A stretch of 42,324 nucleotides of DNA from Bacillota bacterium (GTDB lineage: Bacteria > Bacillota > Negativicutes > Sporomusales > CTSoil-080): NCBI GenBank assembly GCA_017889625.1, contig JAGGAD010000051.1:1-42324 (forward strand), given 5' to 3'. The first letter of the stretch is position 1. Every line of letters starts with the position of its first letter. The notes beneath the pieces were generated by a model. The model saw only the letters and a list, made by a program, of their open reading frames with translations. It made no database searches and was not told where the DNA came from. Shown in pieces: positions 1-42,324 of this stretch. Position numbers and translations under genes: made by a program.

Positions 1-325
1 GTTCGGTTTTGTCAACATCTTTTTTTGTTTCGCTGTTTTAATCACGTCGCCGTTTTCAACAGCTTCTATATATTATCATGCCATTTTTATTATGTCAATC
101 GATATTCAAATTTATTGTGTATTATGCGTAGCTATGAGTGTATATATACTATATAGTATATCATCCACTATTTATTTAAGGGCTTACCCCAAAACAAATG
201 CCGGGCACACATAAATAACAACTGCTGCCCCATCATAAGACAGCAGTCATCAAAAAATATCAACCACTCAAACCAGTCTGTTCTTGCTTACCGACTTGAC
301 AAGCATCTCCGAATAATTAACCCTA
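1..325. other. Non-coding edge region downstream of the SDR gene
   Basis: No gene is supported here. The stretch is AT-rich and includes a perfect 18-bp palindrome at 144-161 (ATATACTATATAGTATAT), which could be an operator for a gene beyond the window edge but could also be chance in AT-rich DNA. A minus-strand ATG at 16-18 might begin a gene running off the left edge, but no convincing ribosome binding site precedes it. The terminator of the minus-strand operon lies at 221-247. Confidence 0.4.
221..247 (-). terminator. Intrinsic terminator of the SDR operon
   Basis: On the minus strand a short stem (ACTGCTG pairing with CAGCAGT) is followed by a T-rich stretch (TTGTTATTT). It lies about 80 bases after the SDR stop codon, so it probably ends the three-gene transcript. 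Confidence 0.55.
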
Positions 326-1105
326 TTAGCCTATAGCAGTTAGACCGCCATCAGGATAAATGATATTGCCGGTTACAAAGCCGGACGCATCTGAACACAG
401 GAAAACAGCTGGGCCAACACAGTCTGACGGTAACGCCATTCGTTTCATGGGCAGATTTTCTGCCATATCCTTTCTGGCATTGGGACCGCGGCTATTCAAA
501 ATATCGGTCATCATCGGCGTTTCAGTAACCGTTGGGCCGATAGCATTTACAGTTATATTGTACTGACCAAACTCAGAAGCCAACTGCCGAGTAACCATGT
601 CCAGCGCCCCCTTGGTGCCGCAATACCCGGCGTTTCCTGCACCTCTGGTCGCAATCTTGCCGCGTACCGAAGATAAATTGACAATTTTTCCGTAACCGTT
701 TTTAATCATGTGTTTGCCAAAGTGCTTGCAGCACATCATAACTCCAACTACATTCACATCAAACATTTGCTCAAAGATGTCCATTGGAAACTCCTCGGCC
801 TTGAACTTCTTATTGAAACCTTGAGCATTCACAAGAATATCCACCCTGCCAAAGTCTCTTACTGAATCAATTACCAATGCTTCTACACTCGATTCAACCG
901 AAGCATCTACAATATAATATTTTACCTCAATACCACAGGCCGCTTTTATTTCCTGAACGGCTCTCTGGAGAGAAACCTCACTTCTACTGGCAATAGCAAC
1001 TTTAGCGCCGGATTCGGCAATCCCCTGAGCTATCGCTTGACCAAGTCCGCCTGCCCCACCTACAATTACGGCATTTTTACCCTGAAGGGAAAACATATTA
1101 CCCAT
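326..1105 (-). CDS. SDR-family NAD(P)-dependent oxidoreductase
   Basis: A 259-residue classical short-chain dehydrogenase/reductase. It has the Rossmann glycine motif GGAGGLG (16-22), the NAQG variant of the NAG motif (93-96), the catalytic Ser in NLSS (145/146) and YxxxK (Tyr161, Lys165). Length is normal and there is no signal peptide, so it is cytosolic. AGAGGTGGG sits just upstream of the chosen ATG. It is the last gene of an operon, 33 bases after the BKACE gene. The real substrate cannot be read from the sequence. From context it may reduce acetoacetate released by BKACE or act on another keto/hydroxy intermediate; the sequence also resembles gluconate 5-dehydrogenase-type SDRs. Family assignment is firm, the role is inferred. 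Confidence 0.88.
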   Translation of the reverse strand: MGNMFSLQGKNAVIVGGAGGLGQAIAQGIAESGAKVAIASRSEVSLQRAVQEIKAACGIEVKYYIVDASVESSVEALVIDSVRDFGRVDILVNAQGFNKKFKAEEFPMDIFEQMFDVNVVGVMMCCKHFGKHMIKNGYGKIVNLSSVRGKIATRGAGNAGYCGTKGALDMVTRQLASEFGQYNITVNAIGPTVTETPMMTDILNSRGPNARKDMAENLPMKRMALPSDCVGPAVFLCSDASGFVTGNIIYPDGGLTAIG

Positions 1106-1138
1106 CTTTTAACCCACCTCTTCTTTCCGTGTTAATAA

Positions 1139-1981
1139 TTATTGATGTTTAACAAGGCCAAGTATCTGTCGGGCTTCTTCAGCTGTTGCAATTTCCCGCC
1201 CAGCAACCTTCGCCAATTCAATAGCCCGTGTAACTAGCTGAGCATTCGTTGCATAGACACCCTTCTCTAAAAATATATTGTCCTCTAGACCGACCCGAAG
1301 TCCGTCACAGCCTGCAGAAAGTCCTGCTAACATCATCGGCATATGGCTCTTGCCGATGCCGGATATCGACCAAGTCGAATCTTTCGGAATCTTGGGCAGT
1401 AAATAGCCAAGACTTTCTACATTGCCCGGCATACCACCGGATACGCCCAATACAAACTGGCAATGGCAAGGCGTTTTCAGGACATTTTTTTTGATATAGT
1501 ACTCAAGATTGCCAATCATACCGGCATCAAAAATCTCAATTTCAGGCTTTATTTGAAGCTCTTGACACATGGCACCAAGTCTTTCCAAAAATGGTGGCGT
1601 GTTGAGAAATACATAACTGTTTGCCCAATTCATCGACCCAGGATCATAAGAACACATTTCAGGCATCAATACCGGTAAATGGGCCACCCGCAAATCTTCC
1701 GGCCAAACACTGCCGGAGGTTGTAAGGTTTAATACAATATCCAGCCCGGCTGCGTCAACAGCCTGACGAACCTTTCCTATTACCTCGATAAACACTTCTG
1801 TTGCCATGCTATTTTTGCCATTTTCATCGCGGACATGGATATGCGCAATGGCTGCGCCGGCTTTAGCACAAGCGACAACATCTGCAGCAATCTCATCAGG
1901 AGTAATCGGTACATGCGGCGTCTGAGTCTTCATTGTTCCTGCCCCGCAGAGCGAAGCGGTTATAATCAATTTTTTTCCCAT
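1139..1981 (-). CDS. Beta-keto acid cleavage enzyme (BKACE, formerly DUF849)
   Basis: A 280-residue protein of the BKACE/3-keto-5-aminohexanoate cleavage family. These Zn-dependent TIM-barrel enzymes condense a beta-keto acid with acetyl-CoA, giving acetoacetate and a new CoA ester. Visible hallmarks are the N-terminal VPITPDEIA segment and the metal-binding HIHVRD motif (47-52). AAAGGTGG precedes the ATG with good spacing. The gene lies between a 3-hydroxyacyl-CoA-dehydrogenase-like enzyme and an SDR in one minus-strand operon. This resembles known arrangements in which a dehydrogenase makes the beta-keto acid that BKACE cleaves, for example carnitine or lysine-type pathways. The substrate is not readable here. 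Confidence 0.9.
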   Translation of the reverse strand: MGKKLIITASLCGAGTMKTQTPHVPITPDEIAADVVACAKAGAAIAHIHVRDENGKNSMATEVFIEVIGKVRQAVDAAGLDIVLNLTTSGSVWPEDLRVAHLPVLMPEMCSYDPGSMNWANSYVFLNTPPFLERLGAMCQELQIKPEIEIFDAGMIGNLEYYIKKNVLKTPCHCQFVLGVSGGMPGNVESLGYLLPKIPKDSTWSISGIGKSHMPMMLAGLSAGCDGLRVGLEDNIFLEKGVYATNAQLVTRAIELAKVAGREIATAEEARQILGLVKHQ

Positions 1982-2030
1982 AATTTATCCACCTTTACTT
2001 TCTATTTATCATTTATTTTTTACAATTTTT

Positions 2031-2993
2031 TCACACCGGATCATTCATTAGCTTTTTTGCTACTCTAAACACTTCAAATAATTGTTTATCTCGCTTCGCC
2101 AGAACTTGCTCCGCCCTGCGGCCGGTATAATCATAGAAGCCCTTGCCCGTATTGACTCCATATTCGCCCTTTTCTACATGTCCAAACAGCGCCTTAGGAT
2201 GATAGTTCTGCTCAGGCATGACATAACTCTTATTTCTGAAATTATTAGCACTCATATCCAGACCAGTAAAGTCAAACCGTTGAACCAGTCCGATTATCAT
2301 TGCGCGCGGAATAAAGCTGGCCTTGACAGCCATATCAATATCCTCGGCTGTGCAATAATCATTGTCCAAAAGATAAAACACTTCTTGATTTAGAATCATC
2401 TGCATCCGGTTAACAATATAGCCAGGAACAAACTTCTTCATGTGCACCGACGTTTTACCGCTTTTGTTCAGTATCGCCATAACCATATCGACCACTTCAG
2501 GGTGGGTTTTATCATTTCTTACTACCTCAACCAACGGAATAAGTTGGGGCGGTGCATACCAATGAGCAATCACCGTATACGGCAGTCTGCGCTCAGGCAT
2601 AATCTCAAAAATGTTCAAAAACGAAGTGTTAGACGCAATATATACATCTTCGGGAAGAATTTTGTCCAAAGCCTCATATAACTCGGACTTAGCATCGCAG
2701 TTTTCTACAATCGTCTCCATAACAAAGTCAGCTCCCGCCACTGCCTCTTCTACCGTGCGGCAATAACTAACTCGTTTGAAAATCGTCTCAACCTCAACGG
2801 CCTCAATCTCCCCCTCTTCCGCGAAGGTTATTAGACTTGAATGTAGAATAGAACGAGCCTTTTGAAGAGTTGCGTCCGAGCGGGTAAACATACAAACCTC
2901 GTAGCCCCCCGTTGCAAAACTTTGTGCAATACCCGGCCCCATTGTGCCTGCCCCCAGCACCGCTATCCTTTTGATATCTTCTCTTTTTCGCAT
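2031..2993 (-). CDS. 3-hydroxyacyl-CoA dehydrogenase family protein
   Basis: First gene of the three-gene operon. I use the ATG at 2993 (320 residues) because GGAGATGAGAG lies just before it; an in-frame ATG nine codons upstream would place that signal inside the gene. The protein has an N-terminal NAD-binding GAGTMG motif (14-19), the SNTS segment (121-124) and a catalytic-type His at 144 in IAHWYAPP, where classical enzymes read HFFNP. The C-terminal helical domain is complete. At 320 residues it is longer than FadB2-type enzymes and close to L-carnitine dehydrogenase in size. With BKACE beside it, oxidation of a 3-hydroxy acid to its beta-keto acid is the best guess, but the substrate is unknown. 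Confidence 0.85.
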   Translation of the reverse strand: MRKREDIKRIAVLGAGTMGPGIAQSFATGGYEVCMFTRSDATLQKARSILHSSLITFAEEGEIEAVEVETIFKRVSYCRTVEEAVAGADFVMETIVENCDAKSELYEALDKILPEDVYIASNTSFLNIFEIMPERRLPYTVIAHWYAPPQLIPLVEVVRNDKTHPEVVDMVMAILNKSGKTSVHMKKFVPGYIVNRMQMILNQEVFYLLDNDYCTAEDIDMAVKASFIPRAMIIGLVQRFDFTGLDMSANNFRNKSYVMPEQNYHPKALFGHVEKGEYGVNTGKGFYDYTGRRAEQVLAKRDKQLFEVFRVAKKLMNDPV

Positions 2994-3096
2994 AATGATT
3001 ACTCTCATCTCCAATATCAATCAGTAGTTTCGGGAAGATCAATGCCTGGAGCTATTCCTCACCCCTTTCGTCTCATTGCCGCCTGAACAAATAAAA

Positions 3097-3148
3097 AAAC
3101 CTAGCCCGCATAACGCAATAAAACATTGCACTATGGCGAGCTAGGTTT
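3097..3148 (-). terminator. Long stem-loop, probable terminator of the C39-like gene
   Basis: A 9-bp perfect inverted repeat (AAACCTAGC / GCTAGGTTT) encloses a second small stem (GCAAT / ATTGC). On the minus strand it is followed by a T run at 3091-3096. It lies between the C39-like gene and the dehydrogenase operon and would stop leftward transcription. It could also sit in the leader of the dehydrogenase operon and act as an attenuator. Confidence 0.5.
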
Positions 3149-3257
3149 GCATACTTTATATATCGGAATTTTGTCCCGATTATCATATTCAAACGACTCA
3201 TGAACTAATATATTATTTGTCTACATTATAATTCATCTTACCAAATATTACAATATC

Positions 3258-3284
3258 TTTTTGACCGACCTTTTTTGACCGACC
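3258..3284. repeat. Tandem 13-bp direct repeat (TTTTTGACCGACC)
   Basis: Two exact copies of TTTTTGACCGACC, separated by one T, lie just downstream of the C39-like gene and about 270 bases upstream of the dehydrogenase start. Direct repeats of this size can be regulator sites, but nothing else supports that here. Confidence 0.4.
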
Positions 3285-3324
3285 AGACTGATGTCTCTAT
3301 TGGGGAGAATACCCATATTAAATT

Positions 3325-3984
3325 TTACCAAAACGGTGGCTTTGCTACTATCCACTGCTGTTGCTGCTGACTTTGTGGCAACATATGGGCATCAAACCAC
3401 ATATAAAAAAACTTTTCTACCGAATTCACAACATACCCATCCTGAAAATGATCTGCTGTATCAAATGAATCTGCTAAAATCAAAACATCATCAGCTACCA
3501 TATCCGTTCCCATAGTATCATAACCGATAATTACTCTCCAGTGCCCACCCCAATCAATATTTTCAACTATTATTGGAGTATTATTTTTTAAATTTGTTAT
3601 TACAAAATTCCGAAATTTTTGCACCGTCGCAAAGGACGTGCCGTTTTTATTAGCAGATGTTAAACTTGACTTAACATCCCATCCAATCATTTTAAAAAAC
3701 TTAACCATACCTTTGGTATCAGTGCCAATTCCTGATTTAGTCCCCATTATTTTAGCAATTTTCAACTCATTCCACCTGGTATTATCAAAATGATTCAGTA
3801 CTGTTAATGCAGCCGCGGGACCACAGGTTATCTCTGTCGTTTGTTGATACGTCTTATATTTAGAAAGGATCGTTAATGTACTAGTTGACTCTAGATTAAA
3901 AAAATCCTTTAAATAATAGTAGGGAGATTTATTCACCTTCCCAATTCCATTATATGACGACGCCCCCCTCATTACTGGTAACAT
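3325..3984 (-). CDS. C39-like papain-fold peptidase, 5' end disrupted
   Basis: A 219-residue reading frame with the peptidase C39-like fold. The nucleophile Cys is in EITCGPAAAL, the His in GGHWRVIIGYD, and the acidic partner in the ILADSFD segment. The ATG at 3984 lacks a good ribosome binding site. Upstream, codons 4099 to about 3966 read as plausible protein (…VSYYSAGYVTSNEG) in another frame. Removing one base from the six-C run at 3963-3968 would join the two frames smoothly. The gene is therefore probably a frameshifted or decayed version of a longer protein, or the run was mis-sequenced. C39-like proteins cleave or bind peptides; no export or leader-peptide partner gene is nearby. Confidence 0.7.
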   Translation of the reverse strand: MLPVMRGASSYNGIGKVNKSPYYYLKDFFNLESTSTLTILSKYKTYQQTTEITCGPAAALTVLNHFDNTRWNELKIAKIMGTKSGIGTDTKGMVKFFKMIGWDVKSSLTSANKNGTSFATVQKFRNFVITNLKNNTPIIVENIDWGGHWRVIIGYDTMGTDMVADDVLILADSFDTADHFQDGYVVNSVEKFFYMWFDAHMLPQSQQQQQWIVAKPPFW

Positions 3985-4099
3985 ACCCAGCCGAATAATA
4001 GCTCACCTGGCTTTCCACAATAATATCCGTGTTCTCGACATTAGTTGCTAAAACCATATTGGTAGAATCATTTTCTTCCCGTGATAAAACACTTGCATC
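3964..4099 (-). pseudogene. Upstream, out-of-frame part of the C39-like gene
   Basis: On the minus strand this stretch reads as about 44 open codons beginning DASVLSREEN and ending YVTSNEG just before a six-base homopolymer. It then runs into a stop. It continues sensibly into the C39-like protein if one base of the run is dropped. Above 4099 the same frame has TAG stops. No signal peptide or ribosome binding site could be placed, so the original start seems lost. Confidence 0.5.
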
Positions 4100-4220
4100 C
4101 TAAAACGTTCCCCTTGTATTCTATTTTTCAGTATCTACCTTAGTCACTGTTACGGCAATATTTCATCATTAATTTGATGGATATTTTTATAAACCTGCAT
4201 CGCCGCCCACCTAAGCCCCG

Positions 4221-4268
4221 GATAGAAATATGCACTCCACCATTTTCGGTGAGGTGCATGTTTCTATC
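4221..4268. repeat. Long imperfect hairpin after the Ntn-hydrolase gene
   Basis: About 20 bases at 4221-4241 (GATAGAAATATGCACTCCACC) pair, with a few mismatches, with the reverse complement ending at 4268; the loop is about six bases. It lies about 55 bases beyond the stop of the 4322-5179 gene. It may be a terminator or RNA-stabilising element, but neither strand has a clear T run. Confidence 0.45.
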
Positions 4269-4321
4269 AAACTGTTAACCCTTGCATCGAAGGACTATGC
4301 CGACTCACAGTAGTCTCGATA

Positions 4322-5179
4322 TCAATCCAACACCAGCTTTCCCGTAAAAACATCATCGGCAGTAATTCTAACAACTTTTTCAGCTTCATTAGGATTTAAT
4401 ATTCTAATATACACTTCCGGTGAACCTTCCGGCGGAATCTGCACAGCCCATACCGCCATTGTCCTAGGTTTTGTGGGCATACTCCCCGTTCTAAAGATGC
4501 TGTTATCCGGTCCGTCATTCTGGTCATTGCTAAAAGAGATAACCGTGGAAAAATCATATGGCTCTGTCACTGAGCTTAATAGTTGTCCAATACGGTCATA
4601 TCGTTTCTGACTGCTTTCGCCAATAGTACGGTTAAACTCTAGCATTCCTTCAGACACATAATGATTAGTATGATAAAGGATTGAATTTTCTTTAACTGTA
4701 ACAGCAAAATGACCTTCCGGTCCAATTTCGATTGTTGCCACTTTATTTTTGTCAGCTAGCATCAAAATTTCCGGACCTAAAAACAAATCAGTTCTAGCCA
4801 GTGCCTCATCGACACTACTACATTCCTTTAATAACTTTACCAACACTCCACCAGTATGAGGCATTGCTCTTCTCGCTTCGGCGGGAATACTCCCCGCCGT
4901 GGCACTTATAACAACCAATCCGGTTTTATTTATCCCCGCCTTCATTCCCGAATATTTGCCCTCTGTGTAAAGACCAAAATAACTATATCCGGTTTTAGGA
5001 AATACCGCTTTTAGAGACTCGTATTGATTAGGTAGCCAATCACGATTTTTTACTAGCATACTGCCCCCGCCATTAACCAAGCTTCCATTCACCGCCCATA
5101 ACGTACAAGCCTGAACCGGTAGTGACCCAAACACTATAACTCCCAGCACAAAATACCCTATCCATCGTTTTATTTTCAT
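4322..5179 (-). CDS. Secreted Ntn-type linear amide hydrolase (choloylglycine/C45-like)
   Basis: From the ATG at 5179 the product is 285 residues with a clear signal peptide (MKIKRW, then a hydrophobic core ending PVQA). Cleavage would expose Cys25 in ACTLWAV as the new N-terminal nucleophile, as in choloylglycine hydrolase, penicillin V acylase and the related C45 acyltransferases. Further hallmarks are the VKNRDW segment (nucleophile-assisting Arg-Asp) and YHTNHY, which corresponds to the conserved Asn region. The start is uncertain: AAGGAG lies only three bases before this ATG, and alternatives exist at 5182 and 5197. Likely substrates are small amides outside the cytoplasm. The gene is transcribed alone and diverges from the amidohydrolase. 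Confidence 0.75.
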   Translation of the reverse strand: MKIKRWIGYFVLGVIVFGSLPVQACTLWAVNGSLVNGGGSMLVKNRDWLPNQYESLKAVFPKTGYSYFGLYTEGKYSGMKAGINKTGLVVISATAGSIPAEARRAMPHTGGVLVKLLKECSSVDEALARTDLFLGPEILMLADKNKVATIEIGPEGHFAVTVKENSILYHTNHYVSEGMLEFNRTIGESSQKRYDRIGQLLSSVTEPYDFSTVISFSNDQNDGPDNSIFRTGSMPTKPRTMAVWAVQIPPEGSPEVYIRILNPNEAEKVVRITADDVFTGKLVLD

Positions 5180-5378
5180 CATCTCCTTAAGCCACATCCA
5201 AGTTGTCTTTTATTATAATTTTCCCTCAGCATCACACATAATCCTCTATCTTGTAATCAGATAGTAACGAACGCTCAATTTCCTGTTCTTTGTTTAGAGT
5301 TTAGGCATGCAACTTATAACTCAACCAATAAAATATATGATAAGATATTTGTAACAATAATCCAGAGGAGATGAAGTG

Positions 5379-6536
5379 ATGTCGTTATTAATAAGAAACG
5401 GCAAAGTTCTTACCATGGCAGATACGGAGTATGAAACCGGCTGTGTTCTTGTGAAAAATGGAAAAATTTCACGAGTGGCTAAAGAGATAAATGCGAGTGC
5501 TGACATGGATATAATCGATGCCACCGGCTGTGTAGTTATGCCCGGAATAATTGACGCGCATTGCCATATCGGTATTTCAGAGCAGGATATGTACGAGGGG
5601 GATGATGATACCAACGAAGCAACTGACCCTGTAACCCCGCATTTCCGGGCGATCGATGCCATAAACCCTATGGATAGTGCCTTTAAAGATGCCGTAAGGG
5701 GTGGAATTACCGGCGTAATGACCGGTCCAGGAAGTGCCAATGTAATTGGGGGCCAATTTGTATTTATGAAACCTACCGGTGCATCAGTTGATGATATGAC
5801 CGTATTAGAACCTGCCGCTTTAAAAATAGCGTTTGGCGAAAACCCCAAGCGAGTCTACGGTGAACAAAAAAAGACTCCTTCAACTCGAATGGGCGTGGCG
5901 GCAATTCTACGCGATAACCTCACAGCGGCGATAAACTATAAAGATAAAAAAAGACATAAGCCCACTGAATTCGAAAAGGACTTAAAAAAAGAAGCGTTTA
6001 TTCCGGTATTAGAAGGTAAAATCCCCCTTAAAGCCCATGCACATCGATCAGATGATATTTTAACAGCAATAAGAATCGCCAAAGAGTTTAATGTAAAAAT
6101 TACCCTTGATCATTGCACCGAAGGACATTATATTAGTGAATACATTAAAGAATCGGGTTATCCGGCGATTGTCGGTCCTTCGCTCACTGGCAGATCCAAA
6201 CTGGAATTAAAACACTTATCCTTTAAGACACCAGGAATACTTGCAAAGACAGGTATTAAAATTGCTATAGCCACCGATCATCCAGTTATTCCTATTCAAT
6301 ATCTGCCAATATGCGCTGGGCTTGCGGTAAGAGAAGGCTTAGATGCTGGCGAGGCACTAAAAGCTATAACCATAAATGCCGCAGAAATTTGTGGTGTAGC
6401 TGATAAAGTAGGCAGTCTTGAACCAGGAAAGGATGCCGATATCGCTATTTTTGACGGGAATCCACTGGAAGTACTCACGAAAGTTAAGTATACAATTATT
6501 AATGGTAAAGTTCAGTATTCAGGCGATAATCAGTAG
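5379..6536 (+). CDS. Metal-dependent amidohydrolase (imidazolonepropionase-like)
   Basis: A 385-residue amidohydrolase-superfamily protein. The first metal-binding HxH is in DAHCHIG (about 61-63). Further ligands are in AHAHRSDD (about 219) and DHCTEGHY (about 243), and the catalytic Asp is in ATDHPV (about 298). The C-terminal beta-sandwich typical of the family closes with GKDADIAIFDGNPLE. There is no signal peptide. GAGGAG lies eight bases before the chosen ATG; an in-frame GTG three bases earlier is an alternative. It probably hydrolyses a cyclic amide, peptide or similar substrate in the cytosol. It is monocistronic, diverging from the secreted Ntn hydrolase, and the two could act on related compounds, though this is only inference. 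Confidence 0.85.
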   Translation: MSLLIRNGKVLTMADTEYETGCVLVKNGKISRVAKEINASADMDIIDATGCVVMPGIIDAHCHIGISEQDMYEGDDDTNEATDPVTPHFRAIDAINPMDSAFKDAVRGGITGVMTGPGSANVIGGQFVFMKPTGASVDDMTVLEPAALKIAFGENPKRVYGEQKKTPSTRMGVAAILRDNLTAAINYKDKKRHKPTEFEKDLKKEAFIPVLEGKIPLKAHAHRSDDILTAIRIAKEFNVKITLDHCTEGHYISEYIKESGYPAIVGPSLTGRSKLELKHLSFKTPGILAKTGIKIAIATDHPVIPIQYLPICAGLAVREGLDAGEALKAITINAAEICGVADKVGSLEPGKDADIAIFDGNPLEVLTKVKYTIINGKVQYSGDNQ

Positions 6537-6552
6537 TTATATTCCAGCAATA

Positions 6553-6599
6553 TAAAAAGTAAGACTTGGTGTTTTCACAACCAAAGTCTTACTTTTTAT
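6553..6599 (+). terminator. Intrinsic terminator of the amidohydrolase gene
   Basis: AAAAAGTAAGACTT pairs with AAGTCTTACTTTTT (one nearby mismatch) around a short loop about 20 bases after the stop codon. The A/T flanks make it usable from both strands. Confidence 0.85.
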
Positions 6600-6647
6600 A
6601 AATCCGTCCCCAACCAGCTACCAGTTCAACTGCGTCTCTTTATATTT

Positions 6648-6968
6648 TTAGTCAATCATCGAACCAATTAATATCCCAATTAACCCAGCTTTAATTTCAT
6701 TTATCGTATTATCGTGGCGTTGCTTTTCTAGCTCCTGCCGATCTTGCCAAGCCCGATAACTTTCATTTTTATGCCGGCGCATCTCGCGCTCATGTCTGGC
6801 TTTTTCCTTCTGTATCCAATGATCGCGATTGTCATGATTTTGATAACGTTGATAATGCTCTTGATCGTCGCATCTAGGCGAAGCCTCTAATACAGATGCG
6901 TTTAAGCCAAATTGTGCACAGCCTACCAGTAATGAGTACACGATTACCTTTTTTACTATTTTTTTCAT
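6648..6968 (-). CDS. Small secreted, charged, His-rich hypothetical protein
   Basis: 106 residues. A lysine-rich start and hydrophobic stretch form a signal peptide (MKKIVKKVIVYSLLVGCA…). It is followed by a very polar, Arg/His/Glu-rich helical middle (YRAWQDRQELEKQRHDN) and a hydrophobic, glycine-spaced tail (IKAGLIGILIGSMID) that could sit in a membrane. AGAGGT lies upstream of the ATG at suitable spacing. No family is recognised. A surface or periplasmic role is likely from the signal peptide. The nearest gene on the same strand starts more than 1 kb away, so it is probably monocistronic. Confidence 0.65.
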   Translation of the reverse strand: MKKIVKKVIVYSLLVGCAQFGLNASVLEASPRCDDQEHYQRYQNHDNRDHWIQKEKARHEREMRRHKNESYRAWQDRQELEKQRHDNTINEIKAGLIGILIGSMID

Positions 6969-7208
6969 AAGACATTACCTCTTATCATTTTAAAATTATG
7001 TATTTTCCAAAGCGCCTACGTACACTATCGATTGCTGAAACACGTTGAAAGACCAAGGCAATGACTCTTCAAATCAAGAAAATTTTAAATCCTTTATTTT
7101 TCCCTCCTTCTCTTTGATATCTAAATTATAAATCAAAAATGTGACTAAACTATGTCATTTATGTGAATATTTTTAAAACTAAATGTCCACCAAAGTTGTC
7201 CAAGCATT

Positions 7209-8384
7209 TTATTTTACGCTTTCTTGTTGCACTAAAACTGAAGTAGCTTTTTCTTTTAAAGATAACGCCAATAAACCAGCAAAAAGCGGAAACCACACCA
7301 GCATATTTATTGCGAAATTAAGGCCGATATGTTCAATAATAACTCCGACAAGACCAACCCCCAGACCGCCCATGCCAATTCCAAATCCTAAAGTTAAGCC
7401 TGAAGCCATAGCCGCATTTTTGCTGATTATTTCCTGGGCCATCACTACGGTTACGGAAAACGAAGCTAATAAATTGGCCCCAGCAAACGCTAAAAATAAA
7501 TATTTTACAATTCCTCCGCTATACAGAAATAACCAGAAAAACGGCGTAGCCAAAACAAGCGAACTAACAATTACAGCTTTTCGCCCCCATTTATCTGATA
7601 AAAGTCCACCGAATATCCCACCGATTGCCCCAGTAAAGAGCATAATAAAAATAAAATGGCTACTATCAACAATAGAAATATTCTTGGTCGTTAAATATAG
7701 CGGTAAAAAGGCTATTAGACCAAAATATGCAAGTGACCGGCAGGCAATAACCATTACTACTTTAGCAAGCTCAAGCCACCGCCCACGTAAAGCAGTTAAA
7801 ATTGTGGCAGTTTCAGCTTTTTTCATTGCCGACGTTTTTGGTGCAGTGAACCAGAGCAATATTGCAACAAGAATACCCGGAATAACAAATAGCGGGGTAA
7901 TTCTTAAACCATAATTGCTTACAACCGGAATAACCAGCAATGGGGTTAAAGCCCAACCAATATTCCCGCCAGCCGTAAAGATAGCTTGAGAAAAGCCTTT
8001 CTTTTGCCCGCTAACCGCACTAATCATCGCCGATGCCTGGGGATGGAACGCAGCCGTTCCCAGGCCTGACAGAGCCGTAAGCAATAACAAAAGATAATAA
8101 TTGTCCGTTAATCCAATGAGACTGAGCAGCACTGCCATCCAAATTGTTCCTACATATACCATCCATCTTTGATTTCTTTGATCAACCAGATAACCAAATA
8201 CCGGCTGTAATATAGACGAGGTAGTTGTAAATGCAGATATTAAAAAAGCACTTTTCCCAACCCCAAATCCCGAAGCAACAATAAACGGCAATAATGTCTG
8301 GATAAAATTCATATACCAGTCATTTAACATATGGGCAACTGAAATAGAAATTATTTTTCCCTTTTGCACCGTTGTTGTAGTCAT
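7209..8384 (-). CDS. MFS efflux transporter, fosmidomycin-resistance-like
   Basis: 391 residues from the ATG at 8384, which has GAAGGAGG seven bases upstream; an earlier in-frame start would add 45 unconvincing residues. About twelve hydrophobic segments are visible. The start HMLNDWYMNFIQTLLPFIV resembles Fsr-type carriers (H-x-x-x-D-x-x-x-x-F-x-P-x-L-P). The motif-A equivalent GYLVDQRNQRW and a second-half copy LLSDKWGRKAV are present. It follows a MarR regulator by 55 bases on the same strand, so the pair is probably an inducible drug or metabolite efflux operon. Substrate unknown. Confidence 0.85.
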   Translation of the reverse strand: MTTTTVQKGKIISISVAHMLNDWYMNFIQTLLPFIVASGFGVGKSAFLISAFTTTSSILQPVFGYLVDQRNQRWMVYVGTIWMAVLLSLIGLTDNYYLLLLLTALSGLGTAAFHPQASAMISAVSGQKKGFSQAIFTAGGNIGWALTPLLVIPVVSNYGLRITPLFVIPGILVAILLWFTAPKTSAMKKAETATILTALRGRWLELAKVVMVIACRSLAYFGLIAFLPLYLTTKNISIVDSSHFIFIMLFTGAIGGIFGGLLSDKWGRKAVIVSSLVLATPFFWLFLYSGGIVKYLFLAFAGANLLASFSVTVVMAQEIISKNAAMASGLTLGFGIGMGGLGVGLVGVIIEHIGLNFAINMLVWFPLFAGLLALSLKEKATSVLVQQESVK

Positions 8385-8439
8385 CTCGAAGCCTCCTTCT
8401 ATACTAACTACTACGCTCAAGCACAGTCCAGCAACTATA

Positions 8440-8889
8440 TCAACAATCTCCCAATTTATGCTCAAGCAAATGATTAATCTCGTTGAGGAAATGTAAAATA
8501 ACGGCCTGTTCGTTGTCACTATAACTTTCCAATACTGACAACTTCTCTTGTTGGGCTTGGCTATGACATTTTTTATGTTCGTTATATACCTGCTGTCCAG
8601 AATTAGTAAGACGATAATAAATTTCTTTATTATTTTCCGGAAGTTGATAGCTCTTAATCAAACCCTTACCAAGCAGCTTTCTGGTGATTTTACTGATAGC
8701 CCCCCTGGTCATGCCCATTTCATTAGCAATTTTCGTTACATTTACTCGGTCAATTGTGCCAATCCAATCAATACAATGCACTTCCGCAAAATTGGTTCCC
8801 TCAAAAATATCCTCACGCCCATGACAAAACACATCTGAAAGTTCTTGGATTTTTCTGAGTGCGTTAATTATTTTCATTGCATTATTCAT
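8440..8889 (-). CDS. MarR-family transcriptional regulator
   Basis: 149 residues from the ATG at 8889 (AAAAGGATG upstream). It contains a winged helix-turn-helix: VTKIANEMGMTRGAISKITRKLLGKGLI is the HTH plus recognition helix, followed by the wing PENNKEIYYRLTNSG, then a dimerising C-terminal helix. It likely represses its own operon with the downstream MFS gene. A 21-bp perfect inverted repeat flanks the predicted -10 box just upstream. The ligand is unknown. Confidence 0.88.
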   Translation of the reverse strand: MNNAMKIINALRKIQELSDVFCHGREDIFEGTNFAEVHCIDWIGTIDRVNVTKIANEMGMTRGAISKITRKLLGKGLIKSYQLPENNKEIYYRLTNSGQQVYNEHKKCHSQAQQEKLSVLESYSDNEQAVILHFLNEINHLLEHKLGDC

Positions 8890-8901
8890 ATAAATACATC
8901 C

Positions 8902-8961
8902 TTTTTGTTTACGTGGAAACAATATTATAGTATCATACTTTTGTTTCCACGTAAACAAAAA
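8902..8961 (-). promoter_or_regulatory. MarR operator/promoter: 21-bp perfect inverted repeat
   Basis: TTTTTGTTTACGTGGAAACAA (8902-8922) and its exact reverse complement (8941-8961) are separated by 18 bases. The spacer contains a minus-strand TATAAT (8924-8929) that fits a -10 box. The start codon of the MarR gene lies 13 bases beyond the left arm. Each arm also contains a weaker internal dyad (GTTT..GGAAAC). A regulator bound to both arms would cover the promoter, so autorepression by the adjacent MarR protein is the natural reading. Confidence 0.75.
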
Positions 8962-9157
8962 CAACATCAAACCATCCTAGTCAATTTTCCCAGTCCAAGC
9001 AATCCTTCTGCTTTTTGAAACCACCCACCCAGCGCATGGTTTTCGTTTCAGCAATAAAGCTTTATTTAAATGGTTGTTAATAACACGTTTGTAAATAGTT
9101 GGTAAATAATGTAAAATATAAATATTATCACTGTTTAATATAAAGGAGCTGGACATT

Positions 9158-9724
9158 TTGTTTTATAATTATCCGTCTTTCGTTGATGTTAATAAAATTA
9201 ATGAATATCAAGGAAATGAAGGACAATACCGATATTATCTATCAATCCCATTTTTTAATGCTGATACCCCTAATACTTTATTAATAGTATTAAAAAATCC
9301 TAGCACTGCTGACAAAATAATGGCTGACGATACTGCTTTGCAAGTATGCAATTATGCTTATAAACAGAACTTTAGCAAAGTCATATTAGTTAATTTGTTT
9401 GCCTATAAAGCCACTGATTCAATGGAACTAAAAAATTTATGTAAGCTTCATGGATTAAATCATATCGTAGGCTTAGAAAATGACAAATACATAAAACAAG
9501 CTATTCAAGAAGCCAATAAGATTATCGTTGCCTGGGGAACACCGCCTAAAGGTTTTGTGACTACCTACAAAACTAGGATAAAGAAAGTCCATACCCTATT
9601 AAAAAAACATAATTTATATTACGCAAATAAGCTTTCAAAAAAAGTTTATCCACTACACGCTATAATATGGAATAAGACAATAAATTTAAAAGATTATCGT
9701 AATGATTGCTTATTGTATAAATAA
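9158..9724 (+). CDS. DUF1643 domain-containing protein
   Basis: 188 residues starting at TTG, with AAAGGAG nine bases upstream. The family signature is clear: LIVLKNPSTADKIMADDTAL near the front, then VILVNLFAYKATD, then the helix-rich NDKYIKQAI, then IIVAWGTPP, and the C-terminal KVYPLHAIIW. DUF1643 proteins have no established function and are often found in phage and accessory DNA. It stands alone, with an AT-rich promoter region before it and a terminator after it. Confidence 0.85.
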   Translation: MFYNYPSFVDVNKINEYQGNEGQYRYYLSIPFFNADTPNTLLIVLKNPSTADKIMADDTALQVCNYAYKQNFSKVILVNLFAYKATDSMELKNLCKLHGLNHIVGLENDKYIKQAIQEANKIIVAWGTPPKGFVTTYKTRIKKVHTLLKKHNLYYANKLSKKVYPLHAIIWNKTINLKDYRNDCLLYK

Positions 9725-9827
9725 GTCCTACTTTTTAATTGAGTAAAACTAATGTTTGACCATCACCGCCCTTAAAAACATTTATATTCATTTAGCTGAA
9801 TCCCAATAAGGTCGACCACACGCAGAC

Positions 9828-9863
9828 ATAAAGCCAGGAGCACCACCACGCTCCTGGCTTTAT
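9828..9863 (+). terminator. Intrinsic terminator after the DUF1643 gene
   Basis: ATAAAGCCAGGAGC and GCTCCTGGCTTTAT form a 14-bp perfect stem around an eight-base loop, about 100 bases after the stop codon and before the channel gene. It is nearly symmetric but the T run is short. Confidence 0.7.
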
Positions 9864-9958
9864 TGCGCCGCTACCAGCTAAATAGGCAGCAGTAATTTAT
9901 CATATAATACAGTATAATAATCAGTGTATAATACACATTTTATCTTACTCAGCAAAAT

Positions 9959-10879
9959 ATGGAGACGAGAGAGGAAATCACTACATTGATGCTATATTTC
10001 AAAAAATGTCTGACCTTGATAAATAAAAGTTATGTTGCAAAACCATTAATAATAGCTATTTTATCCATTATCATTGCGTATTTTCTACCCGATTTTACAG
10101 CTTGGATTATAGAAGAAAATATGCCTGATTTTCCTGGCATTACACAACAATACCATTTTTATGATTACGTTACTATGATAAGTATGGGGCTAATTTTTGT
10201 ATTTAGCTGTTGTATCTCGTTCTATGGTATTTACGGACTAGTTCGTTATACGCTATTTCAAAAACATCAAGGTAGACGAAAATTAGTTCTTGTCTTAGTT
10301 ACTTATATGTATATAATTGTCGGCTTCGCCAACACATACTTTTTAATTAGCTATGTAGGCGACGAATATGATTCACTTCACAAATTTCGGCGTTATTACG
10401 AATTATCTCAAAATCAGGAAGCAAAAAGCCTTATGATTAAAGAAGAAATTCATCTACCCAATAACAATGCCCTGTTAGGAATAAAAAGCAAATTATGGTC
10501 TGGCGTTGACACGAAAGAACAACTTCAACTATGGAATTATAAATTTTTAAGTGAAATAACTGAAACCCTTCCTGTTTCCTATATTTTTAAAGGTGTTGAA
10601 TTTACGCAACCTCAAGTTATACGGTATCAGCCTGACCATAAACTTTCCGCATATGCCGATTGCCTGTATTTTAGTACTATTACTATCGCCTCAGTAGGAT
10701 ATGGTGATATTACTCCTCAATCGGCCTTAGCTAAGTTTCTTGTTTGTTTAGAAACTATCATGGGACAGTTGCTTTTAGCCCTGGGCATTGCCAGCGCCTA
10801 CTCAGGAATTTCCCACACAACTAGGACTGCTCGAGTAATAACGCAAGGAACTCATCATGAAAAAATTAAGAATCCATAA
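9959..10879 (+). CDS. Potassium-channel-like membrane protein (Ion_trans_2)
   Basis: 306 residues. Three hydrophobic segments lie in the first half (about 27-46, 70-97, 112-132) and a polar, helical loop follows. A pore domain is near the C terminus: ADCLYFSTITIASVGYGD contains the K+ filter sequence SVGYGD at about 244-249, followed by the inner helix KFLVCLETIMGQLLLALGIA. The layout differs from a simple two-helix KcsA-type channel. No RCK/TrkA-N domain is visible. The start is uncertain because the ATG has no good ribosome binding site; GAGAGAGG lies just inside, before TTG/ATG codons 10-11. The gene is monocistronic. Confidence 0.78.
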   Translation: METREEITTLMLYFKKCLTLINKSYVAKPLIIAILSIIIAYFLPDFTAWIIEENMPDFPGITQQYHFYDYVTMISMGLIFVFSCCISFYGIYGLVRYTLFQKHQGRRKLVLVLVTYMYIIVGFANTYFLISYVGDEYDSLHKFRRYYELSQNQEAKSLMIKEEIHLPNNNALLGIKSKLWSGVDTKEQLQLWNYKFLSEITETLPVSYIFKGVEFTQPQVIRYQPDHKLSAYADCLYFSTITIASVGYGDITPQSALAKFLVCLETIMGQLLLALGIASAYSGISHTTRTARVITQGTHHEKIKNP

Positions 10880-11032
10880 TAGTCGCATATAACAAAAAAT
10901 ATGAGGATAGAGAGTCATTAGTCGATATGATTAGACGTTACATCATTTATTACAATACGAAACGAGTACAATGAAAGCTGGGTGTTTTGACTTCGTATGA
11001 AAAACATAAACTGAATTCATTCGCATAAAAGC

Positions 11033-11065
11033 AGCCAGTAGCCCCATTCTGAGGGGCTACTGGCT
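11033..11065 (+). terminator. Intrinsic terminator between channel and MarR genes
   Basis: A 13-bp perfect stem (AGCCAGTAGCCCC / GGGGCTACTGGCT) with a seven-base loop, followed within a few bases by a T run. It lies in the 400-base gap 10880-11281. Apart from this and the promoter of the next operon, that gap shows nothing recognisable. Confidence 0.85.
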
Positions 11066-11249
11066 GAGAAAATATTTTTTTCTTATTTCATTGTCCACTT
11101 GACGGGTAGCAGTTCACTTAACACCTAGGCTTATTTTCATTAGCTATACTTCACACACCAAACCTCTTAATCGATACTGATCATCAATGGCGCACAACTG
11201 CACCATCAAAAATAAATATTTACATTATAATTATTTCAGTCTAAAATAG

Positions 11250-11265
11250 TTAGTGTTGAAACTAA
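11250..11265 (+). promoter_or_regulatory. Candidate operator upstream of the second MarR gene
   Basis: TTAGTGTTGAAACTAA is an imperfect palindrome (arms TTAGT/ACTAA) ending 16 bases before the MarR start codon. Its position suits an autoregulatory site. The arms are short, so this is tentative. Confidence 0.35.
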
Positions 11266-11281
11266 TTAAAAGAGGTACCTT

Positions 11282-11728
11282 ATGAAAAACTATCGCTTTC
11301 ATACCATAAACATTTTGGGCCGGGCTCATGCTAAAAGATTACTTGAAAAAATTTATAGTACTGGACTTACAAGCAGCCAATGGCCCATAATTGCTCATCT
11401 GCTATTCTATGGAGAATCAACTCAAGTTAAAATTTCGGAACAACTAGCCATTGAGCCTCCTACCATTTCCAAAGCCCTTCGTAACATGGAAATGATGGGT
11501 TGGATATCACGAATCGTTGATCCCGACGACAAACGTAAAATTAAAGTAATCCTAACCACTAAAGCCAAAAGAACTGTTCCCATCTGGCTCAAAGTAATCG
11601 ATGATCTCCAAGAACAAGTCCTTAAGGGTATTTCCGCCGAGGAGCTTGAGGTCTTTGATCGTGTTTTGGAAAGATTATTTGAGAACCTAAATAAAGAACA
11701 TCTCTCGCAAGATAAGAAGGAAGGATAA
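11282..11728 (+). CDS. MarR-family transcriptional regulator
   Basis: 148 residues with AAGAGG upstream of the ATG. The winged-HTH core is VKISEQLAIEPPTISKALRN followed by the wing RIVDPDDKRKIKVILTTKA, with the conserved D-x-R-x of the family; C-terminal helices form the dimer interface. It is translated just before an MFS gene (stop and start only three bases apart), so it very likely controls that efflux carrier. The ligand is unknown. Confidence 0.88.
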   Translation: MKNYRFHTINILGRAHAKRLLEKIYSTGLTSSQWPIIAHLLFYGESTQVKISEQLAIEPPTISKALRNMEMMGWISRIVDPDDKRKIKVILTTKAKRTVPIWLKVIDDLQEQVLKGISAEELEVFDRVLERLFENLNKEHLSQDKKEG

Positions 11729-11731
11729 ATC

Positions 11732-12937
11732 TTGAATTCATCACTACAAGCTAAAAAGTTACCTCGATTATGGTCTTTGAATTATACGTTCCTCATTCTC
11801 GGTAATTTTTCGATATACTTAGGATTTCAAATGTTGGTTCCAACCTTCCCTATTTATATTTACCAACTTGGTGGATCAGCCTTAAGTGCCAGTCTTTCCT
11901 TTAGCTTAATTGCTATTTCGGCCCTAATAACCCGTTCCTTTTCTGGAAATGCAGCGGATGTCGTAGGCAGGCGGCCCCTGCTTATAATTGGTTTCTGTTT
12001 TTTGTTTTTTTTAAACATCTCCTTTTTTTTCGTTGCCACCACCGGCATGATTCTGGCTTTACGGCTTTTTCATGGGATTGGCTGGGGCATAGCCTCAACT
12101 ATGCTTGCTACTGTCATCTCTGATAATGTACCTTCCCTTCGCCGCGGCGAAGGCACTGGCTATTATAGTTTATCCATTATCCTAGCAACCTCTATTTCTG
12201 CCGCTATCGGAATTTGGCTCATAAAAAATTATAATTTTGAAACTACCTTATTTGTTTCCACAACCCTAATCTTAATTGGTAGTGTATTTTCTCTTAAAAC
12301 CTTGGTCACAACCATTTCTACCAATAAAACAGCCACTAAACTGTCCTGGAGTTCGCTTGCATCAAGCCTCTTTGAAAGAAAGGCCGTGTTCCCTTCATTT
12401 CTCTGTTTTATTCACTCGATTATTTACAGCGGCATAATGAGTTTCATTGCCATCTTCGGTATGGAAATTCAAATGGATAATATCTGGGTATTCTTTCTTT
12501 GCTTCGTCATAATGGTCGTCATAAGCCGACCATATGCCGGAAAACTATTCGATAAAAGGGGCCATGCCGTCGTAATATTACCGGGTGCAATCTTTATGAT
12601 TATCGGCCTTCTTTTCTTATCATACACCCATTCAATTTACGACTTGATTATCGCCGCCATATTCTACGGTCTAGGCTTTGGTGCTGTTCAGCCCTCACTA
12701 TTAGCCTGGGCGATCAACCGCTCTCCCCTCGCTCGTCTAGGAGCTGCCAATGGAACCTTCTTATCCTTTGTCGATTTAGGCTTTGCTCTCGGGACTATAT
12801 TATTAGGCTTCATCGCCACCAATACCACTTATGCAACCATGTATCGTATATCAGCCTTATTTATGGTGCTTTTCCTTGCCTTATACGGTTACTCCTTGCT
12901 AAAAGCAAGAACCTTAAACAGCCATCAGCAGTTGTAG
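11732..12937 (+). CDS. MFS drug-efflux-type transporter
   Basis: 401 residues with twelve predicted membrane helices. It starts at TTG with GAAGGA six bases upstream. Motif A is clear in the first half (GNAADVVGRRPLL between helices 2 and 3) and a weaker copy (YAGKLFDKRGHAV) lies in the second. Its partner, the MarR gene immediately upstream, makes an inducible efflux operon. It differs clearly from the MFS protein at 7.2 kb. Substrate unknown. Confidence 0.86.
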   Translation: MNSSLQAKKLPRLWSLNYTFLILGNFSIYLGFQMLVPTFPIYIYQLGGSALSASLSFSLIAISALITRSFSGNAADVVGRRPLLIIGFCFLFFLNISFFFVATTGMILALRLFHGIGWGIASTMLATVISDNVPSLRRGEGTGYYSLSIILATSISAAIGIWLIKNYNFETTLFVSTTLILIGSVFSLKTLVTTISTNKTATKLSWSSLASSLFERKAVFPSFLCFIHSIIYSGIMSFIAIFGMEIQMDNIWVFFLCFVIMVVISRPYAGKLFDKRGHAVVILPGAIFMIIGLLFLSYTHSIYDLIIAAIFYGLGFGAVQPSLLAWAINRSPLARLGAANGTFLSFVDLGFALGTILLGFIATNTTYATMYRISALFMVLFLALYGYSLLKARTLNSHQQL

Positions 12938-12951
12938 ATTAACCAGTGATT

Positions 12952-13091
12952 TCAGCTCCAAGCACCTACCTTATTTACTGCTGAATAAGTCCAGTTATCT
13001 GCCGGAATACTGGAAAAAGGCCCTGCAGCCAAGGCTATGCTATGAATACATAACATAGCAATCATAAAACTTGCTACTAATAATTTTTCAT
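12952..13091 (-). pseudogene. Remnant of an SLH-domain (porin-type) gene
   Basis: On the minus strand an ideal AGGAGG precedes an ATG at 13091, but the frame stops after four codons. If the five-T run at 13084-13088 had one more base, the frame would read a signal peptide (MKKLLVASFMIAML…ALA) followed by GPFSSIPADNWTYSAVNK, the start of an SLH domain like those of the porins at 15-17 kb. It then ends at a stop after 46 codons, so the rest is gone. This is a decayed or mis-sequenced SLH gene. The rest of the gap (13092-13333) shows nothing recognisable. Confidence 0.65.
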
Positions 13092-13333
13092 GATTTCCTC
13101 CTATTTTGGCATTATACTCGTTCTATCCCTAACCAATTATAATGATAAAACCCCCAACAATTGTTAATTAGATATTATATTATTGTAAACTTCGCAATTG
13201 AACTCGCTTATATGGTTCATATCAAGTTAACGCTAACACATTAAATCGCATGAAAAGTGTCAGCTTCATATCATCATTTTGCAGCTAATCAATCATTTAT
13301 TTCCCGGCAATTATCCCCTACTGACATTTAAAA

Positions 13334-13366
13334 AAGACGATACATTCCCGGGAAATGTATCGTCTT
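13334..13366 (-). terminator. Intrinsic terminator of the inhibitor gene
   Basis: AAGACGATACATT pairs perfectly with AATGTATCGTCTT around a CCCGGGA loop. On the minus strand it is followed by a T run, 18 bases after the stop of the 13385-13711 gene. Confidence 0.88.
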
Positions 13367-13384
13367 CTCATTTGTCTTTGCGCA

Positions 13385-13711
13385 TCAATCGCTTATTATT
13401 ACTACAGCTATTCGAAACCGCCTAACAATTGTCTTATCTCCCTCCCACGACCGCCTCAGCTTTAGAACAAGCGTACAGCGCCCCGGATTTATCGGTTTAA
13501 AGTAGAAAATTGCTACTCCTGCAGCCCTCTTGACCTGGTCATTCTTCGCATAAAATTTATGTGAAACCATTTCAAGACTGCTACTTTTGTCTTTCACCTG
13601 CCAACGATATCCTGTTAATTGTTTTTCCTCTAACACTACCCTTAGCATTGAATCCATTGGCAGAACGATTACATTGCCATAATCATTTTCGTAAACATCA
13701 ATAAAATTCAT
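13385..13711 (-). CDS. Chagasin-like (I42) cysteine protease inhibitor family protein
   Basis: 108 residues. The three inhibitor loops of the chagasin/I42 fold can be recognised in degenerate form. They are QLTGYRW (usual NPTTGYxW), AAGVAIFYFKPINPG (usual GxGG…F…G), and RRSWEGDK (usual RPWE). Unlike many family members it has no signal peptide. No ribosome binding site is visible before the ATG. A perfect TATAAT ends two bases before it, so the transcript may be almost leaderless or translation may begin further in. The family role is to block papain-type proteases; a C39-like protease is encoded 9 kb away, but no link is shown. Confidence 0.65.
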   Translation of the reverse strand: MNFIDVYENDYGNVIVLPMDSMLRVVLEEKQLTGYRWQVKDKSSSLEMVSHKFYAKNDQVKRAAGVAIFYFKPINPGRCTLVLKLRRSWEGDKTIVRRFRIAVVIISD

Positions 13712-13895
13712 ATTATAAGTATATTAATTGTCGTTTTGTTTTGTGCGCCCGTTTAGTAATTTGCTCGCCAACGCCAAGACCAGCCCTGGATGATAGTAAA
13801 ACCAGGATAAAATAGGAACAAAATACTCACCTAACTCTGTCCAAAATCATACCATGTAGTATATGTAATAAGCGAATAACAAGGGGTGACATTAA

Positions 13896-14702
13896 ATGCC
13901 ATATATTCCGGTAGGAAAAGGGATTAAGGTCTTTGTTGAAGATATAAATTCCAGTGGCAAACCAATATTATTCATCCACGGCTGGCCAGTAAACCACAAG
14001 ATGTTTGAGTATCAATTCAACCAGCTTCCCCAATGCGGCTATAGATGCATTGCGCTGGATCTTCGGGGTTTTGGCAAATCCGACAAACCATGGAACGGCT
14101 ATTCTTACGACACCTTAGCCGACGATGTATATTGCGTTATTGAAGCCCTTGGGCTTGATAACATCGCCCTTGTAGGATTTTCTATGGGAGGAGCTATTGC
14201 CACAAGATATATGGCCCGCTATGAAAGCTACGGAATTTCTAAACTCGCCCTTATTTCCGCTGCTGTTCCCAAATTTACGCAAGGGCCTGACTACAAATAT
14301 GGCCTACCAGTCTCAGAGGTTAACACCCTTATCCATCAAAGCTATGCCGATCGTCCAAAAATGATAAGTGATTTCGGCAGTAAATTTTTTGCAAGCAACG
14401 TAAGCAGTGAATTTAGAAATTGGTTTAATGGACTTGCCCTGGAAGCATCCGGGCATGCGACTGCCATGACCGCCATCTCGCTTCGCGATGAAGATTTACG
14501 GCCAGATGCTAAAAGAATTTACGTCCCAACAGCAATCTTTGCCGGCGTACACGACCAAATAGTATCCTTTTCTAACGCTGAACAAATGCATAACTATGTT
14601 ACCGGCTCTGTCTTTGTCCCGTTCAAGAATAGCGGTCATGGCTTGTTCTACGATGAGCTTGAAAAGTTTAATCATTGTCTTACACAGTTTTTATCCAAGT
14701 AA
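13896..14702 (+). CDS. Alpha/beta hydrolase (chloroperoxidase/esterase-like)
   Basis: 268 residues with the full catalytic triad: Ser96 in GFSMGG, Asp220 in GVHDQIV, His248 in SGHGLFYD. The oxyanion HGW segment (FIHGWPVN) follows strand 3. The length and the DLRGFGKSDKPW motif match non-haem chloroperoxidase/arylesterase-type hydrolases. Cytosolic, with no signal peptide. GGGGTGA lies upstream of the ATG. It is monocistronic and shares a bidirectional terminator with the convergent porin gene. The substrate is not predictable. Confidence 0.88.
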   Translation: MPYIPVGKGIKVFVEDINSSGKPILFIHGWPVNHKMFEYQFNQLPQCGYRCIALDLRGFGKSDKPWNGYSYDTLADDVYCVIEALGLDNIALVGFSMGGAIATRYMARYESYGISKLALISAAVPKFTQGPDYKYGLPVSEVNTLIHQSYADRPKMISDFGSKFFASNVSSEFRNWFNGLALEASGHATAMTAISLRDEDLRPDAKRIYVPTAIFAGVHDQIVSFSNAEQMHNYVTGSVFVPFKNSGHGLFYDELEKFNHCLTQFLSK

Positions 14703-14814
14703 ATTATTGCCTAACTAGAGCTTGTGACCCCGGTTAGGACTTTTATTATCGGCACGTCTTACAGAGACTAGCCCCAATATAACTTCCCTGGATATTTGAG
14801 AAATACATATTGAG

Positions 14815-14861
14815 AAGCGAAAAAGGAAAGCCTCCCTGCCGGAGGTTTTCCTTTTTCGCTT
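14815..14861. terminator. Bidirectional terminator between hydrolase and porin genes
   Basis: AAGCGAAAAAGGAAA and TTTCCTTTTTCGCTT close a stem that continues through CCTCC/GGAGG around a CTGCC loop. It lies between two convergent stop codons and has A/T tracts on both sides. Confidence 0.85.
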
Positions 14862-14867
14862 CGGGCT

Positions 14868-16115
14868 CTAGAAATAGAATTCCATCTGACCACGATATAC
14901 TTTCCGGTCGGTATTATCACTAATGTTTTTACCCGTCATATACCACGCGGTAATTTTGGTATTTTTCATCGGAACATAGTCAAATCCGACCCGTGATCCT
15001 TTAAAATTGATATCAAGAATACGATCCTCACGGTCATAATCGGCGGAAGAATAAACCGCATCCGAGGGAATCTTCTTATAAGCGGCAAAAAAGTCACTGG
15101 AGCCAACCACACTGGCATCGGCAACCTTGTACTGTAGTTTTGCCAAATAGGCTTTATTATTGTCGGAATCAACGTCGGACTTAGCAGCAGCAGCAATAAC
15201 AATCAAATCTTTCGCTACTTTGGTGTCAAAGCCCACACTGCTATAGTGAATTATCGGTGATCCACACTCATCAATTTTTTGATGTCCAGCATTTATATTC
15301 GTGCCCTTATTAACAGCCCAGGCAACGTCCAACCCGTTAAGCCGATAATCATCATCCGTATTACCGGAAATAATCGTTGTTTTTACGACACTGCCATAGG
15401 TTGCCGCCACTCCCATAATTCTGGTATCACACGCCAATCCGTACACCTGGTTATAGTCTTGTTTACCTACTTTTAAAATAGCCCCAATCACCGGACCTGT
15501 TACATATAGCTGTTCCGTCATCCCGTGGCTAAATCCGTCGTATTTAGCGGTAGGGCTGGCCGTTGTGATGTTATTAGCATTTCTGCCGGAACTTAGATAA
15601 GCACCCGGTAAATCAAACTGTCGTTGCAATTCACTCTCTGTTTTTACACTCCAATCGTCATTTATATTATAGGTAATTTTAAGATCAAGGTTCACATGTC
15701 GATCATCAAAGGTTTTTGCATCAGCCTGCTGATCATCGCGAACCCGAACAGCGCCGGAAATCTGAATGGCACTGGCTTTGTCCTCCAACGCCCTAACCCG
15801 GATTCCCAGTCCTCCTATTTCCGTTTTATATTCCTTCTCCAATTTTTCAATAAGCGCTTTTCCCTCGGCATTTGCTTTATCTTCCCGTCCGATCGCTTTA
15901 GCAACTATAACGGCAAACTCATAGCGGGTAAGCGTTTTGTCGCCGTTGAACCGCCCATTGTCGTATCCGTCGATAATACCGTCAGCGGCCAGTTTTTTCA
16001 CAGCCTGGTAGGCCCAATGATCTGTGGGAACATCTACAGGCGCAGCGGCCCACCCCATACCGGTAAAGCAAAATGTTACTACCAGCGACAATATTATCCC
16101 TAATCTTGTTTTCAT
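14868..16115 (-). CDS. SLH-domain outer-membrane porin (Negativicutes type)
   Basis: 415 residues. A signal peptide (MKTRLGIILSLVVTFCF…GWAA) is followed by one SLH domain (VPTDHWAYQAVKKLAADGII…TRYEFAVIVAKAI, about 28-72). A short coiled coil follows (ALIEKLEKEY to LEDKAS), and then a long run of alternating beta strands ends in MEFYF, a terminal aromatic as required for barrel assembly. This is the design of Negativicutes porins, in which the SLH domain holds peptidoglycan-linked polyamines and tethers the outer membrane. AAGGAG precedes the ATG. It is last in a probable MFS-porin-porin transcript. Confidence 0.85.
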   Translation of the reverse strand: MKTRLGIILSLVVTFCFTGMGWAAAPVDVPTDHWAYQAVKKLAADGIIDGYDNGRFNGDKTLTRYEFAVIVAKAIGREDKANAEGKALIEKLEKEYKTEIGGLGIRVRALEDKASAIQISGAVRVRDDQQADAKTFDDRHVNLDLKITYNINDDWSVKTESELQRQFDLPGAYLSSGRNANNITTASPTAKYDGFSHGMTEQLYVTGPVIGAILKVGKQDYNQVYGLACDTRIMGVAATYGSVVKTTIISGNTDDDYRLNGLDVAWAVNKGTNINAGHQKIDECGSPIIHYSSVGFDTKVAKDLIVIAAAAKSDVDSDNNKAYLAKLQYKVADASVVGSSDFFAAYKKIPSDAVYSSADYDREDRILDINFKGSRVGFDYVPMKNTKITAWYMTGKNISDNTDRKVYRGQMEFYF

Positions 16116-16171
16116 ATTTTTCTCTCCTTAGCTATGTTGTGATTTTTATAACTAATCTCTAAGAAGTTTTT

Positions 16172-17367
16172 CTACATAAATATCATGAACTGGGCACGAT
16201 ACCATTTATCTGTCCACGGGTCATCCGCACGAGTGGCCTTCATATCAATATACCTTAAAGTAAACAGTATTCTTTTGGCCGGAATAAACTCGTACCCAAT
16301 TTCATATCCCCTGGCCCCATGGTAACCATCATTTGCATCAAAACTACTGGCAATAGACGCATTGGCGTCGTTTCTGGTAATGTTCACCCAGCAGTCATAG
16401 TCACCGACCTTCATAATGTCGGCAAATTTGTAATGAACCCCTAACACCCAGCCTATATTATCAGTTTCATACGTTGACTTCGCATAAGCGGCGGTCAACA
16501 AGATTTGGTTCTTCAACATGGTATCAAAGCCATATTCAAAATAATTACGACCTGTTACACTACCGTCACCGGCAAATACTTTTGTGTAAGACACCCTAAC
16601 ATTAGTTTTCGGGCTAAGAGCATAAGCATTAGCGGGGCTGGTCCGCCGGGACCGTTAAGGCCGCCGTCACCAAAGCCGAACTGCATCCCTGTGATATAGT
16701 CACCAAACACTACGCCTTCACCAGGATGATCAATAAATCGTCCCACCATAGCTTTAGTTGTGCCGATTTTACCAAAGGCCTTCAATTCCTTACACTGATT
16801 CCATTTAGTTGATGCATATAGCCCAGTTCTCCAGTCCCGGTTATATTCGCTCTCCACCATAGCCGTCCAGTCATCATTAACTTTGTAATAAGTATCTACA
16901 ACAATTTTGACCCCCGATTCAAACCTATTTCCAGTTTCCTGAAATTTATCAGCTGATACGGTATTTTTGATGTCATGCCAATCCACTTTTGAAAATCCCA
17001 AGACACTCATTCTAATTTTATCTGCCTTTTTCTCAAGTGAAAAAACATGTACGCCAAGGCCGTTTAGCTCTTCACCAAATTCATTCTTAAGTTTCTGGAG
17101 AATCATCTGATCTTCGACTGAGGCTTTATCAGCTCTCGCCATAGCATTTGCCACCATTATGGCCATTTCATAACGGGTAATGATTGTATTTCCGCTAAAA
17201 TTGGGATTGCTATAACCCCTAAGGACACCGTCATGAACCAGTTTAGTCACCGCGCCATAAGCCCAGTGGTTCGCCGGAACATCATCAAACACATTAGCCG
17301 CAAACGTTGTCCCGGCGCATCCGAATACAAAAAGAAACGCCAGTATAACAATTAAACATCTTCTCAT
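16172..17367 (-). pseudogene. SLH-domain porin with a frameshift
   Basis: The start at 17367 (GGAG upstream) gives a signal peptide (MRRCLIVILAFLFVFG…TFAA) and an SLH domain (VPANHWAYGAVTKLVHDGVL…TRYEMAIMVANAM). A coiled-coil segment and barrel strands follow as far as FGDGGLNGPGGPA. There the frame is lost at a four-base run (16634-16637). The other frame continues naturally (NAYALSPKTNVRVSYTKVFA) to the barrel end FMIFM at 16172. Adding one C restores a protein of about 398 residues, similar in size to its neighbour. The result is either a recent pseudogene or a one-base sequencing error. It lies 55 bases after the MFS gene and is related to the next porin. Confidence 0.8.
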
Positions 17368-17422
17368 ATAACCACTCCTCCGGTTTTCAGTCACCCAATC
17401 ATCCTCATGAGAAAAAGCAGAC

Positions 17423-18631
17423 TTACTGAACAGCGGCCGTGGTGTCATCCTGAGACTTCTTCGAGGCCAGCGCTGCCCAAATCAGGCCGATAACAACGTA
17501 AACACCAAAACCAGCAGCGCCTAACGTATACAAAAATTGAATCGACGCATCGCCAAACATGGCTTTCAGACTCGGTTCAATGAACGAGCCAAGAAATTGT
17601 CCCAAAAACAGAGCGTCAAACACAATCGCGATAACCAGTCCGCGATTTGCCTGCGAACTAACCACCGTCGCCTTAGTAAAAATATACGGCATAAACATCC
17701 CGCCACCAATACCGTTAACAAACATCGCAAAACATGTCCCATAAATACTGTGCGCATTCATCATCAAAATGTAGCCTAGCGCCATGAATACAAAACATAG
17801 CGGCAAGGTGTAATTGCGCAATACTTTATAAACATATTTAAAGGTGACTCCCATCGCAAAGGCTGATATCGAATAAGCATTAATTGTTGTAGCTGTAGTA
17901 ACGGCATCGCCAATACCTTGCTGAATAATAAAGATTGGCAATTTCAACATCAGAATGATTCCCATAAACATTGAGGCTAAAACAATTAGCGCCAGAACCA
18001 AACCAGGTGCAGCATCACGAGCAATGCTAAGCAGCGAGCCTGTTTGCGTTTTTGTCTTATATGTACGTTCCGGCGGCATATACGGCAGAGCCATGATTTC
18101 AATAATTAAGATAGCGACGAACAATAGATACGCCAAAAACGTATATTTCCAATTGATTACACACAGAAAAGCCGCCAGCATCGACATGACAATTACCACA
18201 ACGGCCCCAAAGGAGTTCGACCATCCCATCATCTTCGCCCGATCCAGTTCATCATAAAGATCAGCGATAATGGCCGTCCCTAGCGGCACTACAATACCCG
18301 CGCCGATGCCAAAGATAGTTCTCATAAATAAAACTTGATAAATAGAGTTGTTGATAAACGCACCGCCAACCCCGCCAATAATATAAATTATCAGTCCGCA
18401 AATTAAAATACTATTTTTACTATAGTAATAACAAAGTCTTCCCGCCAATAAGCTACACGGAATCATAATTACTGGTGGCAACGTCATGATGAAAGAAAAC
18501 CACGAAGGATCAACATCGGGAAATACCTTACCAAGTTCACCAACAACCACATTAACCAACCCAACATCGATATTTACTAAACTGAGTAACAGCACTGCGA
18601 TTGTTAAAAACAAACCTTTTTTCTTTTCCAT
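17423..18631 (-). CDS. MFS transporter upstream of porin genes
   Basis: 402 residues with twelve hydrophobic segments. The ATG at 18631 (MEKKKGLFL) is chosen because GGGAGG lies seven bases before it. Helix 1 (LLSLVNIDVGLVNVVVGEL) and the loop AGRLCYYYSKNSILICG resemble motif A without the usual GRR. The porin gene follows by only 55 bases, suggesting one transcript for inner-membrane and outer-membrane passage. The promoter before it is nearly identical in layout to that of the flavoprotein gene, so both are probably controlled by the adjacent LysR regulator. This suggests uptake of the flavoprotein's substrate or export of its product. The actual ligand is unknown. Confidence 0.84.
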   Translation of the reverse strand: MEKKKGLFLTIAVLLLSLVNIDVGLVNVVVGELGKVFPDVDPSWFSFIMTLPPVIMIPCSLLAGRLCYYYSKNSILICGLIIYIIGGVGGAFINNSIYQVLFMRTIFGIGAGIVVPLGTAIIADLYDELDRAKMMGWSNSFGAVVVIVMSMLAAFLCVINWKYTFLAYLLFVAILIIEIMALPYMPPERTYKTKTQTGSLLSIARDAAPGLVLALIVLASMFMGIILMLKLPIFIIQQGIGDAVTTATTINAYSISAFAMGVTFKYVYKVLRNYTLPLCFVFMALGYILMMNAHSIYGTCFAMFVNGIGGGMFMPYIFTKATVVSSQANRGLVIAIVFDALFLGQFLGSFIEPSLKAMFGDASIQFLYTLGAAGFGVYVVIGLIWAALASKKSQDDTTAAVQ

Positions 18632-18865
18632 ATTCATACCTCCCAATATCCGTTGTCTTAATTTAGACTCACCACGCAAAGATCCATAGGGAAAAATCTA
18701 GTATCACTCGCCATTCTTCTGATGATTTTGCGAAATCTGATAATTTATGGACCTTTGCTTTTCGTACTTGTTTGGACTACGCCAAATTCTGTGTTTATTC
18801 CTCACCTCCTGACAACTTAGTACAACCCCTTTGAGTTTTTTCACCTTTACAGTCATTTATTAACA

Positions 18866-18955
18866 ATACTCTGCTAGAGTCATTATACCGACATTATTTT
18901 TTTTCCGGAAATATATAAACTCACTAGGACTTATATCAAAATATTCTTAATATTA
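18866..18955 (-). promoter_or_regulatory. LysR-type promoter module, copy A (MFS-porin unit)
   Basis: On the minus strand, from far to near, it holds ATATTAAGAAT (18943-18953, a T-N11-A type half-palindrome about 73 bases before the likely start site), TCCTAG, GTTTATATATTTC covering the -35 area, and TATAAT (18882-18887). The -35 (TTCCGG at 17 bases) is poor, as expected for an activated promoter. The same elements occur at identical spacing in copy B at 20638-20726. The rest of the gap 18632-18865 shows nothing recognisable. Confidence 0.7.
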
Positions 18956-18984
18956 TTATGTGAAAAATCTATTGGCACGAAAAA

Positions 18985-19020
18985 AGGCAGAAAGTCATTT
19001 TTTTCAATGGTTTTCTGCCT
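18985..19020 (-). terminator. Intrinsic terminator of the flavoprotein gene
   Basis: On the minus strand AGGCAGAAA pairs with TTTCTGCCT around an 18-base loop and is followed by a T run (18979-18985). It lies 41 bases after the flavoprotein stop and separates that gene from the MFS transcript. Confidence 0.8.
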
Positions 19021-19061
19021 ATAGATAAAGGATAATGTTCCTTACCGACCTTCATGTATGC

Positions 19062-20588
19062 CTAACCTAAGCTTAAAGCATGCTTGGCGGCTTGTTCTCC
19101 CGCCATATAGCCAGAGTTAAAACACCACGTCAAAGATGCCGCAATCGGCCCATAATCCTGCGTTACCCAGCCGCTGGCATTATCACCGGTTGCATACAAG
19201 CCATTAATTACTTTTCCCTGCTTATCAATCACTTCCAGCCGCTCATTAATTTTTATCCCACCATGGGTAGTGTCATAACACCTTACGCCAAGGATTGCAT
19301 AATACGGTGCTTTTGTAATCGGGCGAAGATACTGCTTTTCTTTCATAAAATCTTTATCCACGCCTTCCGAGCAAAACAAGTTATACCGATCCACGGTAGC
19401 TTTTAACGTCGCCGGTTCAGCGCCGATAAACGCCGCAAGTTCTTCTAACGTATCTGCTATTTTGACAACCTTGCCCCGGTCATTCTCCTTTTTCAAATCC
19501 ACCGCTAATTGTTCCATATATTCGCGGTCACTGCTCATCTGCTTATCTCCCGAACTATCATCGGCATTGATAATAAACTCCTTAGTCGCCTCATCGATAA
19601 TCCCATACAGAATAGTTTCCGGCTGGCGATACATTGCATTAGCGGCATCAAACCCCGCCGTTTCCGATGCAAAGCGCTCGCCGTTTTTATTCACCCACAT
19701 ACAATAAGGCCGCTGCAAAACATTATGGACCCGATAAGACCACGGATGATGCCCCGGACCAAAAAGCAATACGCCCATATTTTCACCGGTTACAGCGCCT
19801 ACTTCATTTGCCATAACGATTCCGTCTCCGGTAGAATGCCCCAGCGACAACCGGGTTACGTTACCATCTACGCCAAATAAATTAGGGAAATGTTCTTTCA
19901 GCATTTCTTTGTTAGCCCCAAACCCGCCAGCAGCGAGAATAACACTTTTAGCCGTTACTTCTATTTTCTCATCCTGCGCGGTTGCCATTACGCCGGTAAT
20001 CTTGCCATCACTGTCCGTAAGCAGCTTCGTAACCTTGGTTTTAGTTAATAATTCAATATTGTACTTAGGAAATTCCCCCAGCATGGTTTCCACAACCGTA
20101 CTGCCCATGAACCCCGGTCCATGGGATGGATCCTCAACTTTATGATGGCTGCGCCGCTCCTTGATCCCAATCAACGATTTATGAGGATCAAACGCAATCA
20201 ATTCAAAATCCATCCCTTTATTCTCGAGCCAGTCCGCAAGCTTGCCCGAATTTTCAATATAGGCGCGAACGATTTTAGGATCGGTAGCCCAACGGGTTGC
20301 CTTCATTGCATCCAAGAAAAGCTCATCGGTTGTATCCTTATACCCTGCCCGTTTATGTTTTTGCGAGTTGGTGGCGAACATTCCCACCGCCATCCAGGCA
20401 TTGCCGCCAGCCCTCCCAGTTTTATCAATAACAATGACTTTCTCAGCGCCGCATTCAGCCGCTCTCACCGCCGCCACCGTGCCAGAACCGCCAGCACCGA
20501 TTACCACAACATCACAAGACAGCTTTTTAATCTTCTCGGCGCTTCCATAATGTACTGCTTCATAAAATTCGCCATCTAAATTATTCAT
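19062..20588 (-). CDS. FAD-dependent oxidoreductase, fumarate/urocanate-reductase type
   Basis: 508 residues of the FAD_binding_2 (fumarate reductase flavoprotein) superfamily. The FAD Rossmann motif GAGGSGTVAAVRAAE is near residues 31-45, then IDKTGRAGGNAWMAVG and VILAAGGFGANKEML. The C-terminal FAD loop is GLYATGDNASGWVTQDYGP. The substrate domain includes TTHGGIKINERLEVID, matching the conserved THGG region. It lacks a signal peptide, haem motifs and the FMN-binding domain of UrdA-type enzymes, so it is probably a cytosolic reductase or dehydrogenase using a soluble partner. AAGGAG precedes the ATG. It diverges from a LysR gene and shares its promoter design with the MFS-porin unit. The substrate could be an enoate or ketosteroid-like compound and is not readable. 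Confidence 0.85.
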   Translation of the reverse strand: MNNLDGEFYEAVHYGSAEKIKKLSCDVVVIGAGGSGTVAAVRAAECGAEKVIVIDKTGRAGGNAWMAVGMFATNSQKHKRAGYKDTTDELFLDAMKATRWATDPKIVRAYIENSGKLADWLENKGMDFELIAFDPHKSLIGIKERRSHHKVEDPSHGPGFMGSTVVETMLGEFPKYNIELLTKTKVTKLLTDSDGKITGVMATAQDEKIEVTAKSVILAAGGFGANKEMLKEHFPNLFGVDGNVTRLSLGHSTGDGIVMANEVGAVTGENMGVLLFGPGHHPWSYRVHNVLQRPYCMWVNKNGERFASETAGFDAANAMYRQPETILYGIIDEATKEFIINADDSSGDKQMSSDREYMEQLAVDLKKENDRGKVVKIADTLEELAAFIGAEPATLKATVDRYNLFCSEGVDKDFMKEKQYLRPITKAPYYAILGVRCYDTTHGGIKINERLEVIDKQGKVINGLYATGDNASGWVTQDYGPIAASLTWCFNSGYMAGEQAAKHALSLG

Positions 20589-20637
20589 TCTTATTTACTC
20601 CTTCCAAACAACTGCTTTGCTAAATTTAAGTATTTAT

Positions 20638-20726
20638 AATACTCTGATAGTTATTATAATGACATTCCGGCCACTACTGAAATATATAAACCGGCTAGGA
20701 GTTATGATTAAAAATTCTTAATATCT
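20638..20726 (-). promoter_or_regulatory. LysR-type promoter module, copy B (flavoprotein gene)
   Basis: It carries ATATTAAGAAT (20714-20724), TCCTAG (20695-20700), TTTATATATTTC (20679-20690) and TATAAT (20653-20658) on the minus strand, at the same distances from each other as in copy A. The -35 at 17 bases is weak (TTCAGT). The far box also lies about 100 bases before the divergent LysR start, so it could serve autoregulation as well as activation. Confidence 0.72.
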
Positions 20727-20824
20727 AAATTATCTAAAATTTCTTTCCATTTTTTCACTATTTTAAGTATAATTAAGACAATTATTTCACTTTATATCAA
20801 CATTGCCAGTGAGGAGGCTTTTCT

Positions 20825-21730
20825 ATGGATATTAAGCAACTTAATTATTTTATTTCGGTTGCCAAATATCTTAATTTTACCAAAGCGGCCCACCACCATC
20901 AGGTTGCCCAAACATTAATAAGTCATCAAATTATCGCTCTGGAAAAAGAATTTGGCACACCGCTTTTTTACCGAAACACCCGCTCAGTTCGGTTAACAGC
21001 TTCCGGTGAAGCCTTCTATAACAAGGTTAAACCGATCCTTTCCCACCTGGATCAGGCTGTAAGCAACATTAAGTTACTCCCTACAACTATTCAAGGTACC
21101 TTAACCATTGGCTTCAATGGAATTTCCGAAAAAAATTTTTTACCGTATTGGATCCATAATTTTTTATTAGATTATCCGAGCATCAAGCTAAAGTTATATA
21201 AAAACAACAAAAATAATCTTCAGGAGGCATTACAAGAAGAAAATTTTGACATTATTTTTCAATTATCAAATGGCTTCGACCCCAACCTCAAACTAACCTG
21301 GGAAAACATCTGCGTAGTATCAACCGATCATTTATGCGCCGTTATCTACCAGGATCATCCGCTGGCAAAAAAAGAAATCATTACCCGCCATGATTTAACC
21401 AATGAACCTTTTGTTTTTTTTGATTCTCAAGCTAATCCTTTAGGCTTTGATTTAATCGTCAAAGATTGCAACCATACCGGCTTTCTGCCAAACATTGTCG
21501 CCGAAACCAGTTCTGCGGAAGCACTTCTAGTATTAGTGGAATCACAAATCGGAATTACTATCCTTCCCCGCTGCTTCGAAGCGTTTGCCAGCAATAACGT
21601 GAAATTCATTACGCTTGCCGATGAGATAAATAATATTCCATCATTAATCGCTGTATGGCGATCCAATAATTGTAATCCCAATATTCCCTTGTTTATAAAT
21701 ATGGCGAAGAATCAGGGTAAAGCCCAATAG
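20825..21730 (+). CDS. LysR-family transcriptional regulator
   Basis: 301 residues. The N-terminal winged HTH is typical (MDIKQLNYFISVAKYLNFTKAA, then LEKEFGTPLFYRNTRSVRLTASGEAFY), followed by a periplasmic-binding-protein-like effector domain (TLTIGFNGISE…, LVESQIGITILPR). GAGGAGG lies upstream of the ATG. It diverges from the flavoprotein gene and is the obvious regulator of the two matching promoters at 18.9 and 20.7 kb. The inducer is unknown, perhaps the flavoprotein substrate. Confidence 0.92.
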   Translation: MDIKQLNYFISVAKYLNFTKAAHHHQVAQTLISHQIIALEKEFGTPLFYRNTRSVRLTASGEAFYNKVKPILSHLDQAVSNIKLLPTTIQGTLTIGFNGISEKNFLPYWIHNFLLDYPSIKLKLYKNNKNNLQEALQEENFDIIFQLSNGFDPNLKLTWENICVVSTDHLCAVIYQDHPLAKKEIITRHDLTNEPFVFFDSQANPLGFDLIVKDCNHTGFLPNIVAETSSAEALLVLVESQIGITILPRCFEAFASNNVKFITLADEINNIPSLIAVWRSNNCNPNIPLFINMAKNQGKAQ

Positions 21731-21746
21731 CAAAGCATCGCAAAAA

Positions 21747-21787
21747 AAAGGGGCTGTGGCACTAAGAAATTAGTGTGGCAGCCCCTT
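21747..21787. terminator. Terminator between LysR and beta-propeller genes
   Basis: AAAGGGGCTG pairs with CAGCCCCTTT and an inner CACTAA/TTAGTG stem closes a GAAA loop. The minus strand has an eight-T run after the stem, so it mainly ends the leftward beta-propeller transcript. It may also stop the convergent LysR transcript. Confidence 0.85.
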
Positions 21788-21851
21788 TAGTACTATTAGA
21801 TTTCACTCATGATTTATACTTTCTGGTGAAAGAATAAAAACTCATAAATTT

Positions 21852-23255
21852 TTACTTATGATCTTTCATTCTCAAAATATAGAATCCGTCATCTAATGCA
21901 TCTATAATAATATTTCCTCTATCATCTACAATTACATCTTCTGTTGTAGCATTTCTTGGTCCGGGAAATCCTGGGAAAAACGATTCATCTGATGTTTTAT
22001 TTGGGTTTGGAGGTATAAAATATGCTATTTCCTTAATACGATATGGATCTGAAACATCGTACACACGAAGTCCTGCATGGAAATAACAGCAATATACTCT
22101 GTCTCCCCGCTGTTCTAGCCACGGTTTTCCTGACATTGGCTCATGCAGATTATGTGGTCCAAAGGGACCAGTTGCTCCATCTAGCTGCATTTCGTTAAAG
22201 TTTCTATAGGGAAAATCTTCCGGTACTTCGGGATATGGAAATTCTGCTATTAATGTCGGGTTGTATGGATCACGAACATCTACCATATGAATATTATTTA
22301 GCGAGTGGGCACGATTTTCTTGTCTTAGTTTTTCCGGTGGGAAGAACTGAAAACGTTCCCCTTCATTTGTTACAACTACTAAATCACGTCCTGGCAATGG
22401 CAACGCGGTATGAGTCCTTGCACCTGCTAATTTACTTGAAAACGCCGGCATAAGCTGCAGTTGTCCTAAGGCTTTTGGCCGTGTAAAATCAGAAACATCC
22501 AAGACAACTAATCCATCTCCGCAATATCCTAAATATGCCTTATCGCCTACTACAAACGGAGGTCCGTGCATCCAGCCTTTATCCATAAATGCCGGTACAT
22601 GTGCGGCATGCGGGTCAAAGGTTCGTCCCGGATAGCCATCTGCATACTGATGTGGTGACCACCAACGGCCAACTTCAACCGGATTTTTCGGATTGTCAAT
22701 ATCAACAATACGATAAATCATTCCCTCAAACCCTCTGCATTCTGCAGATAAGTGAACATAACGTCCACCATTATACATAAAACGATGAACTCCGATAGAA
22801 TGTGGCACTCCACAATCCCAATACCCCAAGAATTTGGGGTTTATTGGATCTGTTTTAATATCATAAATGCGAATACCAGCCTCACATTTCATATTCATAA
22901 GTTCAGACTGATCTACCAATGCTCCAGGACCACTACCTGCGCTCATGGCAACAATTAAAAGGCCATCTGCTATCTGAACCTTCGGCGTCGAAGTGGTCGG
23001 GTATTCTTTCTTATCAATTACTTCAAAATGCTTGACAAACTCCGGCTTTTTCGGATCTGTGACATCACTAATCATGACACCTACCTGTCCACCACCAAAG
23101 CACGCACCGTAGAGAAAATACTTTTCTTCTTCGGTTTTATAAAGAGCCATCTGAAACATTCCGCATTTTTTATTCATCTCACAGAAGGAAAGTACTTCTA
23201 AGTTTTTTATATATCCTTCGTTTCCTTTTCCTTTTGCATAAAATTTTTCTGCCAT
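21852..23255 (-). CDS. LVIVD-repeat beta-propeller protein
   Basis: 467 residues with several repeats of the form G-hydrophobic-x-I/V-x-D-V-(S/T/R)-D-P, for example ISDVTDPKKPEFV, IVDIDNPKNPVEV, VLDVSDFTRPKAL, MVDVRDPYNPTLI and VYDVSDPYRIKEI. This is the LVIVD repeat pattern and implies a beta-propeller. There is no signal peptide, so it looks cytosolic. Conserved-looking histidines cluster in PHSIGVH, DPHAAHVP, RTHTALPLPGRD and FGPHNLHEP, which could bind a metal at the propeller axis; that is inference. AAAGGAG precedes the ATG. It is monocistronic with its own terminator. Distantly similar propellers include selenium-binding/methanethiol oxidase proteins, but the hallmark residues of that family were not identified. 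Confidence 0.75.
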   Translation of the reverse strand: MAEKFYAKGKGNEGYIKNLEVLSFCEMNKKCGMFQMALYKTEEEKYFLYGACFGGGQVGVMISDVTDPKKPEFVKHFEVIDKKEYPTTSTPKVQIADGLLIVAMSAGSGPGALVDQSELMNMKCEAGIRIYDIKTDPINPKFLGYWDCGVPHSIGVHRFMYNGGRYVHLSAECRGFEGMIYRIVDIDNPKNPVEVGRWWSPHQYADGYPGRTFDPHAAHVPAFMDKGWMHGPPFVVGDKAYLGYCGDGLVVLDVSDFTRPKALGQLQLMPAFSSKLAGARTHTALPLPGRDLVVVTNEGERFQFFPPEKLRQENRAHSLNNIHMVDVRDPYNPTLIAEFPYPEVPEDFPYRNFNEMQLDGATGPFGPHNLHEPMSGKPWLEQRGDRVYCCYFHAGLRVYDVSDPYRIKEIAYFIPPNPNKTSDESFFPGFPGPRNATTEDVIVDDRGNIIIDALDDGFYILRMKDHK

Positions 23256-23349
23256 ATTTTCTCCTTTCTAATAACAAATATTTTTTTCCAGCGAAAGAAC
23301 CCCTTGACGTTAAAGTGATTAGGCACTAAACACCGACAATAACTCCATG

Positions 23350-23411
23350 TCTCCTGCCACCTTACTGTTACAGCTTTTAAAGTCAGGTATTTCTTTGCTT
23401 ACAGCGCAGTC
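23350..23411. repeat. Degenerate repeat R1 (remnant of a small gene)
   Basis: About 62 bases closely matching R2 at 24359-24418. Read on the minus strand both copies look like the decayed start of the same short gene. R1 would read MDCAVSKEIPDFKSC if one missing base after its ATG were restored. AAGGAGG lies upstream on the minus strand at 23440-23446. The rest of the gap 23256-23615 shows nothing recognisable. Confidence 0.55.
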
Positions 23412-23615
23412 ATAGGAACTAATTCAACCCGAAATTTCACCTCCTTGTACAAAGCTCTTTCACTACAAATAGATCTCTACTAGATAATTGTACCATTAAT
23501 TATTAATTTAATAAACCTATCTTCGGTACTATCCTGTGTATACTAGGAATATAATAAAACTCACCCTCAAAATGACGTTATTTTGTATAATTTTTGCACA
23601 TTATTTCTATTAACT

Positions 23616-24170
23616 TTAAACAAATTCATTTTTCAAAATTGAATAATATAGTCTATCCACATATTCCCCATCAACATAAAAGAAGTCGCGTAAGGTTCCC
23701 TCATATACAAACCCACATTTTTCAATAACTCTACGAGATGCAATATTTATTGACTTATGACAGATTTGTACTTTATGCAAGTTTACTTTATTAAAGCCAA
23801 ATTGAATAACCGCTTTTGTGGCTTCAGTTGCAAGATCTCTCCTTTGGAACTGGTTTCCTATACAGTATTCAATTTCTGCAAAATGATTCTCGCTATTAAC
23901 TAAAAAGTATGCAATTTGCCCAATACATTCACCTATGTCCTTTAATATGATAGCCCATCTATAATAGTTATCTTTTTCATAGGCACTTATGTATTTATTA
24001 AGCAATTCTTTAACTTCTTCTTTTGTTGTATAAACAGGCTCAGAATACATTGATTGAATTGACGGGTCACTAACCCAATACTTTAACATGTTTTCATCAT
24101 CTGCGTATTCAAACTTTCTTAGGATTAACCTTTCTGTTTCAATCGACACCGTTCCAGTATGTGTTAACAT
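23616..24170 (-). CDS. GNAT-family N-acetyltransferase (RimJ/RimL-like)
   Basis: 184 residues from the ATG at 24170, which has GGGGGA five bases upstream. It begins VSIETERLILRKFEYADDENM, the standard RimJ/RimL opening. It contains the acetyl-CoA loop region IGNQFQRRDLATEATKAVIQFGFN (Q/RxxG/A-type) and the C-terminal signature ASRRVIEKCGFVYEGTLRDFFYVDGEYVDRLYYSIL. The acceptor is unknown; family members acetylate protein N termini or small amines. The gene is flanked by two copies of a degenerate repeat about 1 kb apart. Confidence 0.9.
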   Translation of the reverse strand: MLTHTGTVSIETERLILRKFEYADDENMLKYWVSDPSIQSMYSEPVYTTKEEVKELLNKYISAYEKDNYYRWAIILKDIGECIGQIAYFLVNSENHFAEIEYCIGNQFQRRDLATEATKAVIQFGFNKVNLHKVQICHKSINIASRRVIEKCGFVYEGTLRDFFYVDGEYVDRLYYSILKNEFV

Positions 24171-24358
24171 GGATTTCCCCCATCTCAAACAGTCCTTATC
24201 ATTGACTATACAAAATTAACAATTAAACAAAATAAATTTATTTTTACGAAAATAGTCCGACATCTGATAAATTCCCCCCAGGAGTAATTGGCCTTTCCTC
24301 TTCCTATATTGCTGTTTATATGACACGGTTTCTGTCTTATTTTATTTTATTTTTTCTA

Positions 24359-24418
24359 TCTCCTGCCAACTTACTTAAAGCTTTTAAAGTCAGTTATTTC
24401 TTTGATTACAGCGCAATC
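24359..24418. repeat. Degenerate repeat R2 (remnant of a small gene)
   Basis: Second copy of the ~60-base repeat. On the minus strand it reads MDCAVIKEITDFKSFK and then a stop. Upstream codons in a different frame look helical (EENNRLKEQICQRK), so this may be scrambled coding DNA. The remaining gap 24171-24529 shows nothing else recognisable. Confidence 0.55.
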
Positions 24419-24529
24419 CATCTTGTTAACGCATAGCTTTTTCTTTGGCAAATCTGCTCTTTCAAACGGTTATTTTCCTCTGATACTCGTAAGAAATAGC
24501 CACACCCCTTTTACATAGTCGCGGCCATT

Positions 24530-25000
24530 TTACTTTCTAGCTTTGCCGGTCATGTGCTCTATGGTTATTTTCATTACCACCGTTCTATGGTTATCGCTCG
24601 CCACATAATTTTCTCCTTTTTCTTTGAATTCGACGCCGGGAGCATATTTGCCAATTAGGGCCGTTAAGGCTTCAATTTTTTCTTGAGCATTTACTTCTAC
24701 AGCGGTGCCAAAAACGATAGCGCTCTTATATTGTGTGCTAAAGGCATCGGGCAGCGTAACAGCTTCGCCGACAACACAAAATGAGACTTTATGATTATTG
24801 CGGATCGCGGTTAGTTTTTGCCCTACGAGTGCGGAATGAACATAAATACTGTCACCCGTGTATATATAGTTTAACGGAACGCCGTAGGCATAACCGGTTT
24901 CATCAGTTACCGATAATACGCCATAAATACCTGCTGTTAAAATAGCCTCAGTTTCTATTGTCTCCAGTTCTCTGTCTTTACGTCTCAACTCTTTGAACAT
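24530..25000 (-). CDS. Pyridoxamine-5'-phosphate oxidase-like flavoprotein (NimA type)
   Basis: 156 residues of the split-barrel flavin-binding fold. It opens MFKELRRKDRELETIETEAI and contains GIYGVLSVTDETGYAYGVPL, then YVHSALVGQKLTAIRNNHKVSFCVVGE, a pattern typical of the NimA/5-nitroimidazole-resistance-like group. Probably binds FMN in the cytosol and reduces small molecules; the natural substrate is unknown. GGAGG precedes the ATG. Monocistronic, just beyond the terminator of the pan operon. Confidence 0.86.
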   Translation of the reverse strand: MFKELRRKDRELETIETEAILTAGIYGVLSVTDETGYAYGVPLNYIYTGDSIYVHSALVGQKLTAIRNNHKVSFCVVGEAVTLPDAFSTQYKSAIVFGTAVEVNAQEKIEALTALIGKYAPGVEFKEKGENYVASDNHRTVVMKITIEHMTGKARK

Positions 25001-25094
25001 GGTACATCCTCCTACGCCCTTGCGGTATTACTTTTGATTATACAATCAGCAGCAACTTTATTAAACAATTCGCTAATAAGCATCATTATAGCAG

Positions 25095-25129
25095 AAAAAC
25101 TGCCAAATACTAAGTAAATGGCAGTTTTT
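25095..25129 (-). terminator. Intrinsic terminator of the pan operon
   Basis: AAAAACTGCCA pairs perfectly with TGGCAGTTTTT around a loop of about 13 bases, roughly 50 bases after the panD stop, with a T run on the minus strand. Confidence 0.85.
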
Positions 25130-25177
25130 CAGTTGCTAGGGCTACCCCCTCGGCAAATGGTACTAGCTTATTTTTTG

Positions 25178-25561
25178 CTAAGCAATCTCCGCATGAGTTT
25201 CTTTATCGCGAATTTGTACGGCTTTATTATGTTCATTAACCATAACAACTTTAGGCGTAAATAGCTCAGCTTCTTGTTCGGTCATAATAGCGTAGGCAAT
25301 TATGATTACTATATCACCCGGTTGCACAAGACGGGCAGCTGCACCATTCAGACAGATCACGCCGGAGTCTGGTTCCCCGGCAATAACATAAGTTTCTAGT
25401 CTACTGCCATTGTTATTATTGACTACTTGAACTTTTTCGCCCGGCAATATTCCTGCGGCTTTCATCAACGCTTGATCAATAGTTATACTGCCCATATAGT
25501 GCAGATTAGCCTCAGTAACGGTAGCGCAATGAATTTTTCCTTTAAGCATTGTCAACAACAT
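25178..25561 (-). CDS. panD: Aspartate 1-decarboxylase
   Basis: 127 residues. PanD makes beta-alanine from L-aspartate for pantothenate synthesis. It is made as a pro-enzyme that cleaves itself between Gly and Ser to form a pyruvoyl group: Gly24-Ser25 in HYMGSITID is that site, and Lys9 in MLKGKIH matches the conserved lysine. The start at 25561 overlaps the end of panC by 20 bases and has GGAGG six bases upstream; a start four codons later is possible. Last gene of the operon. Confidence 0.95.
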
Positions 25562-26414
25562 TAGTTTCCTCCAGGATTATATTGTCAATTAATCTTGTCT
25601 TTCCGATATAAACGCCAACGGCTAGCAGATTGCTTCTCGCAAGCTCTGCTTGGCAAGCGGTCAAATCAGGCAACTGATATATTTCTACATAATCAATCTT
25701 GGCTAACGGCTCACTTTGAATACTATCAATTACTTGATTTAATAATTGCTGGGTATTTACAACCCCGTTATTAAACGCCGTTAACGCTGAGGTTAAACTT
25801 TTTGATAATACCAAGGCGGCTTTACGTTCTGCTGGTGATAAATACGCATTACGTGAGCTTAGGGCAAGTCCATCTTCTTCCCGCACAATTGGCATCGCGT
25901 TAATTTTAATATCAAACATTAAGTCCCTGACCATTTTTTTGATTATTTGTACTTGCTGGGCATCTTTTTGCCCGAAATAAGCGTTAGTCGGCCCCACAAT
26001 GTTAAACAGTTTACTTACAACTGTGGTAACCCCCCGGAAATGAATTGGCCGGGATTTTCCGCATAATACCTTAGTTATATCGCCGGTGACTTCTACCCAG
26101 GTTGGGTCGCCAGCTGGATATAAACACGCAACATCAGGCTTGAATATTATATCAGCGCCGCAATTGGCTGCTAGTTTAACATCTTGTTCAAAAGTACGGG
26201 GATAGTTATCTAAGTCTTCATTAGGTGCAAACTGGGTAGGATTAACAAAAATACTCACTACCGTAATATCATTCGCTTTACTGGCTGCGGTTATCAGTGA
26301 TGCATGACCGGCATGCAAAGCCCCCATGGTTGGCACAAAACCAATGCTTTTATTGGCTAACCTGGCTGGTTTTAATAGCTGGCGCATTTCTTCAACTGTT
26401 GTACAGATATTCAT
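25542..26414 (-). CDS. panC: Pantothenate synthetase
   Basis: 290 residues from ATG 26414; an in-frame GTG four codons upstream is less likely. PanC joins pantoate and beta-alanine using ATP. The nucleotide-binding signature [14 protein letters not shown] (HxGH) is near the N terminus. Further family blocks are [38 protein letters not shown] and [11 protein letters not shown]. It sits between panB and panD in the usual order, with short or overlapping junctions. Confidence 0.96.
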
Positions 26415-26433
26415 AGCTATCCACACCTAACTT

Positions 26434-27267
26434 TTAGTATAATTTCTCTAAAACTTCTTCATTAATAGCGAAAGTATGCGCTGGCGCAGGAAAGGCTCTT
26501 GTTTGGACATCTCTGATATATTCTTGGGCCGCATCGATTATTTCCTGTTGTAAATTGCGGTATTTTTTCACAAATTTCGGTGTAAACCCTGGATTCATCC
26601 CTAAAAAATCGTTGCAGACTAAAACTTGACCATCACAAGCATTACCCGCGCCGATTCCAATTGTCGGGACGTTGATGCTTTCGGATATTATTGCTGCCAG
26701 TTTAGCGGGGATACATTCTAAAACTGCCGCAAATACCCCGGCTTCTTCCAAAGCTTTGGCATCATCGATTAGTTTCTGCGCAGCCGCCAAATTCTTTCCT
26801 TGGACTTTGAAGCCGCCTAGCTGATTAACATATTGTGGGGCTAAGCCAATGTGTCCTACCACCGGTATTCCGTTAGCTGTCATTTTTTTTATAAGCTCAG
26901 CAATTTCTTTGCCGCCTTCAATTTTAACCGCCGCGGCCAGCCCTTCTTTTATCAGCCGCCCGGCATTAGTTATTGCTTGTGTCTCAGAAGCCTGATAACT
27001 CATAAACGGCATGTCGGCAACAACTAGCGCATACTCGGTCCCGCGCGTTACCGCCTTAGTATGGTGCAGCATTTCTTCCATCGTCACGGGAAGAGTATTT
27101 TTATAACCCAATACTACATTACCGAGTGAATCGCCGACTAAAAGCATGTCAATACCGGCTTGGTCAAACAACTTGGCCATGTTATAGTCATAAGCAGTCA
27201 GCATGGTTACTGGCTCTGCCCCTTTTTTCGCCATTATCGTACTTGCGGTAATAACCTGTCTGGTCAT
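26434..27267 (-). CDS. panB: 3-methyl-2-oxobutanoate hydroxymethyltransferase
   Basis: 277 residues. PanB transfers a hydroxymethyl group from methylenetetrahydrofolate to 2-oxoisovalerate, giving ketopantoate. The metal-binding [14 protein letters not shown] segment, the [12 protein letters not shown] segment and [10 protein letters not shown] with the catalytic region are all present. Its ATG overlaps the stop of the upstream DUF2520 gene (ATGA type), so the two are translationally coupled. AGGAGAGGGG is upstream. Confidence 0.96.
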
Positions 27268-28040
27268 TTTATTTTATTCCCCTCTCCTAAATTAGTTTGT
27301 AGTAGTTTTGTCAATTGTTCGTATTGCTCCGGCGATAGTTTCTGACTTTCAACTGCTAAATCGCAGGTTTTCAGCCCTAACTGAATGTAACTATTAATAT
27401 ATTTATCCGGCAGTATCCATAAATGTTTGGCAATTGTCGCAATATCCGCCCGGCTTATCGGACCGGTTAGCGCGTCTATAGGCCGGTCCGCCCGGGCTAA
27501 GTTATCTAGGGTGCCTTGAATTAAGGGCAGCAAAGCCTTACCCGGAATTGACCACCGGGCAAAAATTTCAGCTGCAATTGCGTTCAAGGTTACTAAATAG
27601 TTGCAAGCAATACAGGCTGCCGCATGATATAAAGCTTTTTGATCTGAGGGTACAACTAATACGGTTGCTTGTAGCTTGGTTATAATCGCTTGGGCTAAAG
27701 TCCGCACTTGTTCATTTCCGTCAATTGTTATGTAAATATTTTTCAAACTAGTATTCGCTTGCACAAAGCTTTGCAGCGGGTGAAAACAGCCAACATTAGC
27801 CAATGGCGCTAAGCTGTTTAATACTTCTAACCCATTGGCACCACTGCAGTGAAAAAAGGTCTTCCCGGTTAAAGCTTGGTTATAACCGCTAAGCTTGGTT
27901 GCTAAGGGTTCTATATTATCATCAGGTACGGTTAAAAATATCACATCAGCCTTACAGATTAACTCTTCAATATTATTGAAGGCTTTAACCTTGGCATTTT
28001 GGGCAAATTGCTGACAAGCACTAAAGTCTTGATCATTCAC
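27264..28040 (-). CDS. DUF2520 Rossmann-type dehydrogenase-like protein, N terminus truncated
   Basis: 258 residues read from ATG 28040. It contains the second half of a Rossmann domain ([31 protein letters not shown]) and a helical DUF2520 C-terminal domain ([31 protein letters not shown]). Such proteins are normally about 290 residues and begin with a GxGxxG dinucleotide motif, which is missing here. Nine in-frame codons upstream (EAGINVIGV) still belong to the protein, but then TGA stops occur. AAGGAG and an ATG (28071) lie just before them in the wrong frame. A deletion of about 70 bases at the start would explain this. Being first in the pan operon, it could be the ketopantoate reductase step; this is inference. 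Confidence 0.75.
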
Positions 28041-28071
28041 ACCAATTACATTAATACCGGCTTCTGTTCAT

Positions 28072-28350
28072 AATCACGCTCCTTTTGAAGAATCCTCCCC
28101 AGCGCCGTTGGCCCGAAATAAGCAGTGAAGTACGCTGGCTGCGCTTAGTTCATAACAGAAAATTAAACTGGTTTAGCAACATAAAAACGCGCCTCTAACA
28201 AAGAGGCGCGCGCAAAAATACTATATAGCCCTAAATATATTGTGCTTACATTGCCGTCTCGGTCGAGTTATGATCCAAGCGGGTTCAACTTATTAAATTA
28301 GCTTTATAAAAGTCCGTGTATGTAAGATTCAAAATTGATACCTTCATACG
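28072..28350 (-). ncRNA. Long structured 5' leader of the pan operon
   Basis: Between the predicted start site (about 28350) and the gene lie roughly 280 transcribed bases. The 5' part can form CCGTATG/CATAC-CGG, or alternatively CTTACAT can pair with a distant ATGTAAG. This is followed by a strong terminator hairpin (28188-28210), and then about 115 bases with a CCAGCG/CGCTGG stem before AAGGAG. Competing stems plus an internal terminator suggest attenuation or a riboswitch. A pan RNA motif is known upstream of pan genes in some bacteria; I could not confirm a match by eye. No T-box signature is present. Confidence 0.45.
28188..28210 (-). terminator. Intrinsic terminator inside the pan leader
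   Basis: On the minus strand CGCGCCTC, a seven-base loop and GAGGCGCG are followed directly by TTTTT. It sits between the predicted promoter and the first gene, so it can stop transcription before the operon. No gene upstream needs it, because the TetR gene points the other way. Confidence 0.85.
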
Positions 28351-28356
28351 GCCCCA

Positions 28357-28385
28357 ATTCTACCATAGGATTATTACTATAACAA
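28357..28385 (-). promoter_or_regulatory. Predicted pan operon promoter
   Basis: On the minus strand TTGTTA (28380-28385), a 17-base spacer and TAGAAT (28357-28362) make a good housekeeping promoter. It points into the leader. Confidence 0.6.
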
Positions 28386-28525
28386 GTTATTTTTTGATGA
28401 TTGTGTTATTTTATTGACATATATCGGCTAATATTTTACAATATTATTAAACTCCGTTCAATAATATTACAGTGTTTAATTTTTAAACGTTATTTAACAA
28501 CAATATATTTTAAGGAGTTGTTACC

Positions 28526-29185
28526 TTGTCCCGGGAAGAACGCCGCGAACGCAATAAAGAAGCAATGCGCAAGCTTATTCTCGATGCCGCCACTGAAATC
28601 ATGGGTGAAGATGGCATCAAGAAATTCTCTATAAGGAAACTTGCCGATCGTATTGAATATTCACCAGCTATAATCTACCACTATTTTAAAAACAAGGAGA
28701 CTTTACTAGACCACATCCTCACTAGCGGCTACCAAAAAATCATAGCTGCCATAACTTCCGCCAATTCACCCACCCAAAGTCCCGTAGAACGGCTTAAGAA
28801 GATGACCTCAGAATATATTCTTACTGCGAGTTCCATGCAGCAAGAGTATATGACTGCCGAGCTGAGCAGTTCTCCCGATATACTCAAATTTACCGCAGTG
28901 CTTTCCAAAGGCGCTTCCACGACAAAGCCCGCCCTAGGCGTTCTATGTCAATGCTTACGGGATATTCACCATAATTCACCCCTCCCAGAAAGCGAAATTG
29001 AGCTAAGAGCACAAATGATAGTAATTGCGGTCTTCGGACTTATTATGAAAGTTCATATTGAAATATATCTACTTAACAACGAAGACGTAAATCGGCTTTT
29101 CCGCCATTTTATCGATGTTACGGTTTTGGAAATAGCCGGAGTCCGAATAATATATCAGGAGGCGCTAAATGAAGCGGTTTTTTAA
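28526..29185 (+). CDS. TetR/AcrR-family transcriptional regulator
   Basis: 219 residues starting at TTG with AAGGAG eight bases upstream. The HTH is canonical: LILDAATEIMGEDGIKKFSIRKLADRI, then YSPAIIYHYFKNKETLLDHIL. The C-terminal ligand domain is helical and shows no specific family marks. The next gene starts inside its last codons (17-base overlap), so it heads an operon with an FMN-binding protein and a flavodoxin and probably controls it. Confidence 0.9.
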   Translation: MSREERRERNKEAMRKLILDAATEIMGEDGIKKFSIRKLADRIEYSPAIIYHYFKNKETLLDHILTSGYQKIIAAITSANSPTQSPVERLKKMTSEYILTASSMQQEYMTAELSSSPDILKFTAVLSKGASTTKPALGVLCQCLRDIHHNSPLPESEIELRAQMIVIAVFGLIMKVHIEIYLLNNEDVNRLFRHFIDVTVLEIAGVRIIYQEALNEAVF

Positions 29186-29573
29186 AGTTACTTTAGCTAT
29201 ATTGTCAGTAATCATCCTCATTGCCGCCGGAGGCGTATTTTACCTTACCCGGGGACTGAAGGAAGGCAGCACGGTAGTAATTTCCGGGATTGATGTTTCG
29301 GCCTTCCCCGATGGCACATATACCGGGAAATACGATAACCGGAGATGGTCCAATGAACTTAGCCTAACAGTTAAAAACGGAAAAATAACCAATATCGCAA
29401 TTGTAAAAGATGTTGAATATAGCAATAAAGGAATGTCCGATACCCTATTCCAGAGAGTATTAACCAAGCAAAACACCACGGTTGATGTTGTGTCAGAGGC
29501 CACGGTAACAAGCAAAGCATATTTAAAAGCGATAGAAAATGCTTTTGCCGCTAATCCGGAGGGTAAGAAATGA
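29169..29573 (+). CDS. Membrane-anchored FMN-binding domain protein
   Basis: 134 residues. One N-terminal membrane helix (VTLAILSVIILIAAGGVFYL) anchors an extracytoplasmic FMN_bind domain: FPDGTYTGKYDNRRWSNELSLTVKNGKI, then DVVSEATVTSKAYLKAIENAF. The motif D-x-x-S-x-A-T-x-T/S matches the flavinylation site where ApbE-type transferases link FMN to Thr, so a covalent flavin outside the membrane is likely. AGGAGG precedes the ATG. Its start overlaps the TetR gene and its end overlaps the flavodoxin start by four bases. Probably an electron carrier for a respiratory or reductive activity. Confidence 0.85.
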   Translation: MKRFFKVTLAILSVIILIAAGGVFYLTRGLKEGSTVVISGIDVSAFPDGTYTGKYDNRRWSNELSLTVKNGKITNIAIVKDVEYSNKGMSDTLFQRVLTKQNTTVDVVSEATVTSKAYLKAIENAFAANPEGKK

Positions 29574-30046
29574 GTACGCTGATTATTTATGCAACCAAGT
29601 ACGGTTTTACTCAAAAATGTGCCGAAATGATCGCTCAAGGCTTGACGGAAAACGTTGATGTATGCAACATTAAATTAGCCGGTCAACCTGATCTTTCGCC
29701 CTATGATAAGGTAATTGTCGGCAGTTCTGTCTATGCCGGAAGAATCCGGAAAGAAATTCGGCAGTTCTGTACCGCCAAGCGGGAAAAGCTAAAAAGTAAA
29801 AAACTGGCCTTTTTCATCTGCGGCATGGCAGAAAATCAGGCGCAAGCGCAAATCACCACCGCCTTTCCCCAGGAACTGTTGTCTATTGCCAGTGCAGCGG
29901 AGTTTTTTGGCGGTCAGTACAAATTTGATAAAATGAATTTTTTAGAACGGATAATTATAAAACAGATATCCGGTTCAACTAAGGATGTATCCCGCCTCAA
30001 TTCAGACAATATCAATAAATTAATTCAAATAATGTCTCAGACTTAA
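29570..30046 (+). CDS. Flavodoxin-domain protein (HemG-like)
   Basis: 158 residues with the flavodoxin FMN phosphate loop at the N terminus (YATKYGFTQKCAEMI) and the second flavin loop GSSVYAGRIRKEIRQF. These resemble the menaquinone-dependent protoporphyrinogen dehydrogenase/Flavodoxin_5 group. The start overlaps the FMN-bind gene by four bases (ATGA). In this operon it may deliver electrons to, or take them from, the membrane FMN protein. A role in haem synthesis is possible but no other haem gene is nearby. Confidence 0.84.
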   Translation: MSTLIIYATKYGFTQKCAEMIAQGLTENVDVCNIKLAGQPDLSPYDKVIVGSSVYAGRIRKEIRQFCTAKREKLKSKKLAFFICGMAENQAQAQITTAFPQELLSIASAAEFFGGQYKFDKMNFLERIIIKQISGSTKDVSRLNSDNINKLIQIMSQT

Positions 30047-30094
30047 TAAATGGTAAAAGACCTGCCCTACGGCAGGTCTTTTACCATTTATTAA
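30043..30094 (+). terminator. 24-bp perfect terminator overlapping the flavodoxin stop codon
   Basis: TTAATAAATGGTAAAAGACC and onward pairs for 24 bases without mismatch around a CTAC loop. The TAA stop codon lies in the outer part of the stem. It is symmetric and could also act on the convergent HTH gene transcript. Confidence 0.85.
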
Positions 30095-30121
30095 GCATCA
30101 TGCAACATAGCTTAATTGCCG

Positions 30122-30730
30122 CTAATATTTTTTATGGTAAAAAAGCTCTAAACAAATCCATATACCTGATAGCAAAAAGAATATACTTAGCATTAACTCG
30201 GCAGTAGGAATATTTATTTTGGTTATTAAACCCGAAACATCAATTATAAATAGACAAATCAAACTAATCATAAAGGCTCTACTACGAGATTTAGCTGTTA
30301 TAAATAAGCTTCTTTCATCATTACTTAATTCTAGGTTCTTCATTATTTTTGCCTTTCGGGGCGCAATTATATATTCATATATCTCCCATAGACCTAGAAT
30401 AATAAATGCAATGCCAGGACTCGTATCCACTGTAAAAACACGTTCTGCCAAAAATAATAATACGCCGATAGCGAAAAATTCTATACCCATACGACTAAAC
30501 TTATTGAACCGTGAAAATTTCGCGGGCTCATCATTGGTTTCTAATAAAAATATCTCTTCAATTGGCAGCTTAAAAACTTGTGCTATGTTGTGAGCTAAAC
30601 CGAGTGACAGGTTGTACTTGCCATTTTCAATAGAGAGTATTGTTTGTTTCTTCACATGAACCTTGTCGGCTAGTTCTTCGTAATTAAGGTTATATTCTTC
30701 GCATAATTCCTTGAGCCTATTTCTCATCAT
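30122..30730 (-). CDS. XRE-family HTH protein with four membrane helices
   Basis: About 202 residues. The first 65 form a standard Cro/C1-type HTH (NRLKELCEEYNLNYEELADKVHVKKQTILSIENGK). The rest is membrane-embedded, with hydrophobic stretches near 85-103, 107-125, 155-170 and 178-198 (approximate). Such one-component membrane regulators sense something at the membrane and bind DNA directly. Start uncertain (GTG 30736, ATG 30730 or 30727); GGTGG and AAGG lie upstream. No obvious target operon is adjacent. Confidence 0.8.
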   Translation of the reverse strand: MMRNRLKELCEEYNLNYEELADKVHVKKQTILSIENGKYNLSLGLAHNIAQVFKLPIEEIFLLETNDEPAKFSRFNKFSRMGIEFFAIGVLLFLAERVFTVDTSPGIAFIILGLWEIYEYIIAPRKAKIMKNLELSNDERSLFITAKSRSRAFMISLICLFIIDVSGLITKINIPTAELMLSIFFLLSGIWICLELFYHKKY

Positions 30731-30830
30731 AGCCACCGGCCTTAGTATTATATTTTTACTTATCAGGGTTAATTTACCATTTTATTTTATACAGGTCAAG
30801 CTCGAACTCCGTCCCGCTCCGACGCAAAAA

Positions 30831-30863
30831 AGCCTCTCAGCACTGGGTACAAGCTGAGAGGCT
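30831..30863 (-). terminator. Intrinsic terminator of the MATE gene
   Basis: AGCCTCTCAGC pairs perfectly with GCTGAGAGGCT around an 11-base loop. The minus strand continues with TTTTTT, about 50 bases after the MATE stop codon. Confidence 0.88.
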
Positions 30864-30910
30864 CTATTATTTTTTAGTAATTATTTTCCTATGGTACAAT
30901 TTCTAATTAA

Positions 30911-32326
30911 TTACTTCGCTTCTTGTCCGGCATCAGCAGTCATTGCGCCGATACTGCCTGCTGGAGTTTGCTGGGGTTGTTCCTTCTTACTTCCCATCGA
31001 CCGGCTCACCGCAAAATAAAGCACAGCTGAGAGCAGAATAGATACGAAGTCCACCAATGGCTGAACATAAACGATACCATTAAAGCCGCCTAGGGCATTC
31101 AATATAAACAATAGTGGAATAAATACTAAGCCCTGCCGACTAAGGGATAATATCAACGAAGGCAAAGCTTTTCCCATCGCCTGTAAAGCACTGGTGAAAA
31201 TAAACAATAAACCCACAACCGGACCAGATAGCAGCATCGCCTTCAGAATAATAACGCCGTATTTAACTACATCTTCATTATCAATAAATACGCGAATAAA
31301 AAAATCTATATTTAACCAAACCGCGACGGTTATTATTGTCCCGAAAATTATTGAACACAGGGAAGAAAACTGGATTACATCTCGCAGTCGCCTATAATTT
31401 CCGGCACCGTAATTAAAGCCAAGCAACGGTTGAATTCCCTGACCTAAACCAATCTGCAATAAAACAACCATCATTCCAGCTTTCATTGCCACTCCCATCG
31501 CGGCTACTTGAACATCACCATAAACAGCCAGAAAGTTGTTTAGAATTACATTGGCCACGCTCATCAAAATATCGGTAATAAACGCAGGTATACCAATAGC
31601 AAATACGCCGGTCATAATTTTATCGTTAACTTGAAAGTCTTTTAGGGCAATTGATAAAATTGATTTCCCCTGTAATAAATATAACACATAATATCCGGCA
31701 GCAATTATATTGCCAATTACCGTGGCAATGGCGGAACCAACAACGCCTAAATTAAATCCAAGGATAAATATTGGGTTAAGAATAATGTTGACTATTGTCC
31801 CCAGCAGCATGCCATTCATTGCTTCTTTTGCCCGCCCCTCGGCCCGCACGATATTGCTGAAGGACTGAGATACAAGGACAAACGGCGCACTTAGCGCAAC
31901 ATATTTTAGAAACTCATGGGCAAAACCGATTGTATCTTTACTAGTGCCAATAAAGCTAAGAATAGCTGGCATAAAAATCCAGAACGACACCATTAATATA
32001 CAGCCTATCGCAATAGCGGCATAGAAGCAAAAAGCAGATGCTTTTTTCGCATATTCCAGCCTGCCCTCACCTATTGCCCGGGATATTACGGAAGTGCCGC
32101 CTACCCCAAACAAGGTACCTGTTGCCATAAACAATAAAAAAACCGGGGTTGTCAACGCCACAGCAGCAACTTGCAATTCATCACCGGTCTGCCCGATAAA
32201 AAATGTATCGGCAATATTATAGATGAACACCATCAGCATACTGGCAATGGCCGGAAGCACAATCTTAGCAACTGCTTTAGGTACAGGCATGCGTTCAAAC
32301 ACTTCTATGTTTTGTTTTTGTTCCAT
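30911..32326 (-). CDS. MATE-family multidrug efflux transporter
   Basis: 471 residues from the ATG at 32326 (GGAG eight bases upstream). Twelve membrane helices are visible in two related halves. The first half opens with VLPAIASMLMVFIYNIADTFFIGQTG, the standard MATE start, and the second half has GIGQGIQPLLGFNYGAGNYRRL, also typical. The charged C-terminal tail is cytosolic. It exports drugs or metabolites using Na+ or H+. It lies just after a MarR gene, and a copy of that regulator's likely operator sits directly before it. Confidence 0.9.
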   Translation of the reverse strand: MEQKQNIEVFERMPVPKAVAKIVLPAIASMLMVFIYNIADTFFIGQTGDELQVAAVALTTPVFLLFMATGTLFGVGGTSVISRAIGEGRLEYAKKASAFCFYAAIAIGCILMVSFWIFMPAILSFIGTSKDTIGFAHEFLKYVALSAPFVLVSQSFSNIVRAEGRAKEAMNGMLLGTIVNIILNPIFILGFNLGVVGSAIATVIGNIIAAGYYVLYLLQGKSILSIALKDFQVNDKIMTGVFAIGIPAFITDILMSVANVILNNFLAVYGDVQVAAMGVAMKAGMMVVLLQIGLGQGIQPLLGFNYGAGNYRRLRDVIQFSSLCSIIFGTIITVAVWLNIDFFIRVFIDNEDVVKYGVIILKAMLLSGPVVGLLFIFTSALQAMGKALPSLILSLSRQGLVFIPLLFILNALGGFNGIVYVQPLVDFVSILLSAVLYFAVSRSMGSKKEQPQQTPAGSIGAMTADAGQEAK

Positions 32327-32345
32327 AAACATCACTCCATTTTTT

Positions 32346-32359
32346 TGTAGCGTGCTACA
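32346..32359 (-). promoter_or_regulatory. Second MarR operator, before the MATE gene
   Basis: TGTAGCGTGCTACA has arms TGTAGC/GCTACA and matches the core of the site before the MarR gene (shared pattern TGTAGC-R-T-R-CTACA on the + strand). It lies 19 bases before the MATE start codon. Confidence 0.65.
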
Positions 32360-32397
32360 CATATTGGTAAAAACTCAGGAGCCCCTGGCTCCAATTA

Positions 32398-32826
32398 TTA
32401 AGCTTGAATACTGTTATAGATTATATTTAATAAATATTGCAATTCCTTAATCTGAGCATCAGTCAGCTTACGAAGCATTTTTTGTTCAACTTGCTGTCGA
32501 AACTCACTCATAATAAGATATATCGGGGCTTCCTTTTCGGTAAGATAGATATTCTTGATCCGCTTATCTTCGGCATCAAATTCGCTTGTGATAAAGCCCT
32601 TGCTTTCTAACCGGTGCAAAATCCCGATTACGGTAGGATGGGTTACTGCAAAATATTCTTCGATATCTTTCTGCGAGGTCTTCAACCCTTTACGCTCATG
32701 CAAATAACCTAAAATCCGGCCTTGAGATAAGGTTAAATCAAAGCGCTTCAACTGTTGATTCGATGTTTTCTCAATACTCTCACAGATAAGTTTTAACATC
32801 AAATCAATGTTCTTGCTATGATTCAT
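32398..32826 (-). CDS. MarR-family transcriptional regulator
   Basis: 142 residues. The winged HTH is SQKDIEEYFAVTHPTVIGILHRLESKGFI with the wing DAEDKRIKNIYLTEKEAPI. GGGAGAAGG precedes the ATG. It probably represses itself and the downstream MATE gene through the paired TGTAGC…CTACA sites at 32846-32869 and 32346-32359. The gap to the MATE start is 71 bases. Confidence 0.9.
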   Translation of the reverse strand: MNHSKNIDLMLKLICESIEKTSNQQLKRFDLTLSQGRILGYLHERKGLKTSQKDIEEYFAVTHPTVIGILHRLESKGFITSEFDAEDKRIKNIYLTEKEAPIYLIMSEFRQQVEQKMLRKLTDAQIKELQYLLNIIYNSIQA

Positions 32827-32845
32827 AGACCTTCTCCCTTTAAAC

Positions 32846-32894
32846 TAATATGTAGCATACTACATATTATAGGATAATATTCTAGATTAGTCAA
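32846..32894 (-). promoter_or_regulatory. Promoter and perfect operator of the MarR-MATE operon
   Basis: On the minus strand TTGACT (32889-32894), a 17-base spacer and TATAAT (32866-32871) form a near-consensus promoter. A perfect inverted repeat, TAATATGTAG and CTACATATTA separated by CATA (32846-32869), overlaps the -10 and start region, ideal for repression. Confidence 0.78.
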
Positions 32895-33004
32895 TAATTA
32901 TGTACAATCTTATTTACTTCAATTTAATGGTTTTCTCTGCTTATAAGCATAAATTATAGCCACGGCTAATCAATTTCTACGGCTGCAGCTAACAATCGAT
33001 ACTT

Positions 33005-33211
33005 CTACTCCCGGCACTCTGTTAACCACAAATTGCTATCGGACTTCGTTGGCCTTAATTGGCTTGGCCGCTTCGCTCTTTGACAGCGCAATAGATTTTT
33101 CAGCATATTAATTTTGACCAACATCGTTTCATAATGGCTGTTAGTCATAATTACCATGCGCCTTGAACCACTTTTAATCAGCTGAACTAGTTGTTTATCT
33201 TCTATTATCAT
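33005..33211 (-). CDS. Doubtful small basic open frame after the DJ-1 gene
   Basis: From an ATG at 33211 this frame gives about 68 residues, basic and helical (SGSRRMVIMTNSHYE, LRCQRAKRPSQLRPTK). It overlaps the end of the DJ-1 gene by a few codons. No family is recognised and the ribosome binding site is poor. It may be a real small protein, a coding remnant or chance. Confidence 0.22.
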   Translation of the reverse strand: MIIEDKQLVQLIKSGSRRMVIMTNSHYETMLVKINMLKNLLRCQRAKRPSQLRPTKSDSNLWLTECRE

Positions 33212-33785
33212 ATTCCATATAAATTGCGGTTTTATTAGCAATTTTTTTGCCATATAATTTTTCTACTACATAAAGTGACAGATCAATGCCTGCGGAAATC
33301 CCGGCAGATGTCAATATTTTTCCGTTATCGGTAAATCTTACATTCTCTTTGATAATAGCTGTAGGTGCAATTTCTTTCATATCTGCGATCACTTCGTGGT
33401 GGGTAATTATCTCCATATTATCAAGAAGACCTAACTTTCCGAGTAGCCTTGTTCCAGAGCAAACAGACATGGTCTTCTGGGAAGTCCCATATTGTTCTTT
33501 TAACCATTTCAATACTGATGCTTTATTCATTTCACTTTTTGTGCCCGCTCCACCCGGCACGATGAGTAAATCAATTGGTGGATGATTTTTGAAATTGAAA
33601 TCTGGCACCACTCGTAAACCATTAACTGTCCGAATTTTTCTTCCACTTTCGGTGATTGTAAATACATTGAAAAATTTAAAATCATTAAGCTCAGCAGTCA
33701 CTGTGAATACCTCAAATGGTCCCGCAAAGTCTAGTAATTCAATCTCGTTAAACAAAAAGATACCAACATTTAATTTTTTATTCAT
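33195..33785 (-). CDS. DJ-1/PfpI-family protein
   Basis: 196 residues from ATG 33785 (GAGGGG upstream). The glutamine-amidotransferase-like fold is clear: VGIFLFNEIELLDFAGPFEVF, then IDLLIVPGGAGTK, the nucleophile-elbow Cys in MSVCSGTRLLGKLGLL, and SAGISAGIDLSLYVVEKLYG. This group includes isocyanide hydratases and the sensor half of GlxA-type regulators, but no HTH is attached. The reaction is unknown; glyoxalase-like, hydratase or stress roles are possible. Monocistronic. Confidence 0.88.
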   Translation of the reverse strand: MNKKLNVGIFLFNEIELLDFAGPFEVFTVTAELNDFKFFNVFTITESGRKIRTVNGLRVVPDFNFKNHPPIDLLIVPGGAGTKSEMNKASVLKWLKEQYGTSQKTMSVCSGTRLLGKLGLLDNMEIITHHEVIADMKEIAPTAIIKENVRFTDNGKILTSAGISAGIDLSLYVVEKLYGKKIANKTAIYMEYDNRR

Positions 33786-33988
33786 TATTCCCCTCAAAAA
33801 TCCAACCCCATATACAACTGTGTATTCATATTCTTAAGAACTTATTAGGCGTTTTACTCCCCTACAATTTTCCGATGATGTCAACAACTCTAGTAGTTTG
33901 AATGGAACACCCAGGGCAGTCGTCGGAAAAGATAAGGCAATAATATTTTTATCGGTTACAATGGGGTGGTTAATCGATATGCCTCTTT

Positions 33989-34261
33989 TCATTGGAATAG
34001 TGAAATTATTATTGAATAGATGGTTGTTGCTATGTCATAACATAGCAGTATTACACAGCCCATAAAAATGAGTTTAATAATGGTTTGGTTTAATGCGAGT
34101 AGCCATAGGATGCCTGAAAGCGTCATAATGGATAGCACGAGTTTGACGCCAAGCCCGAAGTACCAGGTAAACGCTAAAATAATTATTGTGAAAAGGATGT
34201 AGGCAACGGGTGTGAGTTTGTATTTAGCTGGTTTAATTCTGTTGTTGATTTGTTTTGGCAT
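33989..34261 (-). CDS. Small hypothetical membrane protein (90 residues)
   Basis: From ATG 34261 (AGGAG five bases upstream) it has a basic N terminus (MPKQINNRIKPAKYKL). Three hydrophobic stretches follow (VAYILFTIIILAFTWYF, VLSIMTLSGILWLLAL, LIFMGCVILLCYDIATTIYS). No family is recognised. It follows a 51-residue membrane protein by eight bases, so the pair is co-transcribed. Confidence 0.6.
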   Translation of the reverse strand: MPKQINNRIKPAKYKLTPVAYILFTIIILAFTWYFGLGVKLVLSIMTLSGILWLLALNQTIIKLIFMGCVILLCYDIATTIYSIIISLFQ

Positions 34262-34269
34262 AGCCACTC

Positions 34270-34425
34270 CTATTTCTTGTTCTTTTTTACCCAGCGGTAT
34301 ATGCCATAGCCTATAAATAAAATTATGATTGGAATGAAAAACATGCTTGCGAATTTACCACCGGCATGCCAAGCGATGCTATGAAGAAAAGTGTTGAATA
34401 AAGTATCTAGTATATTGTTATGCAT
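34270..34425 (-). CDS. Very small membrane protein (51 residues)
   Basis: On the minus strand AAGGGG precedes an ATG at 34425. The product begins MHNNILDTLFNTFLHSIAWH, has one membrane helix (ASMFFIPIIILFIGYGIYRW) and a positive tail (VKKNKK), so the C terminus is probably cytosolic. It ends with a proper stop eight bases before the 90-residue membrane gene. No family is recognised; it could be half of a two-subunit membrane complex. Confidence 0.55.
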   Translation of the reverse strand: MHNNILDTLFNTFLHSIAWHAGGKFASMFFIPIIILFIGYGIYRWVKKNKK

Positions 34426-34628
34426 TAATAATTACCCCTTTTAAATTAATTACTACGATTATATTTAGTTGCGATTATGATTTGATGGCTGGCTTTGCAT
34501 TTTTTTGTAAAGATAATCGGCGTTTTTTTATAGTTCAAAGACATGCTTGTTTATCACTGGGATGGTGTTTCTATATTACTTAATTTTTCTATGCATCCAT
34601 TACTATTTCCTGTTATTTTGCTTATAGA

Positions 34629-34805
34629 ACGTCCTCCGCTAATTAAATGGCACAACAATGTCACTATTGACGATTATTTCCATGATATAATGGTATCATA
34701 AAAGTTTTCCAAAAACCAAATACATTTTGTTGTTTTTAAGGCTTAGTTAAATGCTAAGTCTTTTTATTTTGCCATGGGTAGATAGTTTAAAAGGAGGATT
34801 TTAAA
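34629..34805 (+). promoter_or_regulatory. Promoter-leader module 1 of the beta-helix genes
   Basis: It contains CGTCCTCCGCTAATTAAATG, then ATGATATAATGGTATCAT (34682-34699), a dyad that includes a TATAAT -10 box. A hairpin AGGCTTAG/CTAAGTCT (34739-34761) follows, then TTTTTATTTT, then AAGGAGG before the ATG. The hairpin plus T run is an intrinsic terminator within the leader. The upstream stretch 34426-34628 shows nothing recognisable. Confidence 0.6.
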
Positions 34806-36635
34806 ATGGTATACTCAAGCTCGAATTCATTAACAGTTCCTGCCGATACCACAGTTACAATCAGTGAAACAACCACTCTCTCTGAACTGATTATTAACTC
34901 TGGCGGCAATCTAGTGGCTCCATCAGGCTATAGCCTGACCCTAACAGTCGACGGGGTCGAAACGGGCCAAGAACTGGAAACAACAAACGGCACTGATACA
35001 GTGTTCGTCAGCGGTGAATACAGTGGCGACATTGTGCTCACAGTGACGGAGACTAACCCGCACACGTTCTATGAATTGACTTTCCCGTTTCGCCAGGCTC
35101 TCTATCTCGATGCGGACGGCATTGAAGAAGATCTGTCCGTCCTTTCAGCCATCAACGGTACTGCCTCTTCTCTTCAAGACTTAACAATCATCTCGACAGG
35201 CATGGACTTCAATGGCATCTACGTCGCCGGGGGAAGTTACACGCTCAATAACATCAATATCGACCTGGACGGCGACGGACGCTGTGATTTTGTCGGCTAT
35301 GGCGCTGCTGTTATGGGTACTGGAAGCGACACCACACTGGTCCTGGACAACGCCAATATCGTCACCCACGGCGTAGTCCGCACTGGGGTAATTGCTGGTG
35401 ATGGAAGCAATTTGATTGTCAAGAATTCCACCATCTCTACTAAACAAGGCACACTGCCTTCTGATTACGTGCAAACCGTCTATCCAGCCTATATGAGGTC
35501 GGTACCCTGGATGCTTGGCATCGACGGCACCGAAAACCTCCGTTCCACCAATGTGCTCGGCACCAACACTAAAGCCACCTACATCAATTCTACCATCACC
35601 TCCGATGGCTGGGGAGTTCTTTCCACCGATTCCGGCTCCAACCAAACACTAACCGCAATCAACAGCAAGATTTCCACCTCCGGCAATGAGGGATACGGCA
35701 CCTATGCCGACGGCAAACCTTACGAGTATCTCTATGGCTGTAAATTTAACGTAGGCAGTTATGCGGTCATCAACAATACTGGCTATATCTACTTCGACGA
35801 CAGTTCCGCCGATAACGTTGCAGCCCTCAACACTAGCTTATCCCTCGGTCTCACCGACGAAGAACTCGCAGCCATTACCCAGAAATCGACCATTATAAAC
35901 TCAGACCGTTTCGGCGTGATGTGGCACAGTTCCAGCGGCACAGTAAATGTGGCCGGCGGCACGGCGATCAACACCGCTGAAACCGCCTTCCTGGCCAAGA
36001 CCTCCAATGCCATCACCATCACCATCGACGGTTCCGATGGCGCCCAGATCAATCCCCAAAACGGCATTATTTTGCAAGTGATGGACGACGACGACCCCGG
36101 AATAGCTTCTGATAAGTCCAACACCGCAACCTACACGGATCCATATTATGGGACCACTGACACCCCCACGGCGGATACGTCATTTGATCTTACTTCAACA
36201 ACCGACGCCGCAGCACTAAACCTCAACAACATTACCCTAACGGGGAACTGTTATAACTCGATTGGCTGGACCAGCTCCAGCACTTCCACCCAGAATATGG
36301 TAGTTACCCTCACTAACGCCAGCCTTACTGGCATGATCTCATCAACTGAAGCCCATCACCGCGTTGCCACCATCAGTGCTTCGGAATACCAGGAAATAGG
36401 TGAGGTTACCAACACGCCTCGCGCGGCGATCAACAACGGCACCATCGTCGTTTTGAACTCCGGCTCCGAGTGGACAGTGACCAGCACCTCTTATCTCACC
36501 TCACTTACGATTGACTCGGACTCAACGATTACCGTTCCCAATGGGAACAGCGTTTCCATGACCGTCGACGGCACTGTTACGTCAATCGTTCCCGGTACGA
36601 CATATACTGGAGCGATCATACTGACTGTCAACTAG
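34806..36635 (+). CDS. Beta-helix-like repetitive protein, paralogue 1 (609 residues)
   Basis: Rich in Thr, Ser, Asn, Asp, Gly and Val with very few Cys, and built of short strand-turn units such as NANIVTHGVVRTGVIAGDGS and NLIVKNSTISTKQG, which suggests a right-handed parallel beta-helix. The N-terminal ~75 residues and the C-terminal ~65 are related to each other (each has a P-x-G-x-S…TVDG…Y-x-G-x-I-x-LTV pattern). The middle has distinctive blocks: MRSVPWMLGIDGTEN, DRFGVMWHSSSGTVNVAGGT, QVMDDDDPGI, STEAHHRVATIS. No signal peptide, SLH, LPXTG or barrel is visible, so location is unclear. AAGGAGG precedes the ATG. A close paralogue follows. No function is known to me. Confidence 0.75.
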   Translation: MVYSSSNSLTVPADTTVTISETTTLSELIINSGGNLVAPSGYSLTLTVDGVETGQELETTNGTDTVFVSGEYSGDIVLTVTETNPHTFYELTFPFRQALYLDADGIEEDLSVLSAINGTASSLQDLTIISTGMDFNGIYVAGGSYTLNNINIDLDGDGRCDFVGYGAAVMGTGSDTTLVLDNANIVTHGVVRTGVIAGDGSNLIVKNSTISTKQGTLPSDYVQTVYPAYMRSVPWMLGIDGTENLRSTNVLGTNTKATYINSTITSDGWGVLSTDSGSNQTLTAINSKISTSGNEGYGTYADGKPYEYLYGCKFNVGSYAVINNTGYIYFDDSSADNVAALNTSLSLGLTDEELAAITQKSTIINSDRFGVMWHSSSGTVNVAGGTAINTAETAFLAKTSNAITITIDGSDGAQINPQNGIILQVMDDDDPGIASDKSNTATYTDPYYGTTDTPTADTSFDLTSTTDAAALNLNNITLTGNCYNSIGWTSSSTSTQNMVVTLTNASLTGMISSTEAHHRVATISASEYQEIGEVTNTPRAAINNGTIVVLNSGSEWTVTSTSYLTSLTIDSDSTITVPNGNSVSMTVDGTVTSIVPGTTYTGAIILTVN

Positions 36636-36679
36636 AGGTAGAACTAAGACAATAATGCTGAGTAAATGATGACATCTAT

Positions 36680-36805
36680 CTACGCCAGGCAAAAAACGGC
36701 TACCACATATTCTGTGGTAGCCGTTTTTTTTTGATCAAACAAACCGTCTTCCATGGGACGCAGAATGTTTTTCTTGATTTTTTCTATGTTTTCCTTGCTA
36801 ATCAT
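36680..36805 (-). other. Short minus-strand frame ending in the terminator (41 codons)
   Basis: GGAG then ATG at 36805 opens MISKENIEKIKKNILRPMED and continues GLFDQKK, then runs through the terminator hairpin to a stop at 36680. A similar tail, RPLEEGLFDQKK and stop, occurs on the minus strand after paralogue 2 (39186-39223). The shared tail may be a small-gene remnant duplicated with the unit. Low certainty. Confidence 0.3.
36696..36731 (+). terminator. Intrinsic terminator of beta-helix gene 1
   Basis: ACGGCTACCACA pairs perfectly with TGTGGTAGCCGT around a five-base loop, followed by eight Ts. Almost the same terminator follows paralogue 2. Confidence 0.92.
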
Positions 36806-36835
36806 ACTACAACTCCGAATATTTTACCGTCCGAG

Positions 36836-37058
36836 CGTCCTCCACTAATTAAATAACACAATGCTGCCACTTTTACTGATAAATTCCATGATAAAATGAG
36901 ATCATTAAATAGTTGCAAAAACAAATAGTTTTTATTGTTTTTTAGGCTTAGTTATACGCTAAGTCTTTCTGTTGTACTTGGATAGATAAATATAAAATGA
37001 TGATTTTAAAATAAGATACTCAAGTTCGAATTCCCGACAACATCACGCTTATAATCAC
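36836..37058 (+). pseudogene. Decayed middle copy of the beta-helix unit
   Basis: This stretch repeats the promoter-leader of module 1 (CGTCCTCCACTAATTAAATA, ATGATAAAATGAGATCAT, hairpin AGGCTTAG…CTAAGTCT at 36944-36966). The ribosome binding site has become AAATGATG and the start codon region reads ATAAGATACTCAAGTTCGAA instead of ATGGTATACTCAAG. After about 17 recognisable codons the gene is gone and the leader of paralogue 2 begins. It is a deleted third copy. Confidence 0.7.
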
Positions 37059-37061
37059 CAA

Positions 37062-37252
37062 CTTGACACAATAATGACACTTTCGCCAATGATTTCCGTG
37101 ATAAAATGAGATCATAAAAGATTTCTGAAAAACGAATAATTTTGTTGTTTTAAAGGCTTAGTTAACTACTAAGTCTTTTTATTTTTAAGGCTTAGTTAAT
37201 ACTGAGTCTTTTGTTTTGCTATGGGTAGATAAATATAAAGGAGGATTTTAGA
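37062..37252 (+). promoter_or_regulatory. Promoter-leader module 3 with two tandem hairpins
   Basis: Same layout as module 1: GTGATAAAATGAGATCAT (-10 and dyad), then AGGCTTAG…CTAAGTCT + T run (37154-37180), then a second hairpin AGGCTTAG…CTGAGTCT + TT (37188-37211), then AAGGAGG before the ATG. The terminator-like hairpin has been duplicated here. Confidence 0.6.
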
Positions 37253-39094
37253 ATGGTATATTCAACTTCGAGTTCATTAACAGTTCCTGCCGATACTACG
37301 GTTACAATCAGTGAAACGACCTCTCTCTCTGAACTGATTATCGAGTCAGGCGGCAATCTCGTGGCTCCCACAGGCTATAGCCTAACCTTAACCGTAGACG
37401 GGGTTGAAACAGGGCAAGAACTAGAGACAACAACCGGCGTTGACACTGTGTTCGTCGCTGGCACCTACAGCGGTACTATCGTACTTACAGTAACAGAGAC
37501 CAATTCACAAACGTACAGTGATTTGACCTTCCCGCTTCGCGAAGCCCTATATCTTGATGCGGATGGCATTGATGAAGATCTGTCCGTCCTTTCAGCCGTC
37601 GTCGGCGGAACAGCGACAGCCGCTTCCCTTGAAGGATTCACAATCAACTCAACCGGCATGGACTTCAACGGCATCTTCGTCGCCGGGGGCAGCTACGAGG
37701 TCAATGACGTCAACATCACCCTGGACGGCGATGGCCGCAGTGATATGGCAGGCTATGGCACGGCCGTTGTTGGTACTGGAACCGACACCACGCTGGTTCT
37801 GGACGGCGTCAATATCAACACCCATGGCGTTACCCGCACCGGAGTAATTGCCAGTGGCGGAAGCAATGTGATTGTCAAGAATTCCAACATCGCTACTAAA
37901 CAAGGCACACTGCCTTCCGATTACGTACAAACTGTCGATCAGTCCCAGATGAGGTCAGTCCCCTGGATGCTGGGCATCAACGGTACTGAAAACGTCCGCT
38001 CCACCAATCTAATCGGCACTGATACTAAGGCCGCCTATATCAATTCAAAAATCACCTCCGATGGCTGGGGCGTTCTCTCCGTCGATTCCGGCTCCAACCA
38101 AACCCTCACCGCGATCAACAGCACAATTTCCACCTCCGGCAATGAGGGCTACGGCACCTATGCCATCGGTAATCCCTACGAGTATCTCTATGGTTGTACA
38201 TTCAACGTGGGCAGCTACGCGGTAATCAACACAGGCGGTTATCTATACTTCGACGACAGCTCCGCTGAGAACGTTGCGGCGCTCAACACTAGCGTCCCCC
38301 TAGGTCTCACCGACGAAGAGCTCGCAGCCATTACCCAGAAACCGACCCATATCACCTCGGACCGTTTTGGCGTGATGTGGCATAGTTCCAGCGGCACAGT
38401 CAATGTGGCCGGCGGCACGAAGATCACCACCGCTGAAACCGCCTTCCTGGCCAAGACCACCGAGGCCATCACCATCACCATCGACGGTTCCGATGGCGCC
38501 AAAATCACCCCCGCTAACGGGATTATCTTGCAAGTGATGGACGACGACGACCCCGGAGTGGTGGGCACCGCTTTGTCCAACACCGCTACGTACACAGATC
38601 CCTATTATGGCACTACCACCACACCAACGGCGGATACGTCATTTGATCTTACCTCGACGACCGACGCCGCAGCCCTAAACCTCAGCAACATCACCTTGAC
38701 GGGACATTGTTATAACGCGATAGGCTGGACCAGCTCCAGCACTACCGAACAAAACATGGTAGTTACCCTTGATAACGCCAACCTTACCGGCGTGATTTCT
38801 TCAACCGAAGCCCATCACCGCGTTGCCACCATCAGTTCTTCGGAATACACGGAACTGGGCGAAGTTACCAATACTCCTCGCGCGGCGATCAACAACGGCG
38901 CCATCGTCGTTTTAGGCTCCGACTCCAAATGGACAGTTACCGCTACTTCTTATCTCACTTCGCTTACGCTTGACTCAACCTCAACGATCACTGCTCCCAA
39001 AGGGTACAGCGTCTCCATGACCGTTGATGGCACTACCACAGCAATCGTTGCCGGCACAACATATACTGGAGCAATCGTACTGACAGTCGCCTAA
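37253..39094 (+). CDS. Beta-helix-like repetitive protein, paralogue 2 (613 residues)
   Basis: Closely similar to paralogue 1 from end to end (by eye, most residues identical), with the same N-terminal and C-terminal modules and the same core blocks: MRSVPWMLGINGTEN, DRFGVMWHSSSGTVNVAGGT, STEAHHRVATIS. Differences cluster in surface-like turn positions. The DNA has many synonymous changes, so the duplication is not recent or the copies are under selection to keep the protein. AAGGAGG precedes the ATG. Like its twin it lacks export or anchoring signals. It could be a spore-coat, storage or surface protein, or an enzyme with a beta-helix fold; I cannot tell. Confidence 0.75.
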   Translation: MVYSTSSSLTVPADTTVTISETTSLSELIIESGGNLVAPTGYSLTLTVDGVETGQELETTTGVDTVFVAGTYSGTIVLTVTETNSQTYSDLTFPLREALYLDADGIDEDLSVLSAVVGGTATAASLEGFTINSTGMDFNGIFVAGGSYEVNDVNITLDGDGRSDMAGYGTAVVGTGTDTTLVLDGVNINTHGVTRTGVIASGGSNVIVKNSNIATKQGTLPSDYVQTVDQSQMRSVPWMLGINGTENVRSTNLIGTDTKAAYINSKITSDGWGVLSVDSGSNQTLTAINSTISTSGNEGYGTYAIGNPYEYLYGCTFNVGSYAVINTGGYLYFDDSSAENVAALNTSVPLGLTDEELAAITQKPTHITSDRFGVMWHSSSGTVNVAGGTKITTAETAFLAKTTEAITITIDGSDGAKITPANGIILQVMDDDDPGVVGTALSNTATYTDPYYGTTTTPTADTSFDLTSTTDAAALNLSNITLTGHCYNAIGWTSSSTTEQNMVVTLDNANLTGVISSTEAHHRVATISSSEYTELGEVTNTPRAAINNGAIVVLGSDSKWTVTATSYLTSLTLDSTSTITAPKGYSVSMTVDGTTTAIVAGTTYTGAIVLTVA

Positions 39095-39153
39095 TGGTAT
39101 AACCACGACAATAATTATAAATAAACAATGTCATAATCTACACCAAGCAAAAA

Positions 39154-39188
39154 CGGCTACCACATATTTTGTGGTAGCCGCTATTTTT
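39154..39188 (+). terminator. Intrinsic terminator of beta-helix gene 2
   Basis: CGGCTACCACA pairs perfectly with TGTGGTAGCCG around a five-base loop, then a T run after a short CTA. It is a near copy of the terminator of paralogue 1, including the flanking TTTTGATCAAACAAACC. Confidence 0.9.
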
Positions 39189-39235
39189 TTTGATCAAACA
39201 AACCTTCTTCCAACGGACGACTAGTCAGCTGCCGG

Positions 39236-39264
39236 AACGTCTTTATGCACCTTAACATAATATA
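39236..39264 (+). promoter_or_regulatory. Possible sporulation sigma-K-type promoter
   Basis: AAC (39236-39238), 17 bases, then CATAATATA (39256-39264) fits the mother-cell sigma-K pattern (AC, 16-17 bases, CATAnnnTA). It lies 30 bases before the amidase start codon. An inverted repeat TATGCAC/GTGCATA (39244-39250, 39272-39278) surrounds it. The consensus is loose, so this is only a suggestion. Confidence 0.3.
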
Positions 39265-39293
39265 TAGCAAAGTGCATATGGGAGGGAAGAAAA

Positions 39294-39932
39294 ATGTTGC
39301 ATGGTGATGACGGTCAGCCAAAAGACGTCAGCGAATGCTACTGCGGCTGCATTGAAGAATCAAAACCATTATTAAATAAAATTGTTGTCCTCGACCCTGG
39401 TCATGGAGGTATTTATACGGGAGCCATAAACTATGGCTTTCGAGAATCTGATATTAATCTGTCGGTCGCTCTTAAACTACGCAAAAAACTAGCCAGGTTA
39501 GGGGCTACAGTTATTATGACGCGAAAACGTGATGTTAGTCTAGCGCCAGCTGGCTCGACTCTTGACGCCGATCTCCAAGCAAGAGTAGATGTTGCTAAAA
39601 CCTCTGACGCTGATATTTTCGTAAGCCTGCATGTTGATGATGTTCCAAATATCAATCTTCTAGGTCCTACCAGTTACTTCCCCAAAGGACGTTCTTCTGG
39701 CCTTGCCTACGCTATCCAAACTTCTTTAGTAAATGGAATAATCTGCACAGTTGATAATGGTGTTAGCCCAGCCGATTTTTATGTGCTCGTCCATAATGAC
39801 ATGCCCGCAGCCTTAATTGAATTAGGTTATCTATCCAATCCTTCGGAAGCATTATGTCTTATGGATAATACCTATCAAAATCTAATAGCTAACAGCATTT
39901 TAAATGGCATTATTAACTACTTTCTGTGCTAA
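39294..39932 (+). CDS. N-acetylmuramoyl-L-alanine amidase (Amidase_3)
   Basis: 212 residues. Zinc ligands are His37 (DPGHGG), Glu51 (GFRESD) and His113 (SLHVDD), with the catalytic Glu176 in ALIELGYLSNPSE. The fold is a complete Amidase_3 domain that cuts the bond between N-acetylmuramic acid and the peptide stem. It is unusual in lacking a signal peptide; instead it has a Cys-rich leader (ECYCGCIEE, 14-22). GGGAGGGAAG precedes the ATG. Sporulation amidases are possible relatives, and a sigma-K-like promoter is possible. Entry to the wall by lysis, a mother-cell role or non-classical export would each explain the missing signal. Confidence 0.88.
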   Translation: MLHGDDGQPKDVSECYCGCIEESKPLLNKIVVLDPGHGGIYTGAINYGFRESDINLSVALKLRKKLARLGATVIMTRKRDVSLAPAGSTLDADLQARVDVAKTSDADIFVSLHVDDVPNINLLGPTSYFPKGRSSGLAYAIQTSLVNGIICTVDNGVSPADFYVLVHNDMPAALIELGYLSNPSEALCLMDNTYQNLIANSILNGIINYFLC

Positions 39933-40066
39933 TAATCCGATTCCGCTGCTACTGTATTTGTCACGGGGCGGTTCTAGTGACAGAACCATTTTTCGTATTT
40001 CTGCGATTTTCGACCGTCTTACATAAAAACGGCGATTTTTTTCTATGCTTTCCCTTACTAGCTCCT

Positions 40067-40108
40067 AAAAACAAGGCCTCCAGGCAATTGCCTGGAGGCC
40101 TTGTTTTT
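40067..40108. terminator. Perfect bidirectional terminator, amidase and permease
   Basis: AAAACAAGGCCTCCAGGCAA and its exact reverse complement form a stem of about 20 bp with A and T tracts on both sides, between two convergent genes. Confidence 0.92.
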
Positions 40109-40140
40109 ATTTTAGGGACATAATCTCTTTTAGTGTTAAC

Positions 40141-41523
40141 CTATGCTAAATTGCTTTCGCCATCTTCTTCATTTTTGATTTTTGCTTTAAGTAGCTTGTA
40201 AATCACCCCAAGCATTATAAACCATACCGGGGTTACAAATAGGGCTACACGAGTTTCATTATTAAGTGCTAATACAACTATAACAAAAGCCAAAAATGCT
40301 AAAATTATATAGTTAGCAATTGGGTAAAACGGCATTTTAAATTTGCTCTTAGCAGCAAGCCCAGGATTAGTTTCTCGATATCTTAGATGGCAGATAACCA
40401 TAATTGCCCAAATAAAGATAAAGCAGAATGTCGATATACTTGTAATTAGTACAAATACCCCTTCGGGCATAATATAGTTCAAAATAACAGAAATCAAGAT
40501 GACAGTTGCCGAGAACATTGTAGCATTAGAAGGCACTTGGTTGGAAGTTAATTTTTTCATTGACTCAGGTGCATTATTCTCCTTGGCAAGAGAATAAACC
40601 ATACGGCTTGTACTGAAGATACCGCTGTTACAAGCGGATGCAGCTGATGTTAGTACAACGAAATTTACAATACTTGCTGCTGCTACGATTCCCACTGCAG
40701 CAAAAACCTGTACAAATGGGCTTTTATCAGGACTAATTGAAGTCCATGGGTATATACTCATGATAACAAAAAGTGCTCCAACATAGAAAATAATGATTCT
40801 AATTGGAATATTATTAATAGCCTTTGGAATAACATGTTCTGGATTTTCAGTTTCACCAGCTGTTAAACCAACTAATTCGATTCCAGTAAAAGCAAATACA
40901 ACCATTTGGAAAGAAAGGATAAAACCGCTTATCCCATTTGGGAACCAGCCGCCATGACTCCAAAGATTTGTAAAGCTAGATACACCAGCATCTGTAGAAA
41001 ACCCTTTAAAAATCATAAATATACCAATTATAATTAGTGCTAGAATTGCAACAACTTTGATCAAGGCAAACCAAAATTCCATTTCACCAAATAACTTTAC
41101 GGTGGTAAGGTTCATAGTCAGCAAGACTACAAGAACTATAAGGCTTGGAACCCATTGAGCTATATTGGGGAACCAGTATTGTATATAAAGTCCCGCAGCA
41201 GTTAAGTCAGCCATCGCAAGTGAAATCCAGCAGAACCAGTAGGTCCATCCAGTAATAAATGCTGCTCCGTTTCCTAGATAATCATGTACAAAGTCTACAA
41301 AGGAATGATATTTTAAATTTGAAAGTAATAATTCCCCAAGGGCACGCATAATAAAAAAACAAACGACCCCTGTTATCATATACGCAAATAAAATAGATGG
41401 ACCTGCCAAATGAATTGACCTGCCTGAACCTAGAAATAAGCCAGTCCCAATTGCCCCACCAATCGCGAGTAATTGAACATGGCGATTTTTTAGGCCTCTC
41501 GATAAATTCTGATTTTCTGACAT
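40141..41523 (-). CDS. Amino-acid permease, APC family (glycine/alanine/serine type)
   Basis: 460 residues, twelve membrane helices, of the AAT branch of the APC superfamily. The opening LKNRHVQLLAIGGAIGTGLFLGSG is the classical permease signature, and FAFTGIELVGLTAGETENPEHVIPKA is the second. In sequence it resembles CycA/AnsP-type carriers. The tandem glycine riboswitch in its leader makes glycine (or alanine/serine) the likely substrate. AAAGGCGG lies 12 bases before the ATG. Monocistronic. Confidence 0.88.
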   Translation of the reverse strand: MSENQNLSRGLKNRHVQLLAIGGAIGTGLFLGSGRSIHLAGPSILFAYMITGVVCFFIMRALGELLLSNLKYHSFVDFVHDYLGNGAAFITGWTYWFCWISLAMADLTAAGLYIQYWFPNIAQWVPSLIVLVVLLTMNLTTVKLFGEMEFWFALIKVVAILALIIIGIFMIFKGFSTDAGVSSFTNLWSHGGWFPNGISGFILSFQMVVFAFTGIELVGLTAGETENPEHVIPKAINNIPIRIIIFYVGALFVIMSIYPWTSISPDKSPFVQVFAAVGIVAAASIVNFVVLTSAASACNSGIFSTSRMVYSLAKENNAPESMKKLTSNQVPSNATMFSATVILISVILNYIMPEGVFVLITSISTFCFIFIWAIMVICHLRYRETNPGLAAKSKFKMPFYPIANYIILAFLAFVIVVLALNNETRVALFVTPVWFIMLGVIYKLLKAKIKNEEDGESNLA

Positions 41524-41681
41524 ATAGTATATATTCCGCCTTTCCCAATGTTACTGTTTTTAAATCAGTGTCCTACGATCACAATCTTCCAGATTCATTA
41601 TTGGGTCATTATGATATAATTTTCTATTTAATTGACTGACATATCCCCCCAAATAATTAATAACTGCCTCAAAAATACATA

Positions 41682-41711
41682 AAGAGACCAAATTATAAAA
41701 TCTGGCCTCTT
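41682..41711 (-). terminator. Riboswitch expression-platform terminator
   Basis: On the minus strand AAGAGGCCAGA pairs, with one wobble and one mismatch, with TTGGTCTCTT. TTTATGTATTTTT follows. It lies between the riboswitch and the permease gene, so it is the probable on/off element. Confidence 0.7.
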
Positions 41712-41730
41712 AAAATAAAACAGCTAATTA

Positions 41731-41888
41731 GCTCTGTCCTTTTACCTGAGAGATTCACTGATTTAAAATATAATCAGCTTGCTCCTTCGGTGCTCTTCAT
41801 TGAGGCTCTCCAGAGTTTCGTCCAATAACGGTCCTTTTGCCTGAAAGAATAACATCTTCGGCGGATTATCAAATCTCTCTCCCATTAT
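41731..41888 (-). ncRNA. Tandem glycine riboswitch (gcvT type)
   Basis: Read on the minus strand, the first aptamer has GGGAGAG, CCGCCGAAG and TCTTTCAGGCAAAAGGACC. The linker and second aptamer read ACTCTGGAGAG, CACCGAAGGAGCAAGC and ATCTCTCAGGTAAAAGGACAG. These are the conserved blocks of both halves of the cooperative glycine riboswitch. It ends about 208 bases before the permease start, with a terminator-like hairpin between. Confidence 0.95.
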
Positions 41889-42075
41889 CTTCATACGAAG
41901 TTCAATATTAAATTGGTAGTACATTCACATAATTTATCATCTATCTTTATAAATGTCAACGGAAAACAAACATTTATATATTCTGTATGTACATTTAGCT
42001 TTTTTTAATTCCTTTTTATTCAATATGTGAATAAATCTAGTATTTCCAGAAGGCAGATATCTAAACCAAAACCTG

Positions 42076-42129
42076 ATAGTACTTATACGAAAAGCCACCG
42101 TTAACGGTGGCTTTTCGTATAAGTACTAT
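42076..42129. terminator. Perfect ~27-bp palindromic terminator
   Basis: ATAGTACTTATACGAAAAGC and onward (CACCGTTAACGGTG at the centre) is a perfect palindrome through 42129, then T8 on the + strand. It lies 24 bases beyond the M24 peptidase stop on the minus strand and about 190 bases from the riboswitch start, so it ends the M24 gene. Confidence 0.85.
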
Positions 42130-42152
42130 TTTTTTTATTATAAGGTTCCGTA

Positions 42153-42324
42153 TCAGATCCAGCACTCTGTAATCTTGTCAATTGGCCATTTTGTGAGAAG
42201 CTCATAACCGTCTTTGGTTACAACTATATCCTCTTCAAGACGAACACCAAAGTCACTGCCCGGCTTGCCTGCCCAAGTTTCAACCGCAAGGACCATACCT
42301 TCCTTGAAGGTCGAGTTTGGTCCA
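42153..42324 (-). CDS. M24-family peptidase (Xaa-Pro dipeptidase-like), 3' end only
   Basis: The last 56 codons of a gene entering from the right edge. They read GPNSTFKEGMVLAVETWAGK, then GVRLEEDIVVTKDGYELLTKWP. The pattern GM-V-x-x-(V/I)-E…GVR-x-E-(E/D)-D is the C-terminal metal-binding end of creatinase/aminopeptidase P-type (pita-bread) enzymes, with the two Glu residues that bind the metal pair. The first part of the gene lies outside the window, so the exact type is unknown. Confidence 0.8.
   Translation of the reverse strand, partial: GPNSTFKEGMVLAVETWAGKPGSDFGVRLEEDIVVTKDGYELLTKWPIDKITECWI

Follow-up and report, generated by a model that had tools for sequence, protein, structure and literature searches.

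An unnamed, widespread beta-helix protein family, signal-less and duplicated in a Sporomusales lineage, with a possible part in phenolic catabolism

Two neighbouring genes in a 42,324-nucleotide contig of an anaerobic Bacillota bacterium from soil (JAGGAD010000051.1; the whole stretch is called the window here) code for right-handed parallel beta-helix proteins of ~600 residues, which belong to a widespread family that has no name. The original prediction named no function for them; the gene neighbourhoods of their homologues now point to aromatic or polyphenol catabolism. We give an even chance to the proposal that the family serves the use of aromatic or phenolic compounds, probably plant polyphenols, by binding or converting them.

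Results

The gene pair

The tandem pair of related ~610-residue proteins was found exactly where it had been predicted (Table 1), as direct repeats with 617 nt between them, and the products, P0001 and P0002, are 82% identical. A ribosome-binding site, AAAGGAGG, stands 8 nt 5' of the ATG in both genes, so that the starts are secure and leave a signal peptide no room, in agreement with the predicted absence of an export signal. Across five copies compared, dN/dS is 0.17–0.26, which identifies both ORFs as genes under purifying selection and rules out chance ORFs. Gene 2 clusters with a copy from the sister genus in the tree (100/97), indicating that the duplication is older than the genus split.

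Between the genes lies the remnant of a third tandem copy, whose start codon has decayed from ATG to ATA at about 37011–37013 according to the leader alignment. The leader hairpin pattern is confined to beta-helix genes in the window and sister genomes searched. A terminator-like hairpin 3' of gene 1, read straight from the sequence and absent from the hairpin scanner's list, suggests that gene 1 may be transcribed on its own; a promoter scan gave a signal no higher than in shuffled sequences.

Table 1. Positions of the gene pair and associated features in the window
Feature	Position	Strand	Description	Evidence
Gene 1 (P0001)	34806..36635	+	609 aa, predicted right-handed parallel beta-helix, without signal peptide	ORF, RBS, AF2 model, homologues
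Gene 2 (P0002)	37253..39094	+	613 aa, gene 1 paralogue	ORF, RBS
RBS of gene 1	34790-34797	+		Sequence
RBS of gene 2	37237-37244	+		Sequence
Third tandem copy remnant	36840..37060	+	Leader, decayed start and few codons	Leader alignment, sequence
Leader hairpin, upstream of gene 1	34738..34762	+	GGCTTAGTTAAATGCTAAGTC and U-rich tail	Sequence pattern
Leader hairpin, third-copy remnant	36944..36966	+	Same pattern	Sequence pattern
Leader hairpins, upstream of gene 2	37152..37210	+	Two, one after another	Sequence pattern
Terminator-like hairpin and T run, 3' of gene 1	36697..36732	+	CGGCTACCACA TATTC TGTGGTAGCCG TTTTTTTT	Direct sequence reading
Terminator-like hairpin, 3' of gene 2	39154..39190	+		Hairpin scanner

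Fold and family

The AlphaFold2 (AF2) model is a right-handed beta-helix of all-beta rungs (pLDDT 96.2, pTM 0.94), which supports the predicted fold of the window proteins. Foldseek returned nothing below E 1e-3, and no viral structure matched below 1e-3. VIA-align, whose candidates came only from Foldseek so that a family missing there may still be related, gave pertactin a Z of 25.0 (rmsd 4.1 over 355 residues) and mannuronan epimerases and tailspikes a Z of about 18–19; alginate epimerases and lyases, polygalacturonases and DFA-IIIase are also fold neighbours. Members of the beta-helix superfamily (pertactin, UpaB, AlgE epimerases, PL6 lyases, tailspikes) resemble the window proteins in fold, with Z 16–25 over about 250–350 residues, but share only 8–16% identity over aligned residues. 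Unlike autotransporters and tailspikes, the window proteins have no barrel or tailspike parts; a test for an autotransporter found neither a Sec signal nor a Pfam autotransporter domain, and the protein stops at its C-cap.

The original prediction had not recognised the family, and no Pfam, NCBIfam or PHROGs family scored above cut-off for the window proteins. Pfam Beta_helix (PF13229) leaves P0001 unmatched at E <= 1 and matches 13 of 50 family members at E <= 0.01. The G8 domain (PF10162), which occurs in CEMIP, TMEM2 and PKHD1, reaches 17.4 and 14.1 bits in the two proteins, under its 22.9-bit cut-off; the 17.4-bit likeness is a weak match of N-terminal cap residues 6–50 (E 0.0042), and only 3/50 family members match at all. 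No curated polysaccharide lyase, hydrolase or epimerase family was matched in Pfam or PDB sequences, and PF18089 (phloretin/DAPG hydrolase) is not among the Pfam families found for P0001 and P0002. The finding that would have spoken against the original prediction, homology to a phage tail fibre or to a secreted protein already characterised, did not appear: PDB sequences gave no match to a single sequence or the family profile, 50,697 phage records and PHROGs gave none either, and viral contigs held no relative. A plasmid search found one homologue, in Novosphingobium.

A genome scan placed the family at 77 loci in at least six phyla (31–82% identity), none on viral contigs. Homologues are dispersed and often multi-copy (the sister genome has 20 stretches that match), so the tandem arrangement, which had been singled out as worth checking, is not universal.

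Export signals

Nearly all complete homologues elsewhere bear Tat, Sec, lipoprotein or SLH features; the missing signal noted originally thus holds for the window's lineage and fails as a family trait. Copies from the window and from UBA7701 begin 2–9 residues ahead of the N-cap, where the export signal of other lineages is missing. Because this signal-less clade branches from among the exported members (100/100 in the tree), export was probably lost in the window's lineage; a non-classical export route for the window proteins is possible. The same genome encodes one paralogue that bears a signal, and two relatives of 1000 aa that do so too and have their C-cap in common with the family. Proteins related to these longer relatives also adjoin family members at two loci (L070 and L075).

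Conserved residues

We aligned 50 full-length sequences (33–82% identity to P0001) and counted conservation in the 45 homologues outside the window's own clade. VPW-x-L, R192, W269-G-x-x-S, GYG and D429 are invariant, a set that includes P234, W235 (45/45), L237, R192, W269, G270, S273, Y297 and D429 (45/45) and that the window proteins share; H374 is kept in 34 and R368 in 32. Four blocks had been predicted to be strictly conserved. VPWML, (R)xGVMxH and DDP are indeed kept across phyla, and STEAHHRV is not, its H518 being moderately conserved (28/45). Blocks kept in this way have the look of a functional site, in line with the original prediction.

From strand order, R192, R246, W269/S273/D275, Y297/Y300, R368/H374 and K398 are predicted to form a row on one helix face, which two conserved insertion loops, G215–G241 (LPxDY, VPWML) and M426–P431 (DDP), would cover. 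Row and loops together may form a site for a phenolic substrate, where binding and, most likely, chemical conversion would take place.

Gene neighbourhoods

Homologues often lie within aromatic-catabolism clusters containing an FAD hydroxylase, an extradiol-type dioxygenase, FAA hydrolase, OYE, a vinylphenol-reductase-like enzyme or UbiD/UbiX. Among aerobes, in Streptomyces, an FAD_binding_3 hydroxylase, FAA hydrolase, VOC protein, HisD-like DH and SDR stand upstream of Tat-exported homologues, the VOC neighbour resembling catechol 2,3-dioxygenase. The Oceanobacter neighbour hydroxylase resembles salicylate monooxygenase, and its locus further holds Rieske, cupin and amidohydrolase genes. In anaerobes, OYE and vinylphenol-reductase-like FAD enzymes adjoin homologues, and in the window genome a UbiD/UbiX-like operon, recognised by eye, lies close to the signal-bearing paralogue. 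Of 29 loci, 11 contain an FAA hydrolase where 0.7 would be expected (P about 2e-11, or about 3e-7 when counted as 8 independent lineages), in a test that drew on the same loci where the pattern was first noticed.

Many loci have no evident catabolic neighbours, among them those of Clostridium (L087), Moorella (L098), Holophaga (L092) and Parathalassolituus (L091), and these count against a role in polyphenol use. So does the window itself, where the pair is flanked by a MatE exporter, a DJ-1/PfpI protein, an amidase and an amino-acid permease and by no catabolic cluster. The amidase is CwlD-like (149 bits against a CwlD cut-off of 221.6), and a sporulation link through it was dropped because of this low score.

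Relation to known flavonoid systems

The host encodes three PF18089 (DAPG/phloretin hydrolase) genes, one of them adjoining two OYEs; PF18089 occurs in 24 of 300 genomes of the class. The sister MAG CTSoil_80 (family UBA7701) and Holophaga CTSoil_7 are reported to degrade flavonoids in tannin reactors, tannin-derived ones in the case of CTSoil_80; the same study reports that CHI and FCR were recovered in CTSoil_80 and 81, which also encode PHY (PMC8084988). Both CTSoil_80 and CTSoil_7 have beta-helix homologues. CHI, FCR and PHY occur in the same organisms as the beta-helix proteins (UBA7701, Holophaga, gut anaerobes), but the latter are not PF18089 members and would be a different component of a phenolic pathway. 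The aerobic naringenin (fde) and isoflavone (ifc) clusters combine an FAD hydroxylase with meta-cleavage type enzymes, as do the neighbours of Oceanobacter and Streptomyces homologues; the available parts of the cluster descriptions mention no beta-helix protein, and the likeness is one of enzyme types (PMC11303751, PMC11069340). Our literature search found nothing relevant joining beta-helix proteins with flavonoids.

Discussion

We propose that in other bacteria these proteins act on phenolics outside the cytoplasm, before the compounds are taken up and their rings split. The form found in the UBA7701 lineage would have lost its signal, been duplicated and come to act in the cytoplasm, where its partners would be reductive flavonoid-degrading enzymes: phloretin hydrolase and OYE-type and vinylphenol-reductase-like reductases. 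More tentatively, and with the balance somewhat against it, the family may be a new class of beta-helix enzymes, found in many phyla, that acts on polyphenols (flavonoids, tannin units) and not on carbohydrates, with a cytoplasm-retargeted, amplified branch in anaerobic tannin degraders. The top fold matches, non-enzymatic autotransporter passengers, count against the phenolic proposal.

The rival explanations appear weaker than the phenolic one. Most beta-helix enzymes act on polysaccharides, and a lyase, hydrolase or epimerase of that kind would fit the carbohydrate-active fold neighbours, the export of most relatives and the ABC transporters at some loci; FAA hydrolases, SDRs, amidohydrolases and ABC transporters would then be helpers in sugar-acid catabolism. 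FAA hydrolases, SDRs and amidohydrolases do serve sugar-acid pathways too, which weighs against the aromatic reading. We nevertheless consider a polysaccharide enzyme unlikely, since even the family profile matches no PL/GH family in Pfam or PDB sequences, many neighbours are specifically aromatic (salicylate-hydroxylase-like, extradiol-type, Rieske, UbiD/UbiX-like, vinylphenol-reductase-like) and a cytoplasmic lyase would be odd in the window's lineage. We judge equally improbable a non-catalytic structural or binding protein of UBA7701, cytoplasmic or spore-associated and amplified to many copies (for example, a spore coat protein or a sponge for toxic tannins). The absent signal peptide, the copy number in the sister genome, the structural passengers among the best fold matches and the CwlD-like amidases beside the window pair and a sister paralogue agree with it, but the window amidase falls under the CwlD cut-off, and the invariance of R192, W235, S273, Y297 and D429 across phyla, non-sporulating Proteobacteria included, exceeds what a scaffold needs.

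At this size, beta-helix proteins are usually extracellular, and some distant members (L066, L107) contain SLH-like sequence, judged by eye. It is nevertheless very unlikely that the window proteins are surface adhesins or resemble S-layer proteins and leave the cell non-classically, for instance by type I secretion: they have no barrel, SLH or sorting motif, their C-terminus is the cap module common to Tat- and Sec-exported relatives with no added secretion signal, and the signal-bearing proteins of the genome show that standard export is available. A phage tailspike or prophage remnant would share the fold but is scarcely credible, given that the phage and viral searches were empty and that the neighbours examined include no phage genes.

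Anaerobic polyphenol breakdown affects wetland carbon storage, and its enzymes are poorly annotated. Should the phenolic reading prove false, the shift from an exported to a signal-less form and the amplification would still call for explanation; if it is true, beta-helix enzymes would reach past carbohydrates. As a widespread, uncurated family tied to aromatic-catabolism genes, these proteins offer a concrete candidate for a missing step.

Tandem genes and their leaders

The window spans the whole of contig C23 (42,324 bases) of a 3.3-Mb genome at 98% completeness, and the two tandem open reading frames lie exactly where the original prediction placed them. Gene 1 and gene 2 alike are preceded by a strong ribosome-binding site, and because a terminator-like hairpin follows each (read from the sequence for gene 1, found by a scan for gene 2), the two are probably transcribed separately. 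The remnant of a third copy lies in the gap and retains a leader, hairpin and first codons alignable to both intact leaders, with its ATG changed to ATA. Across the window genome (G000) and its sister genome (G002) there are six instances of the leader hairpin GGCTTAGTTA...CTAAGTCTTT: four in the window, each upstream of gene 1, gene 2 or the remnant, and two in the sister genome, each just upstream of a family copy. Confined to family genes in these genomes, the hairpin with its U-rich tail is possibly an attenuator or RNA regulator.

Five family copies gave dN/dS values of 0.17–0.26. In the tree, each gene pairs with a different sister-genus copy (support 100/97 for gene 2, 91/76 for gene 1), which places their duplication before the genus split.

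An Amidase_3 protein without a signal peptide, CwlD-like and under the CwlD cut-off, directly follows the pair; a sister-genome paralogue (locus L120) likewise adjoins a CwlD-like amidase. Elsewhere in the window, tandem glycine riboswitch aptamers lie upstream of an amino-acid permease, and a pan motif RNA lies upstream of apparent panB/panC/panD genes.

Coordinates of features in the window and at homologue loci (L-handles)
Feature	Location	Positions	Strand
Gene 1 (609 aa)	Window	34806-36635	
Gene 2 (613 aa)	Window	37253-39094	
Leader hairpin with U-rich tail	Window	34738-34762	
Leader hairpin with U-rich tail	Window	36944-36966	
Leader hairpin with U-rich tail	Window	37152-37178	
Leader hairpin with U-rich tail	Window	37187-37210	
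Amidase_3 protein	Window	39294-39932	+
Amino-acid permease	Window	40141-41523	-
Glycine riboswitch aptamers	Window	41730-41894	-
Pan motif RNA	Window	28250-28347	-
~1000–1160-aa protein	L070	9865-12999	
~1000–1160-aa protein	L075	2-3496	
Paralogue beside cas-like genes	L127	5898-8422	
Novosphingobium plasmid homologue	L030	7845-9725	
~360-aa exported protein	L085	2097-3128	

Family, fold and conserved residues

The window proteins have no match above cut-off in Pfam, NCBIfam or PHROGs, and across the family only the general Beta_helix (13 of 50) and a sub-threshold G8 recur among Pfam matches. Our scan of 84,980 species genomes, from which 77 loci were kept, found homologues in Streptomyces, Nocardioides, Microbacterium, Actinospica, Thermogemmatispora, Clostridium, Moorella, Oscillospiraceae, Novosphingobium, Oceanobacter, Derxia, Holophagaceae, Treponema and others. 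In the window's class, matches of any kind are limited to 5 of 300 genomes, and three of these match solely through a 1000-aa relative's C-cap. The Novosphingobium sp. ES2-1 plasmid homologue has an apparently frameshifted C-terminus relative to the intact N. subterraneum copy (L100).

An AlphaFold2 model from 50 aligned homologues (pLDDT 96.2, pTM 0.94) aligned by VIA-align with the right-handed beta-helices of pertactin (Z 25.0, rmsd 4.1 over 355 residues), UpaB (Z 19.9), AlgE6 (Z 18.9) and several tailspikes (Z ~18); Foldseek returned no match with E < 1e-3 among PDB and viral structures. Both protein ends are related cap modules, visible directly in the sequence (LTVxxxTTVTISxTTxLSELxIxxGxxLxAPxGxSLTLTVDG... 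and SxWTVTxTSYLTSLTIxSxxxITxPxGxSVSMTVDG...).

Among 45 homologues outside the pair's close clade, there is no variation at R192, P234, W235, L237, W269, G270, S273, G296-Y297-G298 and D429, and almost none at Y300, K398 and D430; of the STEAHHRV block, originally taken as conserved, only H518 shows conservation, and that moderate. Two conserved insertions (~215-245 and ~425-470) bear LPxDY...VPWML and DDP, and strand order suggests that the conserved residues may share a common face. Because of the invariant polar and aromatic residues and the conserved lid-like loops, we infer that the family is catalytic.

Export signals

Nearly all complete homologues elsewhere have a Tat (MTLITRRSxLIAG in Streptomyces), Sec or lipoprotein (...LLTACG in Oceanobacter) N-terminus or SLH-like parts; the automatic score overlooked several evident Tat/Sec cases, which we added by eye, and loci L077 and L083 have no clear call. 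In the window pair and the UBA7701 copies, 2–9 residues precede the N-cap. The pair's clade is nested within exported relatives (100/100), which makes loss of the signal in that clade probable; on the tree, the export label must change three times or more. The window genome retains Sec signals on one paralogue (contig C34) and on two 1000-aa relatives.

The proteins at L070 and L075 adjoin the 600-aa family, group together by sequence and resemble these 1000-aa relatives (contigs C13 and C110). On contig C106, a signal-less beta-helix paralogue adjoins genes resembling CRISPR cas genes.

Neighbourhoods, hosts and interpretation

In Streptomyces, genes for a FAD_binding_3 hydroxylase, an FAA hydrolase, a VOC protein similar to catechol 2,3-dioxygenases, a histidinol-dehydrogenase-like protein and an SDR precede the homologue. 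The Oceanobacter locus has an FAD enzyme similar to salicylate monooxygenase, with Rieske, cupin, amidohydrolase and LysR genes; one LysR cluster, which we take to be NodD-like, is present at ~10 loci. FAA hydrolase occurs at 11 of the 29 loci tested, where its genome-wide number predicts 0.71 (P 2.4e-11, in a test run after the pattern had been seen; P 2.6e-7 counting only 8 independent lineages). In anaerobes, homologues lie beside OYE-type reductases and beside FAD enzymes whose nearest family is vinylphenol reductase, though they score under its cut-off; in the window genome, UbiD/UbiX-like genes, recognised by eye, lie near the C34 paralogue. A ~360-aa exported protein with no Pfam family is encoded immediately downstream of the homologue in Oceanobacter, Alteromonadaceae, Parathalassolituus and Derxia.

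The sister genome matches CTSoil_080, with coinciding loci. CTSoil_080 and two further Sporomusales UBA7701 MAGs increased in anoxic reactors fed with tannin, and CHI and FCR were recovered from CTSoil_80 and CTSoil_81 (PMC8084988); Holophaga CTSoil_7, from the same study, carries a homologue (L092). The sister genome has at least six close family copies, two interrupted by stops and several near contig ends, as usual for repeats. The window genome, placed automatically in the same family (UBA7701), has three PF18089 genes, one adjoining two OYE genes; PF18089 is found in 24 of 300 genomes of the class.

The main weakness of an aromatic or polyphenol reading at the window locus is that gene 1 and gene 2 themselves lie outside any catabolic cluster. 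Overall, the best-supported interpretation is that this beta-helix family serves aromatic or polyphenol use, with the window pair forming a signal-less, probably cytoplasmic branch.
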